From: a virus
DNA: 64,000 bases
IMG/VR virus record: IMGVR_UViG_3300035681_000018
Coordinates: 1 to 64,000 of that record
Strand: one strand, 5' to 3'
Of the stretch, positions 1-64,000 are shown piece by piece (the first letter of the stretch is position 1; each line of letters opens with the position of its first letter). The position numbers were made by a program, and so were the translations under genes. The notes beneath the pieces are model-generated. The model had not been told where the DNA came from, ran no database searches, and was given only the letters and a program-made list of their open reading frames with translations.

Positions 1-435
1 CTTTTTGTTGATAGTGTACGATTTCTCGTGAAAATGGCCCCTATATACCCAAAATAGGGAAAATATTTTTCTGACGGTTCTTACAACACCTGTGGGAATG
101 CGAATGTGCATAGAAAAAAAAGAACGGTGGGCGGGTAGAGAATAAGTCGGAGCGAAGCGGGGGCATGCACGAGTTTTCCACAGGTTTTTCCACAGGCTGC
201 AACACTTTCAGACAGCGTACGAATCCCTGAGATCCCTTCGCGCGCAAGGCTTTTCGGCTACGCGTCACTGCGGGAGATACAGAACAGTTCATCGAGAAGC
301 TCGAGGTAATTGTCACTGTTTCAACACAAGCAAGACAGAAGAGTTAGCAATAGATCCAAGGGTCATTCGTCAAGCTGGACGTTAAACGCAGCCGTTACTT
401 CTGCGCACGTCAGTCGCAGATCAAGAGGATCAATC
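1..435. other. Leader region without a convincing gene
   Basis: No reading frame here looks like a real protein. Short natural-looking stretches in different frames (for example VTAGDTEQFIEKLEV near 270-315) lack a usable start and may be remnants of a decayed gene. The region holds an A-rich stretch near 113-122 and two tandem DnaA-box-like sites at 174-194. It may be a control region for the early block that begins at 436. Confidence 0.4.
174..194 (+). promoter_or_regulatory. Two tandem DnaA-box-like sites
   Basis: TTTTCCACA occurs at 174-182 and again at 186-194, spaced 12 bases apart. This nonamer is the DnaA box form used in cyanobacteria. Two in tandem outside any gene suggest binding of host DnaA, either for replication or to titrate it. 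The function is inferred. Confidence 0.45.
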
Positions 436-624
436 ATGATCATCTACTTCACCCTGACTACAGACACTGCTGTGTATCAGTTCCAGGTGAACAAGGAGGA
501 GAACTTGGTGCGTGTCACCAAGCTTGTCCTCAAAGGCCAAGAGTGGGGCGAGTGGCATCGCTCCACACTTATGACCGTAGACGCAGGGCGCAAGCTCGTG
601 CGTCAACTACAACAGACCAGGTGA
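436..624 (+). CDS. Small early protein, 62 aa
   Basis: Not recognised. The ATG at 436 is chosen because AAGAGGA lies just upstream as a Shine-Dalgarno. The product starts MIIYFTLTTDTAVYQFQVN and is rich in beta-type residues, probably a small cytoplasmic fold. Its stop codon lies inside the first tRNA-like element (615-664), so the mRNA structure and the end of the gene overlap. It is first in a series of tiny plus-strand genes. Confidence 0.7.
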   Translation: MIIYFTLTTDTAVYQFQVNKEENLVRVTKLVLKGQEWGEWHRSTLMTVDAGRKLVRQLQQTR

Positions 625-684
625 GTTATAGCTCCCAAGCCAGGTGCAATGCCTGGCTCTGGTCATTGCCACAATCCAGTGGCA
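615..684 (+). repeat. tRNA-like element 1 plus start-proximal hairpin
   Basis: GACCAG (615-620) pairs with CTGGTC (659-664). Inside lies a short hairpin and then a 7-bp stem (638-644 with 652-658) closing the 7-nt loop TGCAATG. The inner stem abuts the outer one with no linker, as acceptor and T stems do in a tRNA. A second hairpin, TGCCAC/GTGGCA, follows at 667-684, and the next gene starts 16 nt later. Confidence 0.65.
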
Positions 685-700
685 TCTACTACCTAACACC

Positions 701-892
701 ATGGGTTTCCGTACATCCCTCGGACGTGCATTCTCTGCAGCTACTCAGGCTGCATCACAAGAGTGGCACGAGTCTCAGCTTGATCGTCGCATCACAGGCG
801 ACGTCATCCGTTACAACGACCGTCGTATTACTGGCGACTACGCGCCAATCAACCAACGTAACAACTCCCGCGTTACTTATAGCGGGCGCTGA
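701..892 (+). CDS. Small early protein, 63 aa
   Basis: Not recognised. The product is polar and basic, with a repeated RRITGD motif at about residues 29-34 and 41-46, and has no membrane segment. The ATG at 701 follows an A/C-rich leader with no Shine-Dalgarno. The stop at 890-892 lies inside tRNA-like element 2. It is flanked on both sides by the same RNA architecture, so it is expressed as part of the punctuated early transcript. Confidence 0.65.
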   Translation: MGFRTSLGRAFSAATQAASQEWHESQLDRRITGDVIRYNDRRITGDYAPINQRNNSRVTYSGR

Positions 893-950
893 TCCGTAAG
901 CGGACAGGGAGGTGCAAGTCCTCCCATCAGCATTGCCACACTCAGTGGCA
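888..950 (+). repeat. tRNA-like element 2 plus hairpin
   Basis: The outer stem is GCTGAT/ATCAGC (888-893 with 926-931). A CCG-TAAG-CGG hairpin is followed by GGGAGG/CCTCCC closing the loop TGCAAGT (913-919). The stems total 12 stacked base pairs as in tRNA. TGCCAC/GTGGCA follows at 934-950. The stem sequences differ completely from element 1, so the pairing, not the sequence, is conserved. Confidence 0.7.
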
Positions 951-968
951 TCTACACCACACCATACA

Positions 969-1166
969 ATGGACTACACCGTCAACATCATCGAGCGTAA
1001 CGGCGAGTACTTCCTCCAAGAAGTTTTTGCTGTCACTGATTTCCAGTACGTGGAACAGGTGACTGCAGGTCCGTTCAAAACTCGATGGGAAGCAGACGTT
1101 AAGCGCTCATGGTTATACCCAGGTTATCAAGGACTAACCGATGAGCATTGCTGTCTGCAGCACTGA
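969..1166 (+). CDS. Small early protein, 65 aa
   Basis: Not recognised. It begins MDYTVNIIERNGEYFLQEV and looks like a beta-rich cytoplasmic domain ending CCLQH, where the two Cys and His could bind metal but no known finger is visible. The ATG at 969 follows the C/A-rich leader downstream of element 2. The stop codon TGA at 1164-1166 is part of the outer stem of element 3. Confidence 0.65.
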   Translation: MDYTVNIIERNGEYFLQEVFAVTDFQYVEQVTAGPFKTRWEADVKRSWLYPGYQGLTDEHCCLQH

Positions 1167-1227
1167 GTACCAAGCGTGATGCCGGGGGATCGAATCCCCC
1201 TACTCAGCATTGCCACACTCAGTGGCA
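1163..1227 (+). repeat. tRNA-like element 3 plus hairpin
   Basis: CTGAGTA (1163-1169) pairs with TACTCAG (1201-1207), 7 bp as in a tRNA acceptor stem. GGGGG/CCCCC closes the 7-nt loop ATCGAAT (1189-1195), 5 bp as in a T arm, and joins the acceptor strand directly. A 14-nt linker replaces the D and anticodon arms. TGCCAC/GTGGCA follows at 1211-1227. This is the most tRNA-like copy. Confidence 0.75.
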
Positions 1228-1244
1228 TCTACTTCACACCAACC

Positions 1245-1427
1245 ATGACCGAACACATCGCATCTATTGTCATTGCCGCGGCCACAATCATGGGCATTGG
1301 TACTCAGGTCACCGTCCATCAATTGGATAAGGCGACCGCAAAGCAATGCATCAATCATGAGTGGCCAGTAGAAGCACATGACATCCACCTTGCGTGGTGC
1401 GCAGCTAACAACTATCCAACCAACTGA
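1245..1427 (+). CDS. Small membrane or exported protein, 60 aa
   Basis: Not recognised. Residues 4-23 (IASIVIAAATIMGIGTQVTV) form one hydrophobic segment, either an N-terminal anchor or a signal peptide without an obvious cleavage motif. The rest is polar with two Cys. The ATG at 1245 follows hairpin 3 and an A/C-rich leader. The stop at 1425-1427 lies in the outer stem of element 4. Confidence 0.65.
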   Translation: MTEHIASIVIAAATIMGIGTQVTVHQLDKATAKQCINHEWPVEAHDIHLAWCAANNYPTN

Positions 1428-1488
1428 TCCGTCTAAGCGGGTGACCAGGTGCAAACTCTGGTCCAGTTATTGCCACAATCCCGTGGCA
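1422..1488 (+). repeat. tRNA-like element 4 plus hairpin
   Basis: AACTG/CAGTT (1422-1426 with 1464-1468) forms the outer stem. ATCCG/CGGGT makes a side hairpin. GACCAGG/TCTGGTC closes the loop TGCAAAC (1450-1456) with 7 bp including one G-T pair. The stacked helix is again 12 bp with a 7-nt T-like loop. TGCCAC/GTGGCA follows at 1471-1488. Confidence 0.7.
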
Positions 1489-1506
1489 TTTACTCAACTC
1501 AACACC

Positions 1507-1701
1507 ATGTATTACATCGTGATTGACGGCGTGCAGCATGGCTTCTCCTTCCAATGGGAAGAAGCTCTTATCGAAGCTGCACAACAAGACTTCCAACTTA
1601 ATTCACCAGAGTTAAACGACGGCATCCAAGGCACGCATGACGTGCAGATCATGTCCTTCCAGGAGATGATGGAGGCCGACGACGTTGTGATGGTCATCTG
1701 A
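1507..1701 (+). CDS. Small acidic early protein, 64 aa
   Basis: Not recognised. It begins MYYIVIDGVQHGFSFQWEEA and is acidic throughout, with no membrane segment or motif. The ATG at 1507 comes after CAACTCAACACC and lacks a Shine-Dalgarno. Its 3' end forms part of the extended outer stem of tRNA-like element 5. Confidence 0.65.
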   Translation: MYYIVIDGVQHGFSFQWEEALIEAAQQDFQLNSPELNDGIQGTHDVQIMSFQEMMEADDVVMVI

Positions 1702-1759
1702 CCAGGCGTGAGCCGGGGGATCAAATCCCCCACACAACAATTGCCACAATCCCGTGGCA
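1684..1759 (+). repeat. tRNA-like element 5 plus hairpin
   Basis: GTTGTG (1684-1689) can pair with CACAAC (1733-1738). A TGGTCA/TGACCA hairpin lies inside, then GGGGG/CCCCC closes the loop ATCAAAT (1720-1726). The outer stem carries one A-A mismatch, so this copy is weaker than the others. TGCCAC/GTGGCA follows at 1742-1759, just before the next ATG. Confidence 0.55.
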
Positions 1760-1775
1760 TCTACTACACAACACC

Positions 1776-2009
1776 ATGCTGATCTACCAGCCTCAGTTCG
1801 ATACTCGTCATCGCGTCATCTGGAATGGAGGTGAAAGCTCTATGCTTCACTTCCAGAAGATCAAAGATGGCGAATGGAAAGATCTTGATTCCATGACATT
1901 CATGTCAGGTATACCGACAGGTACCAAGGAGCTTTACTACGAGATGCGCGAGTATTACAACTACTCCATGACCATGCTCCAGGACATCATGTATGCAGTA
2001 GCATTCTGA
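1776..2009 (+). CDS. Small early protein, 77 aa
   Basis: Not recognised. It is rich in Tyr and Met (GTKELYYEMREYYNYSM near residues 49-65) and likely soluble. The ATG at 1776 follows element 5 and the usual C/A-rich leader. Downstream lies the first double-hairpin element (2028-2084), a switch from the tRNA-like type. Confidence 0.65.
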   Translation: MLIYQPQFDTRHRVIWNGGESSMLHFQKIKDGEWKDLDSMTFMSGIPTGTKELYYEMREYYNYSMTMLQDIMYAVAF

Positions 2010-2027
2010 TCCCTGCACTTAACCCTT

Positions 2028-2084
2028 CCGTTGTGGTATGCATGTACTACGACGGTGGGTTTACTGCAGGACTCAACATCCTGC
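2028..2084 (+). repeat. Double-hairpin element, copy 1
   Basis: An 11-bp hairpin CCGTTG...CGACGG (2028-2055) is followed by the linker TGGGTTTACT and by GCAGG/CCTGC (2066-2084) with loop ACTCAACAT. The linker and second hairpin are shared with copy 2 at 2733-2781, and the loop ACTCAACAT with copy 3 at 3060-3100. It sits between a stop codon and the start at 2107. Confidence 0.55.
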
Positions 2085-2106
2085 TCATCAACACCACAGT
2101 ATTCTC

Positions 2107-2490
2107 ATGTTCAGCTCCACAATCATTGGCTATGTCACCGACCTCAAGGTGCTCAAGTCCAGGGAAGACGATAGTTATTTTCTAGCAGTAAGTATTGCAG
2201 TCAACGATCCATTCGGTGGTTCGTGCCGCTTGCGGTTTACGAACAGCAATGGGTTACTTGCTGCATACAACAAGGGCACCTTGGTGACAGGCCATCAGCT
2301 CATTCTCACGCAGTGGAATGTACGCATCAGCACAATCAAGACGCACTACCAGAAGGATGGACAACTAGTGACACTCAAGTACCCTGAGATCAAACTCACA
2401 GGTGTACGTGCCACTATCGGTGCAGCACCCAAGCCTAAAGCTATTGCTACACCATCTCAACCTGAGGAAGAAGACTACCTGGACTTCTGA
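2107..2490 (+). CDS. Small SSB-like OB-fold protein, 127 aa
   Basis: Probably a single-stranded nucleic acid binding protein. The N-terminal 100 residues alternate beta strands (MFSSTIIGYVTDLKVLKS...YFLAVSIAVND) as in OB folds. A Pro/Lys linker follows, and the C-terminus is acidic with a terminal aromatic (PEEEDYLDF), the layout of bacterial SSB tails that recruit partners. An in-frame ATG at 2038 falls inside the upstream RNA hairpin, so 2107 is preferred. A longer SSB-like protein is encoded at 18185, so the two may act at different stages. Confidence 0.6.
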   Translation: MFSSTIIGYVTDLKVLKSREDDSYFLAVSIAVNDPFGGSCRLRFTNSNGLLAAYNKGTLVTGHQLILTQWNVRISTIKTHYQKDGQLVTLKYPEIKLTGVRATIGAAPKPKAIATPSQPEEEDYLDF

Positions 2491-2518
2491 CACACCATCT
2501 AAATCCAACTAACAACTC

Positions 2519-2716
2519 ATGTCCAACTCATTCAAAGACTCCTGTGTTGCTCTTGTCATTGGCATTGGTAGTGGCTTACTCCTATCTACTGGAGTACAGA
2601 AGCTACTCAACCAACACTACGAAGAGCACTGCAACGCAAGACCAAACCACAACCTTGTACGTACACAAGGATTCCTAGGGGACACGTACTACTGCATCCA
2701 CAGTAAGTACCTGTAA
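2519..2716 (+). CDS. Small membrane protein, 65 aa
   Basis: Not recognised. Residues 8-27 (CVALVIGIGSGLLLSTGVQK) form one hydrophobic helix. The rest is polar with two Cys and several His. The ATG at 2519 follows CCAACTAACAACTC without a Shine-Dalgarno. Probably an inner-membrane host-takeover protein, but that is inference. Confidence 0.6.
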   Translation: MSNSFKDSCVALVIGIGSGLLLSTGVQKLLNQHYEEHCNARPNHNLVRTQGFLGDTYYCIHSKYL

Positions 2717-2732
2717 TCTGCACATAACTCTC

Positions 2733-2781
2733 CCGGTAGTACACATGTATTGCCGGTGAGTTTTCTGCAGGTCACACCTGC
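2733..2781 (+). repeat. Double-hairpin element, copy 2
   Basis: The hairpin CCGG...CCGG (2733-2756) with inner pairs is followed by TGAGTTTTCT and by GCAGG/CCTGC (2767-2781). The first stem differs from copy 1 while pairing is kept, and the linker TGRGTTTWCT is conserved. It lies about 30 nt before the gene at 2811. Confidence 0.55.
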
Positions 2782-2810
2782 ACTACACCACACGACACCA
2801 ACTGGAGACC

Positions 2811-3050
2811 ATGACTCCTAAAGCTGTTGAACAACTGCTGACCCAAGACGCACGTCTATTGGCTCGCAGAGACTCCCCTGCCATTGACCAAGAGATTGAA
2901 GAACAGCGTCAAGCTGCACTACAACTCTTCTTCCAATGGCAAGATGGGTTAGCCCAGTTCCAAGACCTAGTCCCATTCTGCGTGGTACTCCAACACAAAG
3001 TAGATCTCAACAGGGATCTGCTCCGTTGGGAACGCAGGCATGAGGACTGA
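2811..3050 (+). CDS. Small helical protein, 79 aa
   Basis: Not recognised. The sequence is almost entirely helical and charged (AVEQLLTQDARLLARRD..., then RQAALQLFFQWQ), consistent with a small helical bundle or coiled coil. The ATG at 2811 is preceded by ACTGGAGACC, which offers a GGAG Shine-Dalgarno, unusual among its neighbours. Confidence 0.65.
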   Translation: MTPKAVEQLLTQDARLLARRDSPAIDQEIEEQRQAALQLFFQWQDGLAQFQDLVPFCVVLQHKVDLNRDLLRWERRHED

Positions 3051-3059
3051 CTCCTGATT

Positions 3060-3100
3060 GGAGGGGCTTCGGCCCTTCCCACCAGGACTCAACATCCTGG
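3060..3100 (+). repeat. Double-hairpin element, copy 3 (UUCG tetraloop)
   Basis: GGAGGGGC/GCCCTTCC closes a TTCG tetraloop (3060-3079), then CCAGG/CCTGG (3082-3100) closes ACTCAACAT, the same loop as copy 1. The first hairpin could act as a terminator, but no T run follows. Confidence 0.5.
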
Positions 3101-3122
3101 ATTCCATTCCATTGCATTTAAC

Positions 3123-3398
3123 ATGGCACTACTAGTTGGCAAAGAAGAGCTTGACTCTGCACTTGCAGTGTTCAAGATCAATCACTACCACTTGGAGTTC
3201 GATGACAACACCGTCTATCTCCATTGGGTAGCGACAACATCCCAAGCTCGTGAGTACATCGATGCATTCCTTGAGTGTCTCGATGTACTAATTGACGAGC
3301 GATGGGTAGATACCTACGGTTCGCACGAACGAGGTAACTTTGTTCAGCTACCAGATGAAGACTACATTTGCTGTCGCTATATCCTGGAGACCGTTTGA
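3123..3398 (+). CDS. Small acidic protein, 91 aa
   Basis: Not recognised. It begins MALLVGKEELDSALAVFKI and is acidic, with alternating helix and strand and no membrane segment. The gene ends one base before the ATG of the next gene, so the pair is probably translationally coupled. Confidence 0.65.
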   Translation: MALLVGKEELDSALAVFKINHYHLEFDDNTVYLHWVATTSQAREYIDAFLECLDVLIDERWVDTYGSHERGNFVQLPDEDYICCRYILETV

Positions 3399-3399
3399 C

Positions 3400-3606
3400 A
3401 TGAAGACGATCTATCGCATGCGTAACGGTTTCATCCACCTCGATTCTTATGGTGAGATTCATAAGTCTCACCATCTACTGAAAGCTGTGGTGGCGGCACT
3501 CATACTTGCGGCTAGCATTAGCACCATCGCAGCACTAGCCAGTAAGTACACGACGCTTGGCCCACAGCTCATCAAGGCTGACAAGCCTTACGTCTTAGGT
3601 TACTGA
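3400..3606 (+). CDS. Small membrane protein, 68 aa
   Basis: Not recognised. A basic N-terminus is followed by one transmembrane helix at about residues 28-50 (LLKAVVAALILAASISTIAA). The ATG at 3400 lies one base after the upstream stop, so translation is likely coupled. Downstream is the first P1-CAT-P2-TGTAAGT type RNA element. Confidence 0.6.
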   Translation: MKTIYRMRNGFIHLDSYGEIHKSHHLLKAVVAALILAASISTIAALASKYTTLGPQLIKADKPYVLGY

Positions 3607-3616
3607 CCTACAAACC

Positions 3617-3649
3617 CTGGGCTTTCCTCCATGAGGATATAAGTCCCAG
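3617..3649 (+). repeat. UGUAAGU-type RNA element, copy 1 (variant)
   Basis: CTGGG/CCCAG (3617-3621 with 3645-3649) encloses CTTT, the small hairpin CCTC-CAT-GAGG and the single strand ATATAAGT. The layout equals the six copies downstream, but the motif is ATATAAGT instead of TGTAAGT, so this is the most diverged copy. Confidence 0.5.
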
Positions 3650-3674
3650 TTACCCAACCAACTCATCAATCCCC

Positions 3675-4049
3675 ATGCGCAATCGAGTATCCATCGTCAA
3701 GGAAGATCGGATCTGGCAACTCAGGTGCCAGGGATATGACTACGACTCAATCGGTAGCATTGTCAATTGTAATCCTCGTTACATGACAATTGTATTGCGT
3801 CGAGTGAGGCGTCGTCCTCCGATCGAGAAAGACCCAATCAAGCGTGGTCGTCGCAGTAATTTTCTCAGCGATAACCAAGTAGAAGATATTCGTATGCGCA
3901 AAGCACAAGGTGAGACTGCACTATCTATTGCTAAGGACTATCACATTGGTGAGTCAGCGATCTGTAAGATTGCTAACAACGTAACGTATAAGGAACCTGC
4001 ATACGACAGCGGCTACAAATATAACTTTACTAATCGTCTCACTCGTTAA
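3675..4049 (+). CDS. HTH DNA-binding protein, 124 aa
   Basis: Probably a phage transcription regulator. The C-terminal half (about residues 60-112) reads FLSDNQVEDIRMRKAQGE then LSIAKDYHIGESAICKIANN, a helix-turn-helix of resolvase or Trp-repressor type. The N-terminal part also looks like an HTH (IWQLRCQGYDYDSIGSIVN). The C-terminal module is related to that of the protein at 11144. It is basic overall. The target is unknown; its early position suggests control of early or middle genes. Confidence 0.65.
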   Translation: MRNRVSIVKEDRIWQLRCQGYDYDSIGSIVNCNPRYMTIVLRRVRRRPPIEKDPIKRGRRSNFLSDNQVEDIRMRKAQGETALSIAKDYHIGESAICKIANNVTYKEPAYDSGYKYNFTNRLTR

Positions 4050-4053
4050 CAAC

Positions 4054-4092
4054 ACTAGGCATCCACACACAATGTGTGGTGTAAGTCCTAGT
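4054..4092 (+). repeat. UGUAAGU-type RNA element, copy 2
   Basis: ACTAGG/CCTAGT is the outer stem, CAT follows, CCACACA/TGTGTGG is the inner hairpin, and TGTAAGT is the conserved single strand before the outer 3' strand. The outer stem differs from the CCTGGG of other copies and still pairs, which is covariation. Confidence 0.65.
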
Positions 4093-4120
4093 ACAAACCT
4101 TACTTAACTCAACTCAAACC

Positions 4121-4477
4121 ATGACAACACAACTAGCCGAGCACATCCAAGTACTTGAGGCTCGCATCAATTGCCTCATCGACAAACTCCTTGCTAGCTA
4201 CGCTAAGCGTTATGGAGATGGCGGCATTACCTTTGACATTGTTAAAGGTACCAAGTACTACAAACTTATTCAACGTGACGTCAAGCGTTCAACCATTGAC
4301 GGCAAGACTGGTGCATCAGTCCATGCATTTATTGATCGTCAATCTGGTTCTGTCTACAAACCAGCAAGCTGGGCGTCACCAGCTAAGCACGTACGTTACA
4401 ACCTCATGGACGACGTATCGTTTGCCACCTGCATCCAGGATGCAGATTGGTCGGGCTCATACCTTTACATGAAGTGA
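4121..4477 (+). CDS. Conserved-looking phage protein, 118 aa
   Basis: Not assigned. The N-terminal 30 residues are helical (LAEHIQVLEARINCLIDKLL), followed by a beta-rich domain containing KYYKLIQRDVKR and SVHAFIDRQSGSVYKPASW. This resembles the short 'KGxKYxKI' proteins I know from many phages, which have no assigned function. The ATG at 4121 follows the CAACTCAAACC leader. Likely cytoplasmic. Confidence 0.6.
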   Translation: MTTQLAEHIQVLEARINCLIDKLLASYAKRYGDGGITFDIVKGTKYYKLIQRDVKRSTIDGKTGASVHAFIDRQSGSVYKPASWASPAKHVRYNLMDDVSFATCIQDADWSGSYLYMK

Positions 4478-4483
4478 CTAATA

Positions 4484-4534
4484 CATGGGCGTCCACTATT
4501 GAGAACCATTCGCAAGAGTGGTGTAAGTCCCATG
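4484..4534 (+). repeat. UGUAAGU-type RNA element, copy 3
   Basis: CATGGG/CCCATG forms the outer stem and CCACT/AGTGG the inner hairpin with a long loop. CGT lies on the 5' side and TGTAAGT on the 3' side. Both outer and inner stems covary relative to other copies. Confidence 0.65.
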
Positions 4535-4562
4535 CTCAACTATTCACCTACCTCAACTCAAC

Positions 4563-4787
4563 ATGGGCGCACTCATGGATCAGACTGAAGACAACAAGCG
4601 GTACCACCTCATCATCAACGTTGATGAGAAGTATGCAATCGTCAACGCACTAGCCTTCTATCATGCACATCACACACTGGGTGCATTGATGGATGAGGAT
4701 GAGCGTGAACAATACATGCTCGCATTCCAAGAAGATGGTCCAATCTTTGTTGATTCCTTAGCAACAAAGGTGGCCAATACCTTCTGA
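4563..4787 (+). CDS. Small acidic protein, 74 aa
   Basis: Not recognised. The sequence is helical and acidic (YHLIINVDEKYAIVNALAFY near residues 16-35). The ATG at 4563 comes directly after CTCAACTCAAC. The stop lies one base before copy 4 of the UGUAAGU element. Confidence 0.6.
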   Translation: MGALMDQTEDNKRYHLIINVDEKYAIVNALAFYHAHHTLGALMDEDEREQYMLAFQEDGPIFVDSLATKVANTF

Positions 4788-4788
4788 T

Positions 4789-4831
4789 CCCTGGGCAGCA
4801 CCGACGTAAGTACGGTGTGTAAGTCCCAGGG
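4789..4831 (+). repeat. UGUAAGU-type RNA element, copy 4
   Basis: CCCTGGG/CCCAGGG (7 bp) encloses CAG, the hairpin CACCG/CGGTG and TGTAAGT. The inner stem differs from all other copies. The 9-nt inner loop itself contains GTAAGT, a partial repeat of the conserved strand. Confidence 0.65.
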
Positions 4832-4859
4832 TTTACTGTCCATCTACTCAGCTCATGCA

Positions 4860-4997
4860 ATGACTGAACTCGATCCCAACTACAACGCTGACTTGCTTGA
4901 TGCCATGGCTGACATGGCATATGAACAAGAGCAAGCCATGCGTGAAGAATACGAACTCAACCCACCTGAACTGGAGACCTACGATGACCAAGCCTAA
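4860..4997 (+). CDS. Small acidic peptide, 45 aa
   Basis: Not recognised. It is very acidic and helical (LDAMADMAYEQEQAMREEYE). The ATG at 4860 is in frame with nothing upstream of the RNA element. Its 3' end overlaps the ATG at 4984 by 14 bases. Confidence 0.55.
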   Translation: MTELDPNYNADLLDAMADMAYEQEQAMREEYELNPPELETYDDQA

Positions 4998-5415
4998 GTA
5001 CACACTGCGTCAAGCATGGGATGACGGTGACATCATCGTCATCCTGATCGCAATCATTTCAATCATCATCACGGAGTTTGCATCATGTCTTACATCTCAG
5101 AACTCAAGAAGTTCTACCCCAAGTCCTACAAAGCACGCTTCGCAATCAATGCTTACAACGTGCACAAGTACTTCGAGCACAAAGACCCAACGGTTGTCAC
5201 GGTCCACGAAACCTACCTTAGGTACGGCGGACCCGAAGAAGGAGGTTGGTACTACACCCAAGGAGAACCGCTTGTCAGCCACTGCATCTTCTCCAAGAGG
5301 CAAGCGGTCCGAATCTACGTCAACTACTTCGAAGAGTACGAGATCGAAGGCCAGCCGTCTCTTGGAGATACAACAACTCGATCCAACATCGACATCAGTT
5401 TCTCCAACGAACTAG
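4984..5415 (+). CDS. Overlapping ORF with N-terminal membrane helix, 143 aa
   Basis: The first 33 residues look real: a short charged start, then a strong membrane helix (IIVILIAIISIIITEF, about residues 17-32). From 5085 the frame runs opposite-phase through the next gene and turns into a Ser/Thr/Lys-rich tail that could simply be the shadow of that gene. Either it is a true overprinted gene or a stop codon for a small membrane peptide was lost. It has no recognised family. Confidence 0.3.
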   Translation: MTKPKYTLRQAWDDGDIIVILIAIISIIITEFASCLTSQNSRSSTPSPTKHASQSMLTTCTSTSSTKTQRLSRSTKPTLGTADPKKEVGTTPKENRLSATASSPRGKRSESTSTTSKSTRSKASRLLEIQQLDPTSTSVSPTN

Positions 5416-5453
5416 CTAAGGCTTACCCTGAATCCCGTCCGTACTACTGCTGA
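5085..5453 (+). CDS. Phage protein of unknown function, 122 aa
   Basis: Not recognised. It is rich in aromatic residues (LKKFYPKSYKARFAINAYNV; FEEYEIEG), soluble and mixed alpha/beta. The start is supported by GGAG 10 bases upstream of the ATG. Four bases separate its end from the next gene. Confidence 0.7.
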   Translation: MSYISELKKFYPKSYKARFAINAYNVHKYFEHKDPTVVTVHETYLRYGGPEEGGWYYTQGEPLVSHCIFSKRQAVRIYVNYFEEYEIEGQPSLGDTTTRSNIDISFSNELAKAYPESRPYYC

Positions 5454-5456
5454 TCA

Positions 5457-5699
5457 ATGCAAGCAACTGCAACACCTGCACTCAGTATCAACCAGCGTAA
5501 TTTATATCAGTATTACTTGAATCACAAGAAGAAGTATGGGAACACAGCATGCTTCGTACCTAAGCTTCCATCGCAAAGCTCAAGGCTTGAGCAATATCTC
5601 CAGGCCTTGGTGCGACTGGAAGAGTACGGATTGATACGTGTAGACAGAAGCAGTGCTAACTACACAGCATGGATCATGCTTGCACCAAAGGAACAATAA
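5457..5699 (+). CDS. Small winged-helix-like protein, 80 aa
   Basis: Tentative. Residues 10-75 contain a helix, a loop with VPKLPSQSSRLEQYLQALV, and then EEYGLIRVDRS followed by YTAWIMLAP, a pattern compatible with a winged helix: recognition-type helix followed by a beta wing. No close family is named. It is the last plus-strand gene before the palindrome-rich intergenic region. Confidence 0.5.
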   Translation: MQATATPALSINQRNLYQYYLNHKKKYGNTACFVPKLPSQSSRLEQYLQALVRLEEYGLIRVDRSSANYTAWIMLAPKEQ

Positions 5700-6186
5700 G
5701 CTACGTCACATAACACCAGCGTTATATCATTCGCTATTTGCGAATGGCGAATAGATTATCTCGAGTAATCAAAGTATTGGCATGTATTGGCAATTCTTTG
5801 TTGCCAGACAATATTAAGTATTAATACTTACCCATCCCTGGTATGTACCTCTGACTAGTGGGTATGTACCAGGGATATCCTTCATTCATATCTATATCTA
5901 GTACACACGTACCAAAGATATCTTCTCTTATACCAGGGAATAGTACACATGTACATGGGGAAGACGGGGGAAACCGTCAATACCATCTTATTCAACAGTG
6001 AATACAGTCTTATCTAACCCTCTATAGGGTTTCATACTCTTCTAGAAAGTTGTATGGATAAGCTGGTATTCATCCCTTAGACACCAGGTTTAATACACTT
6101 TTTTAACAACGTATGAAACCCTATATCTAAGATAATAAGACGGTATTCACCCTTCTATAACACGGTATTCATCCTTTTACCCATCC
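5700..6186. other. Palindrome-rich gap between convergent genes
   Basis: No gene. It contains ATTCGC...GCGAAT near 5730-5756, direct TATTGGCA repeats, the inverted pair TGGCAA/TTGCCA, the perfect palindrome at 5815-5830, the 10-bp inverted pair ATCCCTGGTA/TACCAGGGAT (5834-5876) and the large inverted repeat 5976-6174. It lies between a plus-strand and a minus-strand gene that converge. Candidate origin or bidirectional terminator. Confidence 0.5.
5976..6174. repeat. Large imperfect inverted repeat, copy 1
   Basis: The left arm GTGAATACAGTCTTAT (5998 on) continues as AACCCTCTATAGGGTT and TCATAC; the right arm GTATGAAACCCTATA (6111 on) ends ATAAGACGGTATTCAC. Extra GAATAC/GTATTC units flank both arms. 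The same arms occur at 39628-39822 with about the same spacing, so this is a two-copy element. Confidence 0.65.
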
Positions 6187-6435
6187 TCACCCAACCACAG
6201 ACCTCACCTCAGGTCCAAACCTACGCATCTGATCTAGCATTCTTATCTCTGCTTGTTTGTTTTGCATTGGAATACTTTCATTCCGTATTACAGATGTCAA
6301 GAAGTCCATCACCTTTTCAGGTGGTGGCATGGAACCCTGTGCTTTCATGTACTCTTGCTTCCATCCCTCAAGGAATGGGCTACCACCAACTGCATACCTA
6401 CCAGCAATTAACATAAGTACAAACTCAGATCTCAT
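6187..6435 (-). CDS. Minus-strand small protein, 82 aa
   Basis: Not recognised. It is helical and soluble (GGSPFLEGWKQEYMKAQGSM; VMDFLTSVIRNESIPMQNKQ). It is the only minus-strand gene in the early region and converges on the gene ending at 5699. Codon use and composition look natural, and the plus-strand frame opposite it does not. Start taken at the ATG at 6435. Confidence 0.55.
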   Translation of the reverse strand: MRSEFVLMLIAGRYAVGGSPFLEGWKQEYMKAQGSMPPPEKVMDFLTSVIRNESIPMQNKQAEIRMLDQMRRFGPEVRSVVG

Positions 6436-6446
6436 CTAAGTTTAAG

Positions 6447-6485
6447 CCTGGGCATCCACACATTTAGTGTGGTGTAAGTCCCAGG
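6447..6485 (+). repeat. UGUAAGU-type RNA element, copy 5
   Basis: CCTGGG/CCCAGG encloses CAT, the hairpin CCACAC/GTGTGG with loop ATTTA, and TGTAAGT. This is the textbook copy. It lies between the start of the divergent minus-strand gene and the plus-strand gene at 6511. Confidence 0.7.
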
Positions 6486-6510
6486 GCATCTCCACTTACT
6501 CACAGCAACC

Positions 6511-6765
6511 ATGCTTGTTTCCAAACTGATTGATCAACTACTTAAAGCACAGAACAAATACGGAGACTTTGACATTTGCGTTTGCGATTCTTCCGAAGCA
6601 AACAATGTCGAATATATTACTGACGGAGTTGATTTTAACTTCCGTTTGTTCAACGAGAAAACTTATGAAGAATTACCTGGAATTAGTTTTGAAGAAGAAG
6701 AAGAAGAACAAGATGTTGAGCCTCAAAGTACTAAGTACTTTGGTGTAATCTTCCGTGACTACTAA
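6511..6765 (+). CDS. Small acidic protein, 84 aa
   Basis: Not recognised. It begins MLVSKLIDQLLKAQNKYGDF and has an alpha/beta start followed by a run of Glu (FEEEEEEQDVEP, about residues 59-70) that could mimic nucleic acid. The DFDICVCDSSEA segment resembles phage proteins of the same size that I cannot name. The ATG at 6511 follows the element without a Shine-Dalgarno. Confidence 0.65.
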   Translation: MLVSKLIDQLLKAQNKYGDFDICVCDSSEANNVEYITDGVDFNFRLFNEKTYEELPGISFEEEEEEQDVEPQSTKYFGVIFRDY

Positions 6766-6771
6766 TTAATA

Positions 6772-6801
6772 CCTGGGCATCCACAGGGTGTAAGTCCCAG
6801 G
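6772..6801 (+). repeat. UGUAAGU-type RNA element, copy 6 (minimal)
   Basis: CCTGGG/CCCAGG encloses CAT, the minimal hairpin CC-ACAG-GG and TGTAAGT, only 30 nt in total. The inner hairpin can shrink to 2 bp while CAT and TGTAAGT stay fixed, which marks these as the functional core. Confidence 0.65.
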
Positions 6802-6831
6802 ATTCACATCAACTTCACCTTCAACTTAACC

Positions 6832-7065
6832 ATGGCAAACACCAAGTATCCAACAATTGACTGGACATCAAACGAATACCACAAGCTACAAGAGATTGTG
6901 GATCTACTTAAGGCAGTCCTTGAACGTGAGTCAAAGCGTTCATGTACTTGTCAACACTTGGTTCCAGGGGATGAAGATGTTCTATATGAAGTGATTGCAA
7001 TGCTTGAGGAAAGGATCGACTACGATCCAACACCTCAGTATGACCCAAGCCTTGCAGGAATCTAA
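6832..7065 (+). CDS. Small helical protein, 77 aa
   Basis: Not recognised. It contains CTCQHLVPGDED (residues about 38-49), a Cys-x-Cys-x2-His cluster that could bind metal, between two amphipathic helices. The ATG at 6832 follows CTTCAACTTAACC. It is followed by a 100-nt untranslated stretch with several short inverted repeats. Confidence 0.6.
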   Translation: MANTKYPTIDWTSNEYHKLQEIVDLLKAVLERESKRSCTCQHLVPGDEDVLYEVIAMLEERIDYDPTPQYDPSLAGI

Positions 7066-7168
7066 CATCAGGTAGTACATAAGTACTGGCCGTGTATTAG
7101 TATCTCTGATGCATGGCCTTTACCTTGACTACCCTGGTAGACTGACCTAGTTAATCAACTCAATTCAA

Positions 7169-7378
7169 ATGACATCCTCCAACACTCCTCGCATTCCCGA
7201 CTCCCTTGACATGCAACGCCTGCAGGCCATGCAGCTTGTAGCAAAGATGAAGGAATCAGCCGAGAGACATGGCATTGGTTTCATTGGGGGCTTCATTGCT
7301 CCCAATGGAGAGAAATTTGTAATGACAAACATGGATGACGATGATGCCATGGCACTCATGCCGGAGGATCTCAAGTGA
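7169..7378 (+). CDS. Small protein, 69 aa
   Basis: Not recognised. A helical N-terminus (RLQAMQLVAKMKESAERHGI) is followed by GFIGGFIAPNGEKFVMTN and an acidic end. The ATG at 7169 follows CAACTCAATTCAA. The stop overlaps the GTG start of the next gene, so the two are coupled. Confidence 0.6.
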   Translation: MTSSNTPRIPDSLDMQRLQAMQLVAKMKESAERHGIGFIGGFIAPNGEKFVMTNMDDDDAMALMPEDLK

Positions 7379-7572
7379 CTAAGAAATCTCCCATTAGTTT
7401 TGATCGCACCATTCATGGTGTGAACATCACTGAACATGGTATCAAGTCAGTAAGTAAACAGATCAAGCTTGGTCCATTCCAACTGACTGTCAACGCCAGC
7501 CCCAATGGCGTCAAAGGATCAGTCAGTATCCCTGGCACAGGCTTGAGTATTCCAAACATTAAATTATTCTAA
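7375..7572 (+). CDS. DUF4236-like small protein, 65 aa
   Basis: Resembles DUF4236-type proteins: repeated short beta strands with KSVSKQIKLGPFQLTVNASP and the end motif SIPGTGLSIP (residues about 50-59). Family members are of unknown function and usually small. The start is a GTG at 7375 that overlaps the previous stop (GTGA). The homology call rests only on the strand pattern and the PGTGLS motif. Confidence 0.5.
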   Translation: MTKKSPISFDRTIHGVNITEHGIKSVSKQIKLGPFQLTVNASPNGVKGSVSIPGTGLSIPNIKLF

Positions 7573-7576
7573 AGAT

Positions 7577-7606
7577 CCTGGGCATCCTTACGGTGTAAGT
7601 CCCAGG
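7577..7606 (+). repeat. UGUAAGU-type RNA element, copy 7 (minimal)
   Basis: CCTGGG/CCCAGG encloses CAT, CC-TTAC-GG and TGTAAGT in 30 nt. It lies between the gene ending at 7572 and the one starting at 7633. Confidence 0.65.
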
Positions 7607-7632
7607 TCCTGTCCACTAACGCAACTCAACTC

Positions 7633-7818
7633 ATGTCTGCTTACGTCGACTATCTCAACATGTTTGATCGCATCAATCTTGCTGACTGCGCAAAGCGCAG
7701 AGCAAGTGCAAATGTTTTAGATGAAACACGATTCAATGGCGAGTACGACACAGCACGTCTGTGGATGAAGTACCGCCTCATCAAGACCACCCACCATTCC
7801 TACGTGGAGGACAACTGA
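7633..7818 (+). CDS. Small basic protein, 61 aa
   Basis: Not recognised. Helical, with LADCAKRRASANVLDETRF at residues 15-33. The ATG at 7633 comes directly after GCAACTCAACTC. The stop overlaps the ATG of the next gene (TGATG), giving a coupled trio with 7818 and 8066. Confidence 0.6.
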   Translation: MSAYVDYLNMFDRINLADCAKRRASANVLDETRFNGEYDTARLWMKYRLIKTTHHSYVEDN

Positions 7819-8069
7819 TGACAGTCCTTGCAATCGAAGATACTTACTTCACACAAACTCATGTCACAGTTACAGCAGTTGTTGACGACATGCGCCTGCT
7901 CTATCGGGCGACTCGCTTCGACCCTGAAGAGTGGGCTCCTGCATTGTGCACAACAACTATTGAGTTGGATCCAGAGGAACCGATTCCTCTTGACGAAGAT
8001 GGCTTCTGCAGTTATCTTGATCAACTCGATCCTCTCTGGCAACTACTCGATCTGAGTGACTACGAATGA
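7818..8069 (+). CDS. Small acidic protein, 83 aa
   Basis: Not recognised. Very acidic in the second half (IELDPEEPIPLDEDGF; LDLSDYE). The ATG at 7818 overlaps the previous stop, and its own stop overlaps the next ATG, so expression depends on translational coupling. No membrane segment. Confidence 0.6.
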   Translation: MTVLAIEDTYFTQTHVTVTAVVDDMRLLYRATRFDPEEWAPALCTTTIELDPEEPIPLDEDGFCSYLDQLDPLWQLLDLSDYE

Positions 8070-8317
8070 TTGGCTTTTCACTTGAATTCAAACGCTGGTA
8101 CTTTGTACTGCGTGGCCCCAAGGGTCGAGTGTACTTGGCAACTGGCTTTGCTAAATGCATGCCAGTTTTTGCGAATGGACGCAGTGTCAGTCTTCACGAT
8201 ATCATTAACGATGATGACGTGAAATACGGTACTTATTGCTGCGACCAACGCATTGGTCCATGGGAAGGTGATGAGACTGACGAAGAACTTTTGCGTCAGT
8301 TAAAAGAGATCCGCTAA
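8066..8317 (+). CDS. Small protein, 83 aa
   Basis: Not recognised. Beta-rich start (FSLEFKRWYFVLRGPKGRVY) with an acidic helical tail (EGDETDEELLRQLKEIR). The ATGA overlap with the upstream gene supports the start. It is last in the coupled trio, and the first pseudoknot element follows. Confidence 0.6.
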   Translation: MIGFSLEFKRWYFVLRGPKGRVYLATGFAKCMPVFANGRSVSLHDIINDDDVKYGTYCCDQRIGPWEGDETDEELLRQLKEIR

Positions 8318-8322
8318 TCAAC

Positions 8323-8350
8323 CGTCCTGGGCATGACGTTAAACTGCCTA
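8323..8350 (+). promoter_or_regulatory. H-type RNA pseudoknot, copy 1
   Basis: CGTC (8323-8326) pairs with GACG (8335-8338); TGGGCA (8328-8333) pairs with TGCCTA (8345-8350). Loops are C, T and TTAAAC. The same arrangement recurs at 15032, 18138, 19448 and 22799 with covarying stems, each 20-45 nt before a middle gene. It probably controls translation of the gene at 8376. Confidence 0.7.
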
Positions 8351-8375
8351 TACTCAACTCAACTCCAACCTCATC

Positions 8376-10091
8376 ATGTATTTCCATCTCCCCTCCAGCC
8401 TGCAACAAGAACTCTTGGCTTATGATCCAAAGCTCAAGGCTTTGGTCAAAGAGCAAGAACCTAAGAAGTCTACGAAGAAAGCTAAGTATCCACTGGGTAA
8501 TATCCCACATCTCATCCCTGAGAATGTGATACGTGCTGGCTATCAACAAGATGCGATTGATCGCATCAATGCATCAGGTGTATCTGAGCGTTATCACCGC
8601 TTTACCAAGGTAGTTGATATTGCTACACCACAAGCACGTACGATTACCATTGCAGTTCTCTATCACTTCGAGCAATGCTGGTATGCCGCATGGTTACCTG
8701 CCAAGGGAGAGGACTATCTCTATGGCTATGCCTTTGCATTCAAGAATACTGCTGCTGCAGCTAAAATGTTGCCTCGCCGTATTTGGGAAAGTAAAGATCA
8801 ATGCACTGAACACACCATTGGTCGTGGCTCACAGACCTTTACATACTCACGTACTATAACCAAGGAAGATGTTATTGCTGGTAATGATGCACGCAACTGG
8901 CGTGCCATGGGTATTGCTAGTTATTATCAGAAGTCACGTGATATGAATGATGCAATCAATAGCTTTGAGAAAACTTTGATGGAAACATTTCCAACATGGG
9001 ACGATTGTCGTTCTATGTTTGAGCGCATCAAATGTAATAACTTTCTTGATGCACTTGAGTTTCCATCTGCATTAACAAACTGCATTGAAGATCGTTCAGC
9101 GTTTAAGTTAACGGTTGATGGTATGGTCAACCTTGCTAATGCATGGACAGCTAAGAATAACTATGTATCTACAACCTACATAACCATACAGAATATTGAA
9201 CACATTATTACTACACCTTCTATCAAGAAACAACTTCAACTTATGCTTGACAAATCTGTAGCTGAATACAATAACCCTGAGAACAATCAGCGCAAGGCAG
9301 TCAAGTATGGCTACAAAGAGTTTGAGCAAACGACAAACTCTATCTACTTCATTAATCGTGTATGGCCTGATTGCCCACTTGATCACTACCGTACATACTT
9401 TGAAGAACTGCGTATTGTTAATCTCAATCATCTACGTACCAATGATGCTTTGCTTACTTGGCTACGTGAGCACATGTCTGTTACATCATTCCTCAATATG
9501 ATGCGCAAGCATGTTGAGAAAACAAATGAAGAGACTCGTCGGATCTCTTCTCTATCTGATCATGACTTTATTATCCATGCATGGTATGAGATGAATGACA
9601 CATTCTCAATGCTAATGCGTATCTTTGAGAACGGCAAGACTATCGAAGCACCTAAACGTTGGCGCATGCCTGACTTCCATGATTATGTGCAAGCAGAAGC
9701 ATGGAAGATAGCTAACAAGAAGGAATCATTGCACCAGGATTTATTCCCTACACCTGTCAAGGTCAACATGGGTGACAGTGACTGGACATTCCTCCAACCC
9801 ATTGACACCCATCAGCTAGCGCAATGGGGCCAAGCTGTTCGTAACTGTGTTGGCTCTGCGTCCCAGTATGCAGAGGACATCAAGAAACGTAAGCACTTCA
9901 TTGTGCTTTGTATGATTGATGGCAAGCCAACCTTCACCATCCAACTGGATGTATCCATGGGTGTGATGAATGTCAAGCAGATTGCTGGCGTCGGCAACCA
10001 GCGATTGGACGACGATCAGAAGGAGAAGTACTCCAATGCATTCAAACTGGCCTTGCAATTTCGCAATGATGAGCTAAGCTCTAAGAGCTGA
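8376..10091 (+). CDS. PcfJ-like protein, 571 aa
   Basis: A C-terminal PcfJ-like domain at about residues 455-560 reads FLQPIDTHQLAQWGQAVRNC VGSASQYAED, matching the family signature of a catalytic-looking Leu-x3-Gly/Asn-Cys-Val-Gly core followed by a beta hairpin (ihFIVLCMIDGKPTFTIQL). PcfJ-like proteins occur on conjugative elements and phages with no established activity. The N-terminal 400 residues are helical and rich in Asn and Tyr, without a named domain. It is the first large gene after the early block and is expressed under pseudoknot copy 1. Cytoplasmic. Confidence 0.6.
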   Translation: MYFHLPSSLQQELLAYDPKLKALVKEQEPKKSTKKAKYPLGNIPHLIPENVIRAGYQQDAIDRINASGVSERYHRFTKVVDIATPQARTITIAVLYHFEQCWYAAWLPAKGEDYLYGYAFAFKNTAAAAKMLPRRIWESKDQCTEHTIGRGSQTFTYSRTITKEDVIAGNDARNWRAMGIASYYQKSRDMNDAINSFEKTLMETFPTWDDCRSMFERIKCNNFLDALEFPSALTNCIEDRSAFKLTVDGMVNLANAWTAKNNYVSTTYITIQNIEHIITTPSIKKQLQLMLDKSVAEYNNPENNQRKAVKYGYKEFEQTTNSIYFINRVWPDCPLDHYRTYFEELRIVNLNHLRTNDALLTWLREHMSVTSFLNMMRKHVEKTNEETRRISSLSDHDFIIHAWYEMNDTFSMLMRIFENGKTIEAPKRWRMPDFHDYVQAEAWKIANKKESLHQDLFPTPVKVNMGDSDWTFLQPIDTHQLAQWGQAVRNCVGSASQYAEDIKKRKHFIVLCMIDGKPTFTIQLDVSMGVMNVKQIAGVGNQRLDDDQKEKYSNAFKLALQFRNDELSSKS

Positions 10092-10100
10092 AGCCACAGC

Positions 10101-10137
10101 AGGGGCATCCTATCCTCGTAAATGGGATGCCTCTTTA
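10101..10137 (+). terminator. Terminator-like hairpin
   Basis: AGGGGCATCC (10101-10110) pairs with GGATGCCTCT (10125-10134), 10 bp with one G-T pair, followed by a short TTT. It sits directly after the PcfJ-like gene. The T run is weak, so termination may be partial. Confidence 0.45.
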
Positions 10138-10140
10138 CCT

Positions 10141-10350
10141 ATGGACTACACCGATGATCAGCTCCTTGCCATGGCCATGGCTAACATTGGTGAATACATC
10201 ACGGACAACTCACCACAGTACATCCTGATTGAAGACGATCCTCGTAATGAGGATGACTATGATAGCTGGACTTACGGAATGGAAGTCCTACCTCAAGACC
10301 ACACTTGGCAGTCAGATTCAATTGACGTAAGTCCAAGTGAGGCCGACTAG
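10141..10350 (+). CDS. Small acidic protein, 69 aa
   Basis: Not recognised. Highly acidic (IEDDPRNEDDYDSWTYGME at about residues 37-55), which suggests nucleic-acid mimicry or protein binding, by inference. Its last codons and TAG stop lie within the 5' acceptor part of the tRNA gene that starts at 10341, so tRNA processing would cut the 3' end of this message. Confidence 0.6.
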   Translation: MDYTDDQLLAMAMANIGEYITDNSPQYILIEDDPRNEDDYDSWTYGMEVLPQDHTWQSDSIDVSPSEAD

Positions 10351-10416
10351 CCCAACGGCAGAGGCAAGCGACTTAAAATCGCTACAGTCCCGGTTCGAAT
10401 CCGAGGTCGGCTACCA
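10341..10416 (+). tRNA. tRNA-Leu(UAA)-like, short variable loop
   Basis: A cloverleaf can be drawn: acceptor GGCCGAC/GTCGG CT (G-T at the first pair), D stem GCC/GGC, anticodon arm AGCGA-CTTAAAA-TCGCT with anticodon TAA, variable loop ACAGT, T arm CCCGG-TTCGAAT-CCGAG (one mismatch), discriminator A and an encoded CCA. The anticodon predicts Leu, but bacterial tRNA-Leu has a long variable arm, absent here. It is class I in shape. Confidence 0.75.
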
Positions 10417-10439
10417 ACTCAACACATTACACCACAACA

Positions 10440-10799
10440 ATGGACATCATTCGTTCGATCAAGTGCCTTATTCCTGAGTTTCATGCATTTAGTGCTGAAG
10501 ACAGGGGCTATCACGTTGGTGCTACCTGGACTGACGACCAGGGGTTGCGTGACTATCACAACGTTGAACTCAAGTACACACGGAACTCAGAACGCCTAGC
10601 TCTCCAGGGTAAGCAACAGCCTGATGGCAGCTGGCTTTACATTGAACCCAATGGTCGTTGCCATGTCATGTCAGCAGAACGTGCTGCTCACTTCATGGCA
10701 CAGGCACAAGCACAAGCTGCGATCCTAGAGCAAATGTTACAGAACATGAACACGGATGGAGGCGATGGAGTGGTAGACACCACTGCCATAACTGTGTAA
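10440..10799 (+). CDS. Phage protein of unknown function, 119 aa
   Basis: Not recognised. Contains TWTDDQGLRDYHNVELKYTR (about residues 30-49), beta-rich, followed by a Gln/Ala-rich helix HFMAQAQAQAAILEQML that may form a coiled coil. The ATG at 10440 follows CAACTCAACACATTACACCA downstream of the tRNA. Confidence 0.6.
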   Translation: MDIIRSIKCLIPEFHAFSAEDRGYHVGATWTDDQGLRDYHNVELKYTRNSERLALQGKQQPDGSWLYIEPNGRCHVMSAERAAHFMAQAQAQAAILEQMLQNMNTDGGDGVVDTTAITV

Positions 10800-10823
10800 G
10801 ATCATCTAGCCAAGGACTACTCA

Positions 10824-10843
10824 GCCCCTGCGTAAGCGGGGGC
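10824..10843 (+). terminator. Hairpin with GTAA tetraloop
   Basis: GCCCCTGC/GCGGGGGC closes GTAA (8 bp, one T-G pair). It lies 8 bases before the ATG at 10852 and is followed by CTTCCTT. It may be a weak terminator or may shape the initiation region of the next gene. Confidence 0.4.
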
Positions 10844-10851
10844 CTTCCTTC

Positions 10852-11172
10852 ATGACAAACGATTCTATTGATCTTGACCTTGTTGATCAAACGATTGCAC
10901 TGATACCAGAGCAAGCATGGACTCAAGTGAGACAAGCAATTGTTACAGCCTTAGTTGATAACATGCCTGGCTTTGCACTTGAGAAGTTGACAGGTACTTA
11001 TGATGGCTTCGATCGTGCAGAAGAAATTCTGTATGACTACTATCAACTTCCTGATTTAAAACAAGATCTTATTGTTGATGCATTCAAAATTATGGGTGCA
11101 ATCAATTGTCTTGAACTACTCAGCTCATTGAATCTTACTGAAGATGAATTGCAGACAATGCAACAGCAGTAA
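10852..11172 (+). CDS. Small acidic protein, 106 aa
   Basis: Not recognised. Helical and acidic, beginning MTNDSIDLDLVDQTIALIPE, with a second half of short amphipathic helices. It overlaps the start of the next gene by 29 bases, which suggests coupling to the zinc-ribbon/HTH protein. Confidence 0.6.
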   Translation: MTNDSIDLDLVDQTIALIPEQAWTQVRQAIVTALVDNMPGFALEKLTGTYDGFDRAEEILYDYYQLPDLKQDLIVDAFKIMGAINCLELLSSLNLTEDELQTMQQQ

Positions 11173-11479
11173 CACACGCGTTACTTGTACTGAACATCTA
11201 GGATCTGATGTAACCAAACGTTATTGTCGTTGTCTTGATTGTGGTTGCAAGTACCGTACTGTTGAACGGTATGAAGTTGCTAAACCAATTCCATTGAAAG
11301 CCTACAAACCTATTGGTACCAGGAATGGAAACTCTTTCTTGACTGATAATGATGTGTTGATGATTCGTCATCTACATCAGAAAGGATTGAGCAATGGTCA
11401 GATAGCAATACGCTATGACACTGCTCGCAGTACAATCTCACGTATTGTCAACTACAAAACTTACACCAACATCAAATGA
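11144..11479 (+). CDS. Zinc-ribbon plus HTH regulator, 111 aa
   Basis: Probably a DNA-binding regulator. N-terminus: MNCRQCNSSN then YCRCLDCGCKYRTVERYE, a CxxC...CxxC zinc ribbon like that of NrdR (residues 3-45). C-terminus: FLTDNDVLMIRHLHQKGLS then IAIRYDTARSTISRIVNYKT, a helix-turn-helix (about 60-107) related to the C-terminal module of the protein at 3675. The start at 11144 is inside the upstream gene, needed to include the first Cys pair. Target unknown. Confidence 0.65.
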   Translation: MNCRQCNSSNTRVTCTEHLGSDVTKRYCRCLDCGCKYRTVERYEVAKPIPLKAYKPIGTRNGNSFLTDNDVLMIRHLHQKGLSNGQIAIRYDTARSTISRIVNYKTYTNIK

Positions 11480-11802
11480 CACAACAACACCCCATCACCC
11501 CACCGTCGGAGCTGGTAGAGCAGTGGGCACATTTGACTGCCGATTGGAATACGGTTGCTCCCTTTATTGCCCAATGGGGCGCCGACCAAGAGCTAGAGGC
11601 GTGCTGTGAGTGGGTGGATTGGAAGTGGTCGGGAATCAAGAGCAGGGAACTCCGCGCCACACGCCGGCCCAAGCCACCGAGCTTGAAGGAGCAGGCGTTA
11701 CAAGCACTTGCTGAAGCTGACGCTGGCCTAACAGAATTGGAGTGGCCTCAATGTTCCGACACCATCCGCCGCGCCCTTGAACAACTTCCCGACAACAACT
11801 AA
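11476..11802 (+). CDS. Cyanophage/cyanobacterial paralog A, 108 aa
   Basis: Member of a three-copy family in this window (also 12112 and 13426). Shared marks: start MTQ.HPI.PP, the core AQWGADQELEACCEWVD (residues about 31-47) and the segment RRPKPPSLKEQALQAL. Such proteins are familiar from cyanobacteria and their phages but have no known function. Helical and soluble. The ATG overlaps the previous stop (ATGA). Confidence 0.65.
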   Translation: MTQQHPITPPSELVEQWAHLTADWNTVAPFIAQWGADQELEACCEWVDWKWSGIKSRELRATRRPKPPSLKEQALQALAEADAGLTELEWPQCSDTIRRALEQLPDNN

Positions 11803-11810
11803 TTATTACA

Positions 11811-12110
11811 ATGACAACCAAGCGACAGTTTGATTACAAGATTGGTGACCGTGTTGCTGAACGTCCCAAACCCCATGGGATCTACACAAACAACCAACAA
11901 ACAAGAGAACGCATCTCTCAGTACAGGAGCCAGCGGTACGGTGAAGTGGTTGGCATCAACTACAAAAACAACTCACGTGGTGCTACCCAAAAGTTCTTGC
12001 TTGTTCGTTGGGATCATTTACCTAGCCCAACTGAACATGCCACTGCACGCATCTGTCCTGTGTCAGCACTAGAACGTCTGACCAAAGAAGTCCTTGTCCC
12101 TGGTGAATAA
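11811..12110 (+). CDS. Small basic protein, 99 aa
   Basis: Not recognised. Begins with KIGDRVAERPKPHGIYTNNQ and is beta-rich and basic, with KFLLVRWDHLPSPTEH near residues 61-76. The fold resembles KOW/SH3-like barrels that bind nucleic acid, by pattern only. It lies between paralogs A and B. Confidence 0.6.
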   Translation: MTTKRQFDYKIGDRVAERPKPHGIYTNNQQTRERISQYRSQRYGEVVGINYKNNSRGATQKFLLVRWDHLPSPTEHATARICPVSALERLTKEVLVPGE

Positions 12111-12111
12111 C

Positions 12112-12441
12112 ATGACACAAGAAAACCCAATTACTCCTTCGACTGAGTTGGTGCAGCAGTGGGTTGACACTTACTTTGGTGGCAAAATTTCACAGTCCAA
12201 TTTTCATCTAGACCTTGCCACCCGCGCTGCCCAATGGGGTGCAGACCAGGAGCTGAAGGCGTGCTGTGATTGGCTTAGTGTTCCTTGCCCCAGTTACGGA
12301 CGTGAACTTCGCAATGCTCGCCGCCCCGAGTTGCTAAGTTTAAAAGAAAGAGGATTGAAAGCTCTTCTGGAATGTTACAGATATATTCCAGATGATTTGT
12401 ATGGTGAAATTACAGAAGCAATTGAATCTTTGCCTGATTGA
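12112..12441 (+). CDS. Cyanophage/cyanobacterial paralog B, 109 aa
   Basis: Second member of the paralog family: start MTQENPITPSTELVQQW, core AAQWGADQELKACCDWL and RRPELLSLKERGLKAL. It is the most diverged of the three, having lost the PKPPS sequence. The ATG at 12112 is one base after the upstream TAA. Confidence 0.65.
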   Translation: MTQENPITPSTELVQQWVDTYFGGKISQSNFHLDLATRAAQWGADQELKACCDWLSVPCPSYGRELRNARRPELLSLKERGLKALLECYRYIPDDLYGEITEAIESLPD

Positions 12442-12442
12442 C

Positions 12443-12652
12443 ATGACTGAAAATCACATTCAATTCCTTCGTGGTTGTTGCGCAACAATCCTTGCGTTTG
12501 CAGCTACTGGTTTAATCGCTGCAATCTTTTTGTCACCTGATCAACCTAAGAACAACTCTAAGTTTGAAGTCCTTGATCAGTACGAAGGTTGTTCAGTAAT
12601 CCGTTACACTGATCCCACATCTCGCTGGCATTACTTCCTTAAGTGCTCATGA
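12443..12652 (+). CDS. Small membrane protein, 69 aa
   Basis: Not recognised. One membrane helix at about residues 10-31 (GCCATILAFAATGLIAAIFL), then a short polar domain ending WHYFLKCS. The ATG at 12443 is one base after the previous stop, and its own stop overlaps the ATG of thyX (ATGA). Confidence 0.6.
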   Translation: MTENHIQFLRGCCATILAFAATGLIAAIFLSPDQPKNNSKFEVLDQYEGCSVIRYTDPTSRWHYFLKCS

Positions 12653-13290
12653 ACGTACAACTTGTTTGGGCAACGCCCAATGCAGAAGAGATGATCACGC
12701 GCATGGCACGCGTCTCTGCACCCAAGAATCAAGACAACATGGATACCGCACCCAAGTTGTTGCGTTATCTGATTAAACATCAGCACTGGTCACCGTACGA
12801 GATGGCCAACATGTGTGTTGAAATCAACACAACACGTGCAATCTCACCGCAAATACTTAGGCATCGTTCATTCTCGTTCCAGGAATTCAGTCAACGTTAC
12901 GCAGATACCAGTGAACTTGGCTCAGCTGTTATTCCTCATCTGCGTCGACAAGACTTTAAGAATCGTCAAAACAGTATTGATGATTTGTCTGCTGATGCAA
13001 TCAGTAGTTATTACCGCCGCATTAGCAAGTTGTATGAAGACGCTGAACATCTCTACCGCGAGATGGTTAGCAGCGGCGTTGCAAAAGAATGTGCCAGGTT
13101 CATCCTGCCACTTTCAACACAGACCCGTCTCTTCATGAACGGCACCATCAGATCTTGGATCCATTATCTACAACTGCGGACACATGAATCAACCCAACTC
13201 GAACACAGAGAAATTGCAGAAGCAATCAAAGGAATCTTCTGCAAAGAATTCCCAATCATCGGAGAGGCTGTGTTCTCAACAGATCAATGA
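12649..13290 (+). CDS. thyX: Flavin-dependent thymidylate synthase ThyX, 213 aa
   Basis: ThyX methylates dUMP to dTMP using methylene-tetrahydrofolate, FAD and NADPH, supplying dTTP for phage replication. The ThyX motif is clear at about residues 72-85: RHRSFSFQEFSQRYAD, with the usual Asn replaced by Gln. Length fits the family (about 210-250). The C-terminal part (STQTRLFMNGTIRSWIHYLQ) is the typical dUMP-binding region. The ATG at 12649 overlaps the upstream stop. Its 3' end is overlapped by the gene at 13184. Homotetramer and cytosolic in known members. Confidence 0.93.
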   Translation: MNVQLVWATPNAEEMITRMARVSAPKNQDNMDTAPKLLRYLIKHQHWSPYEMANMCVEINTTRAISPQILRHRSFSFQEFSQRYADTSELGSAVIPHLRRQDFKNRQNSIDDLSADAISSYYRRISKLYEDAEHLYREMVSSGVAKECARFILPLSTQTRLFMNGTIRSWIHYLQLRTHESTQLEHREIAEAIKGIFCKEFPIIGEAVFSTDQ

Positions 13291-13402
13291 TCTGATTGAG
13301 AGATATAAAGAACCAGAGCAAGCACGCCAGTTTCTTATGGAAGCTGGCATCATTGATGAGAATGGAGACCTCATGCCTCCATATCAAAACACCTCAACGT
13401 AA
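13184..13402 (+). CDS. Small protein overlapping thyX, 72 aa
   Basis: The second half (NDLIERYKEPEQARQFLMEA then GIIDENGDLMPPYQ) looks like a real helical protein. The first 35 residues lie inside thyX in another frame and are Ser/Gln-rich, so the true start may be a non-ATG codon nearer 13290. No in-frame ATG exists downstream. Not recognised. Confidence 0.5.
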   Translation: MNQPNSNTEKLQKQSKESSAKNSQSSERLCSQQINDLIERYKEPEQARQFLMEAGIIDENGDLMPPYQNTST

Positions 13403-13425
13403 GTAACTATTACCACTAATCACCC

Positions 13426-13764
13426 ATGACACAACAACATCCCATTGTCCCACCACCGGACAAAATCCACAACTGGCTCCAGTCAGAAAAGATTGGCTGC
13501 ACCATCGAGCAAATTATTACTGCGGCTGCCCAATGGGGCAGCGACCAAGAGCTAGAAGCGTGCTGTGATTGGATTAACTCATTCCAAAACAAATTTGTTC
13601 ATGCCCATGATCTTCGTCTTGTTCGCCGCCCCAAGCCGCCGAGCTTGAAGGAGCAGGCGCTTGAGCAGTTGGATGGAATTGCAGCCGTATTCCGAGTGTC
13701 TCACGGTGGCGATCTCGTGTGCGACAAAATCCGCCGCGCACTGGAGGCCCTACCCAATGACTGA
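13426..13764 (+). CDS. Cyanophage/cyanobacterial paralog C, 112 aa
   Basis: Third member of the paralog family: start MTQQHPIVPPPDKIHNWL, core AAQWGSDQELEACCDWIN and RRPKPPSLKEQALEQL. It is closer to copy A than to copy B. It overlaps the next gene by 8 bases. Confidence 0.65.
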   Translation: MTQQHPIVPPPDKIHNWLQSEKIGCTIEQIITAAAQWGSDQELEACCDWINSFQNKFVHAHDLRLVRRPKPPSLKEQALEQLDGIAAVFRVSHGGDLVCDKIRRALEALPND

Positions 13765-13987
13765 CCTTTCCCCCGCCGCACAGTATATAGTTAACGCAGC
13801 GGTTGAATCCGGTGGTGGATACGGACGTGCCACGCCAGTACTACACGCACGTCTTGCCGCCGCCCTGCGAGCTGCTGCAGAGCAGATTGAAAACCTGTAC
13901 TGCGATGGCGATGTGGAAGACAGTCCTGGCATCGTGTTCGCCTTGCGTCAATTAATGCTTATTGCCAACGAGCTTGAAGCCCAGTAG
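13757..13987 (+). CDS. Conserved cyanophage small helical protein, 76 aa
   Basis: MTDLSPAAQYIVNAAVESGG followed by ARLAAALRAAAEQIENLY is a pattern I know from small helical proteins in cyanobacteria and cyanophages that often sit next to the paralog family above. Function unknown. Alanine-rich, likely a helical hairpin. Last plus-strand gene before a two-gene minus-strand cassette. Confidence 0.6.
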   Translation: MTDLSPAAQYIVNAAVESGGGYGRATPVLHARLAAALRAAAEQIENLYCDGDVEDSPGIVFALRQLMLIANELEAQ

Positions 13988-13996
13988 TCACCTTCA

Positions 13997-14113
13997 CTAA
14001 AAGGTTGCAGCACTTTGCTTCTTCAGTTCTGTGACGGCATGCTTGGACTCCACATCTTTGCGTGCCAGCTTTTTCTTTTTGTCCACCAGGTAAACGATCA
14101 GTGCCTTGTTCAT
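13997..14113 (-). CDS. Basic 38-aa peptide
   Basis: Minus strand. Translates as MNKALIVYLVDKKKKLARKD... ending KKQSAATF. A strong Shine-Dalgarno GGAGGAC lies just upstream and the ATG overlaps the stop of the DUF4278-like gene (ATGA). Lys-rich second half. Too short to recognise, but the initiation signals are the best in this area. Confidence 0.6.
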   Translation of the reverse strand: MNKALIVYLVDKKKKLARKDVESKHAVTELKKQSAATF

Positions 14114-14262
14114 TTGATTTGTCCTCCAGTGACGTAAGGAAAGTAGCAGATGTTACGGTAGGTCAGGCAAAGCCATGGACGGTGTGCTAAGTTCCACCAT
14201 GCCTTGTCTGTCTTGGCCTGATCTTCTTGGTTGTATTTGCAACCACGATACGTTAACGTCAT
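14110..14262 (-). CDS. DUF4278-like protein, 50 aa
   Basis: Starts MTLTYRGCKYNQEDQAK, the hallmark LTYRGxxY of cyanobacterial DUF4278, and contains a second LTYRNICYFPYVTG copy near residues 33-46, as usual for the family. The ATG at 14262 is chosen because the family starts there; the frame is open further upstream. Function unknown. It forms a two-gene minus-strand operon with 13997. Confidence 0.7.
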   Translation of the reverse strand: MTLTYRGCKYNQEDQAKTDKAWWNLAHRPWLCLTYRNICYFPYVTGGQIK

Positions 14263-14336
14263 GGCTTTAGTATCTATTGATACGGAAAGTATATGATGAT
14301 TGATGTATATGATGTAGTTCACCCAGTAACACAACC
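14263..14336. promoter_or_regulatory. Divergent intergenic region
   Basis: This 74-bp gap separates the minus-strand DUF4278 cassette from the plus-strand gene at 14337 and must hold promoters or leaders for both. It contains the dyad GTATC-TATT-GATAC and the repeated string TATATGATG. No clear -35/-10 pair was found. Confidence 0.35.
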
Positions 14337-14528
14337 ATGATCTCTATTTCAGAAACCTGCAAAGAGTTCAACAAGGCAATGGGTATCAAAGGAAGGTTTT
14401 TCCTTTTTGTCCTTGGTTTTATTGGGCTATTGTTTCCAGGTTGGGTAGCCTATGTTGTTCTCTCTGGGCTTGCTAAATGCACAGAAGATAAAAATATGTA
14501 TGCACTTTTAAAACAACTTGCAGACTAA
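14337..14528 (+). CDS. Small membrane protein, 63 aa
   Basis: Not recognised. One strong membrane helix at about residues 20-42 (FFLFVLGFIGLLFPGWVAYV). The N-terminus is polar and basic. Two bases separate its stop from the next ATG-containing gene. Confidence 0.6.
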   Translation: MISISETCKEFNKAMGIKGRFFLFVLGFIGLLFPGWVAYVVLSGLAKCTEDKNMYALLKQLAD

Positions 14529-14530
14529 CA

Positions 14531-14719
14531 ATGTCTTTTCTTTTGGCTCGTGTCACAGATGAATCTGATCTTCCAGATGATTACTATGCATTTGTCCAAC
14601 AGTTTACATATTGGCAAGGAAGCTACGCTTCTCAACTTGATACAGAATCATTGATGATCTTGCTATGGCAAATGGACAAACGTATTAAAGAACTTGAGGC
14701 AAATCAAAGTAATCTGTAA
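14531..14719 (+). CDS. Small acidic protein, 62 aa
   Basis: Not recognised. Acidic start (ARVTDESDLPDDYYAFVQQF) and a C-terminal helix (ILLWQMDKRIKELEANQ) with heptad character. The stop TAA overlaps the next ATG (TAATG). Confidence 0.6.
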   Translation: MSFLLARVTDESDLPDDYYAFVQQFTYWQGSYASQLDTESLMILLWQMDKRIKELEANQSNL

Positions 14720-15015
14720 TGAAAGGATTTAGCTCCACCAAACAACACACACGTTCATCTAGTTATTGGGTTGCTTCCTACACAAAAGACAATCAGGATG
14801 AACCACTTGGCATTCACAAGAAAGTCTTGTCCTATAAACCAGGGCAAGATAAAGAAGTCTTGATGACAAACTATTGCAACTCCATTATGAAAATCAACAG
14901 AAACATATGGGAGATCTTGGTGCACCAAGGTCCATCTGAGGTCCCAGACTCAGGTGATCAGATCGTGATTCGTTTATCACGTGAGCCTTTCAAAGGCTGT
15001 AGTCAACTGCAATAA
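14719..15015 (+). CDS. Phage protein of unknown function, 98 aa
   Basis: Not recognised. Basic, beta-rich: SSYWVASYTKDNQDEPLGIH near residues 13-32. Coupled to the previous gene by TAATG. Followed by pseudoknot copy 2. Confidence 0.55.
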   Translation: MKGFSSTKQHTRSSSYWVASYTKDNQDEPLGIHKKVLSYKPGQDKEVLMTNYCNSIMKINRNIWEILVHQGPSEVPDSGDQIVIRLSREPFKGCSQLQ

Positions 15016-15031
15016 TCCCGAACGGGAAGAT

Positions 15032-15059
15032 GGACCTGAGCACGTCCTTAAACTACTCA
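15032..15059 (+). promoter_or_regulatory. H-type RNA pseudoknot, copy 2 (covarying)
   Basis: GGAC (15032-15035) pairs with GTCC (15044-15047) where other copies have CGTC/GACG, a compensatory change of the whole first stem. TGAGCA pairs with TACTCA (15054-15059) with one mismatch. The last loop is TTAAAC, as in the others. It lies 35 nt before the gene at 15095. Confidence 0.65.
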
Positions 15060-15094
15060 TTAGTTTTTATTATCATTCAACTCAACTCAACACC

Positions 15095-15853
15095 ATGAAA
15101 CTTCTCAAGTTTTCCACAGGTAACGGCAAGCTCAAGAACCGTCTGATCTTCAACATCCCAGCGGGCTATGCATGTCCACACGCTGGTGTCTGTAAAACCA
15201 TGGCTGATCGTGTCACTGGCAAGATCATGGACCTACCTCAGTTCACTGGCACAGAAGCAGATGAGTATCGTTGCTTTGCTGCCATGGCAGAGACCAGGCC
15301 GACCGTACGTGAAGCTCGTTGGCACAACTGGGATCTGTTGCGTGAGACCATGCATATGAATGGGAATCAAGCCATGCTTTTGCGTGATCTGATCGACCTA
15401 TCACTCTCGATGCAGCCATCGAAGAAGCTGCTTCGGATCCATGAGTCAGGTGACTTCTGGACTGAGAACTACATGCGTGCTTGGATCATGGTCGCACAAG
15501 AGCGTCCTAAACAAACCTTCTACGCATACACCAAGTCGCTTGGCATGTGGCTAAACCTTAAGGACATCATCCCATCTAACTTCTATCTCACTGCGTCGCA
15601 AGGTGGGACTCTCGACTATTTGATCCCCAAGTACCCTGAAGTGTTCCAGCGCATTGCTCATGTGGTCTACACAGAAGAGGAAGCGCAAGAGCGTGGGCTA
15701 AAGATCGATCACGACGACAGCCATTGCCTTGGTGACAAGCCGTTCGCACTCTTGGTTCATGGCTCGCAACGTGCTGGATCTGATGCCATGAAAGCCTTAA
15801 CGCAACGGAAGAAAGAAGGTAAGTTCGTAGGTTACGGTAAGTCACAAAGGTAG
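15095..15853 (+). CDS. GP88-like phage protein, 252 aa
   Basis: Begins MKLLKFSTGNGKLKNRLIFN then PAGYACPHAGVCKTMADR: the Gly/Asn-rich start and the CPxAxxCK-like Cys pair are typical of the phage 'gene product 88' family. Later Cys (EYRCFAA; DDSHCLGD) may complete a metal or Fe-S site, and IHESGDFWTENYMRAW resembles a radical-SAM-like or TIM-barrel core seen in relatives. Function not established. The ATG at 15095 follows CAACTCAACACC; an upstream in-frame ATG lies before the pseudoknot and is less likely. Confidence 0.65.
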   Translation: MKLLKFSTGNGKLKNRLIFNIPAGYACPHAGVCKTMADRVTGKIMDLPQFTGTEADEYRCFAAMAETRPTVREARWHNWDLLRETMHMNGNQAMLLRDLIDLSLSMQPSKKLLRIHESGDFWTENYMRAWIMVAQERPKQTFYAYTKSLGMWLNLKDIIPSNFYLTASQGGTLDYLIPKYPEVFQRIAHVVYTEEEAQERGLKIDHDDSHCLGDKPFALLVHGSQRAGSDAMKALTQRKKEGKFVGYGKSQR

Positions 15854-15860
15854 TTATCAC

Positions 15861-15893
15861 GATAAGACCTGGTACCATATGCCTGGTCTTATC
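15861..15893 (+). terminator. Long hairpin after the GP88-like gene
   Basis: GATAAGACC (15861-15869) pairs perfectly with GGTCTTATC (15885-15893) around a 15-nt loop that can form two further pairs. No U run follows. It lies 7 bases before the next ATG, so it could be a terminator, an RNA-stabilising hairpin or a translation control element. Confidence 0.45.
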
Positions 15894-15900
15894 CTGCTCA

Positions 15901-16134
15901 ATGGCTTACATCATTAGTACGTTGGTGGATGGTGTGCCACACGCCATCCATGCCAATAGTTCCGACTCCAAGTTTGAACTGTTAGCTTTGGATTCTGCTA
16001 GTTCACTTAGTAGAATTTACTCCCATCCTTATCGGGCTGGTGCTTATCAAGTTCTAAGTTGGATCCTGGACAATGAACCCACACTCTCCTGTTATGAGCT
16101 CCAGGTTTCCGATGAAGCCCGGTTCCAAAAATGA
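15901..16134 (+). CDS. Small protein upstream of DNA polymerase, 77 aa
   Basis: Not recognised. Soluble mixed fold: MAYIISTLVDGVPHAIHANS. It overlaps the start of the polymerase gene by about 60 bases if the polymerase begins at 16073. Confidence 0.55.
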   Translation: MAYIISTLVDGVPHAIHANSSDSKFELLALDSASSLSRIYSHPYRAGAYQVLSWILDNEPTLSCYELQVSDEARFQK

Positions 16135-17935
16135 ATCTTGGTTAGTCTTTGATATTGAAACCGATGGCCTCTACGATAAAGTCACGAAAGTTTTTTGTAT
16201 TGTTATCTACGATATCAACCGAGAAGAAACTTTTGCTTATGGGCCTGATCGCATTGATGATGCTCTTGCTCATCTGGCAACCGGTGATGTACTTATTGGT
16301 CACAATGTGATCTTCTACGACGTACCGGTTCTGCAAAAACTACATTCATTCAACTGCAAAGCACGCATCCTTGACACACTCATCTGCACACGACTCATCT
16401 GGCCCAAGGAAAAACTCTACGACCTTGACGTACAACTCTATCCGGAAGTTCCGAAGAACTACCGCGGGATGGCCGGTCTTAAAGCCTGGGGTTACCGCCT
16501 CTCCGATAACAAGATTGAGTTCAAAGATTTCTCAGAGTACTCAGAAGAAATGCTTGTCTATTGCAAGCAAGACGTCTCGGTTACTTCAAAACTTTGGAGG
16601 CATATCGCCAACCAAGGTTATCCAGAGCAGGCTCTCAAACTTGAACACGACTTTGCTCTTGCCATTAATAAGCAAATTAGAGCAGGTGTTCCTTTTGATG
16701 TGGATGCAGCTATTGATCTTGTGGATAATCTCCGAGCAAGAGAAGCACAGCTTGAAGCGGAACTAAAAGAAATTTTTCCGCCAATCGAACATCGCAATTG
16801 GTTTACTCCTAAGGTCAACAATAAAAATCGTGGCTATGTCAAAGGAGTACCTTTTGAAAAGATCCATTACGAAGAATTCAATCCTGGATCTCGTGATCAA
16901 ATTGCTGATCGACTCAAGGCTAAGTACGGATGGCAACCAGAAAAGACAACTGAAAAAGGAAATCCAATCCTTAATGATGAAGTGTTAGAGGCATTGCCTT
17001 ACCCAGAAGCCAAGCCTCTGGCAGAATACATGCTCATCAAGAAACGCCTTGGTCAAATTGCAGATGGCAACAACGCTTGGCTCAAGCTGGTTAATAATGA
17101 TAGCAGTCGTATGCACGGTGACGTTGTTACTAACGGCTGCGTCACTGGTCGTTGTGCTCACCGATACCCAAATATGGGTCAGGTGCCAGCGGGCTATTCG
17201 CCATATGGCAAAGAATGTCGTTCTTTATTTCATGCACCACAAGGATGGGACATGATTGGTATTGATGCCAAAGCATTGGAGCTACGGTGTCTTGCTGGTT
17301 ACCTTGCCATCTATGACGGTGGTGAGTATGCACGTGTCGTCACTGATCCAACAATTGACATTCACGTGTACAACCAAGAGCGTTTTGGTGTGGCTACCAG
17401 GGACATCAGTAAACGTTTACTGTATGCCGTGTTGTATGGCGCTGGTCACCTCAAGGCTGGCAGCATTGTGGATCCGAATGAAAAAGATGAAGAAGTTCTG
17501 CGTAAACTAGGAAGAACTGCAATAAATTCATTCATGGCTGAGGTGCCAGCCTTGAAAGAACTTAAGGAACGTATTGAATCTCAGATTGCAAACAATGATT
17601 GTCTCATTGGATTAGATCGCCGTATTCTTTATTGTCGTTCGGCATTCAAAGGATTGAATGTTTTATTGCAATCAGCAGGTGCAATCCTCATGAAGCAAGT
17701 TGTTATTAACATTCATGACAACATTGAGTCTGCCCTCACTCTGCCCCATGGGGCAGAGTGGGAACAAGTCTTGATGGTTCATGACGAAGTGCAACTGGTT
17801 TGTAGTCCCAAACACACTGAACAGATCAGAGCCCAAGCGTTGGCAGCTTTCCCACAAGCACAGCAATTCTTTGGATTTCTCTGTGACATCGAGGGAGATT
17901 CTCGTGTAGGATCCAACTGGAGCCAAACGCACTAA
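16073..17935 (+). CDS. DNA polymerase, family A (T7 gp5-like), 620 aa
   Basis: Replicative polymerase with proofreading. 3'-5' exonuclease motifs: DIETDGL (about 26-32), GHNVIFYD (76-83), YCKQDV (162-167). Polymerase motifs: A, GIDAKALELRCL (395-406); B, RDISKRLLYAVLYGAG (442-457); C, MVHDEVQL (567-574). The R...K...YGAG and HDE signatures match T7-like phage enzymes; there is no 5' nuclease domain. Slightly shorter than T7 gp5 (704). The start is uncertain: ATGs at 16073, 16094 and 16112 are all possible and all lie in the upstream gene. Works with the primase-helicase at 35301 and SSB at 18185. Confidence 0.95.
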   Translation: MNPHSPVMSSRFPMKPGSKNESWLVFDIETDGLYDKVTKVFCIVIYDINREETFAYGPDRIDDALAHLATGDVLIGHNVIFYDVPVLQKLHSFNCKARILDTLICTRLIWPKEKLYDLDVQLYPEVPKNYRGMAGLKAWGYRLSDNKIEFKDFSEYSEEMLVYCKQDVSVTSKLWRHIANQGYPEQALKLEHDFALAINKQIRAGVPFDVDAAIDLVDNLRAREAQLEAELKEIFPPIEHRNWFTPKVNNKNRGYVKGVPFEKIHYEEFNPGSRDQIADRLKAKYGWQPEKTTEKGNPILNDEVLEALPYPEAKPLAEYMLIKKRLGQIADGNNAWLKLVNNDSSRMHGDVVTNGCVTGRCAHRYPNMGQVPAGYSPYGKECRSLFHAPQGWDMIGIDAKALELRCLAGYLAIYDGGEYARVVTDPTIDIHVYNQERFGVATRDISKRLLYAVLYGAGHLKAGSIVDPNEKDEEVLRKLGRTAINSFMAEVPALKELKERIESQIANNDCLIGLDRRILYCRSAFKGLNVLLQSAGAILMKQVVINIHDNIESALTLPHGAEWEQVLMVHDEVQLVCSPKHTEQIRAQALAAFPQAQQFFGFLCDIEGDSRVGSNWSQTH

Positions 17936-17937
17936 CC

Positions 17938-18132
17938 ATGGAATTAGGAACAAAGGAACTAGAAACAAAAAGGTTCATTCAAGTAAAGCCAACAACTTTA
18001 AAAGTTGTTTGCCCTATACATGGAGAACATGATCAATATATTAAAAGCACAATCGAAGGTCATGAAGGTTATTGGTGCATGATCTGTTGGCTTGAAAGCC
18101 TTGGCGATCCAATCCCAACTATTAAAGAATGA
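17938..18132 (+). CDS. Small zinc-finger-like protein, 64 aa
   Basis: Contains CPIHGEHDQY and, 19 residues on, WCMICWLES: a CxxH...CxxC arrangement (residues about 24-50) fitting a small zinc ribbon. It starts two bases after the polymerase stop, so it may be co-translated with it. Function unknown. Confidence 0.6.
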   Translation: MELGTKELETKRFIQVKPTTLKVVCPIHGEHDQYIKSTIEGHEGYWCMICWLESLGDPIPTIKE

Positions 18133-18137
18133 TTTCT

Positions 18138-18165
18138 CGTCCTAAGTATGACGCTAAACTACTTA
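18138..18165 (+). promoter_or_regulatory. H-type RNA pseudoknot, copy 3
   Basis: CGTC/GACG (18138-18141 with 18150-18153) and TAAGTA/TACTTA (18143-18148 with 18160-18165), last loop CTAAAC. The second stem is AT-rich here and GC-rich elsewhere, so pairing is conserved over sequence. It lies 19 nt before the SSB start, a position comparable to the T4 gene 32 autoregulatory pseudoknot. Confidence 0.7.
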
Positions 18166-18184
18166 TCACCTACTGTTTGAACAC

Positions 18185-18985
18185 ATGAACTTTGTTACAG
18201 TTTGCGCTCAACTCAACGACACACCTCGCGAAGTTTATACTTCTGCCACGTCAAGCAACTATGTTGCAGAGGTAATGCTTCCTCCTGTAGGAAAAAATAA
18301 ATCTGCAACATCTCTTGCTCTTCATGTTTACGGCAAGGCTGCTGAGAAATTCAGGATGCTTGATCGTGGTGCTCGTCTGTATGTACACGGTTCAAAGATC
18401 CGTTACGACATTGATGCCAAGGCATACTCACTGCACGGCGGTGTTATTGCAGTTGTTAATGATTCGTTTCCAATCTTTAACGATGTGATTCTTACTGGTC
18501 GTTGCATTAAAGACATCGATCAAGAAGATGCACGTGCGTTCAAGACAACACCAGATGGTTTGATGATTGCCAATCAAACCATCTCAGTTAATACTGGTCG
18601 GAACCAAGGAGACTTGTTCAACTTCTATGCAATTAATAGCAAGGATGACAAGTTAAATAACGCTGAGTTGATGGTCAACTTTACGCGGAAAGGAACTGGG
18701 CTTACTATCCGTGGCCGTCTTGTTACCGATGCATGGACTGATAAAGAAACGCAACAACGCCGGACACTGACCAAGATCCAGCTTGTGCAGATGACCTTGG
18801 CGCCAAAGCCTGGCGTCAACGAGCCAAAGCCCGTAGCGTCCCAGACGACGGTTGCTTCCTCTGATAATGTTGCTACACTGTGGGGCGGCAAGACTGCCGA
18901 AGACTCCTTCAGTCAAGGGCTGCCTGATCTCCCTGGTCAGTATGGACCAGCTCCTGAGCCTACTCCTGAATTCATTCCGTTCTGA
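18185..18985 (+). CDS. Single-stranded DNA-binding protein, 266 aa
   Basis: SSB-like with two OB-type segments: about residues 1-95 (MNFVTVCAQLNDTPREVYTS; LALHVYGKAAEKFRMLDRGA) and about 98-205 (VILTGRCIKDIDQEDARAF; GLTIRGRLVTDAWTDKETQQ). A Pro-rich linker leads to a C-terminus ending PTPEFIPF, like the IPF tip with which bacterial SSBs recruit partners. It would coat single strands during replication and recombination. Preceded by pseudoknot copy 3, which could mediate autoregulation by inference. Confidence 0.75.
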   Translation: MNFVTVCAQLNDTPREVYTSATSSNYVAEVMLPPVGKNKSATSLALHVYGKAAEKFRMLDRGARLYVHGSKIRYDIDAKAYSLHGGVIAVVNDSFPIFNDVILTGRCIKDIDQEDARAFKTTPDGLMIANQTISVNTGRNQGDLFNFYAINSKDDKLNNAELMVNFTRKGTGLTIRGRLVTDAWTDKETQQRRTLTKIQLVQMTLAPKPGVNEPKPVASQTTVASSDNVATLWGGKTAEDSFSQGLPDLPGQYGPAPEPTPEFIPF

Positions 18986-18988
18986 TTC

Positions 18989-19219
18989 ATGCCTCTTCAA
19001 CTTGATTTACAAGAACAAGATCTTCTTTCTTTAGAAGACGCTATTGCGTACGAATTTTTTATGGAGAGTGCATACGAAATTATGCACAGTGCTAATGAAA
19101 AGGATTTAGACATTGCTGAACAAGTTGCAAAACTTGCTACAGCCTCCTATCTAATTGCGCACATTTTTTGCGAAGCACGTTTAGTTAACTCACAACAAAC
19201 TAATGACACCGACGCATGA
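18989..19219 (+). CDS. Small helical protein, 76 aa
   Basis: Not recognised. All-helical and acidic (LEDAIAYEFFMESAYEIMHS; LATASYLIAHIFCEARLV). Starts three bases after the SSB stop. Overlaps the next gene by 17 bases. Confidence 0.6.
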   Translation: MPLQLDLQEQDLLSLEDAIAYEFFMESAYEIMHSANEKDLDIAEQVAKLATASYLIAHIFCEARLVNSQQTNDTDA

Positions 19220-19442
19220 TCAGTTCACTCTCCTCTATGAGGATGAGCACACTAAACTTCTGTATGAATTCAAAGCTCTTGTTGCTGACGATGTAATCAA
19301 TCACCTTGTGGATTTCCTCAAGGGTTGTGGCTACATGGAAAGCAGCATCTTTGAGTGCATGAAAGAATCTTCTGAGGCGTATTTCGATTCATTAAGTACT
19401 CAGCAGTACGTAATGAAATGGGACAAGCCTGATCCAGAATAA
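19203..19442 (+). CDS. Small acidic protein, 79 aa
   Basis: Not recognised. Helical: LLYEFKALVADDVINHLVDF near residues 19-38. The ATG at 19203 lies within the end of the previous gene, suggesting coupling. Followed closely by pseudoknot copy 4. Confidence 0.55.
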   Translation: MTPTHDQFTLLYEDEHTKLLYEFKALVADDVINHLVDFLKGCGYMESSIFECMKESSEAYFDSLSTQQYVMKWDKPDPE

Positions 19443-19447
19443 GGATC

Positions 19448-19475
19448 CGTCCTGAGCATGACGTTAAACTGCTCA
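19448..19475 (+). promoter_or_regulatory. H-type RNA pseudoknot, copy 4
   Basis: CGTC/GACG (19448-19451 with 19460-19463) and TGAGCA/TGCTCA (19453-19458 with 19470-19475), loops C, T and TTAAAC. Six bases after the upstream stop and 20 nt before the DUF5895-like gene. Confidence 0.7.
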
Positions 19476-19495
19476 CTCCTGACTACGAAACAACC

Positions 19496-20512
19496 ATGAC
19501 TGCTTCCATGACCACCAAGAAAACTTCTGCGCTTACATCCAGGGGACTTGATTCCTTTAAGCTTTTTCAATCCAAAGAATTTGTTTCGGGTTACCAAAAC
19601 CTTGTCACAATCCAACCTCTCAACAAGTCCAAGACACGAGGTTGGTTCGTGCGGAAGTCAGATCTGGACACTTGTGGATGGAGTGCCACTGAAGATCAGT
19701 TTGCTAAAGATTCAGTTATCTGGAACTACAAGCAAACTTTTGGTATGGCTCCCAACACTTCAGTTGAAGAAGGACTCAATTTTGTTGAGCCTCGAGTTCA
19801 AATCCTTTTACGTTCTCCCCTCATGGTTGAGGAAACCACAGGGATGAGGCAAACGATCGGAACCTTTGAAGATCCAGAGGTGAAGATCATGTTTGAAAAC
19901 GACAAGATTGCATCCGACCTTGCCAACAGCAAGGGCGAGATGTACAAGCGTAAGTACAGTGTACGTACAAAGTACCTGGTGTACATCCTGACCCAGGACA
20001 ACAAGCGTGCTCATAAGATCCCCATGGTGCTAACACTCAAGGGTCTTAACGGCACTGATGTTTCCGACAAGGTCAAACTGTACGAAAAGGAAATGTCTAA
20101 GTGCCTGAGCAAGGCACTGGACTCTGAGGTACCGCTGGCATTCAACGAGAAGTTCTACGCCACTACGGTGTTTACTCCCGTCCTTGCCAACGAAATGCGT
20201 GGCGCCAACAACGTAGAGATTTGCGCCATCGAATCTTTTGACATCCCTGACTACAGCTCCCAAGAGGAAGCGGTTGCATCATTGGGCCGTCTTTCGATTC
20301 CTGATGAAGATCGTGAATCGACTTGGAAGTACCAAGAGATGTTTAATGATTACATTAATCAACATTCTCGGCAAGATGCACAACGTCTTGGTGGTGCCTA
20401 TGGAATCAAGGCTGGCGTTGAGATTCTTCCCGTCTCACGCATCGCAGATGCAGTTGATGTGAAAGCATTGCCTGCACGCAATGAACTAACCGGAGAAGAT
20501 CTTAGCCTTTGA
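19496..20512 (+). CDS. DUF5895-like protein, 338 aa
   Basis: Resembles cyanobacterial and cyanophage DUF5895 proteins: TTKKTSALTSRGLDSFKLFQ-type start, GWFVRKSDLDTCGWSA at about residues 47-62, and KYLVYILTQDNKRAHKIPMV mid-protein. Function not established; position between SSB and other replication genes suggests a role in DNA metabolism. Soluble, no membrane segment. A second ATG at 19505 is possible. Preceded by pseudoknot copy 4. Confidence 0.7.
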   Translation: MTASMTTKKTSALTSRGLDSFKLFQSKEFVSGYQNLVTIQPLNKSKTRGWFVRKSDLDTCGWSATEDQFAKDSVIWNYKQTFGMAPNTSVEEGLNFVEPRVQILLRSPLMVEETTGMRQTIGTFEDPEVKIMFENDKIASDLANSKGEMYKRKYSVRTKYLVYILTQDNKRAHKIPMVLTLKGLNGTDVSDKVKLYEKEMSKCLSKALDSEVPLAFNEKFYATTVFTPVLANEMRGANNVEICAIESFDIPDYSSQEEAVASLGRLSIPDEDRESTWKYQEMFNDYINQHSRQDAQRLGGAYGIKAGVEILPVSRIADAVDVKALPARNELTGEDLSL

Positions 20513-20741
20513 GGCGGTTCAAGATGTCATGGTCAACTTGATTACTCATCAAGTCCATGGCATCCTTTACTAATCCTTTAATAGCAACTTGACGCATCGT
20601 GGCGATCTTCGTTAGTAAGGTCGCCATTTCTTTTAGCTCACTCATTGAACTGCATTCTTTAATGGAACGTATCATCTTCTCTTGCCAGAAGGCTTCTTCT
20701 GGCCCCATTTCAAATTGCAACATGGGATTCAATTGTTTCAA
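20502..20741 (-). CDS. Minus-strand helical protein, 79 aa
   Basis: Not recognised. All-helical (GPEEAFWQEKMIRSIKECSS; LKEMATLLTKIATMRQVAI). Its 3' end overlaps the DUF5895-like gene tail by 11 bases in the convergent direction. Lone minus-strand gene in this region, so it must have its own promoter in 20742-20801 or read from far downstream. Confidence 0.6.
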   Translation of the reverse strand: MKQLNPMLQFEMGPEEAFWQEKMIRSIKECSSMSELKEMATLLTKIATMRQVAIKGLVKDAMDLMSNQVDHDILNRLKG

Positions 20742-20801
20742 CGTATTATAACTACGACGTAAACTTAATTAAACCTTTCGTTTGTGTTAGGGATTCAACA
20801 C

Positions 20802-20990
20802 ATGAAACCAGAAGACAAAGCTGCTCTTACCGTTGGTGCTCAAACTGCATTGGTGACAGCCGCTGCTGCTATCCTTCTGCCCAACCCAGTCTCCTGGGCG
20901 GCTGCTATAGTGGCAACGTACCGCATGGCCAAGCGTGCTCGCATCCAATCTCTGATTGACCAAGGGCAAGCCAAGTACTGGAGGGGGTAA
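20802..20990 (+). CDS. Small membrane protein, 62 aa
   Basis: Not recognised. An Ala-rich hydrophobic stretch at about residues 15-42 (TALVTAAAAILLPNPVSWAA) may form a hairpin across the membrane with the PNPV turn. Basic C-terminus. The ATG at 20802 follows GGGATTCAACAC. Confidence 0.6.
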   Translation: MKPEDKAALTVGAQTALVTAAAAILLPNPVSWAAAIVATYRMAKRARIQSLIDQGQAKYWRG

Positions 20991-21026
20991 CCACCTGGTA
21001 CAACACACCAACTCAATTCAAATCAA

Positions 21027-21959
21027 ATGCAAACACAAGTTGAGCTTAATGCAGCGCAAGCTGCAATCTATACACGCACAAATCTCTCGCGTGCCTTTCA
21101 GGACTTTGATGACACCGACATTGGTGGCATCTATTTGCGAGGCGATGATTGTCTTGTGGTGCGTCGCGATGGTAGCGAGCAAGCTTACAACAGGGAACTA
21201 ATCAAGACTTTCTTTAACACTTACACCCACCGTCTTAAAGATTTCTTTTCCTATCTTGGTCCCAATTATCGTGGCCCTAGTGTATGGCACAACAATGCTT
21301 ACATTCTTTTTAAGGGCTGGAACTACTCGCACTCGCTCGGACATCTAAGTTCTAATGCAAAACTACAAGCGCACTGGGCTGACAAATTTATACATGTATC
21401 AAACACCGACAAAGTCTTGCACCTCCTCCAGTCCGATCAAACGGATATTGGACATTTGGTTGCGCCAGACGGATTGCGGCTTCCGAATCGGCCCATTGAC
21501 ATTGACGGTGACATGGAAGCTGACGACTCCGAGCCTGTCATGGGTGAACCTTGGTGTTCGTGTGGGTCGTATCAGCGTCAGCTCAGCAACGTATCTGACT
21601 TTGCGGCCGAGATCGAAGGATTCAAACCCTGGTGCATCCACCTGAGTTGGTTCAATAAGTACCGTGAGCTGCTGTGCAAGCGCACCGAAGCACGGAATGC
21701 CAGCCCCAGTGGTACACCTGAGAAGTGTGTTGCTTGGTGGTACGCACCACCCGCTGACCACATCAGTGATGGACGCTTTGTATTGTTGTATACAAATTCA
21801 GGAGCACAAGCTCCGCTGACACATTGGCGTACCTACAAACCGAAGGAGATCTTTACGCAGTATGATGCATGGGATCTGTTTTTCAATATGATGGAGGCTG
21901 GGTATGTACCATTTCCTGGTACTGCCTTGCCACAACTCAAGTCTGCTATCAAAAAATGA
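21027..21959 (+). CDS. SWIM-type zinc finger protein, 310 aa
   Basis: Residues about 177-215 contain PWCSCGSYQRQLSNVS and then KPWCIHLSWF, the CxCx(n)CxH pattern of SWIM zinc fingers, which bind DNA or protein. The N-terminal 100 residues are basic and alpha/beta (AFQDFDDTDIGGIYLRGDDC). The remainder is beta-rich and has no name. Likely a phage DNA-metabolism or regulatory protein. Stop overlaps the next start (ATGA). Confidence 0.6.
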   Translation: MQTQVELNAAQAAIYTRTNLSRAFQDFDDTDIGGIYLRGDDCLVVRRDGSEQAYNRELIKTFFNTYTHRLKDFFSYLGPNYRGPSVWHNNAYILFKGWNYSHSLGHLSSNAKLQAHWADKFIHVSNTDKVLHLLQSDQTDIGHLVAPDGLRLPNRPIDIDGDMEADDSEPVMGEPWCSCGSYQRQLSNVSDFAAEIEGFKPWCIHLSWFNKYRELLCKRTEARNASPSGTPEKCVAWWYAPPADHISDGRFVLLYTNSGAQAPLTHWRTYKPKEIFTQYDAWDLFFNMMEAGYVPFPGTALPQLKSAIKK

Positions 21960-22186
21960 AGGAGGCAATCATTGAAGTCAGCCATGACATTCTTGAATAC
22001 GCACGTCAACTTGCAACTCAACCTCTCATGACAAAACCTACGCGTTACGATCTCGATCTCCCAGAAGACACACACTGGGAGCTTGTAAAGTTAGCTGCTG
22101 AACTTAAGATGCATCATGAAGACTACGCACTAAACGTACTAATTGGTCATGTCGAATCTGAGTTGGATCGAAAAGTTCAAGCTTGA
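21956..22186 (+). CDS. Small helical protein, 76 aa
   Basis: Not recognised. Starts MKEAIIEVSHDILEYARQLA; helical with LPEDTHWELVKLAAELKM. ATGA overlap with the SWIM-finger gene. Overlaps the next gene by about 38 bases. Confidence 0.6.
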   Translation: MKEAIIEVSHDILEYARQLATQPLMTKPTRYDLDLPEDTHWELVKLAAELKMHHEDYALNVLIGHVESELDRKVQA

Positions 22187-22367
22187 ATGCATTGACGAAG
22201 AGGATGGCACCATGACTATCCACATCGAGTGGGATGAGAATGATCCTGAACTTGCCTATTGGACTTCTTTGGGTCCACAAGGTCAAGAAGAATTTATTTT
22301 GACTGCACTACGAGAGGCTTGTGCCCCTTACACTGACACCGAAGTTTTTGATGATCATGTCGATTGA
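22149..22367 (+). CDS. Small acidic protein, 72 aa
   Basis: Not recognised. The segment KFKLECIDEEDGTMTIHIEW looks like a natural beta hairpin, so the upstream ATG at 22149 is preferred although it lies in the previous gene. An alternative ATG at 22212 has a good Shine-Dalgarno (AAGAGGA) and would give 51 aa. Ends in helices (EEFILTALREACAPY). Confidence 0.55.
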   Translation: MSNLSWIEKFKLECIDEEDGTMTIHIEWDENDPELAYWTSLGPQGQEEFILTALREACAPYTDTEVFDDHVD

Positions 22368-22773
22368 CACCTACGGCCTTTCTTCTGAGCAGTACACCGA
22401 GTTCTTCCACAAGAACATCCGTGCTGCTGCCAAGCTTTACCTTGATACCTGCAACATTTTGAGCAGCGAAGGGGTCGGCAATGTTGACTTCAAAACTGTC
22501 TCAGAGATGTATCAAGAAGCTGTGTACACTACCAATGATGATTGCCGTCGTTACCAAAAGAGTAACAATCCTAACGCATTGAAAGAAAACGATGTGTATG
22601 GTATGGTTCCTTCTCACCAAGAAATCATTGATATGATTGAAACTTTGGTGACATACACTGAAGCTCTTGACGCCAAGCTCCAGGCGCTAACCGACTACGT
22701 CAGTAATCTGGTCACGATTACCACGGCAGGTCTCGAAGGGATCGCTACAACTCTTGACGATACGGTAGACTGA
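22357..22773 (+). CDS. Helical protein, 138 aa
   Basis: Not recognised. Long helices: YTEFFHKNIRAAAKLYLDTC near the start, then IIDMIETLVTYTEALDAKL and LTDYVSNLVTITTAGLEGIA, which look like a coiled coil. The ATG at 22357 overlaps the end of the previous gene; an ATG two codons upstream is also possible. Confidence 0.55.
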   Translation: MSIDTYGLSSEQYTEFFHKNIRAAAKLYLDTCNILSSEGVGNVDFKTVSEMYQEAVYTTNDDCRRYQKSNNPNALKENDVYGMVPSHQEIIDMIETLVTYTEALDAKLQALTDYVSNLVTITTAGLEGIATTLDDTVD

Positions 22774-22798
22774 GCACGCATAAACCCTGCAGGGTTGC

Positions 22799-22826
22799 CG
22801 TCCTGGTCATGACGTAAAACTGACCA
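22799..22826 (+). promoter_or_regulatory. H-type RNA pseudoknot, copy 5
   Basis: CGTC/GACG (22799-22802 with 22811-22814) and TGGTCA/TGACCA (22804-22809 with 22821-22826), last loop TAAAAC. It is preceded by the palindrome AACCCTGCAGGGTT at 22783-22796. Lies 19 nt before the 37-aa gene. Confidence 0.7.
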
Positions 22827-22845
22827 CCTATCTCAACACCACACC

Positions 22846-22959
22846 ATGTTTGAATCTTTGTTTGCCGCCGTACTTCCGGTGATGAAAGACTTGCTTTGGG
22901 CAGCGGCTGGCATAGCGTTGACCTATCTCTTCAACAAGTTTCAAACTCAATTCAACTGA
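22846..22959 (+). CDS. Short membrane peptide, 37 aa
   Basis: ATG at 22846 after CTCAACACCACACC. Product MFESLFAAVLPVMKDLLWAA followed by a hydrophobic stretch and a polar end. One membrane helix. Supported by the pseudoknot plus leader architecture that precedes other real genes and by tight spacing to 22963. Function unknown. Confidence 0.55.
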   Translation: MFESLFAAVLPVMKDLLWAAAGIALTYLFNKFQTQFN

Positions 22960-22962
22960 ACC

Positions 22963-23682
22963 ATGACCCAAATCACACAGGCTAAACTCAAGGACTTAAC
23001 CGTTATCAAGCTCTACGAGCACTACAATGCTCTTGAAAAATCACTGCCTTTACTTACTCCTGAGTCCCAGGAGCTGGCCAAAGCTGAGCTTGAAAGTTGT
23101 GCCCACCTACGCTCAGAAAAGATTGATCGTATCTATTACGCAATGGCGTCCCATGAGGATGCATTGGAACGCATCAAGAAAGAAGGTGACTTGATTACGC
23201 AGTCCAAGCGGCACCACGAATCCCAGTTGCGGTCGCTGAAAGGCCTGTTAAATTACCTACGTCGAGTCCTTCCTTTAGACTCGAACAAAATCACAGGTCG
23301 CAATTATCAGTTCACCCTTGTCCGCAAAAAAGAACTTACCGTCGAAGTCACCACGGATCCAGAGTTTTGGCACACTCAAGAGCGAGCAGATTATTGCATT
23401 GAAGAAGAAGTCACAACAACGAAGCAAGTTGTTGTACGATCAATGTCAGGAGAAGTTCTATCCACCAGAACTGAACCTAAAACCGTCACTAAAATCCTCC
23501 CTAATCTCGATGCCATACGCAGCGCCTATCAAGAAGGTCGGCAACTTCCAACAGGAGTCAAGGTCGTCCAAGAATACTCTGTCCGTTCCAAACGAATCTT
23601 CAGTGAACCCCGAATGGAATTGGTTTCATCCGAGTATCCAGACGAGCTTCTACGAGAAGATCCCAGCACCGACGAATCTTGA
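22963..23682 (+). CDS. Siphovirus Gp157-like protein, 239 aa
   Basis: Matches the Gp157 phage family in layout: a long N-terminal coiled coil (ALEKSLPLLTPESQELAKAE; HHESQLRSLKGLLNYLRRVL) followed by a small basic/beta domain (YQFTLVRKKELTVEVTTDPE). The family is linked to phage resistance and DNA recombination contexts, but its mechanism is not established. Starts three bases after the 37-aa gene. Confidence 0.65.
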   Translation: MTQITQAKLKDLTVIKLYEHYNALEKSLPLLTPESQELAKAELESCAHLRSEKIDRIYYAMASHEDALERIKKEGDLITQSKRHHESQLRSLKGLLNYLRRVLPLDSNKITGRNYQFTLVRKKELTVEVTTDPEFWHTQERADYCIEEEVTTTKQVVVRSMSGEVLSTRTEPKTVTKILPNLDAIRSAYQEGRQLPTGVKVVQEYSVRSKRIFSEPRMELVSSEYPDELLREDPSTDES

Positions 23683-23698
23683 AGATGCGTGCATCAAG

Positions 23699-23923
23699 AT
23701 GGATTGTCATCTACATGCCGTCAAAGATTTTGAATTGCAACTTGAGATGAACAAGTTGCAAATTGACATGGTCAAAGATGGTGGTGAGGTGGCACCTTAT
23801 TGCATGGATGAATACGAAGACCTAGAGCAAAAGAAGCTTAAGCTTCTTGTTGGCAAACGGTTTCATCAGAACGCATCCAATGCGTACTGGTACTACTTGC
23901 AAAAAGAAAAAGCAAGTAAGTAA
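23699..23923 (+). CDS. Small helical protein, 74 aa or longer
   Basis: Not recognised. MDCHLHAVKDFELQLEMNKL continues as charged helices. The frame is open far upstream (to 23318), and residues such as YEKIPAPTNLEDACIK just before the ATG also look natural, so the real start could be earlier at 23510 within the Gp157-like gene. Confidence 0.5.
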   Translation: MDCHLHAVKDFELQLEMNKLQIDMVKDGGEVAPYCMDEYEDLEQKKLKLLVGKRFHQNASNAYWYYLQKEKASK

Positions 23924-23957
23924 ATGCCAGTACAATAGTTAAAGCAGTAGGAGTTCC

Positions 23958-24221
23958 ATGGGCGGTGATCCAGTCCTTAACAAATTAATTGCTGGGTTTA
24001 CCCAGGATGGAACTCCTCTTTCCGCAACGATTGGTTCCAAGATGGAGCATGGTGTTGTCATCTTGACAGCAGCCATGCTTTCTAATGAAAACCTTGCGGC
24101 ATCAATGGATGCAGAAGAGATGGTAGATGCTGCCATCAATTACTACAACATTATTCAAAAACGTCTTGGTTATTACCAAGAGCATCAAGCCCATTCATTA
24201 GAGCGTCTATTAAATAACTAA
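23958..24221 (+). CDS. Small protein, 87 aa
   Basis: Not recognised. MGGDPVLNKLIAGFTQDGTP, then a hydrophobic strand-helix and a helical C-terminus. A GTAGGAG Shine-Dalgarno lies upstream of the ATG at 23958, in contrast with the early genes. Confidence 0.6.
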   Translation: MGGDPVLNKLIAGFTQDGTPLSATIGSKMEHGVVILTAAMLSNENLAASMDAEEMVDAAINYYNIIQKRLGYYQEHQAHSLERLLNN

Positions 24222-24222
24222 A

Positions 24223-24588
24223 ATGCCTGACGTATTTGGTACGCCGCAAGATAAAGCAGCTAATACTGCTAGTAGATTGGCTAGTCGTTACGATGCCAAT
24301 ACTGCATGGAATTCTTTAGATGCAACATCTCCTTGGCAACTTGGAGGTGATCGTTTTGCGCAATACAGTCAACACCTTCCGCGTCGAGGTTATAGTCAAA
24401 TTAATATTTCTGTAAACCCAAGCGATATTGAAATTGATCGTACTAGTGTTTCTTCCCCACGTGTGGACATATCCTCTTCTTCCTTGGGACCAGGAGAAGT
24501 CATGCGTATGGCACAAAAGTTTCCTAGCGTTATGCAAGATACTGTAATGAATCCAATCAAAAAACTTGCCGGTAAATTCATGGTGTAG
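24223..24588 (+). CDS. Unknown protein, possibly structural, 121 aa
   Basis: Not recognised. Ser/Asn-rich with ISVNPSDIEIDRTSVSSPRV (about residues 63-82), then a basic helix. Low complexity and lack of catalytic motifs suggest a structural or scaffold role. Starts one base after the previous stop. Confidence 0.5.
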   Translation: MPDVFGTPQDKAANTASRLASRYDANTAWNSLDATSPWQLGGDRFAQYSQHLPRRGYSQINISVNPSDIEIDRTSVSSPRVDISSSSLGPGEVMRMAQKFPSVMQDTVMNPIKKLAGKFMV

Positions 24589-24631
24589 CTTCCAAAAATC
24601 TGGTAGGCTGGAACCGTCATCATCACTAGCA

Positions 24632-24826
24632 ATGGACCCTGTCTACGTACCTAAGCTCACCGTCTCATACACGGTTGACGTCGAGGTAGCTTACAACACT
24701 TTCAATGGCAAAACTGCCGATGAAATAGCTGACTTCATTCAAGACGAAATGCATGACATGTTATTTGACATTGAGCAAGTAACCGGTGTAACCTCTGATA
24801 ACACTGCCCTTTACTTCAACGACTGA
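24632..24826 (+). CDS. Small acidic protein, 64 aa
   Basis: Not recognised. Beta start (VPKLTVSYTVDVEVAYNTF) and helical acidic second half (IADFIQDEMHDMLFDIEQV). The stop overlaps the next ATG. Confidence 0.6.
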   Translation: MDPVYVPKLTVSYTVDVEVAYNTFNGKTADEIADFIQDEMHDMLFDIEQVTGVTSDNTALYFND

Positions 24827-25077
24827 TGATGAACACCGATTACCTCCGTGACTTTGATCACAAGGAAGAAGCTAAAAAACAAATCTTCCTTGATCACATG
24901 TACAAGTGTTCGGGACGCGAAGATCCCAGTCATTCAATGCACAGTCTGTACACTGGGTTGTACCAAGACTTTTGCATAAGGGAAGCTGGTCCTCTTGCTC
25001 GTGAACGTTGGTTTGAAATGCAAGAAGCCATTCGCCTTTATCATGAAAAAAAACTACAGCCTGTCATTCTTGACTGA
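24826..25077 (+). CDS. Small protein, 83 aa
   Basis: Not recognised. Helical, His- and Tyr-rich: DHMYKCSGREDPSHSMHSLY near residues 22-41. One-base overlaps at both ends (24826 and 25077) make a coupled run of four genes. Confidence 0.6.
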   Translation: MMNTDYLRDFDHKEEAKKQIFLDHMYKCSGREDPSHSMHSLYTGLYQDFCIREAGPLARERWFEMQEAIRLYHEKKLQPVILD

Positions 25078-25427
25078 TGGAACATCCTCATGAACCCGTA
25101 GATGCCATCAAAGGTTGGCAAGACTGGTACAAAAAACACAGAATTGTTGCACAAATGGATAAGCCTCTAGTGACTAAAGATTCACGTGAGAACCTGCACG
25201 ACACTACTGACGCTGTTGATAGTGCAGCCAAGGTAATGTGGATGAGCAAAGCTCAGGAACACTTTGCTGACACCCTTGCTGAATTCCAGTACGAACTTTC
25301 TGGTAAAGATTTGTACAAAGCTTTTTATAAAGCTGCGTATGAAAACGCAGAGGCTGCTCGTAAAGAATATGAAAAGACAAAAGAGTTGATGGACATGCTT
25401 CGTTACAGCAACCTTGGACAAGATTGA
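25077..25427 (+). CDS. Helical protein, 116 aa
   Basis: Not recognised. Starts MEHPHEPVDAIKGWQDWYKK; the C-terminal 60 residues are a long charged helix (AAYENAEAARKEYEKTKELM). Coupled to genes on both sides. Confidence 0.6.
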   Translation: MEHPHEPVDAIKGWQDWYKKHRIVAQMDKPLVTKDSRENLHDTTDAVDSAAKVMWMSKAQEHFADTLAEFQYELSGKDLYKAFYKAAYENAEAARKEYEKTKELMDMLRYSNLGQD

Positions 25428-25666
25428 TGGTGCGTTCCAGGGATCCTGAATATCCTGCGTGGATCTGCCATAGCTGTGGCGAGACCTATGGCACGTGGTA
25501 CAAACGCGGCTCATACGTTGGGCCGCCCCATCACTGCGCAACCTTTCATAAGGGAACTTGTGAGATGTGTGAAGCAGAAGATGCGCTTGTCACCGAGCCT
25601 CGAGACTATGGGCATCTACGTGCGGATTGGAGGCGTGCCATCATACAAAGTAAAAACTCCCAGTAA
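25427..25666 (+). CDS. Zinc-finger protein, 79 aa
   Basis: WICHSCGETYGTWY, then PPHHC and GTCEMCEAEDALVTEPRDYG give CxxC...C...CxxC at residues about 13-50. Similar proteins with the ending VTEPRDYGH are common in cyanophages. They may be small HNH-like or zinc-ribbon proteins; function not established. The ATG at 25427 overlaps the previous stop. Confidence 0.65.
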   Translation: MVRSRDPEYPAWICHSCGETYGTWYKRGSYVGPPHHCATFHKGTCEMCEAEDALVTEPRDYGHLRADWRRAIIQSKNSQ

Positions 25667-25674
25667 ATCAATGC

Positions 25675-25684
25675 GATAATAAAG
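25675..25684 (+). promoter_or_regulatory. Late-promoter-like motif
   Basis: GATAATAAAG lies 19 nt upstream of the ATG of the probable structural gene at 25704. It belongs to a set of TAGAATAAGG-like sequences found before late genes in this window. Confidence 0.4.
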
Positions 25685-25703
25685 AATATATAGATTAAAT
25701 AAC

Positions 25704-27026
25704 ATGCCGTTATATAGAGACCCAAGTCGTAAAGATCTTCTTTATGAAGTTATCAAAGTACAGACGTGTAGTGGAGAACCACTAGAAGTCACAACGGCAA
25801 GTGGTACAAGTACTTACGTGCAACCTGCAGGAATGGCAGGAGATGCATTTGGACGTACGCGTGTATCAGCACCTCTGACCCTATTTGATTCAAGCCATCG
25901 TTATAACGACAATGGATTGTGGTCTACCTCCAGTGGTACTGGTGGCACGTTTGTATTTAATGAAAACCAAGGCCTTGTTGATCTCAATGTAACCACTACA
26001 TCTGGTTCTGAGATCATCAGAGAAACCAACAAGGTCTGTTCATATCAACCAGGGAAATCCCTGTTGTTTATGTCGACCTTTGTCATGAATGCGGCAAAGA
26101 CAAACCTACGGCAACGGGTCGGTTACTATGGTGCTGCTAATGGCATGTACTTAGAAGTCAGTGGTACCACAGAACCAGTCTTGGTTGAACGTAGTTCTGT
26201 AAGTGGAAGCCTTGCTGAAACACGAGTAGCACAAGCCAACTGGAACATTGACAAACTAGATGGCAATGGACCTTCAGGTTTTACGCTTGATCTCACCAAA
26301 GCACAGATCCTTTGGTTTGATATTGAATGGCTTGGCCTTGGTACTGTACGTGCAGGGTTTGTCATCAACGGTGCATTCATTCACTGCCATTCATTCCATC
26401 ACGCCAATCTAATTACATCCACTTATATAACAACGGCATCTTTGCCGTTGCGTTATGAAATTACTAATGTAGGTACTACGGCAAGCAACAGTACTTTAAA
26501 GCAAGTTTGTTCGACAGTCCTATCAGAAGGCGGATATGAACTGCGTGGAGCACAGTCTGCCATTGGTACTCCGATTGCATCACCACGTGATTTAACAAGC
26601 GCTTCTACGGATTATCCTGTTATTTCTATTCGTCTCAAATCAACACGCCTTGATGCAATTGTTATTTTGACCGCCCTATCAATCATGGGTATTACCAACA
26701 ATGCAAACTACAACTGGAAAGTAATTGCCGGTGGTACAACCACAGCTGGATCATGGGCTACTACTGGAGCAGCTTCTTCGGTTGAATATAACATTACTGG
26801 CACTTCCTTTACCATAGGAACAGGACGTGTGTTAGCAAGTGGTTTTACCAACGGTTCTAACCAAGGTTCAACTGTTATTGATATCCTGAAAGAAGCTTTG
26901 TTTTCATTCCAGTTAGAGCGTAATGGTCTTACTAGTACTGCAATAGAATTGACCTTGGCATGCAGCAGTGCATCTGCTGGAGCTGATGTCCTTTCTTCCA
27001 TGGACTGGGAAGAAATCTCGAGATGA
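25704..27026 (+). CDS. Probable virion protein, 440 aa
   Basis: Not assigned by name. It is beta-rich and Thr/Ser/Gly-rich throughout (FVFNENQGLVDLNVTTTSGS), with no catalytic motif, and starts MPLYRDPSRKDLLYEVIKVQ. This composition is typical of capsid decoration, fibre or baseplate proteins. The motif AFGRTRVSAPLTLFDSSHRY near residues 49-68 resembles phage proteins annotated as structural. A late-promoter-like motif precedes it. Confidence 0.55.
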   Translation: MPLYRDPSRKDLLYEVIKVQTCSGEPLEVTTASGTSTYVQPAGMAGDAFGRTRVSAPLTLFDSSHRYNDNGLWSTSSGTGGTFVFNENQGLVDLNVTTTSGSEIIRETNKVCSYQPGKSLLFMSTFVMNAAKTNLRQRVGYYGAANGMYLEVSGTTEPVLVERSSVSGSLAETRVAQANWNIDKLDGNGPSGFTLDLTKAQILWFDIEWLGLGTVRAGFVINGAFIHCHSFHHANLITSTYITTASLPLRYEITNVGTTASNSTLKQVCSTVLSEGGYELRGAQSAIGTPIASPRDLTSASTDYPVISIRLKSTRLDAIVILTALSIMGITNNANYNWKVIAGGTTTAGSWATTGAASSVEYNITGTSFTIGTGRVLASGFTNGSNQGSTVIDILKEALFSFQLERNGLTSTAIELTLACSSASAGADVLSSMDWEEISR

Positions 27027-27071
27027 GTCGTTGATTTGTTTTTGATAAACTAGAACTATTGATTAAAAGCT

Positions 27072-27635
27072 ATGTATACCCCTGGTCCTCAAACGCAACA
27101 ACCACCCCAGATGGGGGTAGAACCACTCAATTCTGGGGTAACTCCAGAGCCTCAAGCAAAGCCTAAAGCCCCTGGTAAAAGCAAGGGAAATGATGTGGGT
27201 GGTTTTATCCAGCAGTTGATTGGACTAATGGCTTATGTGCATCAGCTTCAGGTGCAGTCACACCTCATTCATTTCAACTACGAGGGTTCTAACTTCCTAG
27301 GTGTACACAAGTTCCTAGGCAAACAATACGAAGCTCATCAAGATCAATTTGATAAGTTAGGTGAGTTTATTCGTTCAATGGACTACTTATTACCTTCTTG
27401 CCACAATGGCTTAATGGAAGCAAGTCCTGAATTCAAACACTGCACCAGCTATAAACCAGGTGAAATGCTGGGTGTTTACTATAAAAACCTTGAAGAGCTG
27501 GGCATGAAAACCAAAAAGCTAGAGCCCATTGCCGCCAAAGTTGGTGCCATTGATATTCAGAACTACATGGCTGAGCTGTGTGGTGAAGCCTTCAAAGCTG
27601 CTTGGATGATTAAAGCTTCTCTTCGAAATGGGTAA
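27072..27635 (+). CDS. Dps/ferritin-like phage protein (DUF5856-like), 187 aa
   Basis: After a Pro/Lys-rich tail (about residues 1-40) comes a four-helix domain. Residues HFNYEGSNFLGVHKFLGKQY show the H-x11-H spacing of Dps ferroxidase ligands, followed by QDQFDKLGE (D-x3-E). The usual Asp after the second His is Gly here, so iron oxidation is uncertain. Related cyanophage proteins are known as DUF5856. Possible role: DNA protection or a virion component. Its end overlaps the minus-strand HNH gene. Confidence 0.65.
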   Translation: MYTPGPQTQQPPQMGVEPLNSGVTPEPQAKPKAPGKSKGNDVGGFIQQLIGLMAYVHQLQVQSHLIHFNYEGSNFLGVHKFLGKQYEAHQDQFDKLGEFIRSMDYLLPSCHNGLMEASPEFKHCTSYKPGEMLGVYYKNLEELGMKTKKLEPIAAKVGAIDIQNYMAELCGEAFKAAWMIKASLRNG

Positions 27636-27870
27636 GACGGTGGCAATTGCAGCAAAGCGGGATGCACTTCTCGATTTCTGCTTCTACTCGCTTCCAGGAA
27701 TAACCGTGGTTCACCATGGATGAGATGTTATTGTCCTTGTCACCTATGTGGTGGAACTCAAGGACACGATGATCATTCAGCCCACACTTCTTGCACTGCA
27801 AAGTCTTCTTGTACTCCAGAAGCTTCTGTCGATTCTTATCGATACGTTTTTTAGCAGTGCTCCATGTCAC
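27610..27870 (-). CDS. HNH endonuclease, 86 aa
   Basis: Small free-standing HNH nuclease: CKKCGLNDHRVLEFHHIG (residues about 26-43) and LCCNCHRLTHFEE at the end give the two zinc Cys pairs and the catalytic His-His. Probably a homing endonuclease. Minus strand, converging on the Dps-like gene, whose last 26 bases it overlaps. Confidence 0.8.
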   Translation of the reverse strand: MTWSTAKKRIDKNRQKLLEYKKTLQCKKCGLNDHRVLEFHHIGDKDNNISSMVNHGYSWKRVEAEIEKCIPLCCNCHRLTHFEEKL

Positions 27871-27944
27871 GTCTAGTTTTTGTGCACGTGTACCTATAAT
27901 TTATCAGTTTTCTCAATAAACGTGGTTTATTAAGATTCTTAATA

Positions 27945-28020
27945 GCACCTGGGTAGGAGTCGAACCTACATCGTCCTGCAGCGGCAGTAACCGTCTTATC
28001 CAATTAGCTCGGACCAGGTG
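27945..28020 (-). tRNA. tRNA-like gene with aberrant anticodon arm
   Basis: Acceptor CACCTGG/CCAGGTG (7 bp), T arm GTAGG-TTCGACT-CCTAC and a D-loop-like AATTGGAT are perfect, total 76 nt. But the anticodon region only forms CTGC-CGCT-GCAG with a 4-nt loop, so no anticodon can be assigned. Either a degenerate tRNA or a tRNA-like RNA. It lies two bases from the tRNA-Pro gene on the same strand. Confidence 0.5.
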
Positions 28021-28022
28021 AT

Positions 28023-28095
28023 CGGAGATGCAGGATTTGAACCTGCGACCCATTGCTCCCAAAGCAATTGCGCTACCAAGCTGCGCTAATCCCCG
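28023..28095 (-). tRNA. tRNA-Pro(UGG)
   Basis: Complete cloverleaf: acceptor CGGGGAT/ATCTCCG with one G-T pair, D arm GCGC/GCGC, anticodon arm ATTGC-TTTGGGA-GCAAT giving anticodon TGG, T arm GCAGG-TTCAAAT-CCTGC. CCA is not encoded. It would read CCA and other Pro codons during late gene expression. Confidence 0.92.
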
Positions 28096-28351
28096 AGTGA
28101 CCCCCAGGTTTGTGCATCATCCTGAAAACCATTTTGTTGACGTCAACAAAATGGTCTACGTATAGGAGCTAAGCATAGGGGGTGTTGTTAATAGATGGAT
28201 GCAGTGTAACTGGCGTACCGACAATCGGGCTGTGAATTAACCAGGCGTATCCAGACAGTGACTGCACCTCTATCTTGGGCTCTCCTTCTAGACTATTTGC
28301 CTAACGAGTCACCCAAGCTGCCCCATCAGAAAGAGAGGGGGAACTCAATTA
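28096..28351. other. Gap of 256 bp with a perfect palindrome
   Basis: No gene found on either strand. The 28-nt palindrome at 28128-28155 is the only strong structure. The rest (28156-28351) has no clear motif. It is the likely 3' end of the minus-strand transcript from 28352 and the leader of the tRNA pair. Confidence 0.5.
28128..28155. repeat. 28-nt perfect palindrome
   Basis: ACCATTTTGTTGAC followed by its exact reverse complement GTCAACAAAATGGT. As RNA it forms a 12-13 bp hairpin with almost no loop; as DNA it is a symmetric operator-like site. It lies 33 nt 5' of the tRNA pair on the minus strand. Confidence 0.7.
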
Positions 28352-29023
28352 TTATACATCTTCATTAGGTGTTCTCCAAAAGTACTCATCGTTTTCTCCA
28401 AGACGACCCCACTTGGGGGCGTGTTCTACATCAAAGTAGCGTGTTGATACCTTGAAGTCTGGTGTCTTGAGATTGTGATAACTCAATGATGGATCAACCA
28501 TGCGACACCGATTGTTGGGATAAGCGCCAATTTGACCGTTGTCCAAAGCCACAATGTTATGGGATTTGTGCTCATCAGGAAACTCCGAGAAGTAAAAATC
28601 AGGTTCGTTCCTATGAGGATGATAGTTGTCTACGGTAAATAAATATGTGCCCTTCATTACACCTGCGCTTCGTGTCAGGACTTCAAAACCCATGTTGAAG
28701 ATTAAATTTTTTTCAACGACCGTAAGTCCATGGTCAAACCCATTCCAGAACTGAAGGTCGGTTAGCTCCAGGTCAGGTGTAGGTTCTTTGGGTTTATCTG
28801 GATAGTCTGAGTCCCATGCAAGAAATGCACTGATAGGAAGCTTGTCATATAGTGCTCCATACTCAGTTAAGTACGTTTCAAACTGTAATGCTCGACCAGT
28901 TAAAGATTTACAAGTTACCCAGTAACCTGGAGTGTACTCACCATGTCCATCTCTTAAGTCTCGAAGATATTCTCGGCGAACCCATACTTTAATTGGCGGA
29001 ACGTTGGCAACAAGAGTTGTCAT
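28352..29023 (-). CDS. Probable virion-associated protein, 223 aa
   Basis: Not assigned. Starts MTTLVANVPPIKVWVRREYL, then PGYWVTCKSLTGRALQFETY and GALYDKLPISAFLAWDSDYP. I know similar proteins of this size from cyanopodovirus-like genomes, without function. Beta-rich and soluble. The HNH gene upstream ends 35 bases inside its 5' end. Confidence 0.55.
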   Translation of the reverse strand: MTTLVANVPPIKVWVRREYLRDLRDGHGEYTPGYWVTCKSLTGRALQFETYLTEYGALYDKLPISAFLAWDSDYPDKPKEPTPDLELTDLQFWNGFDHGLTVVEKNLIFNMGFEVLTRSAGVMKGTYLFTVDNYHPHRNEPDFYFSEFPDEHKSHNIVALDNGQIGAYPNNRCRMVDPSLSYHNLKTPDFKVSTRYFDVEHAPKWGRLGENDEYFWRTPNEDV

Positions 29024-29423
29024 GTGTTTTTAAATAAGTAGAGGCAAGAATTAACAACGCAGGGTCGTCATCAAAAAAACCGATCCCAGCGTTGCACTTA
29101 GCACATAATAGCCCTCTGACAACTCCAGTGGCATGGCAATGGTCTACAACTAAAGAATCATTCCTGCCTCTAGCTTTTGGATGCTGCTTGCAACAAGCAC
29201 ATAAACCTTGTTGACGTTTTTCCATTTCTTTATATTGTTGTTTTGATATTCCATATTTTTTTTCAATATCTTTCCAACGTTTTATGTTAATGTAATGTAC
29301 TTTGTTATTTTCTTTATAACAATCTTTGCACCAACAAGTATGTCCATCTGAATATCGTTTGTCTATCCGAAAAAACTGTAAAGATAGCTCTTTGCGGCAA
29401 CGGCTACAAGTTTTAGTACCCAC
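28989..29423 (-). CDS. HNH endonuclease, recombination endonuclease VII type, 144 aa
   Basis: N-terminal zinc ribbon CSRCRKELSLQFFRID...CKDC (residues about 6-40), then the Endo VII core LVVDHCHATGVVRGLLCAKC (about 91-110) with catalytic DHCH. Likely a homing nuclease rather than a resolvase. The apparent start is a GTG that abuts a terminator T run with no Shine-Dalgarno. AT-rich relative to neighbours. Inserted at the start of the gene at 29023, which it overlaps by 35 bases. Confidence 0.8.
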   Translation of the reverse strand: MGTKTCSRCRKELSLQFFRIDKRYSDGHTCWCKDCYKENNKVHYINIKRWKDIEKKYGISKQQYKEMEKRQQGLCACCKQHPKARGRNDSLVVDHCHATGVVRGLLCAKCNAGIGFFDDDPALLILASTYLKTHDNSCCQRSAN

Positions 29424-29449
29424 AAAAAATCCCGGTGTAATACCGGGAT
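29424..29449 (-). terminator. Rho-independent terminator, minus strand
   Basis: Read on the minus strand: ATCCCGGT-ATTAC-ACCGGGAT followed by six T. 8-bp stem with T run, a textbook intrinsic terminator for the transcript coming from 29557 and upstream genes. It directly precedes the HNH start codon. Confidence 0.75.
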
Positions 29450-29556
29450 CATAGCTTCCTTCTCACCCAACTTGTTGCTAAGCACTACGTCTGTAACGTG
29501 AAGGAGCTTTCGACTATTGGCTCCAGAGCGGTATTGCTCTGTATGTCAGGATACCA

Positions 29557-29724
29557 TCATTTCTTCTTCTTTGCGGCTGCTTCCTTTTTCTTGGCAATCA
29601 TCTCTTTAAACTTGTCGCGTGCAGCAGCTTGCTTGTCGGTACCACCTGTTTTGCCCTTGGGAGGTACGGCTTTACCCTTGGGAGGTACGGCTTTGCCGCC
29701 TGCAGGTTTCTTAGCTTGTGCCAT
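29557..29724 (-). CDS. Lys/Ala-rich basic protein, 55 aa
   Basis: MAQAKKPAGGKAVPPKGK followed by a second KAVPPKGK repeat and a C-terminal helix DKFKEMIAKKKEAAAKKKK. The direct repeat KAVPPKG is visible in the DNA as a duplicated 24-bp unit. Very basic and intrinsically disordered, probably binds nucleic acid in the virion. No family named. Confidence 0.65.
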   Translation of the reverse strand: MAQAKKPAGGKAVPPKGKAVPPKGKTGGTDKQAAARDKFKEMIAKKKEAAAKKKK

Positions 29725-29754
29725 GATTGTTAAGTAACTCTTTTGATTATAAAG

Positions 29755-29955
29755 TTACTTACCTTCTTTGTAACGACGAGCGGCACGCCCAGCTTTCTTG
29801 GCACGTTCAGTGTTAGGTACAAATTGTTTCCCTTCTCTACTACCAGCTCTTTTCTTTTGGTCGGTCTCCGCACGTTCTTCTTTAGACAGTGATGCCCAAG
29901 CTTTCTCTGGTAGGTAACGCTTGGTGTATCCTTTTTGAATTGCTTTGTCTGCCAT
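29755..29955 (-). CDS. Small basic protein, 66 aa
   Basis: MADKAIQKGYTKRYLPEKAW, then KEERAETDQKKRAGSREG and a Lys/Arg-rich end. Likely DNA-associated. Similar short basic proteins with RYLPEKAW-type cores are common in cyanophage virion gene blocks. Three bases from the next gene. Confidence 0.65.
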   Translation of the reverse strand: MADKAIQKGYTKRYLPEKAWASLSKEERAETDQKKRAGSREGKQFVPNTERAKKAGRAARRYKEGK

Positions 29956-29957
29956 AA

Positions 29958-30875
29958 TTAAGGAATATTGATAGGGTACATAAACGATTTATCTGGCATT
30001 TTCATTACAATTGAACGACCAAAAAATGTAAGTGGATGTGCACTAGGTGGAGGAGCGGCGCCATTGGGCAATCCCATTCCTGTTACTGAAGTTAAAGCCG
30101 CTTCTTGAGAGGGATTTAGTGGGGCAATTCCACCAGGAAGTTGTTGCATGGGAACTTTTCTATCTGCAGCACCGTAAACAAAATCATATTTCTCGTCTGC
30201 AGTATAACCTTTTTTGTCGGGACTAAACCAAACATTACCAAAAGAAGTAGCAGGCGAAGTTAAAGGATTATTCTCAGTTGAAGTTGAATAAGGGGTATAG
30301 GGAATATCGCCTGTTCGCATTCTTTTTATTCTGCTCCTTGTTTCAGCTAATGCATTATTTGCAAATTTACGCATTTCAGGCGAATTCATGCCTGCAGCAT
30401 TCGGAGAGTTCAAGATAGTACTCAAAGTTTTTTCTTCTTCTATGGAATCAGTAAGAAGTTTTTGGAAATAATCAGGTTTAGCTATGGCTGTACCAACTTG
30501 TTTTGTCATGGCTTCTGGTATTTCTAGGCCAGTTGCGCCGATGCCGGTGTAATACCTGCCAAAAAGATTTGCGCTAAAAGGTAATGCATTCAATCCTCTT
30601 GATACGGTTTGTTGAACTACAGGAGAAGCAGCTTGCAATGTTCTTTCCACAACAGGCTGTGCCTTTGCAACACCGGTAGCTGCCGCATCAATTAAAGCTG
30701 CTTTTCTGCGATCAAAATCAGATGGCTGTTGGTTTTTGGGAAGACCAGACCTTTGAAATGCTGCACCAATTGGAGTTGCTGCTCCCCCAGGTAATAACCC
30801 ACCAAACACATTTTTATCTACCTGACCGTAACCACGATTTACGCGATTAAGAAATTTTTGAAAGAAATCGCCCAT
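29958..30875 (-). CDS. Probable virion protein, 305 aa
   Basis: Not assigned. Starts MGDFFQKFLNRVNRGYGQVD; Gly/Ala/Pro-rich, low complexity, with NPSQEAALTSVTGMGLPNGA near the end. The style matches the protein at 61525. The ATG at 30875 overlaps the stop of the small basic gene upstream (TGATG); a GTG one codon earlier is also possible. Confidence 0.55.
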   Translation of the reverse strand: MGDFFQKFLNRVNRGYGQVDKNVFGGLLPGGAATPIGAAFQRSGLPKNQQPSDFDRRKAALIDAAATGVAKAQPVVERTLQAASPVVQQTVSRGLNALPFSANLFGRYYTGIGATGLEIPEAMTKQVGTAIAKPDYFQKLLTDSIEEEKTLSTILNSPNAAGMNSPEMRKFANNALAETRSRIKRMRTGDIPYTPYSTSTENNPLTSPATSFGNVWFSPDKKGYTADEKYDFVYGAADRKVPMQQLPGGIAPLNPSQEAALTSVTGMGLPNGAAPPPSAHPLTFFGRSIVMKMPDKSFMYPINIP

Positions 30876-31186
30876 CACTTACTCTCTTTATATTTCTTGG
30901 CAGCAGCTTTAGCCTTACTACGTTTTTCATACTCATTTTTGGTCTGCCACTTTTCTTCGCCCCATTTCTCCAAAGACTTTTGTTTCTCACCCTTGCCACC
31001 TTTATATCCACCACCTGCTTCTTTGTACTCACTTGCGACAAGCTGAGCCTTACGCGCCGAAATAATTAGTTAGCCTTACGGCTACGACCATTCTCCCGGT
31101 TTACCCCCACGGCCTTCCCGCATAACTTTGTTTTTGATGCGCTCACGCAAGTCTGGTTTTGTGTACTTGCTTTTGTCTTCAGCCAT
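30875..31186 (-). CDS. DUF5872-like basic protein split by a 27-nt gap (candidate ribosome bypass)
   Basis: The first half MAEDKSKYTKPDLRERIKNK ...GGKPGEWS (34 codons, from 31186) ends in TAG. After 27 nt the frame resumes as ARKAQLVASEYKEAGGGYKG ... KKYKESK (60 codons, stop 30875). Joined, GGKPGEWSARKAQLV is the expected family core (from memory, DUF5872-like proteins), giving 94 aa. The second half has no ATG. The last codon before the stop and the last codon of the gap are both TCG. Options: ribosome bypassing, or a gene broken by an insertion. The ATG overlaps the end of the HNH gene. Confidence 0.6.
31058..31084 (-). other. 27-nt coding gap with hairpin and matched TCG codons
   Basis: Minus strand, right after codon TCG (31087-31085): TAGCC-GTAA-GGCTA is a perfect 5-bp hairpin with a GNRA-type tetraloop that starts with the stop codon; the gap ends with TCG (31060-31058), after which the family sequence resumes in frame. 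The gap has two further in-frame TAA codons. The layout matches the T4 gene 60 bypass: stop after take-off codon, identical landing codon, 5' stem-loop. Confidence 0.55.
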
Positions 31187-31826
31187 AACTTCCTCGTTCT
31201 TTAAGATAAGTGACTGCGTTTGTCAATACATCTATATTATCACCAAATAAACCTAGGGCTCTATTGCACTCTTTGCACAATAAACCTCTGAACTCATTGG
31301 TTTGATGATTATGGTCCATGGCTAAAGATTGTTTATCCTTAGGAGGCTCTTGGCAAATTGCGCATAAACCTTCCTGTGCCTCAAACACAATGTCGTATTG
31401 TTCTTTTGTTATCTTTCTGCGTTCGTATTTTTTGTGGTTGTGATGCAATAAATCTTGCCCTTGTTTTTTAACTTTTTGATAATGTTCTTTGTTATTATCT
31501 ACCCATTTATTCCAGGTTATTCTGTTACAGGTTTTGCATGAAGAATGAAGATATAATTTCCCATCTTGTTTGCGTCTTCTAAAGCAATCCCAATCTAAAT
31601 AATGAGCACATTTAGAACATTGTTTTTGGCCGTCTGCTCCATACAAAAGCCTAAATCGACGATTGACTAAAGATCTGCAATCCTTGCATACGCTGTCTCT
31701 TTTTATATTGCCGGCTGAGTTGTACCCTTTGTTTGCAAAATTTTCATACGGCTTTCTAGTTCCGCATTCCCGGCAAAGCTTTTGCATTGGTTGGTTTGTG
31801 CTTTTCTTACTATAGCACAAAATCAC
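31179..31826 (-). CDS. HNH endonuclease, Endo VII type, 215 aa
   Basis: Two N-terminal zinc ribbons (CRECGTRKPYENF; CSKCAHYLDWDCF) and the Endo VII core LAMDHNHQTNEFRGLLCKEC with catalytic DHNH near residues 168-187. Probably a homing endonuclease. A GTG at 31826 opens the frame; an ATG at 31787 (MQKLCREC) is the more natural start. AT-rich compared with neighbours. It sits between a broken copy and a replacement copy of the same small-gene 5' half. Confidence 0.8.
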   Translation of the reverse strand: MILCYSKKSTNQPMQKLCRECGTRKPYENFANKGYNSAGNIKRDSVCKDCRSLVNRRFRLLYGADGQKQCSKCAHYLDWDCFRRRKQDGKLYLHSSCKTCNRITWNKWVDNNKEHYQKVKKQGQDLLHHNHKKYERRKITKEQYDIVFEAQEGLCAICQEPPKDKQSLAMDHNHQTNEFRGLLCKECNRALGLFGDNIDVLTNAVTYLKERGSYG

Positions 31827-31919
31827 TGCCCAGGTTTTCCACCTTTAGATCCTGCCATCACGCGATCTTTAATATGTTCGCGTAATTCAGGCTTAGTGTA
31901 TTTATTTTTTTTCTGACAT
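31823..31919 (-). pseudogene. Remnant 5' half of the DUF5872-like gene
   Basis: Reads KYTKPELREHIKDRVMAG then SKGGKPGQ and stops at TGA where the HNH segment begins. It is clearly a paralog of the first half of the gene at 31186 (KYTKPDLRERIKNK...GGKPGEWS). Its own ATG at 31919 is out of frame because of an A8 run (31912-31905): one A fewer would restore MSEKNKYTK. So it is both frameshifted and cut by the HNH insertion. Confidence 0.7.
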
Positions 31920-31920
31920 G

Positions 31921-32178
31921 TCAAATAAATGAATTAGGTGTTTTTAAACGAATATTAGTTGGTCTACCTGCACCAAGATTAGGCACAAATGTTTTCATTT
32001 GTTCATCATATTTAACCGGAGTACTTGGCCCTTGATTAACCTGGGATAGTTCAAAGCTATTTTGTTGAAGAATACTGTTTAAAAAATTATTAAACGGTTG
32101 TGTAGGATTGTAAGTTTCAACTCCACCAAGGGAAACCTGAAAGGGAGTTGACAAACCATATATGTTTAAAGGTTGCAT
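31921..32178 (-). CDS. Small Asn/Gln-rich protein, 85 aa
   Basis: Not recognised. MQPLNIYGLSTPFQVSLGGV, low-complexity NNFLNSILQQNSFELSQVNQ in the middle. Probably a minor virion protein by composition and neighbours. Overlaps the gene at 32166 by 13 bases. Confidence 0.5.
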   Translation of the reverse strand: MQPLNIYGLSTPFQVSLGGVETYNPTQPFNNFLNSILQQNSFELSQVNQGPSTPVKYDEQMKTFVPNLGAGRPTNIRLKTPNSFI

Positions 32179-32330
32179 ACATCTTTTTTTTCTTTTAGTA
32201 TTTTAGCCCACTTACATGGACGTGCTATCGCTTCTTCTATTTCCTTACTCATGATGTAAGGAAATTCTTTCGTTAATCTTGCAAAGTATTTTTCGAGGCG
32301 TTCAGCCTCGGAAGGAATGTGGCACTTCAT
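32166..32330 (-). CDS. Small basic protein, 54 aa
   Basis: Not recognised. MKCHIPSEAERLEKYFARLT with a basic helical C-terminus (CKWAKILKEKKDVC). The ATG at 32330 is preferred over one seven codons upstream because the protein-like sequence starts there. Overlaps the gene above by 29 bases. Confidence 0.55.
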   Translation of the reverse strand: MKCHIPSEAERLEKYFARLTKEFPYIMSKEIEEAIARPCKWAKILKEKKDVCNL

Positions 32331-32511
32331 GGTTGATATCAAATTTCTCAATGATCATGTCAATTTTTTCCAGGGAATCAAGACGACACATCAACTCCGT
32401 AATTGCATTGATGGTAACGGGGTGCTCAGTGCGTGCTGCAAAAGCAAGTGCATCGCGCAGATGACGACCTGCTTCATCCAAGGATTCTTTAACTTGATTA
32501 GAAAGAGCCAT
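32302..32511 (-). CDS. Small helical protein, 69 aa
   Basis: Not recognised. MALSNQVKESLDEAGRHLRD then LAFAARTEHPVTINAITELM: helical and soluble. The ATG at 32511 is chosen; upstream sequence in frame looks non-coding. Confidence 0.6.
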   Translation of the reverse strand: MALSNQVKESLDEAGRHLRDALAFAARTEHPVTINAITELMCRLDSLEKIDMIIEKFDINHEVPHSFRG

Positions 32512-32536
32512 TACTTTTCTTGGCAGTACAACTAGA

Positions 32537-33124
32537 TTAACACCAGATCCAACCGATTTGATAGGAGTCAAAGTACGGTTCTACCCCAAGAGATTCCATC
32601 AGTTCGTACACAAGGCGTCCTTTGCCATGGCGACGACCGTCAGGTGCCTTGATATTGTCGTCCACCACAATCAACGTGTTAGGCCCTAGGAGGCCAGACG
32701 CTGCAAACAATTCTTTTAGATGATGAGAAGCAGGCGCCCAATCATGATTCCAATCTGTGATGTTGTACGAATCCAAGTACAGGAGAGATACGTGGCCGCA
32801 CATTGTATCAAGAGCTTCGACAGAATCTGATTCAACAACGTCTGCATGTTTGGTAGATGTACGCGCTAGCTCACAAGCCTTTGGATCAATGTCAATTGAA
32901 ATCAGTTGACCTTTCCCACGGATATCAATGTAGTTATCAAACAACAAGGTTGAGCAGCCATCGCCTGTATAGTTGTTTTCCTCTCGGTACGTACCAGTCT
33001 CAACAATGATTGGCTCGTCACACGAGTCAAGGTGTGCAAAGATTTTTTCAAAGGTTTCTTTGCGGGCACCTAGCTGTGCCTTAAGAGGAGCAAAGTAAGT
33101 ATCCCAGGTACGTTTCTTGGTCAC
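32537..33124 (-). CDS. SAM-dependent methyltransferase-like protein, 195 aa
   Basis: Class I methyltransferase fold: motif I region IIVETGTYREENNYTGDGCS (residues about 39-58), the acidic loop QLISIDIDPKACELA (about 72-86), SDSVEALDTM, and SLLYLDSYNITDWNH corresponding to motif IV with an Asp. GPNTLIVVDDN follows. The substrate is unknown; relatives near glycan genes often act on sugars. Four-base overlap with the upstream gene. Confidence 0.65.
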   Translation of the reverse strand: MTKKRTWDTYFAPLKAQLGARKETFEKIFAHLDSCDEPIIVETGTYREENNYTGDGCSTLLFDNYIDIRGKGQLISIDIDPKACELARTSTKHADVVESDSVEALDTMCGHVSLLYLDSYNITDWNHDWAPASHHLKELFAASGLLGPNTLIVVDDNIKAPDGRRHGKGRLVYELMESLGVEPYFDSYQIGWIWC

Positions 33125-33393
33125 AGGTCTACGCGTGTATATGGTACGTCCTGTGATTGTAGCTCCCTTTCGTACTCGTCAGCCTCAATGGTCTCCACGT
33201 CTTTGTACGCCAAGTTGACAAAGCAACCAGTGCGGCACTCGTCGTCAAAGTCAAAATAGAACCGAGTTAAATTTGCAGTCATTTTCCAAAAACAAAACTT
33301 AGTTAAAAATTGCAACAACCATTTCCAGATTGCTGGCACAAGCCAGCCAAAACAAGAGTAGTACCCCTGAACACCAAGTAAAAACTTGTTCAT
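33121..33393 (-). CDS. Small protein with N-terminal hydrophobic region, 90 aa
   Basis: Residues 1-37 are aromatic and hydrophobic (YYSCFGWLVPAIWKWLLQFL), likely membrane-associated; residues 38-90 are acidic (MTANLTRFYFDFDDECRTGC). The start at 33393 overlaps the stop of the 40-aa gene (ATGA), which supports it. An internal ATG at 33282 could give the soluble part alone. Confidence 0.55.
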   Translation of the reverse strand: MNKFLLGVQGYYSCFGWLVPAIWKWLLQFLTKFCFWKMTANLTRFYFDFDDECRTGCFVNLAYKDVETIEADEYERELQSQDVPYTRVDL

Positions 33394-33512
33394 TGGCGGG
33401 ATGCGACCTCCATGAAAAACAGGTAAGCATCCATGCTAATGACTACAAACATAGCCCCAAGGATTGAAGCAATTGCGTAGTTGAATCCGTCCATGGCAGT
33501 AGGTTTCTTCAT
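33390..33512 (-). CDS. Short membrane protein, 40 aa
   Basis: MKKPTAMDGFNYAIASILGA then MFVVISMDAYLFFMEVASRQ: one membrane helix over about residues 12-33. Coupled to the next gene by ATGA. First gene of the minus-strand block that starts divergently from the exonuclease gene at 33546. Confidence 0.6.
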   Translation of the reverse strand: MKKPTAMDGFNYAIASILGAMFVVISMDAYLFFMEVASRQ

Positions 33513-33545
33513 CTGTTAGACTAATGGTAATACACAAAACCATCA

Positions 33546-34400
33546 ATGGTTGCTAGACTAAATACGTCAGACCCTTGGATTAAAGCCAAGGACGAGCAAC
33601 CAGAAGTCATGCGGTCGTTGAATAGGACCGCAGCCAGAATTTCTCTTAACGGTCGACGTCACTATACAACGCCGTTACCCACTGGTCCTGCGCCTTCCGT
33701 AACCACTATCATTGGCGAGACCGCTTCCGAAGCAAACAAACGGAAGCTCGAAATGTGGTCGAAAGCAAATCCAGGTGTCAAAGAGCAAGCGGCCGAAAGG
33801 GGTACTGCCATTCACTATGGCATGGAACAATACCTCAAGGGGAATAAAAATCCTGAAATTAAGGAGGAATATGCGGACTTTTGGGCGGGTATGCCGCCAA
33901 TCCTGGATCAATTTGAGGAGATTCTATGGGCCGAATCGCCTGTTTTGGATAAATTTAACTTTACTATTGGTTCTGATGACGTTGCTCGCGTATGGGGCTG
34001 TGACTCAGAAGGTCGTGCTTGGGCTGGTGCTCCTGATATTATTGCTGTTGCCAATAACAAATTGACGCTTGCTGACCTGAAGACCAGTGTTAAACCCTAT
34101 AGCCGCAAGTGGCCAAAAGATTTGGAGAAGGGGTCCCAGGAGTGGAGAGACCTGCTTGGTGGTCACATGAAATTCAAGAAGACTTGTAAACAACTCGCCG
34201 CATACGACATTGCTATTAGCCAGACCCTTGGGCTAAAGGTTCAACAAGCTGCAATACTAGTTTCAACCCCTACTCGCACCCAAATTTTTAAAATTTCACG
34301 TCGTTACCTTGATATGCTACATGAAGACTGGTACAAAATTGTAGATGAGTACTATAAACAAATTGAAAACTGCAACGTTTACGATTCTGATCTTATTTGA
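33546..34400 (+). CDS. PD-(D/E)XK exonuclease (RecB/Cas4-like), 284 aa
   Basis: DNA end-processing nuclease for recombination or replication. Motifs in order: RGTAIHYGMEQYL (about 84-96, GxxxHxxxE), AGAPDIIAV (about 160-168) and LTLADLKTS (about 172-180) giving the PD...(D/E)XK core with DLK, then CKQLAAYDIA (QxxxY, about 216-225). Length fits phage RecB-like exonucleases. Divergent from the minus-strand gene at 33512. Its 3' end is overlapped by the HNH gene. Confidence 0.8.
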   Translation: MVARLNTSDPWIKAKDEQPEVMRSLNRTAARISLNGRRHYTTPLPTGPAPSVTTIIGETASEANKRKLEMWSKANPGVKEQAAERGTAIHYGMEQYLKGNKNPEIKEEYADFWAGMPPILDQFEEILWAESPVLDKFNFTIGSDDVARVWGCDSEGRAWAGAPDIIAVANNKLTLADLKTSVKPYSRKWPKDLEKGSQEWRDLLGGHMKFKKTCKQLAAYDIAISQTLGLKVQQAAILVSTPTRTQIFKISRRYLDMLHEDWYKIVDEYYKQIENCNVYDSDLI

Positions 34401-34827
34401 AAATGGAGAAAAAATTTGTACTCTTTGTAAAGAGCTAAAAACTTTAGCGTGCTTTAGCAAAGCAGGTCGAAAAGATTCGCTTAGAAGTGATTGCAAAAAA
34501 TGTAATGCTAAAAAATATAAACAATGGAAAGAAAAAAACAGGACCGCATATTTACGTGGGGCAACCAATGCAGGATTAAAAATAAAATATGGAATCACTC
34601 TTGAAGAATATGAGCAAATGCTAAAAAATCAAAACCAGTGTTGTAAAATTTGCAAAAGTAAAAAACCTGGAAGAAAAGGTGTTAAAAGATTTGCAGTAGA
34701 TCACTGTCATAAAACCAATAAAGTAAGAGGATTGCTGTGCATGTCCTGTAATACAGCAATAGAATTATTAAATGAAAACCCGGTTCTTTTTGACGCTGCA
34801 AAACAGTATTTAGAAGAGTATTCTTGA
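34345..34827 (+). CDS. HNH endonuclease, Endo VII type, 160 aa or shorter
   Basis: Zinc ribbon CTLCKELKTLACFSKAGRK...CKKC and core FAVDHCHKTNKVRGLLCMSC with DHCH. Homing-type. The frame's first ATG at 34345 lies in the exonuclease gene. A more natural start, ATGGAG at 34403, is one base out of frame across an A6 run (34409-34414): with seven A it would read MEKKICTLC. Very A-rich. Conclusion: start or frame is uncertain, domain is not. Confidence 0.75.
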   Translation: MSTINKLKTATFTILILFENGEKICTLCKELKTLACFSKAGRKDSLRSDCKKCNAKKYKQWKEKNRTAYLRGATNAGLKIKYGITLEEYEQMLKNQNQCCKICKSKKPGRKGVKRFAVDHCHKTNKVRGLLCMSCNTAIELLNENPVLFDAAKQYLEEYS

Positions 34828-34864
34828 AACCCTTATTAAATGAAACCACTTGCGCCTTGGTAGG

Positions 34865-35050
34865 ATGGCAGCTTACAACCCCCATGGGAAGATGGAGTGC
34901 CGGAAGCGTCTAGCTTGGACGATCGCCTGCGAGCAAGCCGTTGTCACAAAAGAGGATGCTGTAACAATCTATAACAGACTCATGGATGAATTTAATGGGA
35001 TGGATAAGAGAAATAAATACAAACAGACTGAGTCTAATAAGTCTCAGTGA
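34865..35050 (+). CDS. Small basic protein, 61 aa
   Basis: Not recognised. MAAYNPHGKMECRKRLAWTI then a helical part (AVTIYNRLMDEFNGMDKRNK). The ATG at 34865 follows TTGGTAGG. A seven-codon open frame (ATG 34840) ends just before it and could be a leader. Confidence 0.6.
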   Translation: MAAYNPHGKMECRKRLAWTIACEQAVVTKEDAVTIYNRLMDEFNGMDKRNKYKQTESNKSQ

Positions 35051-35118
35051 TTTAACGATATCTTAGGAGACGTCTTGGGTTGGTGGCCGTAGGATAAAAA
35101 GACAAGCCAAAAAACCTC

Positions 35119-35304
35119 ATGTGCACCCACGTCATCGGCGTGGGCGAATGGATGCATACCCTTGTTAGCCGCATGGCCAATGCGGCGGATGGGGATTTGT
35201 TTTGTCTTCCAACGCCTATGCATTTACATGCTTACAACTTGGTAAAGGACGATCAATATCCCGATCGCAGCTTTAGAATCTCTCTTACCTACCCAACGAA
35301 ATGA
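35119..35304 (+). CDS. Small protein, 61 aa
   Basis: Not recognised. WMHTLVSRMANAADGDLFCL then PTPMHLHAYNLVKDDQYPDR look natural. The stop overlaps the primase start (ATGA), which supports the gene. An ATG at 35152 is an alternative start. Confidence 0.5.
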   Translation: MCTHVIGVGEWMHTLVSRMANAADGDLFCLPTPMHLHAYNLVKDDQYPDRSFRISLTYPTK

Positions 35305-37934
35305 CGTCGAGTATGAACCAGCAGGCAGTAAAACCGGGCGAAATTCGGCTCGATCTCATTCCCATTGACTGGCCCTTGACCCCACTGGGTCCCAACAAAG
35401 ATCCCTACGTCATGGGATGGCAAAACAAACCGTTTACTAAAGAAGAAATTGAAAATGAAATTATCAACGGAGAATGTAAAGCTATCGGATTACTTGGTGG
35501 TCCTGCCTACAACCATCCTTATGGTCTCGTTTGGGTTGATGTTGACGGACCATCCGTTTATGAACTCATCGAACAGATTTCCAACCTCCCAATACTCGAT
35601 GCGTTGCCACCCACCCTTACCATCCTCAGTGGTAAAGCAGGCCGAGAGCGTCGCCTCTACAAAGTAAGTAAAGAAAAACAAAAGCATTTCATTCGTAACA
35701 AATACACATGGACCTCGCAGGGGTCCATGGAAAAACTTGAGATCTTGTGGAAGCGGCACCAAGGCGTATTGATGGGTGCGCATCCAGATACGCAAGGTTA
35801 CTTCACTGCCGAAGGTTTGGGATTTGAATGGGCAGACAAATTACCTGAACTTCCAGATTGGGTATTGAATGGCATCATCACCAGGAATGCGAAACAAGGG
35901 CGTCCTGCTCAAGAAGTCTCACGCATCATCGGTAACTCGTTCGCAATCACCAGTCGCATTGGATTGGAACGTGATATGCAATTGGCAGTTTCTGCGATGT
36001 GGGCACTCCCCATTGAGGCAGTCGATGACTATGACATCTGGATTGCGATCGGACAATCGCTCCATGAATTGGACGAATCCCTGCTTGATCAATGGGATGA
36101 ATGGTCCAAACAAAGTGACAAATACAAAGAGAACGAATGCCATAAGCGTTGGTTATCCTTTACAAAAGGTGGTGGCCGGGGCATTGGTACGCTTTACCAT
36201 CTGGCTGAGCAGAATGGATGGAAGCGTCCGCAGGAAGACAAGGTTTCTTCCCCTGACGATGCTACGATCAATCTGGCGGCAAGCATTCTTCCCGAAATCG
36301 AAAGAAATGTGGAAGAAGAAATGAATCGCCTTCTCAACACTGCAACTCCAACCGACACAACTCTAATGAACACCGAAGATTATGGCGATGATGTACAACC
36401 TAAAAGCACCAGGAAGAATAAAGAGAAGGAACTCAGGCAACCTAAGAACGAAGTTGCGGACAAACTACTTGGAATCTATGCAAACAATCTGCTCTTTAGT
36501 CTTCCGCACAATCAATTCTTTATGTATGACCCTAGCCAGGGTCTGTGGAACAAAGTAAGCAAGATTGAAATGCTTGGTGATATCCGTTCCAAGCTACAAG
36601 CTCTCCTTACTAGTGGTTGGTTGCGCGAAGGGTTTAGCTTTCAAATGCTTGATGATATGTTCAAGCAACTGCAAGCAATGGTCCCGTGTGATAAATGGCA
36701 CGAGGCAACGGACGTCCTGCTATTCACCAACGGTGTACTTGACGTCACAACAAAGGAACTGCGGCCATTTGACCGTAATTTGCATATGACGCAACAAATG
36801 CCATATGCCTATAACCCTCAAGCAACCTGCGAACCGATCATTGATTGGCTTCGTTACACGCAGCATGGTTCCGAAAAACGTACGCAAGTTCTTCGTGCAT
36901 GGCTGCGAGCAACTCTTCTTGGTCGCCACGAACTTCAAAAGTTTCTTGAGTTGGTTGGTCCTGGTAAGTCTGGTAAATCCACCTACGCAAACCTATGTGT
37001 TGCATTGGTAGGCAAACGTAACGTCTGCTCCACAGAGTTAGAACAGATTGAGAAGAACCGATTTGAAACTGCAAGTTTCATGGGTAAGAAAATCATTCTG
37101 TTCCAGGACTCTGACCGTTATGGTGGCAGTGTTTCGAAACTAAAAGCCATCACTGGTGGTGACTGGATTCGTTCTGAGTTCAAGTATCAAGCAGATCAAC
37201 TAGAGCCTTTCCAGTTCCAAGGTGTTGTCATTATTACTGCTAACGAAGCAATTCAATCCACCGACTACACCTCAGGTCTTGCTCGTCGCCGCCTCACTAT
37301 TCCGTTCGACCGCCCCTTCACTGGTGGGCAAGCGCAACAACGTACCTTAATGGGTTTTGATAGTAAGGGTACTCCTGAAGGAGATTTTGCACCCTTGCTT
37401 CCAGGGCTTGTTAACTGGATCCTAGATATGTCTGAGTCGGAAATGCGTGACTACTTGATGGAGACATCAAAGCACGTTGACTTCTTCCAGGCTTATGAGA
37501 AGGATCAAGCCATTCGTTCCAATCCGATTTTGGATTGGCTGGATAAACGCGTTATCTTTGTACCTGGGGCAGAAGTTGCTATGGGTACTTGTAAGCCTTC
37601 ACCAGGAGGCGTAAATTACTATGTCGACTGGACTACGCAAGTGTATCCGTCTTACGCAGAGCATTGTCGTAGTGCCAACGTTGGTGTGTCGGGGCGTTCT
37701 CGCTTTGAAGTCCTACTCATGGACATCTGTAAAAACCAACTGAAACTAAATGTCTACGCAACCAAAAAGACCAATGGTCTGGTAATTCACAATATCTTGA
37801 TACGTGATGGCGTCAGGGATGACTACAAGTGTTACCCCTCCATTCTGGAAGTAGCTGCAGATCCTGCCAAGTACAAAGTAGAGTACGGTGTTAATCCTGC
37901 AATAATGGAAGAAGACATCGCAACAGATCATTGA
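35301..37934 (+). CDS. Primase-helicase (prim-pol + PriCT + SF3/D5 helicase), 877 aa
   Basis: Replicative primase/helicase. N-terminal prim-pol-like part with GLVWVDVDG (about 74-82), possible DxD metal ligands; PriCT-like segment DIWIAIGQSLHELDESLLDQ (about 249-268); D5-type region about 380-520; SF3 ATPase with Walker A GPGKSGKST (about 553-561), Walker B KIILFQDSD (about 596-604), sensor VVIITANE (about 641-648) and an arginine-finger-like LARRRLTIPFDRP. The length suits phage D5-like fusions. Overlaps the genes on both sides by four bases. Works with the polymerase at 16073. Confidence 0.9.
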   Translation: MTSSMNQQAVKPGEIRLDLIPIDWPLTPLGPNKDPYVMGWQNKPFTKEEIENEIINGECKAIGLLGGPAYNHPYGLVWVDVDGPSVYELIEQISNLPILDALPPTLTILSGKAGRERRLYKVSKEKQKHFIRNKYTWTSQGSMEKLEILWKRHQGVLMGAHPDTQGYFTAEGLGFEWADKLPELPDWVLNGIITRNAKQGRPAQEVSRIIGNSFAITSRIGLERDMQLAVSAMWALPIEAVDDYDIWIAIGQSLHELDESLLDQWDEWSKQSDKYKENECHKRWLSFTKGGGRGIGTLYHLAEQNGWKRPQEDKVSSPDDATINLAASILPEIERNVEEEMNRLLNTATPTDTTLMNTEDYGDDVQPKSTRKNKEKELRQPKNEVADKLLGIYANNLLFSLPHNQFFMYDPSQGLWNKVSKIEMLGDIRSKLQALLTSGWLREGFSFQMLDDMFKQLQAMVPCDKWHEATDVLLFTNGVLDVTTKELRPFDRNLHMTQQMPYAYNPQATCEPIIDWLRYTQHGSEKRTQVLRAWLRATLLGRHELQKFLELVGPGKSGKSTYANLCVALVGKRNVCSTELEQIEKNRFETASFMGKKIILFQDSDRYGGSVSKLKAITGGDWIRSEFKYQADQLEPFQFQGVVIITANEAIQSTDYTSGLARRRLTIPFDRPFTGGQAQQRTLMGFDSKGTPEGDFAPLLPGLVNWILDMSESEMRDYLMETSKHVDFFQAYEKDQAIRSNPILDWLDKRVIFVPGAEVAMGTCKPSPGGVNYYVDWTTQVYPSYAEHCRSANVGVSGRSRFEVLLMDICKNQLKLNVYATKKTNGLVIHNILIRDGVRDDYKCYPSILEVAADPAKYKVEYGVNPAIMEEDIATDH

Positions 37935-38293
37935 GCAACGGTCGTCATCTGATCCTTGACCTTTATGGTTGTGATCAAAACCTTTTAGATAACTACGAGG
38001 AGCTCCAGCGTTTGCTGGAAGCTTCTCTTGTTTTGGCGGGAGCAAATATCTTACGTATCTTTGGTGAGAAATTTGAACCGCAAGGCGTTACATTGTTGGC
38101 ACTACTGTCTGAATCCCACGCATCTATCCACACGTGGCCAGAAGTAGGGTATGCGGCAGTTGATCTGTACACATGCGGTGATACCACGCTCACACATCGT
38201 GCCGCAGAATTCTTGAAAGCAAAACTCAAAGCAACAACAGCGGAAGAAAAAGAGCTTGTGCGATCAATTGAACCTCTTAATTGTGTAGAGTAA
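37931..38293 (+). CDS. speD: S-adenosylmethionine decarboxylase proenzyme, 120 aa
   Basis: Makes decarboxylated SAM for spermidine synthesis. The processing site is LSESHASIHTWPE (residues about 57-69), where self-cleavage before Ser makes the pyruvoyl group; the catalytic Cys is in LYTCGD. Length fits the bacterial class of short enzymes. Start is TTG at 37931, overlapping the primase stop (TTGA). speD is a recurrent cyanophage auxiliary gene, thought to support polyamine supply during infection. Confidence 0.92.
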   Translation: MSNGRHLILDLYGCDQNLLDNYEELQRLLEASLVLAGANILRIFGEKFEPQGVTLLALLSESHASIHTWPEVGYAAVDLYTCGDTTLTHRAAEFLKAKLKATTAEEKELVRSIEPLNCVE

Positions 38294-38312
38294 ATCGGAA
38301 TTATTCCGATCT
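38294..38312 (+). repeat. Hairpin between speD and the glycosyltransferase
   Basis: ATCGGAA-TTATT-CCGAT, a 7-bp stem with a tiny loop, lies between the speD stop and the ATG at 38314. No T run. It may tune translation of the downstream gene. Confidence 0.4.
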
Positions 38313-38313
38313 A

Positions 38314-39576
38314 ATGACTAAAAAAGCAAAACTTTTGTGGTGTGGTGACATCGTTGCCATGACCGGCTTTGCACGTGTAACTGAAAATGTTATCTCTCGT
38401 CTGAAAGACGACTTTGAAATTGTTGTTCTTGGTAACAACTGGTGGGGTGATCCAACGCCACTTCAGCAGGAGTACAAGATGTACCCGTCATCTAACCGTC
38501 ATCAGACCGCACCCTTTGGTGAGCAACGCATTCGTGAGATTGTTGAGCGTGAGCAACCCGACGTGGTATTTACGATCAATGATATGTGGATTATTAATGA
38601 GCAATACAATCAAATCAAGGATCTGCACAAGGCTGGCAAGTTTAAATTTGTTGGCTATGCACCGATGGATTCGTATGCATGGACAGGTTGCTTAGCAGAT
38701 ACTGCCAATGAATGGGACGCTGTAGTTTCGTACACAGAATTTGGTGCACACGAATTTATGGCTGGTGGTATCACCAGGCCTATCTCTATTATTCCGCATG
38801 GTGTGACTCCTGGTCAGTTCTATCCGGTAGATAAGGCAGAGGCACGCCGCAAGCTGGGACTTAAAGAAGACAGCTTCATTGTTTTCAATGGTAACCGCAA
38901 TCAATTCCGTAAACGGATCGACATCACAATCAAAGCATTTGCTGCGTTTGCGGTAGATAAACCTGATGCAATGCTTTACCTGCACATGGGGCTCAAGGAC
39001 CAGGGCTGGGACATCATGGAGGTGTTTGCACGTGAGATGACACGTGTAGGCCTTGATCCAAATGGACGCATCATTATGACGTCAAATCAACCCAGTCCTC
39101 CGAATGTATCGGTGGAAATGCTGAATGACATCTATAACGCATGTGATGTGGGTGTCAATACGTGTAAAGGTGAGGGCTGGGGTCTTGTCAACTTTGAACA
39201 CGCTGCCTGTGGTGTGCCGCAGGTAGTGCCCGACCATACGTCATGCAAAGAGATCTTCGAGGGCTACGGCGAACTAATCCGTTGCGACCACATCGATGTG
39301 GATACCAACTACGCACGTGAGATGCCATGCCCGTCCTCTGACCACCTTGCTGAGATCTTGACGTACCTGTACCAAGACAAAGGCATTCGTGAATGGGTTG
39401 GTACACGCTGCCGGGAACGTGTGCTGGACTCACAGTTCTCATGGGACACAGTTGCGTCTCAATTTGGTGGCATCTTTGAGGAGGTGTTGTCCCAAGAACC
39501 TGAACCTGTGGCAAAACCTAAAGAAAAACGGAAGGAACGAAAGGATCGTACGAAGACCCGGAAGCTTGGTAAGTGA
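38314..39576 (+). CDS. Glycosyltransferase, GT4/GT-B family, 420 aa
   Basis: Transfers a sugar from a nucleotide sugar. GT-B layout: N-terminal LLWCGDIVAMTGFARVTENV (about 6-25), mid NGNRNQFRKRIDITIKAFAA (about 190-209) and the C-terminal signature GEGWGLVNFEHAACGVPQVV (about 287-306) with the E-x7-E motif. C-terminus Lys/Arg-rich. Target could be phage DNA, a virion protein or host envelope; nothing here decides. The ATG at 38314 is preferred over an upstream ATG that lies inside speD. Confidence 0.8.
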   Translation: MTKKAKLLWCGDIVAMTGFARVTENVISRLKDDFEIVVLGNNWWGDPTPLQQEYKMYPSSNRHQTAPFGEQRIREIVEREQPDVVFTINDMWIINEQYNQIKDLHKAGKFKFVGYAPMDSYAWTGCLADTANEWDAVVSYTEFGAHEFMAGGITRPISIIPHGVTPGQFYPVDKAEARRKLGLKEDSFIVFNGNRNQFRKRIDITIKAFAAFAVDKPDAMLYLHMGLKDQGWDIMEVFAREMTRVGLDPNGRIIMTSNQPSPPNVSVEMLNDIYNACDVGVNTCKGEGWGLVNFEHAACGVPQVVPDHTSCKEIFEGYGELIRCDHIDVDTNYAREMPCPSSDHLAEILTYLYQDKGIREWVGTRCRERVLDSQFSWDTVASQFGGIFEEVLSQEPEPVAKPKEKRKERKDRTKTRKLGK

Positions 39577-39597
39577 CATTTGATGGTACGCATGTAC

Positions 39598-39606
39598 TGT
39601 GGAAAA
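39598..39606 (-). promoter_or_regulatory. DnaA-box-like site
   Basis: TGTGGAAAA, the reverse complement of TTTTCCACA. A second identical site is at 39712-39720 inside the palindrome loop region. Confidence 0.4.
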
Positions 39607-39627
39607 CGTACGGAGAGGGGTAAAACA

Positions 39628-39822
39628 ATGAATACCGTCCTATTCAAGGATGAATACAGTCTTATCTAACCCTCTATAGGGTTTCATACGTTGTTAAAAC
39701 AGTGTTGCATTTGTGGAAAAAATCATGAAGCCACACAGAGGTGCAACACTTTTTCAACACAGTATGAAACCCTATATCTAAGTAAATAAGGCGGTATTCA
39801 TCCCTCCACAAGCCGGTATTCA
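39628..39822. repeat. Large inverted repeat, copy 2
   Basis: Left arm GGATGAATACAGTCTTAT... AACCCTCTATAGGGTTTCAT, then GTTGTTAAAACAGTGTTGCA and TTTGTGG; right arm CCACA...TGCAACACTTTTTCAACAC, GTATGAAACCCTATA and ATAAGGCGGTATTCATCC. Together they can form a cruciform with arms of about 70 bp. Flanking GAATACCGTC and GGTATTCA units repeat outside. Related to 5976-6174, where the centre has diverged. Confidence 0.7.
39712..39720 (-). promoter_or_regulatory. DnaA-box-like site inside the palindrome
   Basis: TGTGGAAAA near the apex of the large inverted repeat, same orientation as the site at 39598. Confidence 0.4.
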
Positions 39823-39831
39823 CAGTTTCTC

Positions 39832-39860
39832 TTGCGTACACTTCCCAACAGTGGTACAGT
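39832..39860 (+). promoter_or_regulatory. Sigma70-like promoter
   Basis: TTGCGT (39832-39837), 17-nt spacer, TACAGT (39855-39860). It reads into the HNH gene at 39887, which also has a strong Shine-Dalgarno. Confidence 0.5.
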
Positions 39861-39886
39861 GTCATGGTCCCCACCACCAGGAGGTC

Positions 39887-40315
39887 ATGGCACGCACCTA
39901 CCTAGAGATGCTTCCGCTTTGGTACGTACAGGACCAGCTAGAGCTCTCTGACCAATACGCGACAGGTCTTGCGTGGAAGACGCAAGCACGTGGTCACAAG
40001 CCCGGTGACATGGCTGGCCGGCAGCATGGCAAGTACTGTTACGTCTCTCTTTGCGGCGCACGGTACCAAGCGCATCGCATCGTGTACTACTTACGTACTG
40101 GTAGCGATCCAGGGAACGCAGACGTCGTTCACGACCCCTCCAACGTCACGTACGACAACCGTCAGGAACTAGCCCTCAAACAACGCCGCACCCGTCCTGC
40201 GCCTTCATACCGACGCCGCACACGTAACGCCGAAGGAGAGCTGGTCTACAACCTAGAGAACGGCATGTCCTTTCACAAGTACCAACGCCTCATCGGCAAC
40301 CCACTCAGTTCCTAA
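39887..40315 (+). CDS. HNH-like endonuclease, 142 aa
   Basis: Small phage HNH type: GKYCYVSLCGARYQAHRIVY (about 46-65) then DVVHDPSNVTYDNRQELALK (about 76-95), matching the H...N...H-like pattern of HNH_3 homing nucleases. The ATG at 39887 has a perfect AGGAGG Shine-Dalgarno three bases upstream, unlike most early genes. Basic C-terminus for DNA binding. Confidence 0.65.
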   Translation: MARTYLEMLPLWYVQDQLELSDQYATGLAWKTQARGHKPGDMAGRQHGKYCYVSLCGARYQAHRIVYYLRTGSDPGNADVVHDPSNVTYDNRQELALKQRRTRPAPSYRRRTRNAEGELVYNLENGMSFHKYQRLIGNPLSS

Positions 40316-40317
40316 TC

Positions 40318-41037
40318 ATGGCCAACTACACCAAACGCATCAAAGAACTGGCTTCTGTACTGTCGCCTTTCCGGTACGTCGCCAGCATTGAGTTACTTAC
40401 GGATGCACAGTTAAGTGCACACGGTTATTACAGGGGCTTCATATGCCCCCATGGGCATACCATTCGTGACAAGACCTATCATTGGTGTTACGAATGTGTT
40501 CGTAAAATTTCCAATAACAACTGTGGTTTTGACATCAACTATATTGATGGCTTGTACAAACATCGCCTGCTATCCATCTGGAGCAAGATACCTGTAAAAG
40601 ATTTTGAAGAGTGCTGGGAAGCACCTGTGTTAACAAAGTCGCGCATTCGTTTCCCTTCCTATCGTTCTGCTAACAGTAAAAACCTAGCTGAAAACATTAG
40701 TGCACATAAAGTCATTTATCAATGTGCATGGGGAGATGTCGGCAAGATGGTTGTAACACGTACGTGCCGCAATAAAGATTGTCTTAATCCTTTGCATATG
40801 ATTTCAAGTTGGAATCGCACTTTCCCACCCGTTGAGATCCAACCGTTTCATCACACGTTTGATCCCAGTAAACTGATGCACGCCGCAGATAACCAGCTAA
40901 AAAAAACACCTGAACCCATTATGAAAGCTAAGTACAAACAAACGATTCAACATCCGTTGGTGAACAAAAACACCCCGGATTATGATGATACACAGGAGCT
41001 GTATTACGGTTCATATGCCCAGGGATTCAGTAGTTAG
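40318..41037 (+). CDS. HNH-like protein with zinc-binding loop, 239 aa
   Basis: N-terminal Cys cluster (GFICPHGHTIRDKTYHWCYE then CVRK) and a later domain with SAHKVIYQCAWGDVGKMVVT, then CRNKDCLNPLHMISSWNR, which matches the zinc-binding HNH loop C..C.NP.H of homing endonucleases. Follows the previous HNH-like gene by two bases. Could be an inactive relative; the catalytic His is not certain. Confidence 0.6.
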   Translation: MANYTKRIKELASVLSPFRYVASIELLTDAQLSAHGYYRGFICPHGHTIRDKTYHWCYECVRKISNNNCGFDINYIDGLYKHRLLSIWSKIPVKDFEECWEAPVLTKSRIRFPSYRSANSKNLAENISAHKVIYQCAWGDVGKMVVTRTCRNKDCLNPLHMISSWNRTFPPVEIQPFHHTFDPSKLMHAADNQLKKTPEPIMKAKYKQTIQHPLVNKNTPDYDDTQELYYGSYAQGFSS

Positions 41038-41758
41038 TCAAGAGCAACGAACTAAAAATAATCCATTAGTACTTGGTACTTTTGATCAGCTTTCGCTGCG
41101 TTATTTACGTGGCAATCTTGGTGCAAAGTACCAAGTAAAAACCAACGGGTTTGGCGGCGGTACGTACAACAATTGGTTTCAGGTCAACCTTTCGGCACCT
41201 GCTTGGATCATTGTTGCCAAAGGGCCGCCGCGCCCTACATACATTAACGTCAGCGTTTATGATCTCAACAACATCCCTCAGACAGATCTGCCTGTGTTCC
41301 AGGCTGATTCACTGACTAATGGTGTTAACAATCTAGGGGATGTGTACATTCCTTACCTTGACACGGTAATGAGTGTTCAATCCGATTTATACAATACGTT
41401 TGATCGGTTACGTCTTGATCGTGGTGATGATCGCTATTTTCCCTTAGGACCAGGTAGTTATCTTATTTGTGTTTCATCTACACGCAATGAACCGCTTGCT
41501 TACGAACTTGGTGTTGTTATTGAATTTACCGACAACGAATCTTTTTTTGAATTAGAAGATCTTGACGGTAGTGTTTGCTTGCAAGAAGACGCTATTGATG
41601 AAGAAAACGCTAAGATTATTCTTGAGGTAGGCAATGATGAGTATTACACCACAATACACGATCACTCCTTGTCGGAATGGGAAAATGCATGGTATAGAGA
41701 ACATCAAGATACCGATCGTTTCCCCGAAGTTTTTATTCCGTTAACAAACAGGCCATGA
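41015..41758 (+). CDS. Probable virion protein, 247 aa
   Basis: Beta-rich, with FGGGTYNNWFQVNLSAPAWI (residues about 40-60) and TYINVSVYDLNNIPQTDLPV; the C-terminal third is acidic. No catalytic motif. The pattern is like phage head-neck, fibre or Ig-like proteins. The ATG at 41015 lies within the end of the HNH-like gene. Confidence 0.5.
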   Translation: MPRDSVVSQEQRTKNNPLVLGTFDQLSLRYLRGNLGAKYQVKTNGFGGGTYNNWFQVNLSAPAWIIVAKGPPRPTYINVSVYDLNNIPQTDLPVFQADSLTNGVNNLGDVYIPYLDTVMSVQSDLYNTFDRLRLDRGDDRYFPLGPGSYLICVSSTRNEPLAYELGVVIEFTDNESFFELEDLDGSVCLQEDAIDEENAKIILEVGNDEYYTTIHDHSLSEWENAWYREHQDTDRFPEVFIPLTNRP

Positions 41759-41877
41759 TCAAATTTCTACGTTCTTTGTTTAAGAAAAAAGTATTAAGAC
41801 ACTCACCAACAACCGCTTGGTTAAGCTATTGTAAAAGCAATCCATCGGCATTAGAGTGCCGCATGTATGACGTATGA
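41755..41877 (+). CDS. Small conserved peptide, 40 aa
   Basis: MIKFLRSLFKKKVLRHSPTT then AWLSYCKSNPSALECRMYDV. The basic amphipathic start and the AWLSYCK...ECRMYDV end are familiar from cyanophage small proteins of unknown role. ATGA overlaps link it to both neighbours. Confidence 0.65.
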   Translation: MIKFLRSLFKKKVLRHSPTTAWLSYCKSNPSALECRMYDV

Positions 41878-42014
41878 CCCTCTTAGATCCTCCTCAGAAA
41901 CCGCAAGAACCCAAAAAAGTACCCGCTCGGGTCACAGAAGCTACTGAAAAAGACTGGGAAGATTTTTTTGCCGAGCAAGAAAATCTAGAATACTTAAGAG
42001 AATTTGACCGGTAG
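41874..42014 (+). CDS. Small acidic peptide, 46 aa
   Basis: MTLLDPPQKPQEPKKVPARV followed by ATEKDWEDFFAEQENLEYL. Pro/Lys-rich start and acidic helical end. ATGA overlap with the previous gene. The TAG stop is part of the TAGAATAAAG motif before the next gene. Confidence 0.6.
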   Translation: MTLLDPPQKPQEPKKVPARVTEATEKDWEDFFAEQENLEYLREFDR

Positions 42015-42021
42015 AATAAAG
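42012..42021 (+). promoter_or_regulatory. Late-promoter-like motif
   Basis: TAGAATAAAG, 16 nt upstream of the ATG at 42038. Member of the TAGAATAAGG-like set. Confidence 0.4.
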
Positions 42022-42037
42022 AAAAATATGTGTTGTT

Positions 42038-42226
42038 ATGAATTTAAACAACTATGTTGAAGCTGCGCTTGCTGTTCATGCAGCGGCTTCTGCTATTACT
42101 GCGTTAACGCCAACCCCCAAAGATGATGCTGTTGCAGTAAAAGCGTATCGCGTAATTGAATTGCTTGCATTGGTTGTAGGCCGTGCTAAAGAACCAGGTA
42201 CCGAAAAACGACGTAAGCGTCGTTGA
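42038..42226 (+). CDS. Small helical protein, 62 aa
   Basis: MNLNNYVEAALAVHAAASAI then ALTPTPKDDAVAVKAYRVIE and a Lys/Arg tail. Two Ala-rich helices separated by TPTP. Common in cyanophages near lysis or structural genes. A holin is conceivable from the helices and basic tail, but the hydrophobicity is low. Converges on the endolysin gene. Confidence 0.6.
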   Translation: MNLNNYVEAALAVHAAASAITALTPTPKDDAVAVKAYRVIELLALVVGRAKEPGTEKRRKRR

Positions 42227-42228
42227 TC

Positions 42229-43251
42229 TTAGTAGTTCCAACGAACGCGAGGCTTGCCTTCTCTAACGCCAAGGTGTACAAATCCTTTTGGTGCTCCATG
42301 GCCTACTGAGTACGGCCAATTTCTATCGCACCATTCTTGCACAGCATAGATCCCATCTCCTTCAACATAAAAATCAATAGCGCCCTTGGACGGTGCGTCG
42401 TAAGTATGCTCACTGTTCTTGGCGCCACCTACTTGTGTATTGATGGGTTCTGGACGAGAAGCACTAGTAATGATAAGTGGCTTGTTACCAAATTGTTTGC
42501 GGACTTTTTCCAGGAATAAACAAAGTTCTTTTGCTGTGTCACATTGATATTGCTTGGTAAAACGGCGCGCTTCTTGGTTTAATGTCAATTCACCATAAGT
42601 AATATTGGGTGTGATTTTGTAAGTAAATGGGCTCCAAGGAGTAAAGTTATTTACATGCGGGTCAATATCATCCTTTTCTCCTATGCTTTGAAGTTGACGA
42701 TCCATAATTTGAATTAATTTTGTGCTGTATTCAGGATCTGTAGCGTAACCTTCTTGAACTAGTAAACGTGCGCATTCATTCCTGCTAGCAGCTTTGTTAA
42801 CGCCTTTGTATTGTTTATAGTCTTTGTACCAACGATTCACAAGGTATGTGACACAGGTTGCAAGATCAGGAAAATCAAGGAACCCTGCTTTGATTGTGAT
42901 CCACTGACCGTTAATAAATTCTTTAGTGTCAACCGTAGAGCCAGATCCTTTTAAACCAAAGTAATTGTTTTGACCTGATGTGTGTTTACCCCAACCAGAT
43001 TCAAGTGCCCACTGCGCACTAACGCATTCCGGGAATTTGGCACCAGCTTGTTTTGCCGCTGCGTAAACACCGTCCCAAGTGTTTTCTGCTTCTAGAGAAG
43101 GTTTAGGTTTAGGTTTAGGCTTGGTTCTGTACTTAGACGCAAAAATGTCCAGGGTCTCTGCCGTAAGAGTCCCCTGGAGCCAATTCCATGCTTCAATTTG
43201 ATGCGGCTCTTCGCTAAAAAATTTAGCTGCATCCGCAAGTTTAATAGACAT
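42229..43251 (-). CDS. Two-domain endolysin (glucosaminidase + M15 peptidase), 340 aa
   Basis: Degrades peptidoglycan. Residues about 60-185 are a FlgJ/glucosaminidase-type domain: CVSAQWALESGWGKHTSGQN with the catalytic Glu, then NNYFGLKG. Residues about 215-340 are a peptidase M15-like domain: ITSASRPEPINTQ, SEHTYDAPSKGAIDFYV (zinc His and Asp) and FVHLGVREG (second His). Low-complexity KPKPKPKPS linker at about 43-51. The start AGG is sequestered by a hairpin at 43257-43281. A second lysin, GH24 type, is encoded at 53270. Confidence 0.85.
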   Translation of the reverse strand: MSIKLADAAKFFSEEPHQIEAWNWLQGTLTAETLDIFASKYRTKPKPKPKPSLEAENTWDGVYAAAKQAGAKFPECVSAQWALESGWGKHTSGQNNYFGLKGSGSTVDTKEFINGQWITIKAGFLDFPDLATCVTYLVNRWYKDYKQYKGVNKAASRNECARLLVQEGYATDPEYSTKLIQIMDRQLQSIGEKDDIDPHVNNFTPWSPFTYKITPNITYGELTLNQEARRFTKQYQCDTAKELCLFLEKVRKQFGNKPLIITSASRPEPINTQVGGAKNSEHTYDAPSKGAIDFYVEGDGIYAVQEWCDRNWPYSVGHGAPKGFVHLGVREGKPRVRWNY

Positions 43252-43256
43252 ATTAA

Positions 43257-43281
43257 CCTAGAGCGTTAGTACAACTCTAGG
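43257..43281 (-). promoter_or_regulatory. Hairpin sequestering the endolysin Shine-Dalgarno
   Basis: On the minus strand CCTAGAG (43281-43275) pairs with CTCTAGG (43263-43257). The AGG of the second strand is five bases before the ATG at 43251, so pairing hides the ribosome binding site. Suggests delayed or regulated lysin translation. Confidence 0.6.
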
Positions 43282-43294
43282 TCAGGTTTATTTT

Positions 43295-43468
43295 TCACTC
43301 AGCAATTTCTTCTGTTGGTTCTTCTGTTTTTTCAGGAGCAAACTCAAGGGTTTCGACTAATTTACCAATGAGATTGCCAGCAAACGCAACAAGGTTGCCA
43401 TCACCAGTAGCACGTGCAGCGCCAAAAGAATTGATAGCGGAAATTAGCTCAGCCTTAGTGCAAGCCAT
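43295..43468 (-). CDS. Small acidic protein, 57 aa
   Basis: MACTKAELISAINSFGAARA then TGDGNLVAFAGNLIGKLVET and an acidic tail. Known in cyanophages as a small protein without function. Upstream of the endolysin in the same direction. Confidence 0.65.
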   Translation of the reverse strand: MACTKAELISAINSFGAARATGDGNLVAFAGNLIGKLVETLEFAPEKTEEPTEEIAE

Positions 43469-43502
43469 AACGAAGCAATAACTTCAAAGAGTATAACAAA
43501 AA

Positions 43503-43826
43503 TCACCAGGGTACGCCAGCTTCAGAAGTCGGGTGTAATTTAGCTTCGATCTGGTTGTGAAGGGCTTCTTCAATCGAAACAACTTGATCAACGCCAAGTG
43601 CCGCCAGGGTCCAATTGACTACCTCTTCTTTAGTGAGTTCACTAAAAGGAGTGAAGTTATCAGGGTCGGGTTCACCAAGACCAACGCTGCCGTAGCAACT
43701 GGCAGTTTCACCGTCTTCTTCCAGTAATGCAGTCCAATGGACGGTGTATACAGCGCCATCAGGACAGGTGTCACCATCAGGAAGATGACGTTCGAGGTTA
43801 GCAATATCCCAAACAGTGTTAGCCAT
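43503..43826 (-). CDS. DUF7936-like small protein, 107 aa
   Basis: MANTVWDIANLERHLPDGDT then GAVYTVHWTALLEEDGETAS: a beta-sandwich-like pattern typical of small phage proteins that share VWDIANLER. Soluble, function unknown. A TAAAATAAAAG motif lies 16 nt upstream. Confidence 0.6.
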   Translation of the reverse strand: MANTVWDIANLERHLPDGDTCPDGAVYTVHWTALLEEDGETASCYGSVGLGEPDPDNFTPFSELTKEEVVNWTLAALGVDQVVSIEEALHNQIEAKLHPTSEAGVPW

Positions 43827-43841
43827 AATTAATGATATTTT

Positions 43842-43852
43842 CTTTTATTTTA
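43842..43852 (-). promoter_or_regulatory. Late-promoter-like motif
   Basis: TAAAATAAAAG upstream of the minus-strand gene at 43826, related to the TAGAATAAGG set. Confidence 0.35.
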
Positions 43853-43878
43853 CCAGGGGTGATCAATGAAGACGGTTA

Positions 43879-44271
43879 CTAGCTATCAGCAAGTCTCTTC
43901 ATACCATTACCGTTTTCTTTATAGAGGCGATCCAAAGCAGCCAGCGCAGCAGTTTCTTTGGGTGGTGTTTTGAATAATACGAAGGCATTCCCTGAATCGC
44001 CGCTCGTTTTCTTCTTCACTGATCTGAGGCTCAGTGGTAGCAGCAAGGTAGGCGCGAGCTTCGTCAGCCATAGCGTGAATCCGAGCAACGTTGCCGGGAA
44101 GATCATGTTTTTCCTGAAAATAACTGGATGCATAATTCCCCCAGCCTTCAACATCATCGGCGGCATCGTGCAACGCAGAATGTCCTTCTTTGCCCGCTTG
44201 ACTTTGTAGAAGTCAGTCTGCGGTTTGTGCTCTTTGCAGATGTTGCACTGACGCAGCGCGGGGCATGTCAT
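43879..44271 (-). pseudogene. Frame-disrupted gene downstream of the tail fibre
   Basis: Three protein-like segments in two frames: (1) MTCPALRQCNICKEHKPQTD FYKVKRAKK from 44271, (2) GHSALHDAADDVEGWGNYAS... ENERRFRECLRIIQN, (3) TPPKETAALAALDRLYKENG ...LADS ending 43879. Moving from 1 to 2 needs -1, from 2 to 3 needs +1. So compensating indels, sequencing errors or two recoding events. The ATG at 44271 overlaps the tail-fibre stop. Segment 1 looks like the zinc ribbon found at the start of HNH proteins. Confidence 0.55.
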
Positions 44272-47200
44272 CACCACGTGCTGATTGCGGTGCGCTTCCA
44301 TGTGTTTGTGGCAGTGCAAACGTAAACGTAATTGGCATCCCAGCATATCTCGCCAGCTACGCCAGTATCGGTAGCCGATGCCGGTGTTTTTGCCGTCGCA
44401 ATTCTGATGCGATTGTCGTTCACCTGTAAGAGTGATCCGCCAGACTGCGAGGACGTGCCAACTAACAACCTGCCGGAGCTGTCGATTCGGGCGCGTTCAC
44501 TGCCAGCAGTCTCAACCGAAACAGTATCCGCAGCGGGGAATCGAATTGCAGTATTAGTGTCGCCGCCGTGGATAATCTTGTCGGCGATGGTTACGTCGCC
44601 ATTGACATCCAGAGTTGTGGCAGGGCTTGTAACGCCAATCCCCACTCGGCCTGAGGTGTCAACAGTAAACGCTTGAGTGGAATTAGAGTCAGTGGATATA
44701 GAAAACTTATTATTTAAACTAATTGCAGCCCCGCCTGCGGTTGATCCGGCAAGAAGGCTAAGGTCAGTACCATTACCTCGTTGAAGCCGCAGTTCACTGG
44801 TAGTTGACGCGCCATACAAATGCAATGTTGCTCCATTTCCGATTGCTGGTGCAGGGCTACTAGTCCCCAGACCTAAGAGGCCACTACTGTCAACAAACAA
44901 TCGCCCCGTGCCATTAGTCGAGATGGCTACTTGGTCTGCGCCGGGGGAGTAGATGCCGGTGTTGGGGTCAGCAAGGAAAGACCAAACAGGTGCTGCAGCG
45001 GTACCAAGAGAACCTGCTTCAATTTGACCTGCAGAATCAATACGTAAACGTTCAGTTGGTGATGGCAAGCCATCAGCAGTAACGGAGAACACTAATTTTG
45101 TTGGACCGTCATTGTCGCCCCAAGTACCATCAGCGGAGGCCGCAATTGATGCGCCTTCAATAAACTGATCGCCATCTGAACCGCTGAAGCGGATGGCACC
45201 CAGTACGTCAGTACTTCCTACAGCAGTATGCGTTCCGACCGTCCCACTATCGGACCTACATAGAGACAAATTAGCGCCTGTGGCAGTGCCCGTTGACCAG
45301 CTATTTATTGAAACCTGAGCTTCGTGCGTATTGGTGCTGTGAATCTGCAGCAGTGGCTGCGTTGTTGCTGATGTACTTGTTACATACCCACTAGACGTGC
45401 CAACTAACAACCTGCCGGAGCTGTCGATGCGGGCAACTTCAGCGGTGTTGATCTTGGCGATAAACGGCGATGTGGCTGCCGCTGCGTTGATCTCTAGTGC
45501 GCTGCCAGGGCTACTAGTGCCAATTCCAATGCGCTCAGTCGAAGCGTCGACGAAGAACAAATTAGCGTTGGTGTCCCCTTCAATGCGGAAATCATAATTA
45601 GCGCCTGTCTCATTGATAACAGTTTCGCTAAATCCAATACTCAACCGATCAACGCTTCCAGTTCCAACAGGATCGCCTACTGTAAACGTTAATTTGTTAC
45701 GGGCATCTAAAGATGAACCAGCACTGTTGGAGTATAGACGCAGATACTCTACGCCGGCGCTGTTACTAGCAATAACTAATTTGCCTCCCTCGTTACCGAC
45801 TGCGTGACAGCGAATGGCGATTGCCTGATCATCAGTTTCTGCATCAACTTGCAGAGGGCCGTAGTTTAATCCGTTAGCACCATTAATAACAACAGTATTG
45901 GTAAGTGCATCAACACAGAGTAGATTCTGATTAGTAGTGCCTTCAACACGAAAATCGTAGTCGCTAGCATTATCGTTAATGACTAGTTCAGTTGTTTTGG
46001 CAACCAACCTTTGGGTACCGACTGTTTGAATTTCTACAGAAGTGTCGCCTCGTACATATGTGGTGTTAAGGGCACCTAGAGTAATAAAGTCACATCCAGC
46101 AAGAGTAAGGCCGTCACCGCCCCCGCCTGCAGAATGAGCAAGATAAGCATACTGATCCAACGAGGCCGAATAAAATGTTAAGTATTCTGTTGCTGTTGCG
46201 CCAAATGATGTTCCACCTCTACTAATAATGGCTATACCGTTGGTAGTGGAAACAGTTGGATCTGGTGTAGGCGCTAAGCCGTCAAAATGAACATTACTTG
46301 CAATCGGGACATTAGCAATAGTTTGGGTGCTTCCCGGTCCTATCCTTACAATACCGCTGTCTGTAATCGTAAACCTTGTAACACCACTATTTGTGATAGC
46401 AATGCTATTAGCTCCTCTTGAATAGATTCCAGTGTCGGAATCCCCGCTAAAACTAATTGATGGATTTGTAGTATTTCCAGTAGCAAACACACCTGATGTA
46501 ATTGTGGCAATCCCGCCTGTAATACTGTTAAAATTACCCGTCGTAAAGGTTGCTGTTGTTCCTGTTAGCGAAATAAAATTACCATTCGTAAAGTTTGCTG
46601 TTGAACCGGTTGTTGTTGTTCCGGTTAATGAAGTAAAAGTACCAGTAGTAAAGTTTGCCGTTGTACCGGTCGTTGTTGTTCCAGTTAATGAAGTAAAAGT
46701 GCCAGTAGTAAAGTTTGCAGTCGTGCCGCGAGATGTCGTGCCTGTTAATGAAGTAAAATTGCCTGTTGCAAAGTTTGCCGTTGTACCGGTCGTTGTTGTT
46801 CCAGTTAATGAAGTAAAAGTGCCAGTAGTAAATTGTGCTGTATCACCTGAAACTATAGTTGTAAATACGCCTGATATTGCATTAACAATATTGCCTGTAA
46901 TAGTTGTGCCACTGAGTGTTCCCGTGATTCGTACACCGGAGGCAAAGAAACCAGAACCAAGAACGTTTAAATCACCGGATACAGTTGTATTTGTAAAAGA
47001 TAAGTTGGTTGCCTGAAGAGTATTAAAAACGCCAGTCGCGGCATTAACCGTTGTTCCCGTAATCGTCGTACCACTGAGGTTAACAAAAACTCCTGACGTT
47101 CCTTGAATGGTATTACCAGTGACTGTTGCTCCAGAAACACTTGTGGTAAAAACACCTGCAATACCCGTCAGGTTTGTAAAAACCCCCGTATTTCCTGTGA

Positions 47201-48416
47201 CGGTTAGGCCAGAAACAATCGTTGTGAAAGTACCGGTTGTGCCAGTAACGCTTGTAAAATTAGCGTTATCGCCAGTAATAGTACTGCCACTGAGCTGAGT
47301 AGTAAACGTACCCGAAACACCATTGACTACAGAGAATAACCCCGAAGTACCAGTAATTGTTGTTCCTGAAACACGACTAGTAAAAACACCAGATACGCCA
47401 GAAACAGTTGTTGCACTAACATTGGTTCCCGTAATTGTTGCGCCACTTAGATTGGTAAATGTTCCGGAAACACCTGTAAGTGTTGTGTAATTTCCTGTGT
47501 TCCCAGTAATAAATGCACCAGATAAAACCTGGGTAAAGACACCAGAAATACCACTAATGTTACCAAAAGCACCCGTATTTCCTGTAACGGTTGCGCCAGA
47601 AACCCTGGTTGTAAAGGTACCAGAGACACCGGTAGTATTTGAGAAACGTGCCGTATTACCTGTAATGGTGGCACCTGAAAGCAGCGTTGTGTAAACTCCA
47701 GTTACACCAGTGACGGTTGTAAATTGAGCTGTGGTTCCTGTGATGGTTGTTCCGGAAAGCGTGCCAGTGACCTGAACACCGTTTGCAAATTGAGCTATGC
47801 CAGTAACAGTAAATCCGCTTGCGACGGAAAGATTACCACTGACGTTAAGGACGGGAGTGCTAAGGGTTTGGAATGAACCTGTTGCTGCAGCAACCGTTGT
47901 CCCAGTAATTGTTGTACCGCTTAACGCCGTAAAAACTCCACTGGTTGCGGATAAATTATTTCCTGTGATCGTCGCACCGGATAACGTTTGGTAATTACCA
48001 CTGGTAAATAGTGCAGTCGTACCGGTTGCAGTCGTTGTGGTTACGGTGCCTGCATTAAGAGTTGTGCTTTGCAGTGCATTGCCCGTAATTGTGGCCCCAC
48101 TAATAGTGCCACTAACTGTTGCATTATTCTGAACAACAATACCACTAAAAGTGCTAGTGCCAGTTGCTGTTATAGCATTGAATGTACTTGTACCAGAAAC
48201 GGATAAATTTCCAGTAATGGTAACGTTTCCGCTAATCGTTGCTCCGCTGGTGCTTGCGTAGTACTGATCTAAATAAGAGCGGAACTCCGTAAAAGTAAGT
48301 TTTTTGTTGCGCAGTGTCGGGTTCACTTCAAAAACGTGAACCAGCGTAAGTAGATCCTGGTCTACAATCTCGTTCGCTGCAATTGCAGGAAATTCGGTAA
48401 TACGGCGGTTTGCCAC
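44271..48416 (-). CDS. Repetitive tail fibre, 1381 aa
   Basis: Host-binding fibre. Residues about 1-50 form an attachment region (ITEFPAIAANEIVDQDLLTL). Residues about 55-690 repeat a 20-25 residue unit of type SGATITGNTANFTTLTGVSG. Residues about 700-1381 contain repeated ARIDSSGRLLVGTSS and GLGTSSPAP units like those of other cyanophage and bacterial fibres. No peptidase chaperone domain is clear at the end (CTATNTWKRTAISTW). Late-promoter-like motif at 48439-48449. Confidence 0.85.
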   Translation of the reverse strand: MANRRITEFPAIAANEIVDQDLLTLVHVFEVNPTLRNKKLTFTEFRSYLDQYYASTSGATISGNVTITGNLSVSGTSTFNAITATGTSTFSGIVVQNNATVSGTISGATITGNALQSTTLNAGTVTTTTATGTTALFTSGNYQTLSGATITGNNLSATSGVFTALSGTTITGTTVAAATGSFQTLSTPVLNVSGNLSVASGFTVTGIAQFANGVQVTGTLSGTTITGTTAQFTTVTGVTGVYTTLLSGATITGNTARFSNTTGVSGTFTTRVSGATVTGNTGAFGNISGISGVFTQVLSGAFITGNTGNYTTLTGVSGTFTNLSGATITGTNVSATTVSGVSGVFTSRVSGTTITGTSGLFSVVNGVSGTFTTQLSGSTITGDNANFTSVTGTTGTFTTIVSGLTVTGNTGVFTNLTGIAGVFTTSVSGATVTGNTIQGTSGVFVNLSGTTITGTTVNAATGVFNTLQATNLSFTNTTVSGDLNVLGSGFFASGVRITGTLSGTTITGNIVNAISGVFTTIVSGDTAQFTTGTFTSLTGTTTTGTTANFATGNFTSLTGTTSRGTTANFTTGTFTSLTGTTTTGTTANFTTGTFTSLTGTTTTGSTANFTNGNFISLTGTTATFTTGNFNSITGGIATITSGVFATGNTTNPSISFSGDSDTGIYSRGANSIAITNSGVTRFTITDSGIVRIGPGSTQTIANVPIASNVHFDGLAPTPDPTVSTTNGIAIISRGGTSFGATATEYLTFYSASLDQYAYLAHSAGGGGDGLTLAGCDFITLGALNTTYVRGDTSVEIQTVGTQRLVAKTTELVINDNASDYDFRVEGTTNQNLLCVDALTNTVVINGANGLNYGPLQVDAETDDQAIAIRCHAVGNEGGKLVIASNSAGVEYLRLYSNSAGSSLDARNKLTFTVGDPVGTGSVDRLSIGFSETVINETGANYDFRIEGDTNANLFFVDASTERIGIGTSSPGSALEINAAAATSPFIAKINTAEVARIDSSGRLLVGTSSGYVTSTSATTQPLLQIHSTNTHEAQVSINSWSTGTATGANLSLCRSDSGTVGTHTAVGSTDVLGAIRFSGSDGDQFIEGASIAASADGTWGDNDGPTKLVFSVTADGLPSPTERLRIDSAGQIEAGSLGTAAAPVWSFLADPNTGIYSPGADQVAISTNGTGRLFVDSSGLLGLGTSSPAPAIGNGATLHLYGASTTSELRLQRGNGTDLSLLAGSTAGGAAISLNNKFSISTDSNSTQAFTVDTSGRVGIGVTSPATTLDVNGDVTIADKIIHGGDTNTAIRFPAADTVSVETAGSERARIDSSGRLLVGTSSQSGGSLLQVNDNRIRIATAKTPASATDTGVAGEICWDANYVYVCTATNTWKRTAISTW
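46500..48250 (-). repeat. Degenerate coding repeat array in the tail fibre
   Basis: The DNA shows dozens of related units of about 60-75 bp of the form ACCGGTAC.ACT....TTTACTTCA; some neighbours (46600-46830) are nearly identical. These provide recombination sites for changing fibre length. Confidence 0.7.
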
Positions 48417-48438
48417 TTATCTACTGCGCAATTCTTTC

Positions 48439-48449
48439 CTTTATTATAG
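48439..48449 (-). promoter_or_regulatory. Late-promoter-like motif before the tail fibre
   Basis: TATAATAAAGG on the minus strand, 22 nt before the fibre ATG. It also fits a sigma70 -10 box, but no -35 is evident. Confidence 0.5.
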
Positions 48450-48459
48450 TGCGGTTTAT

Positions 48460-48756
48460 TTAGCGTACCCTAATCTCAAGACGTGGCAATAAATTAGTAC
48501 CTAAGTACCAAAGCCCTTGAATTCCTGTTACAATTCCACAAGAAAGCAATAGTACCAACAGCAGTTCCGCCACGGTTAAATTACGCCGCACATACACAAC
48601 TTGCGGTGGCATTTCTACAGATGTGCGGTAAGGTGCTGTTTGCTGGATGGCTAACTCCATCGCACGTGCTTTCATTTCTGCCAACGCTTCAGGAGTGATT
48701 TGACCTTCTAAAGTCTGTTGCATGGGAGGTTGGCTAGGTGGAATTTGCTCTTCCAT
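48460..48756 (-). CDS. Membrane protein, 98 aa
   Basis: MEEQIPPSQPPMQQTLEGQI, a helical part, then one membrane helix at about residues 68-88 (TVAELLLVLLLSCGIVTGIQ) and a basic end. Single-pass with a cytoplasmic N-terminus is likely. Size and position next to fibre and lysin genes allow a spanin- or holin-like role, unproven. Confidence 0.55.
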   Translation of the reverse strand: MEEQIPPSQPPMQQTLEGQITPEALAEMKARAMELAIQQTAPYRTSVEMPPQVVYVRRNLTVAELLLVLLLSCGIVTGIQGLWYLGTNLLPRLEIRVR

Positions 48757-48807
48757 GATCACAAAGTTGTTTACAAAAGACTAGCATTTAATTAATCGGA
48801 GTGCAGT

Positions 48808-49218
48808 ATGCCGTACGGACTACGCAAAGGCTTGGAAGACATTGCTTACGAACTAAAAGGAATTAGAAATATCCTTGGTTCCATGTGGCACAGCCGATAC
48901 TCAAACACTGAGACTGACATTGCCAACCCCGAAATGTTTGCAGATGAATACATTTCGACAGAAGAATGTGGTAGGCGTCTAGGGGTCTCCGATCAAACCA
49001 TCCGCAACTGGATTGCAATCGGTAGAAAAAACCCTGATAAAGGCTGGGTAGAAGGCATTCATTATGTCAACGTTTCTCCTGACGTTCACAAAAAAGCAGT
49101 CTTGCGTATTCCATGGAATCGCCTCATTCAGTCTTTTGCTAAAAACGAAAACATCAATCTTAAAAACCTACGTGCGCAGTATCACTTATATCATGCAACC
49201 AAAGAGGTTCTTGAGTGA
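48808..49218 (+). CDS. MerR/excisionase-type HTH protein, 136 aa
   Basis: DNA-binding regulator. Residues about 49-90 read YISTEECGRRLGVSDQTIRN then WIAIGRKNPDKGWVEGIHYV, the winged HTH of MerR/excisionase (HTH_17) type. N-terminus helical. First gene of the plus-strand block 48.8-52.9 kb and may control it or the divergent late genes. Stop overlaps the next ATG. Confidence 0.7.
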   Translation: MPYGLRKGLEDIAYELKGIRNILGSMWHSRYSNTETDIANPEMFADEYISTEECGRRLGVSDQTIRNWIAIGRKNPDKGWVEGIHYVNVSPDVHKKAVLRIPWNRLIQSFAKNENINLKNLRAQYHLYHATKEVLE

Positions 49219-49685
49219 TGGCACATCGTTTTAAGGGAATTGATATCGATGCCATTACTATCGATAACCATGAAGAGCTACTGCCCAAATCCCTGGCAGA
49301 TCAAGTGGAAATGTTCTTACCACCCTGGGGTTCCTTCGATGATGGTTGCTTGCGTCGCTACCTAGAAAACTTAAAAAACTATGAAGAAGAGGATGCCAAC
49401 TCTGGTATGACCTTGGCCAATCGATTACGACTGGCGTTCAAAGATCTGAACCCAGACACAATCTGCGGCAAATTTCCACAAGCGGAGTTGCCTCTTAAAC
49501 GTCGGTTGCGATGTGTTGCCGAGTATTTGATCAGGTCCGGGGAATTTGATAAGGTACGAGACGAGCAAGGAAAACTCTGCAAGAAACGCGGCGTGCTTGG
49601 CAAGTTGGTTGTCTTGTACCAGCCAACTCCAAAGCTGTTAGAATCTCTGCATCGTCAAGGGCTATTAAAAAGTGGATCGCCGTGA
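49218..49685 (+). CDS. Phage protein of unknown function, 155 aa
   Basis: Not recognised. Helical and acidic N-terminus (LLPKSLADQVEMFLPPWGSF), basic second half (LPLKRRLRCVAEYLIRSGEF; GKLCKKRGVLGKLVVL). Coupled to the HTH gene by TGATG. Confidence 0.55.
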   Translation: MAHRFKGIDIDAITIDNHEELLPKSLADQVEMFLPPWGSFDDGCLRRYLENLKNYEEEDANSGMTLANRLRLAFKDLNPDTICGKFPQAELPLKRRLRCVAEYLIRSGEFDKVRDEQGKLCKKRGVLGKLVVLYQPTPKLLESLHRQGLLKSGSP

Positions 49686-50061
49686 GAAGTTAATTGCGTC
49701 AGTCATTGGTCCTGAACTAGACGAAACCAAGGCAAAAATGCTTGATACCACTGTCAAGCTCATCCTTGGGGACATGGGCGCACAGTACGTTAAGTTTTGG
49801 GACGCAGAAGGTCCTGGCGTCTTGGTATTTCAGCCTGACAATAAAGAGCGGTCTATATTCTTTTGGACGTTAAAAGAAATTCACGCAGCAGAAGAAGATT
49901 GCGAACATAACAATAACGGTGATCTTGCCGAGACATTACGCCGCATTCTTGCCGCTGCACAAAAGATTGATCCGATGGAAAAAGCAGGGTATATCATCAA
50001 TGATGATAAGGGTCTTCGCTATTTGGAAATAGCGTATAACAACATCGTTAACAATGACTGA
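49672..50061 (+). CDS. Phage protein of unknown function, 129 aa
   Basis: Not recognised. MDRREKLIASVIGPELDETK, then YVKFWDAEGPGVLVFQPDN and a helical acidic end. Starts with GTG at 49672, overlapping the previous gene by 14 bases, and overlaps the next by 8. Confidence 0.55.
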   Translation: MDRREKLIASVIGPELDETKAKMLDTTVKLILGDMGAQYVKFWDAEGPGVLVFQPDNKERSIFFWTLKEIHAAEEDCEHNNNGDLAETLRRILAAAQKIDPMEKAGYIINDDKGLRYLEIAYNNIVNND

Positions 50062-50653
50062 GAAAGGTATTCGCGGCGTATCTGCCAGGGTTGAAGGCGC
50101 AGAACTCATCACCAACGCAGACTTGGTTCATGCTGCCAATGAACTTCTAGGCGGCATTGACCTGGATGTGGCTAGCTCCAAGGTTGCCAATGAGTACGTA
50201 CAAGCGACTGAATACTACACACCTGTGGATGATGGGTTAAATAACCAACAATGGTACGGAAGCTGCTATTTGTTTCCACCAGCGGGATCATACTTCTGGG
50301 ACCAAAAGAACCAACGGTGGAAGATGACACGCGCTTCGTCGCTGACGTTGACTTCTTCGCATGCCGTATGGTTCCGCCGAATGTACCATGCATGGCTGGC
50401 GGACGAAATTGAGCAAGGGCTTTACTTCAGCAACTGCCCTGACATGATTCGATATGAGCCAAAAATCTTTAAATTCCCTATGTGCGTTCTACGTACCGTC
50501 CCTTACCTGCTCCGTAATCTTGATGGAAATGTAGAGAAAAAACAAACGTGCACATCTTTCTTGGTCTACCTGCCTCCCAAAGATCGGTCAGGAGATGCAG
50601 TAGAACACTTCTGTAAAATCTACGGCGAACGTGGCCATCTCCTTGTAGACTGA
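50054..50653 (+). CDS. Dam-like DNA methyltransferase family, degenerate, 199 aa
   Basis: Matches the phage N6-adenine methyltransferase family in layout: HAANELLGGIDLDVASSKVA (about 25-44), then YYTPVDDGLNNQQWYGSCYL (about 54-73) where the family has DGL...W...NPPY. Here the catalytic (D/N)PPY is FPPA, so methylation activity is doubtful. It may bind SAM or DNA only, or modify protection. Overlaps the upstream gene. Confidence 0.6.
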   Translation: MTEKGIRGVSARVEGAELITNADLVHAANELLGGIDLDVASSKVANEYVQATEYYTPVDDGLNNQQWYGSCYLFPPAGSYFWDQKNQRWKMTRASSLTLTSSHAVWFRRMYHAWLADEIEQGLYFSNCPDMIRYEPKIFKFPMCVLRTVPYLLRNLDGNVEKKQTCTSFLVYLPPKDRSGDAVEHFCKIYGERGHLLVD

Positions 50654-50671
50654 ACAAGCTATCGAGGTCTT

Positions 50672-51259
50672 ATGAGCGTCCTGGCCGATTGGGAAATCAA
50701 AGAGCGTGCCAAAAAAGAACAAATGATCGAACCCTTTGTTGATCGTCTGATCAGCAAAGAAGATGGTCGGCGTTTGTTAAGTTATGGACTTAGCTCTTAC
50801 GGATATGACATTCGTTTGTCCCCTAGCCAGTGCCTAATCTTTGGTAAGATTCAAACCGGTGATTGCGATCCAAAGGCCTTTGACGAAAGTATTTTAAAGC
50901 CTGCGGAGCTTCTGGAAGATGAACGCGGCAAATACTTTCTTCTTCCTCCGTATGGGTATTGTTTAGGCGTTGCACAAGAACGTCTGAAGTTGCCTCGTGA
51001 TGTCACTGTTGTTGCAGTTGGTAAATCGACGTACGCACGCTCAGGAATTCTAGTTAACATCACGCCCGCTGAAAGTGGGTGGGAAGGTTACCTGACGCTT
51101 GAAATCAGTAATTGCACTGGTCTATTCAATCGTGTCTATGCAAACGAAGGTATCACTCAACTGCTTTTCTACCGTGGTAATCCTTGTGAAGTCAGCTACC
51201 AAGATCGAAAAGGTAAGTACCAAGACCAACCAAATACCGTAGTATTTCCACAGGTTTAA
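50672..51259 (+). CDS. dcd: dCTP deaminase, 195 aa
   Basis: Converts dCTP to dUTP, feeding dUMP to ThyX. SYGLSSYGYDIRLSPSQCLI (about 32-51), GKSTYARSGI (about 115-124) with the phosphate-binding Ser/Arg, and NITPAESGWEGYLTLEISN (about 126-144) with the catalytic Glu are all present. Length is right for the trimeric Dcd/Dut family. Confidence 0.92.
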   Translation: MSVLADWEIKERAKKEQMIEPFVDRLISKEDGRRLLSYGLSSYGYDIRLSPSQCLIFGKIQTGDCDPKAFDESILKPAELLEDERGKYFLLPPYGYCLGVAQERLKLPRDVTVVAVGKSTYARSGILVNITPAESGWEGYLTLEISNCTGLFNRVYANEGITQLLFYRGNPCEVSYQDRKGKYQDQPNTVVFPQV

Positions 51260-51579
51260 CTACGTCCAAACAATTGTTTGGGTTTGTTTGCATACGCGGT
51301 AGACCCTGCACGCCCACCACTGTCACCAGCCGTGGCACTGGTGGGTTCGTTAATCAGTTGATTCTTTTGATATTTGCCAGCAGCACGTGCACTCTTCATG
51401 AAACGGTCAACGCGTGCCACTGCTCCTTTTGATGCGGAACCAACGACACCTCGTTCTTGCGGTCGCACGTACCGCAGATCTACGTTATAAGCTCTTCCAG
51501 GGTTCAGATCCGTTGGTACCCCAGCAGAAGTGCCGGAGTCCTTGGCTGCGTCGTAAGTCTCTGATCTAAACTTGCTCAT
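51256..51579 (-). CDS. Small basic virion-like protein, 107 aa
   Basis: MSKFRSETYDAAKDSGTSAG, then RVDRFMKSARAAGKYQKNQL and a basic Gly-rich end. Disordered and basic, typical of packaged phage proteins. Its 3' end overlaps dcd by four bases (convergent). TATAATG lies directly before the ATG at 51579. Confidence 0.6.
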   Translation of the reverse strand: MSKFRSETYDAAKDSGTSAGVPTDLNPGRAYNVDLRYVRPQERGVVGSASKGAVARVDRFMKSARAAGKYQKNQLINEPTSATAGDSGGRAGSTAYANKPKQLFGRS

Positions 51580-51616
51580 ACTATCATTATAGAAAGGATA
51601 TATCGCTAAGAAAACA

Positions 51617-51982
51617 ATGCGGCCCTCCATGTTTTTGCAAGAGTTTGCAGCAAATAATGATCAAGTAAAGTGCCGTTGTATTGGTTTCGAGGATTTTGGT
51701 GCACCTCTCGATACTGAAACCAACGACGTACCTCTTCAAGATATGTATAACACGGGTTTAGTTGCTCCCATGGATGGCATGCAACGCAACCCACTTAATA
51801 TTGAAGGTCAAGGTTTGTATGGTCAACGTCCAGGCTTGACGGGTTACATTCCTTCCATGGAAGAAGGTATGGAATTATATGGTGCAAACCCCAAGCCTCC
51901 TGGCATTCAAGGCAATATCGAAGGTGATCCAGATGAGCTGGAACTCTTGCTTTCTGCCAAACGCAAAGGCTTAGTGCGTTAA
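51617..51982 (+). CDS. Phage protein of unknown function, 121 aa
   Basis: Not recognised. MRPSMFLQEFAANNDQVKCR and a Gly/Pro/Asn-rich second half (QRNPLNIEGQGLYGQRPGLT). Disordered. Divergent from the gene at 51579. Confidence 0.5.
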   Translation: MRPSMFLQEFAANNDQVKCRCIGFEDFGAPLDTETNDVPLQDMYNTGLVAPMDGMQRNPLNIEGQGLYGQRPGLTGYIPSMEEGMELYGANPKPPGIQGNIEGDPDELELLLSAKRKGLVR

Positions 51983-52015
51983 ACCTGCTAGGCTGTCTCA
52001 GTCGGCATTTTTACA

Positions 52016-52336
52016 ATGGACATGTTTTCCCCTGTTGACGAAACCAATGGGTGCGTAGATGGTGTTTGTCCAGTTCCCTGGGTTACAATTAAACCGCTTG
52101 AAACAACTCCCACAATCAAAGAAGATGTTGTAAATCATCCTTCTCATTACACCGATGGTGGAAGTATCGAATGTATAGAAGCAATCGAAGCACAATTAAC
52201 TACGGAAGAATATCAAGGTTATCTCCGTGGAAACTGCGTAAAATATTTATGGCGATGGCGCAATAAAGGCGGAAAAACAGATATTGATAAATGCCAATGG
52301 TACCTGGAAAGATTGCAGCAAACTTTAGAAGCCTAG
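52016..52336 (+). CDS. DUF3310-like protein, 106 aa
   Basis: C-terminal 70 residues match DUF3310 (gp1.7-like nucleotide kinase family): VVNHPSHYTDGGSIECIEAI (about 38-57), YLRGNCVKYLWRWRNKGGKT (about 71-90) and DIDKCQWYLERLQQ. T7 gp1.7, a relative, is a nucleotide kinase; activity here is inferred. A second copy of the QWYL.RL end is left behind after the HNH gene, so this C-terminus looks newly acquired. Confidence 0.75.
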   Translation: MDMFSPVDETNGCVDGVCPVPWVTIKPLETTPTIKEDVVNHPSHYTDGGSIECIEAIEAQLTTEEYQGYLRGNCVKYLWRWRNKGGKTDIDKCQWYLERLQQTLEA

Positions 52337-52385
52337 ATATTTGCTAGTATGATGTGGTACGATTCAGGAAGTCTTTTACCACTTC

Positions 52386-52901
52386 ATGAAACATAAACCA
52401 CTTCCGTCACAAGAAGAGCTAAAAGAGCGTTTTCTCTATGATGAAGAAAGGGGAAGGTTGTTGTATAAAACACCTCCTTCTCCTTCTTTTAAACACAGAC
52501 AAAATTGTCCGGCGGGTTCCAAGCATCCGGAGGGTGGTTATCAAGTTTGTTATAAATACAAACGATACTTGCACTGCCGTTTAGTTTGGGTTTACGTACA
52601 TGGCTTTGATCCGGGTGCTTTAGAAATTGACCACATTAATGGTAATAGAGCTGATGACCGAATTAAGAATCTACGACTTGCAAACAGAATAGAACAGCAA
52701 TGGAATGTTGGCAAAACAAAAAGAAACACAAGTGGCTACAAAGGAGTTAGTTTTTATAAACGTTTAAATAAATGGCGCGCAGATATAACAGTAGATAAAA
52801 AACGAAAAACATTAGGATATTTTAATACTGCCGAAGAGGCGAGTACGGCTTATCAAAAAGCCGCAGCTATTTTGCATGGCGATTTTAAAAATTTTGGATA
52901 A
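52386..52901 (+). CDS. HNH endonuclease with AP2-like domain, 171 aa
   Basis: Homing-type nuclease: HCRLVWVYVHGFDPGALEID then HINGNRADDRIKNLRLANRI (about 62-101) is the HNH core; NTSGYKGVSFYKRLNKWRAD (about 117-136) and ...KRKTLGYFNTAEEASTAYQK form an AP2-like DNA-binding domain. A-rich. Inserted between the DUF3310 gene and a leftover piece of its original 3' end. Confidence 0.88.
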   Translation: MKHKPLPSQEELKERFLYDEERGRLLYKTPPSPSFKHRQNCPAGSKHPEGGYQVCYKYKRYLHCRLVWVYVHGFDPGALEIDHINGNRADDRIKNLRLANRIEQQWNVGKTKRNTSGYKGVSFYKRLNKWRADITVDKKRKTLGYFNTAEEASTAYQKAAAILHGDFKNFG

Positions 52902-52952
52902 CAGTGGTACCTAGATCGTCTTATTCAATTGGACGAAAGTCAAAAGGGATGA
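52902..52952 (+). pseudogene. Leftover 3' end of a DUF3310 gene
   Basis: Directly after the HNH stop codon the frame QWYLDRLIQLDESQKG ends in TGA. It matches the end of the intact DUF3310 gene (QWYLERLQQTLEA). No start codon. It is the severed original tail, with the functional gene now ending in a different copy. Overlaps the end of the NblA-like gene by 13 bases. Confidence 0.75.
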
Positions 52953-53236
52953 GCGTAGTGTAAATCGTCGTCATCGTCCGACTCGTCCTGCATACAAGCC
53001 AGGGCGAGTTCACTGAGTTCCAACTCACTAGGCAGATCCCACTCAATATCAATTCCTTCAGAACACATGATTTCTTTGACGGCTGCCCATTCCATCATCC
53101 GTTGGAAGTACAGGTTTAACAGTGCAGCCTGCAGTTCTTCCCAACACATCTCCTCTGTTTGCAGCTCAGCTTTACGCATGGCAAACTGAAGTTCTAAAGG
53201 TAATTCAAACTCTTTACGTGTGGATTCGTTCTCCAT
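52940..53236 (-). CDS. nblA: NblA-like phycobilisome degradation protein, 98 aa
   Basis: FELPLELQFAMRKAELQTEE (about 10-29) then WEELQAALLNLYFQRMMEWA (about 32-51) follows the NblA pattern: (S/P)LEQQF..R......M...EA..FL..LY.QMM. NblA binds phycobiliproteins and hands phycobilisomes to Clp protease; cyanophages are known to carry it. The acidic C-terminal extension (about 60-98) is unusual for NblA, which is about 60 aa. A late-type TAGAATAAAT motif lies upstream. Confidence 0.65.
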   Translation of the reverse strand: MENESTRKEFELPLELQFAMRKAELQTEEMCWEELQAALLNLYFQRMMEWAAVKEIMCSEGIDIEWDLPSELELSELALACMQDESDDDDDLHYAHPF

Positions 53237-53254
53237 GGAAAGCCTGAGTGCTGC

Positions 53255-53264
53255 ATTTATTCTA
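53255..53264 (-). promoter_or_regulatory. Late-promoter-like motif
   Basis: TAGAATAAAT on the minus strand, 18 nt before the NblA-like start. Confidence 0.4.
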
Positions 53265-53269
53265 GGACG

Positions 53270-53899
53270 CTAGTCACTTGAAAAGGCAGAGGCGTCGTCA
53301 AGCTTGAAACGGTTAGCAAATTCTGCAAGCGCATAGGGATTAATTGTCGCTTCCAGGGTTCGGATTGCTTCCGTTTCATGGGGCTTCGCACCATAGCTTC
53401 TGAACGCACGCAGCAGTACGTCTGTGGCAACCCAAGGCCTGGCTTCAACGTCGGCAAGGAATAGGTTGATCTCTTCCCTGCGTCGTTCCAGGAGACCACC
53501 GATGACTTTGTGATCTGCATCAAAGACCCACCGTGCAATTTCTTCTGTTACACCAACGTAGTCATCGACCTCAAGACAGTCAATAATGGAGCTGTACAGG
53601 AAACTTTCCCAACCAACCGAATGACAGAATGAAAGTAATGCTTGGTGCATGCACTCGTCCAAGCCTAGGTTCAACTTCAGAAGTTCTGTGTTTAGAACGG
53701 TGAGTTCATCGACAAGATACTCCAAGGCTTTGCGTTGTGTGCAGCACTGGGTTTTCTTTACAACACTGCCGTCAGGATAATACTGTGTACCAAATCCAAT
53801 CGTGTAGGGCTCTGCACCTGTTTGAGGATCTGGGTAAGCAAGTTCATTGAAACCTTCGTAACGACAGATTAAATCAATCGCTTGCCTGTAATTATCCAT
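53270..53899 (-). CDS. GH24 lysozyme-type endolysin, 209 aa
   Basis: N-acetylmuramidase. MDNYRQAIDLICRYEGFNEL with the catalytic Glu at about 15, then AYPDPQTGAEPYTIGFGTQY carrying the Asp and Thr of the T4 lysozyme E-D-T triad. Length is near T4 lysozyme plus a C-terminal extension. The ATG at 53899 is immediately preceded by an 8-bp hairpin; the frame is also open upstream to 54028. Second lysin of the window. Confidence 0.8.
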   Translation of the reverse strand: MDNYRQAIDLICRYEGFNELAYPDPQTGAEPYTIGFGTQYYPDGSVVKKTQCCTQRKALEYLVDELTVLNTELLKLNLGLDECMHQALLSFCHSVGWESFLYSSIIDCLEVDDYVGVTEEIARWVFDADHKVIGGLLERRREEINLFLADVEARPWVATDVLLRAFRSYGAKPHETEAIRTLEATINPYALAEFANRFKLDDASAFSSD

Positions 53900-53900
53900 A

Positions 53901-53920
53901 GGGGTAACAAGTGTTACCCC
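53901..53920 (-). promoter_or_regulatory. Hairpin abutting the lysozyme start codon
   Basis: On the minus strand GGGGTAAC-ACTT-GTTACCCC ends one base before the ATG at 53899. The only G-rich sequence that could act as a ribosome binding site is inside the stem. Confidence 0.55.
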
Positions 53921-53936
53921 CAAGTATACATAATTT

Positions 53937-54059
53937 TTACTTGCCTTGGCCGCGAGACAGTTTACGTCCATGGCTAGGACGTGAATGCTTGCCGTCCCCC
54001 TGACGAGTTTTCTTGGGCTTGGACTCAATTAAGATCGTAGTGGACTTAGGCTTTGCCAT
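53937..54059 (-). CDS. Small basic protein, 40 aa
   Basis: MAKPKSTTILIESKPKKTRQ then GDGKHSRPSHGRKLSRGQGK. Highly basic; the KHSRPSHGRKLSRGQGK end is familiar from cyanophage small proteins. Probably binds nucleic acid. Function not established. Confidence 0.7.
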   Translation of the reverse strand: MAKPKSTTILIESKPKKTRQGDGKHSRPSHGRKLSRGQGK

Positions 54060-54095
54060 GTTGCTGTTGTGGCTGCGTTCAAAGTTTAACGTAGA

Positions 54096-54365
54096 TTACC
54101 AGGCTTTGCACGACCAGTAGCCAGCACTGAGCTTGCTCTTGGGTTCATCACAGTTATGTCTTGCGCGAAAATTTTTACGGCGCTCTGGATTGTCCCGTTT
54201 AATTTCCATGTTTGCGTCGCCAAATCGCACAATCTTTTCCTTACCGTCTTCGCAAGCTTTTACAACTGACTTTTTGCCACCTTGAATGTCGCGTCTCGGC
54301 TTATTGCACTCCATGGAATCCTTGTGGATCTTAGCGGCACTAGCGGCTTTCTTATGTTTACTCAT
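54096..54365 (-). CDS. Conserved basic Cys-containing protein, 89 aa
   Basis: KSVVKACEDGKEKIVRFGDA (about 33-52) then KRDNPERRKNFRARHNCDEP and SAGYWSCKAW. The IRFGDANM.IKRDNP...FRARHNC...FWSCKAW pattern is widespread in marine and freshwater phages as a virion-associated small protein. Three Cys and a His may bind zinc. Confidence 0.7.
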   Translation of the reverse strand: MSKHKKAASAAKIHKDSMECNKPRRDIQGGKKSVVKACEDGKEKIVRFGDANMEIKRDNPERRKNFRARHNCDEPKSKLSAGYWSCKAW

Positions 54366-54367
54366 GA

Positions 54368-57217
54368 TTAATACTTCGGTGTGAAGCCTTTAAAGGCGTT
54401 GGTAAAACTATCAAGGAAACCTTGGCCTGATTTTGATTTTGCTGTTGTAGTGTCTTCATCGTCATCGTCGTTATAAAGACTGAAGTACGATTCGTTTTCC
54501 GTAGAAGAGCTTGTTTCTTTAGCCTTGTCTTCGTCTGCAAACAAACTTTCAACAGAGCCAAGGGCTTCAAATGGATCGCTGCTGCTTAATCCACTAAATA
54601 TACCACCCTCTTCAAATCCTTTACCGGCCTGTGTTAATAATTCCATATCTTCTCGATTTACATCAGGCATAAATTCGTTGTAGAAATCATCTTCTGTTCC
54701 AGCAAACCCTGCGTTCTTAAACACGTTATAGAGTTCAGTTTCATTCGGGTTAGCACGCGCCGCAGTGTCCTCTGCACGCTCAATATAGTCTACGCCAAGT
54801 TTTTCTTGTGTTACTTGTTCTTTTTTCTCGTTTAAATACTTAATTGCTTCACGTATTTTTGTTGCTTCTCCTGTTTGAAACGCTTCTTCAATATAGGTTT
54901 TTACTTCTTCAATACCCATTTCCTTACCTGACAGTCCCATTGACTCAAGTATTTTTTCCCATTCGGGTTTATTCTTGACAGGGTCAATACCTTCTAGCAT
55001 TTTGTCCGCATATTCCTTAGGCGTCACAAAATTTAAGAAAGATACGCTACCTAGATTTACCTTTTCATTAGCAATAGCCGGAAGAATGCTGTCATCGATA
55101 AATGACTGTGCACTATTTAAGGATAATTTGTCACGTGCTGGATCAAATCCTTGGTGAATACCATACACTTGATAATGTAATTTTGCAAACTGTGCTTTAT
55201 CGTTTACGTTGTAACCGTACAAATAAGCTAATTGATTCCAAGTGGACGGTGGATTCGTACCTGGCACAACTTGCTCACCGTTTTTCTTTGCTGTTTTCCA
55301 ATCTTCGTTCACTCTTGTTGTCTGTAGACTGTGTTGATCAGTGCTTACATCGCCTCCGGAAGGATTAAAATAAAACTCTGAATCAAATCCAGAAGTTCCT
55401 GATGTCTTAATCGTATCTAACCATTGTTTTGCACGTAAGTCTGCCATGCTTTTTAAAGAGTTTAATGCGCTTTGTGTTTGAAAAATATTTTCTTCTCCTT
55501 GTGTAACATCCATATAACTCATAAACTCTGACATGGAACGAGACGTATTGAACCGTGGATTTAAATAACGTTTAATATAATCTTCTGCAAATTCTTTATC
55601 CACTACATATTGCTTAGAGGCATCTTGCCAATCCGAAAAAGAAGCACCTTCTTCATAACGTTTTGTCAATGTCTCATCAAACCATTTTTGCCAGTTATAT
55701 ACTGAGTTTGATCTTGAGGGAATGCCAGTAATGGACGAGAATTGTTTTTCCAAACTATCTTCTGCTTTTTCTTGATCTTGTCCACCTAAAGAAAGAATGC
55801 CTCCTACTCCTGAGTCTCCTAACAACGAATTAGCTAGCTCTTCATTCATGTTAAAAATCTCACTAAAACCTGACATCCCACTATAAAAATCATACTCTTG
55901 TTCTTTGGCGCGTTGTTTTTTATACTCTTTTAATGTTTCATTGAATGTATCAACTGTTAATGATCTAAATTTATCAGCAGCCTCTTGTTCTTTTGGTCCA
56001 AGAACACTAGCTAATTTGCCTTCAAGTATTGTTTCTCCTCGCGACATTTTTGCTTGTGTGCGAAGGCTTTCTGGTATTTGTGTAATAGTTGGAATGGTTA
56101 AGTAGCCACTTGCCCGATCTTCTGCATCTTCTGGAGATAGCGAAGAAATCCATTGCTTCAAAAACTCAGGATCTTGTGCAGCTTCCCACTCTTTTAAATT
56201 ACTGTAGGAGCCAAGGCCCATTACCTGGTCGCGATACTGTTGGTATTGCGCATCAGTTACTGGTACTTCTTTATACTCTTCTGCTTGCTCTGCTTTAGTA
56301 ACTGCGTTGCCACGCTCACTTTTGCCGTTAACAACTGCATAGTTATATTGTAAAAAAGTGTTTTGATCATATCTACCTACCAAAGAAACATTTTCGTAAA
56401 GGTTTCCGCCAATATTTATAGTACCTCCGAGTTCTTTTTGCCATTGATTAAAGGCAGCTTTACCTTGTTGTGTTGTCATATAATAACTAGGATCAAACGC
56501 ACCCATTGGTGGTTGGTATGCCTTATTACTTGCTGGATTCCATTTGGGAACTTTACCGTAATACGCATTGACTAAATTTTGTACTGCACCTGAATTGCTT
56601 AAGATTGTTGACTCTATATCGCCCAGGTTATTTATACCACTTGCAATGTCTTGAAAATTAGTACCGTCGCTACTGTTATATCTATTAGCAAAGTCTTTGA
56701 ATTTTTGCTGTGCTCCCGTTCCTATTAAATCGGTATTGACTGAAAGAGTTCCATTAGGCTGTATTGAAAATTGTCCTCCTCCCGGTAATATCCGCGTTTC
56801 ATTTTTACCGTTGTTATTCCAATGGGTTGCGCCCCACTGTTCTTTTGTTTGTGAATATGTTTTTGGTAGAACACGTCCTTCTTTGCTGCCATACCTAGTC
56901 CAATGGTCTTGTCCCCAGGCTGTTTTATTTGTTGGATATGTTTTTGGTAAAACACGTCCTTCTCTACTACCATTGTTCTTCCAATGATTTTCCCCCCACT
57001 CTTGAATCTCCTTGTTAGTTTTATTAGAACCTACAGCAGCTTTTAAATCTGGATTTGATAGTACGTATTGCACGTAATCTGGTGTGCCTGTTGCTTCAAA
57101 CGCGCTTAATAAATCAGGGCTACTATTAACATATGCATTGTAATTAGGTGTACCGGAATTAATGTAGGCTTGCGCTAAATCACCATACGCATCTACGTAA
57201 TCAGAAAAAACGCCCAT
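54368..57217 (-). CDS. Large virion protein, 949 aa
   Basis: Residues about 1-135 contain short repeats: GTPNYNAYVNSSPDLLSAFE / GTPDYVQYVLSNPDLKAAVG and two copies of WGxxHWxxxGxxExRVLP. The rest is a long, hydrophilic, helical protein rich in Lys, Glu, Asn and Gln (KKQRAKEQEYDFYSGMSGFS). No enzyme motif. This size and composition suit an ejected internal virion or tail-tube protein. Two bases from the small basic gene. Confidence 0.6.
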   Translation of the reverse strand: MGVFSDYVDAYGDLAQAYINSGTPNYNAYVNSSPDLLSAFEATGTPDYVQYVLSNPDLKAAVGSNKTNKEIQEWGENHWKNNGSREGRVLPKTYPTNKTAWGQDHWTRYGSKEGRVLPKTYSQTKEQWGATHWNNNGKNETRILPGGGQFSIQPNGTLSVNTDLIGTGAQQKFKDFANRYNSSDGTNFQDIASGINNLGDIESTILSNSGAVQNLVNAYYGKVPKWNPASNKAYQPPMGAFDPSYYMTTQQGKAAFNQWQKELGGTINIGGNLYENVSLVGRYDQNTFLQYNYAVVNGKSERGNAVTKAEQAEEYKEVPVTDAQYQQYRDQVMGLGSYSNLKEWEAAQDPEFLKQWISSLSPEDAEDRASGYLTIPTITQIPESLRTQAKMSRGETILEGKLASVLGPKEQEAADKFRSLTVDTFNETLKEYKKQRAKEQEYDFYSGMSGFSEIFNMNEELANSLLGDSGVGGILSLGGQDQEKAEDSLEKQFSSITGIPSRSNSVYNWQKWFDETLTKRYEEGASFSDWQDASKQYVVDKEFAEDYIKRYLNPRFNTSRSMSEFMSYMDVTQGEENIFQTQSALNSLKSMADLRAKQWLDTIKTSGTSGFDSEFYFNPSGGDVSTDQHSLQTTRVNEDWKTAKKNGEQVVPGTNPPSTWNQLAYLYGYNVNDKAQFAKLHYQVYGIHQGFDPARDKLSLNSAQSFIDDSILPAIANEKVNLGSVSFLNFVTPKEYADKMLEGIDPVKNKPEWEKILESMGLSGKEMGIEEVKTYIEEAFQTGEATKIREAIKYLNEKKEQVTQEKLGVDYIERAEDTAARANPNETELYNVFKNAGFAGTEDDFYNEFMPDVNREDMELLTQAGKGFEEGGIFSGLSSSDPFEALGSVESLFADEDKAKETSSSTENESYFSLYNDDDDEDTTTAKSKSGQGFLDSFTNAFKGFTPKY

Positions 57218-57220
57218 TGT

Positions 57221-57559
57221 TTAACACTCGCCAAAAATAAAAACAGACTGTTGCTGGAGCCAGGCTTCAATCCTAGCAAGAGATGAAGAAGAAAAAAAAG
57301 ATTGTTTTTCATACCATTTTTTCATATCCTCTGATCCCTTGTTTGCGTTGCATCGCCGGCAACAAGGAAGTAAGTTATGGCGGTTAGAAGAACCAGATTT
57401 AAACCTTGGTACAATGTGATCAAGACTTGACGCCGAGTCACCGCAATATCCACATTTGTAATCCCAGGCTTCATATATACTTTGTCTAAAACGTTTTTTG
57501 GCAAGCTTTGGAGTTAATTCAACTAGCAGGGCGAGGGGCTCGTGCTCGTTGCAAAACAT
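57221..57559 (-). CDS. HNH endonuclease, 112 aa
   Basis: Classic small HNH: WDYKCGYCGDSASSLDHIVP (about 32-51), then SNRHNLLPCCRRCNANKGSE (about 57-76) with both Cys pairs and the catalytic His. Free-standing, between two large virion genes, same strand. TAGAATAAGG lies 18 nt upstream of the ATG. Confidence 0.88.
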   Translation of the reverse strand: MFCNEHEPLALLVELTPKLAKKRFRQSIYEAWDYKCGYCGDSASSLDHIVPRFKSGSSNRHNLLPCCRRCNANKGSEDMKKWYEKQSFFSSSSLARIEAWLQQQSVFIFGEC

Positions 57560-57576
57560 GCTGTCAATGGCCGTTA

Positions 57577-57586
57577 CCTTATTCTA
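57577..57586 (-). promoter_or_regulatory. Late-promoter-like motif (consensus copy)
   Basis: TAGAATAAGG on the minus strand, the consensus form of the recurring motif, 17 nt before the HNH start. Confidence 0.45.
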
Positions 57587-57594
57587 AACTCACC

Positions 57595-59139
57595 TCATGG
57601 TTGTAAACGATTGCCATACTGATCAATCATTGTGAAATTTTGTACCTCAATCCGATCTGTTGCAAAGTTGAACAAGCGTTGCAACATCGGATACACAGAT
57701 AATGATTGGCAGTTGTAAGGAGGCACATCCATCCTTGACAGTGATTCCCTGGCAAGCCTATCTTTTTTAATGGCGTCTATTTCACTATCTGTCTTTGCCA
57801 CTAGCTGTCTTTCCCATTCAGCCATGCTTTCTATGTCAGTTGGAAAATCAGATGGCTCAGGAGGAAATACTCGATCTGCAAACTTAAGCGAATAGATGTG
57901 TTTGCAATAACGCAGCTCGTCTAAAACAGGTGACCATCTGTCTTCAAGAGTTGTCAGCGTAATCTGTGGAATGGAACTGCTATCAAGTGTCTCCGTAACA
58001 GATGTGTAATCTGCAAAAGTTGACATACCATCTGCAGACGATCCTTGCGTGCCAAGGTTGTTGGGATTGCGTGTGTAGGTGCCTCCAAAGTCTGCATAAA
58101 GTCCTGGGCTGTCCCTCGTCGCATCACGACTGATAACACGATCTGTTGTGACTTGGTTCGTCAAATCAAACGAAGGAGGTGCTGTAATCTCTAGTGTGAG
58201 ATTGATGGAGGGGTCTACTTGCGCAGGAGTTCTTAAAATACCGTCACGTTTGGTAAGTTCAAAACGGCCTGGTTTAACGGTGGCAATATTAGTGCGTGGA
58301 AATAACTTCCTTGGATTCTCCGAAGACACATAGAAGTAGTCCCGCCGTGTAAAGTCTTGGCATGTGCAACTGTATCGTGCACCAGAGTTTAGATAACGTC
58401 CTGGAGTAAATCCGATAGGCGAAGGAGTTACAAAGTTTTCATCTGGTGTTGCTTGTACGGAACCCGACTTTCGGAACTTAAGAATACCAGTGGTTTCGTT
58501 AATGTCTAGCAAGACTGCGGATACGTAACCATACCGTGTTTGCGTATTGGGATTGATCGTATCAACTTCAATTAACTCACCACCGGAAGCGACAATGCGA
58601 TCCTCAAACACTTCCGAGATCAAAGGCTTTTGTCCACCAGGGAAAAAGAATGGTGGTGGCAGTGGGTTTGATGGGCTCCAGGTGCCTGTCAGTTTTACGT
58701 ACCAATAGTTCTTGTCTTCTGTTACTGATTCAACAGATAAGTTACTGGTACTTACAGGGTCGGTGTATAAGTCAGTTCTAATGGCTCCTGCATAGCGCCA
58801 CAAGCACCAATGCATGCCAAGCTCTCGACTCTTCGTTGGGAAGCCAATAAATGCTCCCTGGATAACAATGGGAGGACTAGGAGCAAATACAACGTCCGGA
58901 ATGTTGTACTCAAACTCGTATGTAAAGTATTGTCCGTTTGAGTATATTTCGTAGCCTCTACGCCAACGTGCCCATGCCGACTCCCTGTCAATCGTCCAAA
59001 TTGAACCAGGGAGCGATCCTTTGGAAAACTCCCCTTGAATTGGTTTTACTTCCTTGGGATTAATCTGATCTTTTACCTTGCCAAAGTCACCAAAAGAATT
59101 TGTTCTTTGTCCGCCGAAAGAGTTGCCTCTCTTTGACAT
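57595..59139 (-). CDS. Probable virion or tail protein, 514 aa
   Basis: Beta-rich, no enzymatic motif: ESAWARWRRGYEIYSNGQYF (about 53-72), PPPFFFPGGQ loop, ARYSCTCQDFTRRDYFY (about 259-275) with a CxC. The C-terminal 120 residues are helical. Likely a baseplate, nozzle or fibre protein. Two bases from the next gene. Confidence 0.6.
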   Translation of the reverse strand: MSKRGNSFGGQRTNSFGDFGKVKDQINPKEVKPIQGEFSKGSLPGSIWTIDRESAWARWRRGYEIYSNGQYFTYEFEYNIPDVVFAPSPPIVIQGAFIGFPTKSRELGMHWCLWRYAGAIRTDLYTDPVSTSNLSVESVTEDKNYWYVKLTGTWSPSNPLPPPFFFPGGQKPLISEVFEDRIVASGGELIEVDTINPNTQTRYGYVSAVLLDINETTGILKFRKSGSVQATPDENFVTPSPIGFTPGRYLNSGARYSCTCQDFTRRDYFYVSSENPRKLFPRTNIATVKPGRFELTKRDGILRTPAQVDPSINLTLEITAPPSFDLTNQVTTDRVISRDATRDSPGLYADFGGTYTRNPNNLGTQGSSADGMSTFADYTSVTETLDSSSIPQITLTTLEDRWSPVLDELRYCKHIYSLKFADRVFPPEPSDFPTDIESMAEWERQLVAKTDSEIDAIKKDRLARESLSRMDVPPYNCQSLSVYPMLQRLFNFATDRIEVQNFTMIDQYGNRLQP

Positions 59140-59141
59140 GA

Positions 59142-59942
59142 TCAGAAGAAACCGCCTTCAGCGTAGACGTGTGCACCTGGGATGTATCCAGATGCGTTAG
59201 GACCGTCAGGAAACACGCCTACGTACAAACGGTCGCCACGTTCCAGGTAAATGCCACGGTTGCGTAACGGAGCACCAGCAGAGAGCCCTGAGGCGTTACC
59301 AGCGGCTGGGTTGGGTGCCGCAAGTTGTGGCATCACATCAGAACAATCAACTTGTTGTGTGTTGGCGGGAACACGCTTGGCAAGTACAACTTTGTAATCG
59401 CCACTCGCTGGGATGGGCTGCGTGGTACCACGGGTCTGATAGACGACAAACGTTACTTCTGGCTGGTACGGACCAACGGTACCGCCGTAAGAAAAACCAC
59501 TTGCGTCAGGAGTTGCAACACCAGAGTACCGAATGGTTCCCATGGTACCGGTAATTGCCGTCGCACCTGTATAGGTGTAGTACCCAAGACCACTCTCTGC
59601 TGCTGGAGTGTTAAGTCCAGTAGCTGTAATGAAAACAGTCTGGCCACTTACCAAACGAATGCGTGTGCCAGTGGTTGTGGAATCAAGGGTGTAGTCAGGA
59701 TTGCGATAGTAGTCATTACGAACAATAGTGATGGAGTCAACAACGCCACCACTATTATTGTCTTCTTGAAGTGCAGCATCCATATCGACAAGGATCGAAG
59801 GAGCTTGGCCGCCTTGCACAAAGAGTGTGTTAGCGGATGCGCTACCAACGGTCTGAGTCGTGACTCGTACCGAATCAAAAAGAGGCCTGTCAACTAACAG
59901 GGGCTGCTTATTTGTGTTAGTACTGGCTATTTGACTAAACAC
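59142..59942 (-). CDS. Probable virion protein, 266 aa
   Basis: Beta-rich and Gly/Thr/Ala-rich: QTVGSASANTLFVQGGQAPS then GDKL..RGIYLERGDRLYVG near the end. No catalytic motif. The pattern is typical of phage minor tail or decoration proteins. TAGAATAAGAG lies upstream. Confidence 0.55.
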   Translation of the reverse strand: MFSQIASTNTNKQPLLVDRPLFDSVRVTTQTVGSASANTLFVQGGQAPSILVDMDAALQEDNNSGGVVDSITIVRNDYYRNPDYTLDSTTTGTRIRLVSGQTVFITATGLNTPAAESGLGYYTYTGATAITGTMGTIRYSGVATPDASGFSYGGTVGPYQPEVTFVVYQTRGTTQPIPASGDYKVVLAKRVPANTQQVDCSDVMPQLAAPNPAAGNASGLSAGAPLRNRGIYLERGDRLYVGVFPDGPNASGYIPGAHVYAEGGFF

Positions 59943-59980
59943 CCTGTCTATGCTAATTTGACAGGGGCCTCCAAAAACTT

Positions 59981-59991
59981 CTCTTATTCTA
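59981..59991 (-). promoter_or_regulatory. Late-promoter-like motif
   Basis: TAGAATAAGAG on the minus strand, 38 nt before the start at 59942. Confidence 0.4.
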
Positions 59992-60609
59992 ATGGCAGAA
60001 ACAACTTTTCAATGTGCTTGCTGCGGTACTTTTTACCAACGGAGCGGAAATACTGCGGCATGGCACAGAAAGCGCTTAAAAGAACGCGGATATGTTTATT
60101 GCTCAAAAAATTGTGCATCTTTTAAACATGGCGCAAATAAAAATAAAACACCAGAATACGGTTCATGGTGTGCAATGAAAAACCGTTGCAACAATCCAAG
60201 CCATAAAGCTTATGCTAGATACGGTGGACGTGGCATAACTTGTGATATTACGTGGGAAAATTTCAATGTTTTTTTAAAAGATATGGGGGAAAAACCGCAC
60301 CCTAAAATGGAGTTAGAACGAATTGACAACAATAAAAACTACTGTAAAGAAAACTGTCGTTGGGCAACACATAAAGAGCAAACACGTAATCGAGGAGGAA
60401 AACGCGCTACCAGATTATATAGCTTTGAGGGTAAAACAATGTGTATTGCTGATTGGGCAAAAGAAGTGGGTATTTCTCCCCAATCAATGCAAAAACGTCT
60501 TAACAATAACTGGCCGCTTGAAAAAGCGTTCTCAAACGAACGTCATGACGGCAAAGGAAGTAGCCATGTAAAGCCTGCCGCTGTCGAAGCCAAGGGTCTA
60601 CAGCACTAA
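59992..60609 (+). CDS. HNH-type endonuclease, 205 aa
   Basis: Plus-strand nuclease inside a minus-strand block. Zinc ribbon CACCGTFYQRSGNTAAWHRK ...VYCSKNC, then the phage HNH-like core YARYGGRGITCDITWENFNV (about 76-95), GEKPHPKMELERIDNNKNYC and KENCRWATHKEQTRNRGG (about 121-138). The C-terminal WAKEVGISPQSMQKRLNNNW is a DNA-binding HTH. A-rich. Free-standing homing nuclease. Confidence 0.8.
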   Translation: MAETTFQCACCGTFYQRSGNTAAWHRKRLKERGYVYCSKNCASFKHGANKNKTPEYGSWCAMKNRCNNPSHKAYARYGGRGITCDITWENFNVFLKDMGEKPHPKMELERIDNNKNYCKENCRWATHKEQTRNRGGKRATRLYSFEGKTMCIADWAKEVGISPQSMQKRLNNNWPLEKAFSNERHDGKGSSHVKPAAVEAKGLQH

Positions 60610-60631
60610 TATCCACCATTATACCTGAGTT

Positions 60632-61309
60632 TCAATAACCAGGTGTAGATAATGGATTGGTTATAACACCTAGATTCTTGCTCATACCACCTAAGAATTC
60701 TGCAAATCGTTGACCTGCATTCTTAGGTTGTGGAGCACTTTGCATGGCTTGCTGCATCAATCTGATATTCATTGCCTCTTCAAGCGTAGGTCCATACACA
60801 GGTGCAGAGCCCGCTACTTGTGGTGCTGGGGCTGCGACAGAAGGTTGTCCGCCAACGTCAAGAGGATCTCCTAACACACGTTGTGCGTTAGCGTATAGAT
60901 CGCCTCCTTTTCTGAAACGTGGCAATGCCCCACGGACAGATGTACCGAAAGAATCCTTTGCTTCTAGAGAAACATTTGGATTGCCGCCAAGGACCGTGGC
61001 ATATGCACGATCAATACCCATACCTGGTTTAAAACCTCTGTCTTCAAAATACTTCAGAACAGCAGGCATTTGACCAGCCCTTGTTTGAGGACCAGTAATT
61101 CCGTATAGTTTTTGTTCGTTTTGTCCAAACTGAATTAAACCTTTGTGCCGTCCTCCTGCGCCCCCTACAATGTTAGGATCCATATTCATCCCTGATTCCA
61201 GGGATAAAAATGCGCCGAACTCATAAGGATCTAAGCCAAGGCGCTTAGCTCCTTCAAAGATTGCTTGCCTTTCGTTTGTAGGAAGGATTCCAACTCGTGG
61301 TGTGGCCAT
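60632..61309 (-). CDS. Virion lytic transglycosylase-like protein, 225 aa
   Basis: FEGAKRLGLDPYEFGAFLSL then ESGMNMDPNIVGGAGGRHKG LIQFG: the ExG...G.IQFG pattern (about 34-64) of SLT/lysozyme-like virion enzymes. Gly/Asn/Pro-rich second half. Probably degrades peptidoglycan at entry. GAGAATAAGG lies 12 nt upstream. Confidence 0.7.
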   Translation of the reverse strand: MATPRVGILPTNERQAIFEGAKRLGLDPYEFGAFLSLESGMNMDPNIVGGAGGRHKGLIQFGQNEQKLYGITGPQTRAGQMPAVLKYFEDRGFKPGMGIDRAYATVLGGNPNVSLEAKDSFGTSVRGALPRFRKGGDLYANAQRVLGDPLDVGGQPSVAAPAPQVAGSAPVYGPTLEEAMNIRLMQQAMQSAPQPKNAGQRFAEFLGGMSKNLGVITNPLSTPGY

Positions 61310-61320
61310 GGCAATTAGGT

Positions 61321-61330
61321 CCTTATTCTC
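61321..61330 (-). promoter_or_regulatory. Late-promoter-like motif
   Basis: GAGAATAAGG on the minus strand, 12 nt before the transglycosylase-like start. It overlaps the stop of the 38-aa frame. Confidence 0.4.
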
Positions 61331-61439
61331 CTACCCAATTTGAATCTGCCTTGAGTCCAGGAATAAAAACAGTCTGTACAGCGGCAACAAGACTGATCTT
61401 CGTGGCTAAACGCTTGACAAAATTAGGACAGAGAATCAT
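61323..61439 (-). CDS. Possible 38-aa peptide
   Basis: MILCPNFVKRLATKISLVAA then VQTVFIPGLKADSNWVGE. One weakly hydrophobic helix. No Shine-Dalgarno is visible. Included because it fills a 215-bp gap and looks protein-like, but confidence is low. Confidence 0.35.
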   Translation of the reverse strand: MILCPNFVKRLATKISLVAAVQTVFIPGLKADSNWVGE

Positions 61440-61524
61440 TGGTTTAAAAGCAACAACACTGGCCCCCGTAGATCAAAGATCTGTGTCCAGTAGGTTGGGC
61501 TTACATGCTGAGCAATGCCAAAAA

Positions 61525-62691
61525 TCAACGTTTGGTGTATTGGTTTAAAAGGTTTTGGAACTCTTTTGGACTCATGTTTTTAAAACGAGGATCAGCAAAG
61601 TTCAGAGGCGGGTCACCTTCTCCACCAATAAAACCAGGGCCTGCGGGATTCAACATGGCGTCTGCCATTGGTACGGCGGGTGTGGGGCCTTGAGTAGCTT
61701 GGTTCCAAGTGAATTCAGCTCGCTTTTCCAGGGATGGAAGTTCTTGGATACCAATACCGCGTTGAATGGCATCGTAGCCAACAGCACCTGGTTTTACTTG
61801 GGAAGCAAGGCCACCAGGGGCGCCATACTTTGCTGCCCAGATTGCCATGCCTTGGTCACGTACCTTAGCACGCTCATCAGCAATCGCTTGCTTTTGCATG
61901 TCAGGGTTAGCTTTCACCATCGCCTCAACCCTGGCACGCTCCCGTTCGTACTCACGGTTTTGTGCAGCGTACGGATCAATAGGTGCGAAAGAACCTGCAC
62001 CGGAAAAGCCACCCCCTCCACCTTGTGCTGCTCCTGGAGAACGTGGTGCAGTGTCTTGAATAAAACGACCTTGCGTTCCAGGGGCGTTAAGAGAGTTTAA
62101 AGTGGCGCTACTTCCAGTTCCATTCAATAATTGCCAACCGTAATCATCGCCACCCCAATAGACAGGTTTACCGTTTAATACGGCTTGCGTGCCGACAGGC
62201 CTTGATCCACTGGTCTTACTAGAAGGTCTTGTATTAGGAATAAAAGGAGCAGCTAAAAACCCTAAAGGAGTTGCCATTTCTAATGCGCCACCCCACCCTT
62301 TGTTTTCTTGCTCTTTCCCAAACTGTTGGATAGCTTGCGGTGTAATTTGCCCAAAAAATCTATCAACTGCGGGGCCAACTCTGTTTAATGCGCCTTCGAT
62401 TTGATCAGTAGCGGCAATTCCAACTCCCAAAGCACCGCCACCAACAACTGCAGTGCCCCCTACAGCATAAGGAGAAACCCCTTTTGTTGCTACTCTTGCC
62501 GGAGGTGAGGGTAGTCCAGGGGCTTGTACGGGTCTACCCGGAAAACTCCGAAGAGGTTGAGTCGGAGTAAATCTAGTTGGAAGATCACGAGGTCCCAACT
62601 TTCCTACAGACCTATTAAGAACAGGTGCGATTAAATCACCGCCCTTTTTCTTCATTGCTTGTTGCAATAACTGCTGTATAAAATTGGGCAT
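61525..62691 (-). CDS. Probable virion protein, 388 aa
   Basis: MPNFIQQLLQQAMKKKGGDL, then Pro/Gly/Ala-rich regions with a hydrophobic segment GGTAVVGGGALGVGIAATDQ (about 77-96). Charged helical middle (YERERARVEAMVKANPDMQK). Resembles the protein at 29958 in style; both may be internal or tail-associated. The ATG at 62691 follows the upstream stop. Confidence 0.55.
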   Translation of the reverse strand: MPNFIQQLLQQAMKKKGGDLIAPVLNRSVGKLGPRDLPTRFTPTQPLRSFPGRPVQAPGLPSPPARVATKGVSPYAVGGTAVVGGGALGVGIAATDQIEGALNRVGPAVDRFFGQITPQAIQQFGKEQENKGWGGALEMATPLGFLAAPFIPNTRPSSKTSGSRPVGTQAVLNGKPVYWGGDDYGWQLLNGTGSSATLNSLNAPGTQGRFIQDTAPRSPGAAQGGGGGFSGAGSFAPIDPYAAQNREYERERARVEAMVKANPDMQKQAIADERAKVRDQGMAIWAAKYGAPGGLASQVKPGAVGYDAIQRGIGIQELPSLEKRAEFTWNQATQGPTPAVPMADAMLNPAGPGFIGGEGDPPLNFADPRFKNMSPKEFQNLLNQYTKR

Positions 62692-62693
62692 AC

Positions 62694-63188
62694 TTACCTC
62701 CAAACCTCATGTAAATAAATGCGTGAACCAACAGCAGTGTCGGCAGGACCAGGTAATGCCTGGATGAATTCAGCACCAGAACGTTCGTAACGATAACGAG
62801 CCTGGAACGGATCTTTGTAGTTTGGAACGTAAAGAATCTGCGCAAGTCGATTGGTTTCGTAGAGATAAATCTCGTCCCAAACCTTCAAAGATTCCCTGGC
62901 ATTGCTGGAGCGAATCGTACGATCCACATCACCAACGATGTTTTCAATACGAGTAGAAGGCGAAGTAGCAACTTCGGTTTTCTTCTCGGCAGTATCGCAA
63001 CGACCAAGTTGAATAATAACTTTGTCGTAGAAGTATGAATCTGGGATAGTATTCATAGCTTCTTCAAGTCGGCTGTAGTCTCCTGCAGGCACAGTAACTG
63101 TAAAGTATCCTAAATGATACCTCACCCTACTCTTATCAAAATCAGATAAATGCACAGCCGTCGTTCCTGTATACTTATTGTAAAACAA
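62694..63188 (-). CDS. Probable virion protein, 164 aa
   Basis: MFYNKYTGTTAVHLSDFDKS then FTVTVPAGDYSRLEEAMNTI; compact alpha/beta with VWDEIYLYETNRLAQILYVP. Possibly a tail-completion or head-tail joining protein by size and position. No named family. Confidence 0.55.
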   Translation of the reverse strand: MFYNKYTGTTAVHLSDFDKSRVRYHLGYFTVTVPAGDYSRLEEAMNTIPDSYFYDKVIIQLGRCDTAEKKTEVATSPSTRIENIVGDVDRTIRSSNARESLKVWDEIYLYETNRLAQILYVPNYKDPFQARYRYERSGAEFIQALPGPADTAVGSRIYLHEVWR

Positions 63189-63196
63189 AAAACCCA

Positions 63197-63691
63197 GTGG
63201 AAACCCGTCAACTCAACCCGCTAACCGGAAAGCCTTTTAAGTTTGGAGACGTGCGTGAAGACGGGTTTATTTTCCGACAGTGGGGTAAACTTCGAGCAGA
63301 CGGCTACAGACAACCCCTTTGGATGTCGCCCGAAGCATTTGCACGTAATCGAAAACAATGCAAAGAACAACAAAGGATAAAAACAAAAGAACTAAGAAAG
63401 TGGTTAAACACAGTAAAATTATTCTATGGATGTGCTGTATGTGGTTACAATAAAATTGCGGAAGGTTTAGATTTTGACCACCTTGAAAATAAAAAATTTA
63501 ATATAGGCGGAGAAGTAAAAACTAGCAAAGAACGCTTACTTAAAGAAATACAAAAATGCCAAATACTTTGCGGCACATGCCATAATATTAAAACGCGCGC
63601 ACCAATTAGTTATTGCACGCTTCGCAAAAAAGATAATGAAGAAAAACCAATTGATATATTTTTGTTTTTAGAACACGAGAAACGCATATGA
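63197..63691 (+). CDS. HNH endonuclease, 164 aa
   Basis: Plus strand within minus-strand genes. CAVCGYNKIAEGLDFDHLEN (about 80-99), then LKEIQKCQILCGTCHNIKTR (about 118-137): both Cys pairs and the catalytic FDH. GTG start at 63197. A-rich. Its stop abuts the stop of the gene on the other strand. Confidence 0.8.
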   Translation: METRQLNPLTGKPFKFGDVREDGFIFRQWGKLRADGYRQPLWMSPEAFARNRKQCKEQQRIKTKELRKWLNTVKLFYGCAVCGYNKIAEGLDFDHLENKKFNIGGEVKTSKERLLKEIQKCQILCGTCHNIKTRAPISYCTLRKKDNEEKPIDIFLFLEHEKRI

Positions 63692-64000
63692 TTACACATT
63701 CATTGGGTTTTGTAGAACTCCTAGGCCTCCCATTGCTTGCATCATTTGTTCCATCGTTGCACGATGATCTGTGCGTTGTGGGGGATTAAGTAATTGTTGC
63801 ATCATTGTTGTTTGCATTTGATCTTGCATATAACGTTTCAAAAAATCTTGTCGTGTTTCTGCAGTATTTGCATCAGTAGTAGCGCCTGGACTAACAACTT
63901 GACCAGTGGGAATTAAGACTTCAGTTTCTGTTTCAGGGCGATCAACGTTACCATGGCCAACGCGGAATACAACCTTACCACTAGGATCTAAAGCCTCAGA
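63692..64000 (-). CDS. C-terminal part of a virion-like gene (cut by window edge)
   Basis: The readable end (102 codons) includes VVFRVGHGNVDRPETETEVL then LIPTGQVVSPGA and a Met/Gln-rich helical tail (YMQDQMQTTMMQQLLNPPQR). The 5' part lies beyond 64000. Composition fits a structural or internal virion protein. Stop TAA at 63692-63694. Confidence 0.55.
   Translation of the reverse strand, partial: SEALDPSGKVVFRVGHGNVDRPETETEVLIPTGQVVSPGATTDANTAETRQDFLKRYMQDQMQTTMMQQLLNPPQRTDHRATMEQMMQAMGGLGVLQNPMNV

Follow-up and report, generated by a model that had tools for sequence, protein, structure and literature searches.

A proposed free-standing HNH homing cassette that probably recodes its target gene, DUF3310, in freshwater cyanophages

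Mobile elements that exchange the end of the gene they enter are known from fungal mitochondria, where mORFs with foreign carboxy-termini have been described at atp6 of Allomyces macrogynus and at atp6, atp9, cox2 and nad3 of Glomus (PMC3630166). As in these mORFs, the phage locus analysed here carries a foreign 3′ end in phase with the resident gene, an endonuclease open reading frame and, downstream, the native 3′ end, and the stranded native end likewise resembles relatives more than the inserted end does (PMC3630166). Whereas the mORFs encode LAGLIDADG or GIY-YIG enzymes and reside in mitochondria, the present case involves HNH-AP2 and three more HNH types in phages, has repeatedly affected one gene and provides many pairs with empty sites. 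The free-standing Seg and Mob endonucleases of T4-type phages resemble it in the position of the nuclease gene at a conserved gene, in co-conversion of the flanks and in presence or absence between relatives (PMC2988022). In the T4 cases the nuclease gene either lies next to its target or divides the target into two pieces that are both expressed (Aeh1 nrdA, T4 39/60); unlike these, the DUF3310 cassette brings a replacement end and strands the old one (PMC2988022). Phage HNH-AP2 (IPA-HNH) genes, according to the available part of their description, also have an N-terminal HNH and a C-terminal AP2 domain and lie at boundaries of genetic exchange (PMC10448857); gene-end replacement was not found in that part of the source. 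The literature covered, from which subscription journals were mostly absent, yielded no report of an end-replacing layout in phages. Because the layout has been described in fungal mitochondria, we regard the DUF3310 cassette as a phage variant of it.

Layout and breakpoints of the DUF3310 locus

The window, that is the whole stretch of 64,000 nucleotides that was analysed, is part of a 70,615-bp virus record. Its DUF3310 locus has the following features:

52016–52158, + strand: resident 5′ part of the DUF3310 gene (~98% DNA identity to the HNH-free phage L004, ~60% beyond)
52159–52336, + strand: imported DUF3310 3′ part of the 'WRW' type, ending QWYLERLQQTLEA (sister phages ~60% identical here; divergence parallels that of the HNH gene)
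52337–52385, + strand: 49-nt cassette spacer (Rfam scan without intron or ribozyme)
52386–52901, + strand: HNH_3-AP2 gene, putative homing endonuclease (Pfam and PHROG matches; dN/dS between carriers)
52902–52952, + strand: stranded native DUF3310 3′ end, QWYLDRLIQLDESQKG and stop, probable right homology arm (corresponds to the DUF3310 3′ end of L008; junction exact)
52940–53236, − strand: convergent neighbour gene, NblA-like, used as fixed right flank for comparisons (Pfam NblA 22.9 bits, cutoff 25)

The DUF3310 end, the HNH-AP2 gene and the start-less second frame described in the initial annotation were thus all found in place. The complete DUF3310 gene of the window occupies 52016–52336 with the C-terminus given above, and it matches PF11753 across the full domain, imported part included (E 2e-17, profile positions 1–60 of 60); several PHROG families annotated as 'nucleotide kinase' match as well. 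In the nuclease gene, Pfam identifies HNH_3 (E 4e-11) and AP2 (E 1.4e-7, slightly below its cutoff), and the PHROG match is to an HNH endonuclease (E 1e-60). The start-less frame of the native end directly abuts the HNH stop codon and shares its reading frame. The family matched by the convergent neighbour, at sub-cutoff level in Pfam, is one of phycobilisome degradation. Two more contigs from other metagenomes carry the same structure, one identical (L003) and one at 99% (L083); an assembly chimera is therefore ruled out.

The QWYL motif common to both copies and the in-frame position of the native tail behind the HNH stop codon are what one would see if a group I intron, an intein or translational bypass linked DUF3310 to its native tail across the HNH gene. 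We regard such a link as hardly credible: the upstream DUF3310 gene is itself complete, with a conserved 3′ end and its own stop codon, and non-coding DNA amounts to 49 nt on the left and 0 on the right. The Rfam scan was negative for introns, and with no ribozyme core in these 49 nt a group I intron was rejected.

Pairwise DNA alignment of the window with L004 and L008 gives 95–100% identity in most bins up to ~52158 and ~60% thereafter, the position of this left breakpoint (~52159) being uncertain by roughly 10–20 nt. The match resumes at 52901/52902, at ACAGTGGTACC. From 52901 on, the window aligns without gaps to the intact DUF3310 genes of L008 and L004, with 92–98% identity over the first 60 nt and 95–100% after them and in the flank, which bears out the proposal that the original gene end is stranded downstream. 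This stranded end is nearer to the relatives than the inserted one, with DNA identities of ~98% versus ~60%. The same annotation had the HNH gene supply a new 3′ end from QWYL onwards. The end is indeed replaced, but the foreign stretch begins ~59 codons ahead of the DUF3310 stop codon and not at QWYL; hence the exchange covered an entire 3′ third of DUF3310 and not the tail alone. The DUF3310 gene of the window is a chimera of a resident 5′ part and a foreign 3′ third. Its native form typically reads WRE...ESLKKAQWYL, the imported form WRW...KCQWYL. As had been anticipated for HNH-free relatives, the DUF3310 genes of L004, L005 and L007–L016 end in ...QWYLDRLIQLDESQKG with a single tail and no second copy. 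The contrary observation, an HNH-free gene ending in QQTLEA, was not made; the nearest ending, QTLEG, belongs to L039, itself an HNH carrier.

Recurrence and co-travel among S-EIV1-like phages

The hosts of these HNH insertions are a family of freshwater cyanophages. Among the matches listed, we compared 175 dereplicated DUF3310-to-neighbour loci of S-EIV1-like phages; because these were selected by similarity, locus counts among the matches listed are not population frequencies. Of the 175 loci among the matches listed, 22 carry an HNH gene at the end of DUF3310, in four types:

Type A: HNH_3-AP2 (window, L083, L084, L085–L087)
Type B: convergent HNH-like gene, no Pfam match (L006, L018, L035, L047, L295, L301, L306, L320)
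Type C: endonuclease VII type, overlaps the DUF3310 stop codon (L026, L027, L033, L279, L296, L297)
Type D: another HNH (L039, L335)

In L335 a gene of another HNH family stands in an identical arrangement: a foreign 3′ end, the HNH gene and then a longer stranded native tail, EKHKGGTESLKKAQWYLSRLIELDG. In the annotated phage collection the single DNA match is S-EIV1, whose DUF3310-like gene ends ALWYLKRLIAKLD and is followed by the same convergent neighbour with no HNH gene; the search of that collection for HNH-AP2 returned only matches below 60% identity. The same slot is filled in L045, L049, L051, L201, L202, L215 and L244 by a convergent gene of ~105 amino acids (MLSTEYR...DDWRQRD), a non-HNH insert with no Pfam match.

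For type A, precise empty sites are seen in three filled-empty pairings, with flank identities of 97.8% (window and L008), 98.7% (L084 and L052/L217) and 97.0% (L085 and L311); where DUF3310 carries other HNH types, the values are 95.3% (L006 and L020) and 99.8% (L279 and L183). These phages thus display the hallmark of a homing gene: close relatives have or lack it at corresponding sites, and the tract around it is replaced. The left breakpoint in aligned pairs lies ~150–180 nt before the DUF3310 stop codon, just past the conserved HYTDGG motif, and the right junction of type A carriers is always at (CA)GTGGTAC, common to three separate contig groups (the window, L084 and L085–L087). The stranded tail in each type A carrier is that of its own lineage; the tail of L084 is identical to that of L052. 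Type B and C carriers have the native end reduced to its last few codons. This reduction, and the shortness of the stranded tail with its missing start codon, would suit the view that the tail is an inert relic of a single illegitimate insertion, with no part in later mobility. We consider that account unlikely, since one HNH family keeps its junction place in different lineages while the tails are lineage-specific, as for a homology arm.

Trees built on the flanking proteins and on the DUF3310 3′ end (59 columns) differ markedly in how often the locus must have changed. HNH state changes number 13 on the flank tree as against 5 on the 3′-end tree, and changes between WRE and WRW 24 as against 1. 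Types A, B, C and D change 2, 1, 1 and 1 times on the 3′-end tree, where shuffling gives means of 5.9, 7.8 and 5.9 for A, B and C; on the flank tree these three change 5, 5 and 3 times. As each HNH type forms roughly one group on the 3′-end tree, the 3′ end and the HNH gene travel together. Across carriers, identity in the 3′ part also correlates more closely with that of the insert (r 0.89) than flank identity does (r 0.56–0.67). Of 12 phylogenetically independent pairs, an average of 9.2 associate the WRW end with an HNH gene and 0 show the reverse (sign test p ~0.004). The mobile cassette is the DUF3310 3′ end plus the HNH gene, and HNH genes have been acquired repeatedly at the DUF3310 end.

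That the element is old is indicated by the type A cassettes of the three main lineages, which share ~70–82% identity with one another; transfer between these lineages was therefore not recent. This age, together with scar-like HNH-free alleles in L043, L328, L334 and L336, could be taken to mean a single ancient insertion that was inherited vertically and lost many times. Such a history is very improbable. The AP2-type carriers do not form one clade on the flank tree (AU test of a single type A clade, p ~1e-68), HNH-free sisters with flanks 97–99% identical have intact, scar-free WRE ends, and each loss would need to restore the WRE allele.

A further alternative assigns the HNH gene no driving role: ordinary homologous recombination would swap DUF3310 3′ alleles, and the HNH gene would hitchhike beside a recombination-prone junction. 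The 24 changes on the flank tree are in line with this, as WRE and WRW ends interchange among HNH-free phages too, and the left breakpoint falls within the most conserved stretch of DUF3310. Among the loci listed, however, 22 of 22 HNH carriers have a non-WRE ('WRW'-like) 3′ end, each HNH type with a flavour of its own, and the same gene end has been taken by several HNH types. Typed HNH-free loci without any insert, among the loci listed, divide into 104 of 143 with WRE and 39 of 143 with WRW. The HNH genes are, moreover, under purifying selection, with dN/dS values of 0.07–0.11 between carriers of different lineages, and so is the imported 3′ end (pn 0.007–0.18 versus ps 0.3–0.98 between lineages). 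On this evidence we judge passive hitchhiking to be quite unlikely. The 39 HNH-free loci with a WRW end indicate that the 3′ end is able to move or persist alone.

A proposed homing cycle

We favour, with a probability of about 0.8, a free-standing HNH homing cassette that restores its target gene and uses the stranded tail as its right homology arm; the cassette probably recodes the gene it enters. It would comprise a DUF3310 3′ end peculiar to the cassette, the spacer and the HNH gene. In a mixed infection with a phage that lacks the HNH gene, the HNH enzyme would cut the WRE-type 3′ region of that phage's DUF3310, and the donor cassette would be copied during repair. Copying would stop on the left in the conserved NHPxHYTxGG stretch of DUF3310 and on the right at GTGGTACC/QWYL, owing to the homology between the stranded tail of the donor and the recipient 3′ end. 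Copying bounded by both homologous stretches would leave the recipient with a complete but chimeric DUF3310 gene. Its own last 16 codons would stay behind the HNH stop codon and, in a later round of transfer, could act as the right homology arm. A carrier would be immune, because the imported end (~60% DNA identity) presumably lacks the cut site. We infer cutting, the cut site, immunity and expression of the cassette genes from sequence comparison. Counting against a homing cassette, the original donor state, an AP2-type cassette at its native locus without a stranded tail, was not found. Synonymous variation in WRE alleles gave only weak signals, not usable as a constrained cut-site footprint.

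Early stop codons followed by a short native QNG remnant occur in the HNH-free WRW alleles of L043, L228, L304, L309, L312, L328, L334 and L336. These alleles may be scars of HNH loss in which the replacement end was kept.

If the cassette works as proposed, a selfish nuclease can enter a phage gene cheaply, with neither intron nor intein, by replacing the part that it destroys, which would account for mosaic phage gene ends and for odd start-less tails behind HNH genes. The homing cycle would then be in view in its empty, filled and, possibly, resistant states, the last after loss. Filled and empty alleles with 97–99% identity, several HNH types and the scar-like alleles make it testable within one phage group.

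The mirror locus at 31 kb

A second locus of the window shows the reverse order, on the − strand: a stranded native 5′ end, an HNH gene, a replacement 5′ end and the resident body of a DUF5872-like gene.

31823–31919, − strand: stranded native 5′ end of the DUF5872-like gene, frameshifted at an A-run
31179–31826, − strand: endonuclease VII-type HNH gene (Pfam Endonuclease_7, E 1.5e-22)
31085–31186, − strand: replacement 5′ end, 34 codons, last codon TCG
31061–31084 (31058–31087 with the TCG codons), − strand: 24-nt insert flanked by TCG codons, opening with the stop codon TAG and containing the hairpin UAGCC-GUAA-GGCUA; candidate element for ribosome bypassing
30875–31060, − strand: resident body of the DUF5872-like gene; starts at the landing TCG and ends with the stop codon (strong purifying selection)

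The initial annotation had paired this locus with DUF3310, and it is a genuine mirror case in which the 5′ end was replaced. The DUF5872-like gene is uninterrupted in the relatives G002 and G004, and the insertion is present in G001. The one-base frameshift of the stranded 5′ end lies in the A-run ATGTCAGAAAAAAAATAAATAC, as expected of a decaying remnant. Repeated use of such a strategy, also suggested there, is upheld both by this mirror case and at DUF3310, where four HNH types occupy the same gene end, each with its own 3′ end. It does not extend to the genome at large: the other HNH genes of the window (29023–29420, 34397–34851, 59922–60581 and 63159–63699) are absent at the same sites in G001–G004, and comparison with these relatives revealed no evident gene-end replacement at any of the four. 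With a gene end replaced in only 2 of the 6 HNH insertions of the genome, this is one strategy among several.

A putative translational bypass across the insert is the best reading of the 31-kb sequence. The insert with its bordering codons reads TCG-TAGCC-GTAA-GGCTA...-TCG. A search pattern that included the take-off TCG matched 36 contigs, 33 of them in the DUF5872-like gene; together with the window this gives 34 loci. All 34 have TCG as landing codon, as against 0 of 21 uninterrupted genes, which use other Ser codons. Directly after the take-off codon stands the hairpin UAGCC-GNRA-GGCUA, with the loops GTAA, GTGA, GCAA and GGGA, all GNRA, and a stem identical to that of T4 gene 60. The gaps measure 21, 24, 26 or 30 nt, and 20 nt in two further contigs; gaps of 20 nt and of 26 nt (the latter in L356) are out of frame, so readthrough of the stop codon is disfavoured in those phages. 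Folding scores of longer stretches around the insert were not unusual, and scanning with relaxed settings revealed no convincing bypass-like hairpin in places other than the DUF5872-like gene.

The T4 gene 60 element likewise has UAG right after the take-off codon, a UAGCC/GGCUA stem with a tetraloop and a matched landing codon (PMC5009743; NC_000866), and, as in T4, a homing endonuclease gene lies upstream of the 31-kb element (PMC5009743). The T4 sequence reads GGA-TAGCC-TTCG-GGCTA...GGA and adjoins a mobA remnant (NC_000866). The predicted 31-kb element differs from it in the take-off codon (TCG versus GGA), the loop (GNRA versus UUCG) and the gap (20–30 versus 50 nt). We lean, by a modest degree, towards the view that these cyanophages host a whole class of gene-repairing homing cassettes, which would supply either a cut-resistant 3′ end, as at DUF3310, or a 5′ end by way of a T4-gene-60-like bypass, as at the DUF5872-like gene. 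If so, the T4 element would have a natural relative in the 31-kb bypass, which dozens of phages would share and which would, like the T4 element, be associated with an HNH gene; the locus may then give comparative data on programmed ribosome bypassing, of which very few phage examples have been described. The insert occurs also in L356, L367, L371, L372, L377, L411, L443 and others, usually with an endonuclease VII-type HNH gene upstream; L356 and L372 retain it without the upstream HNH gene.
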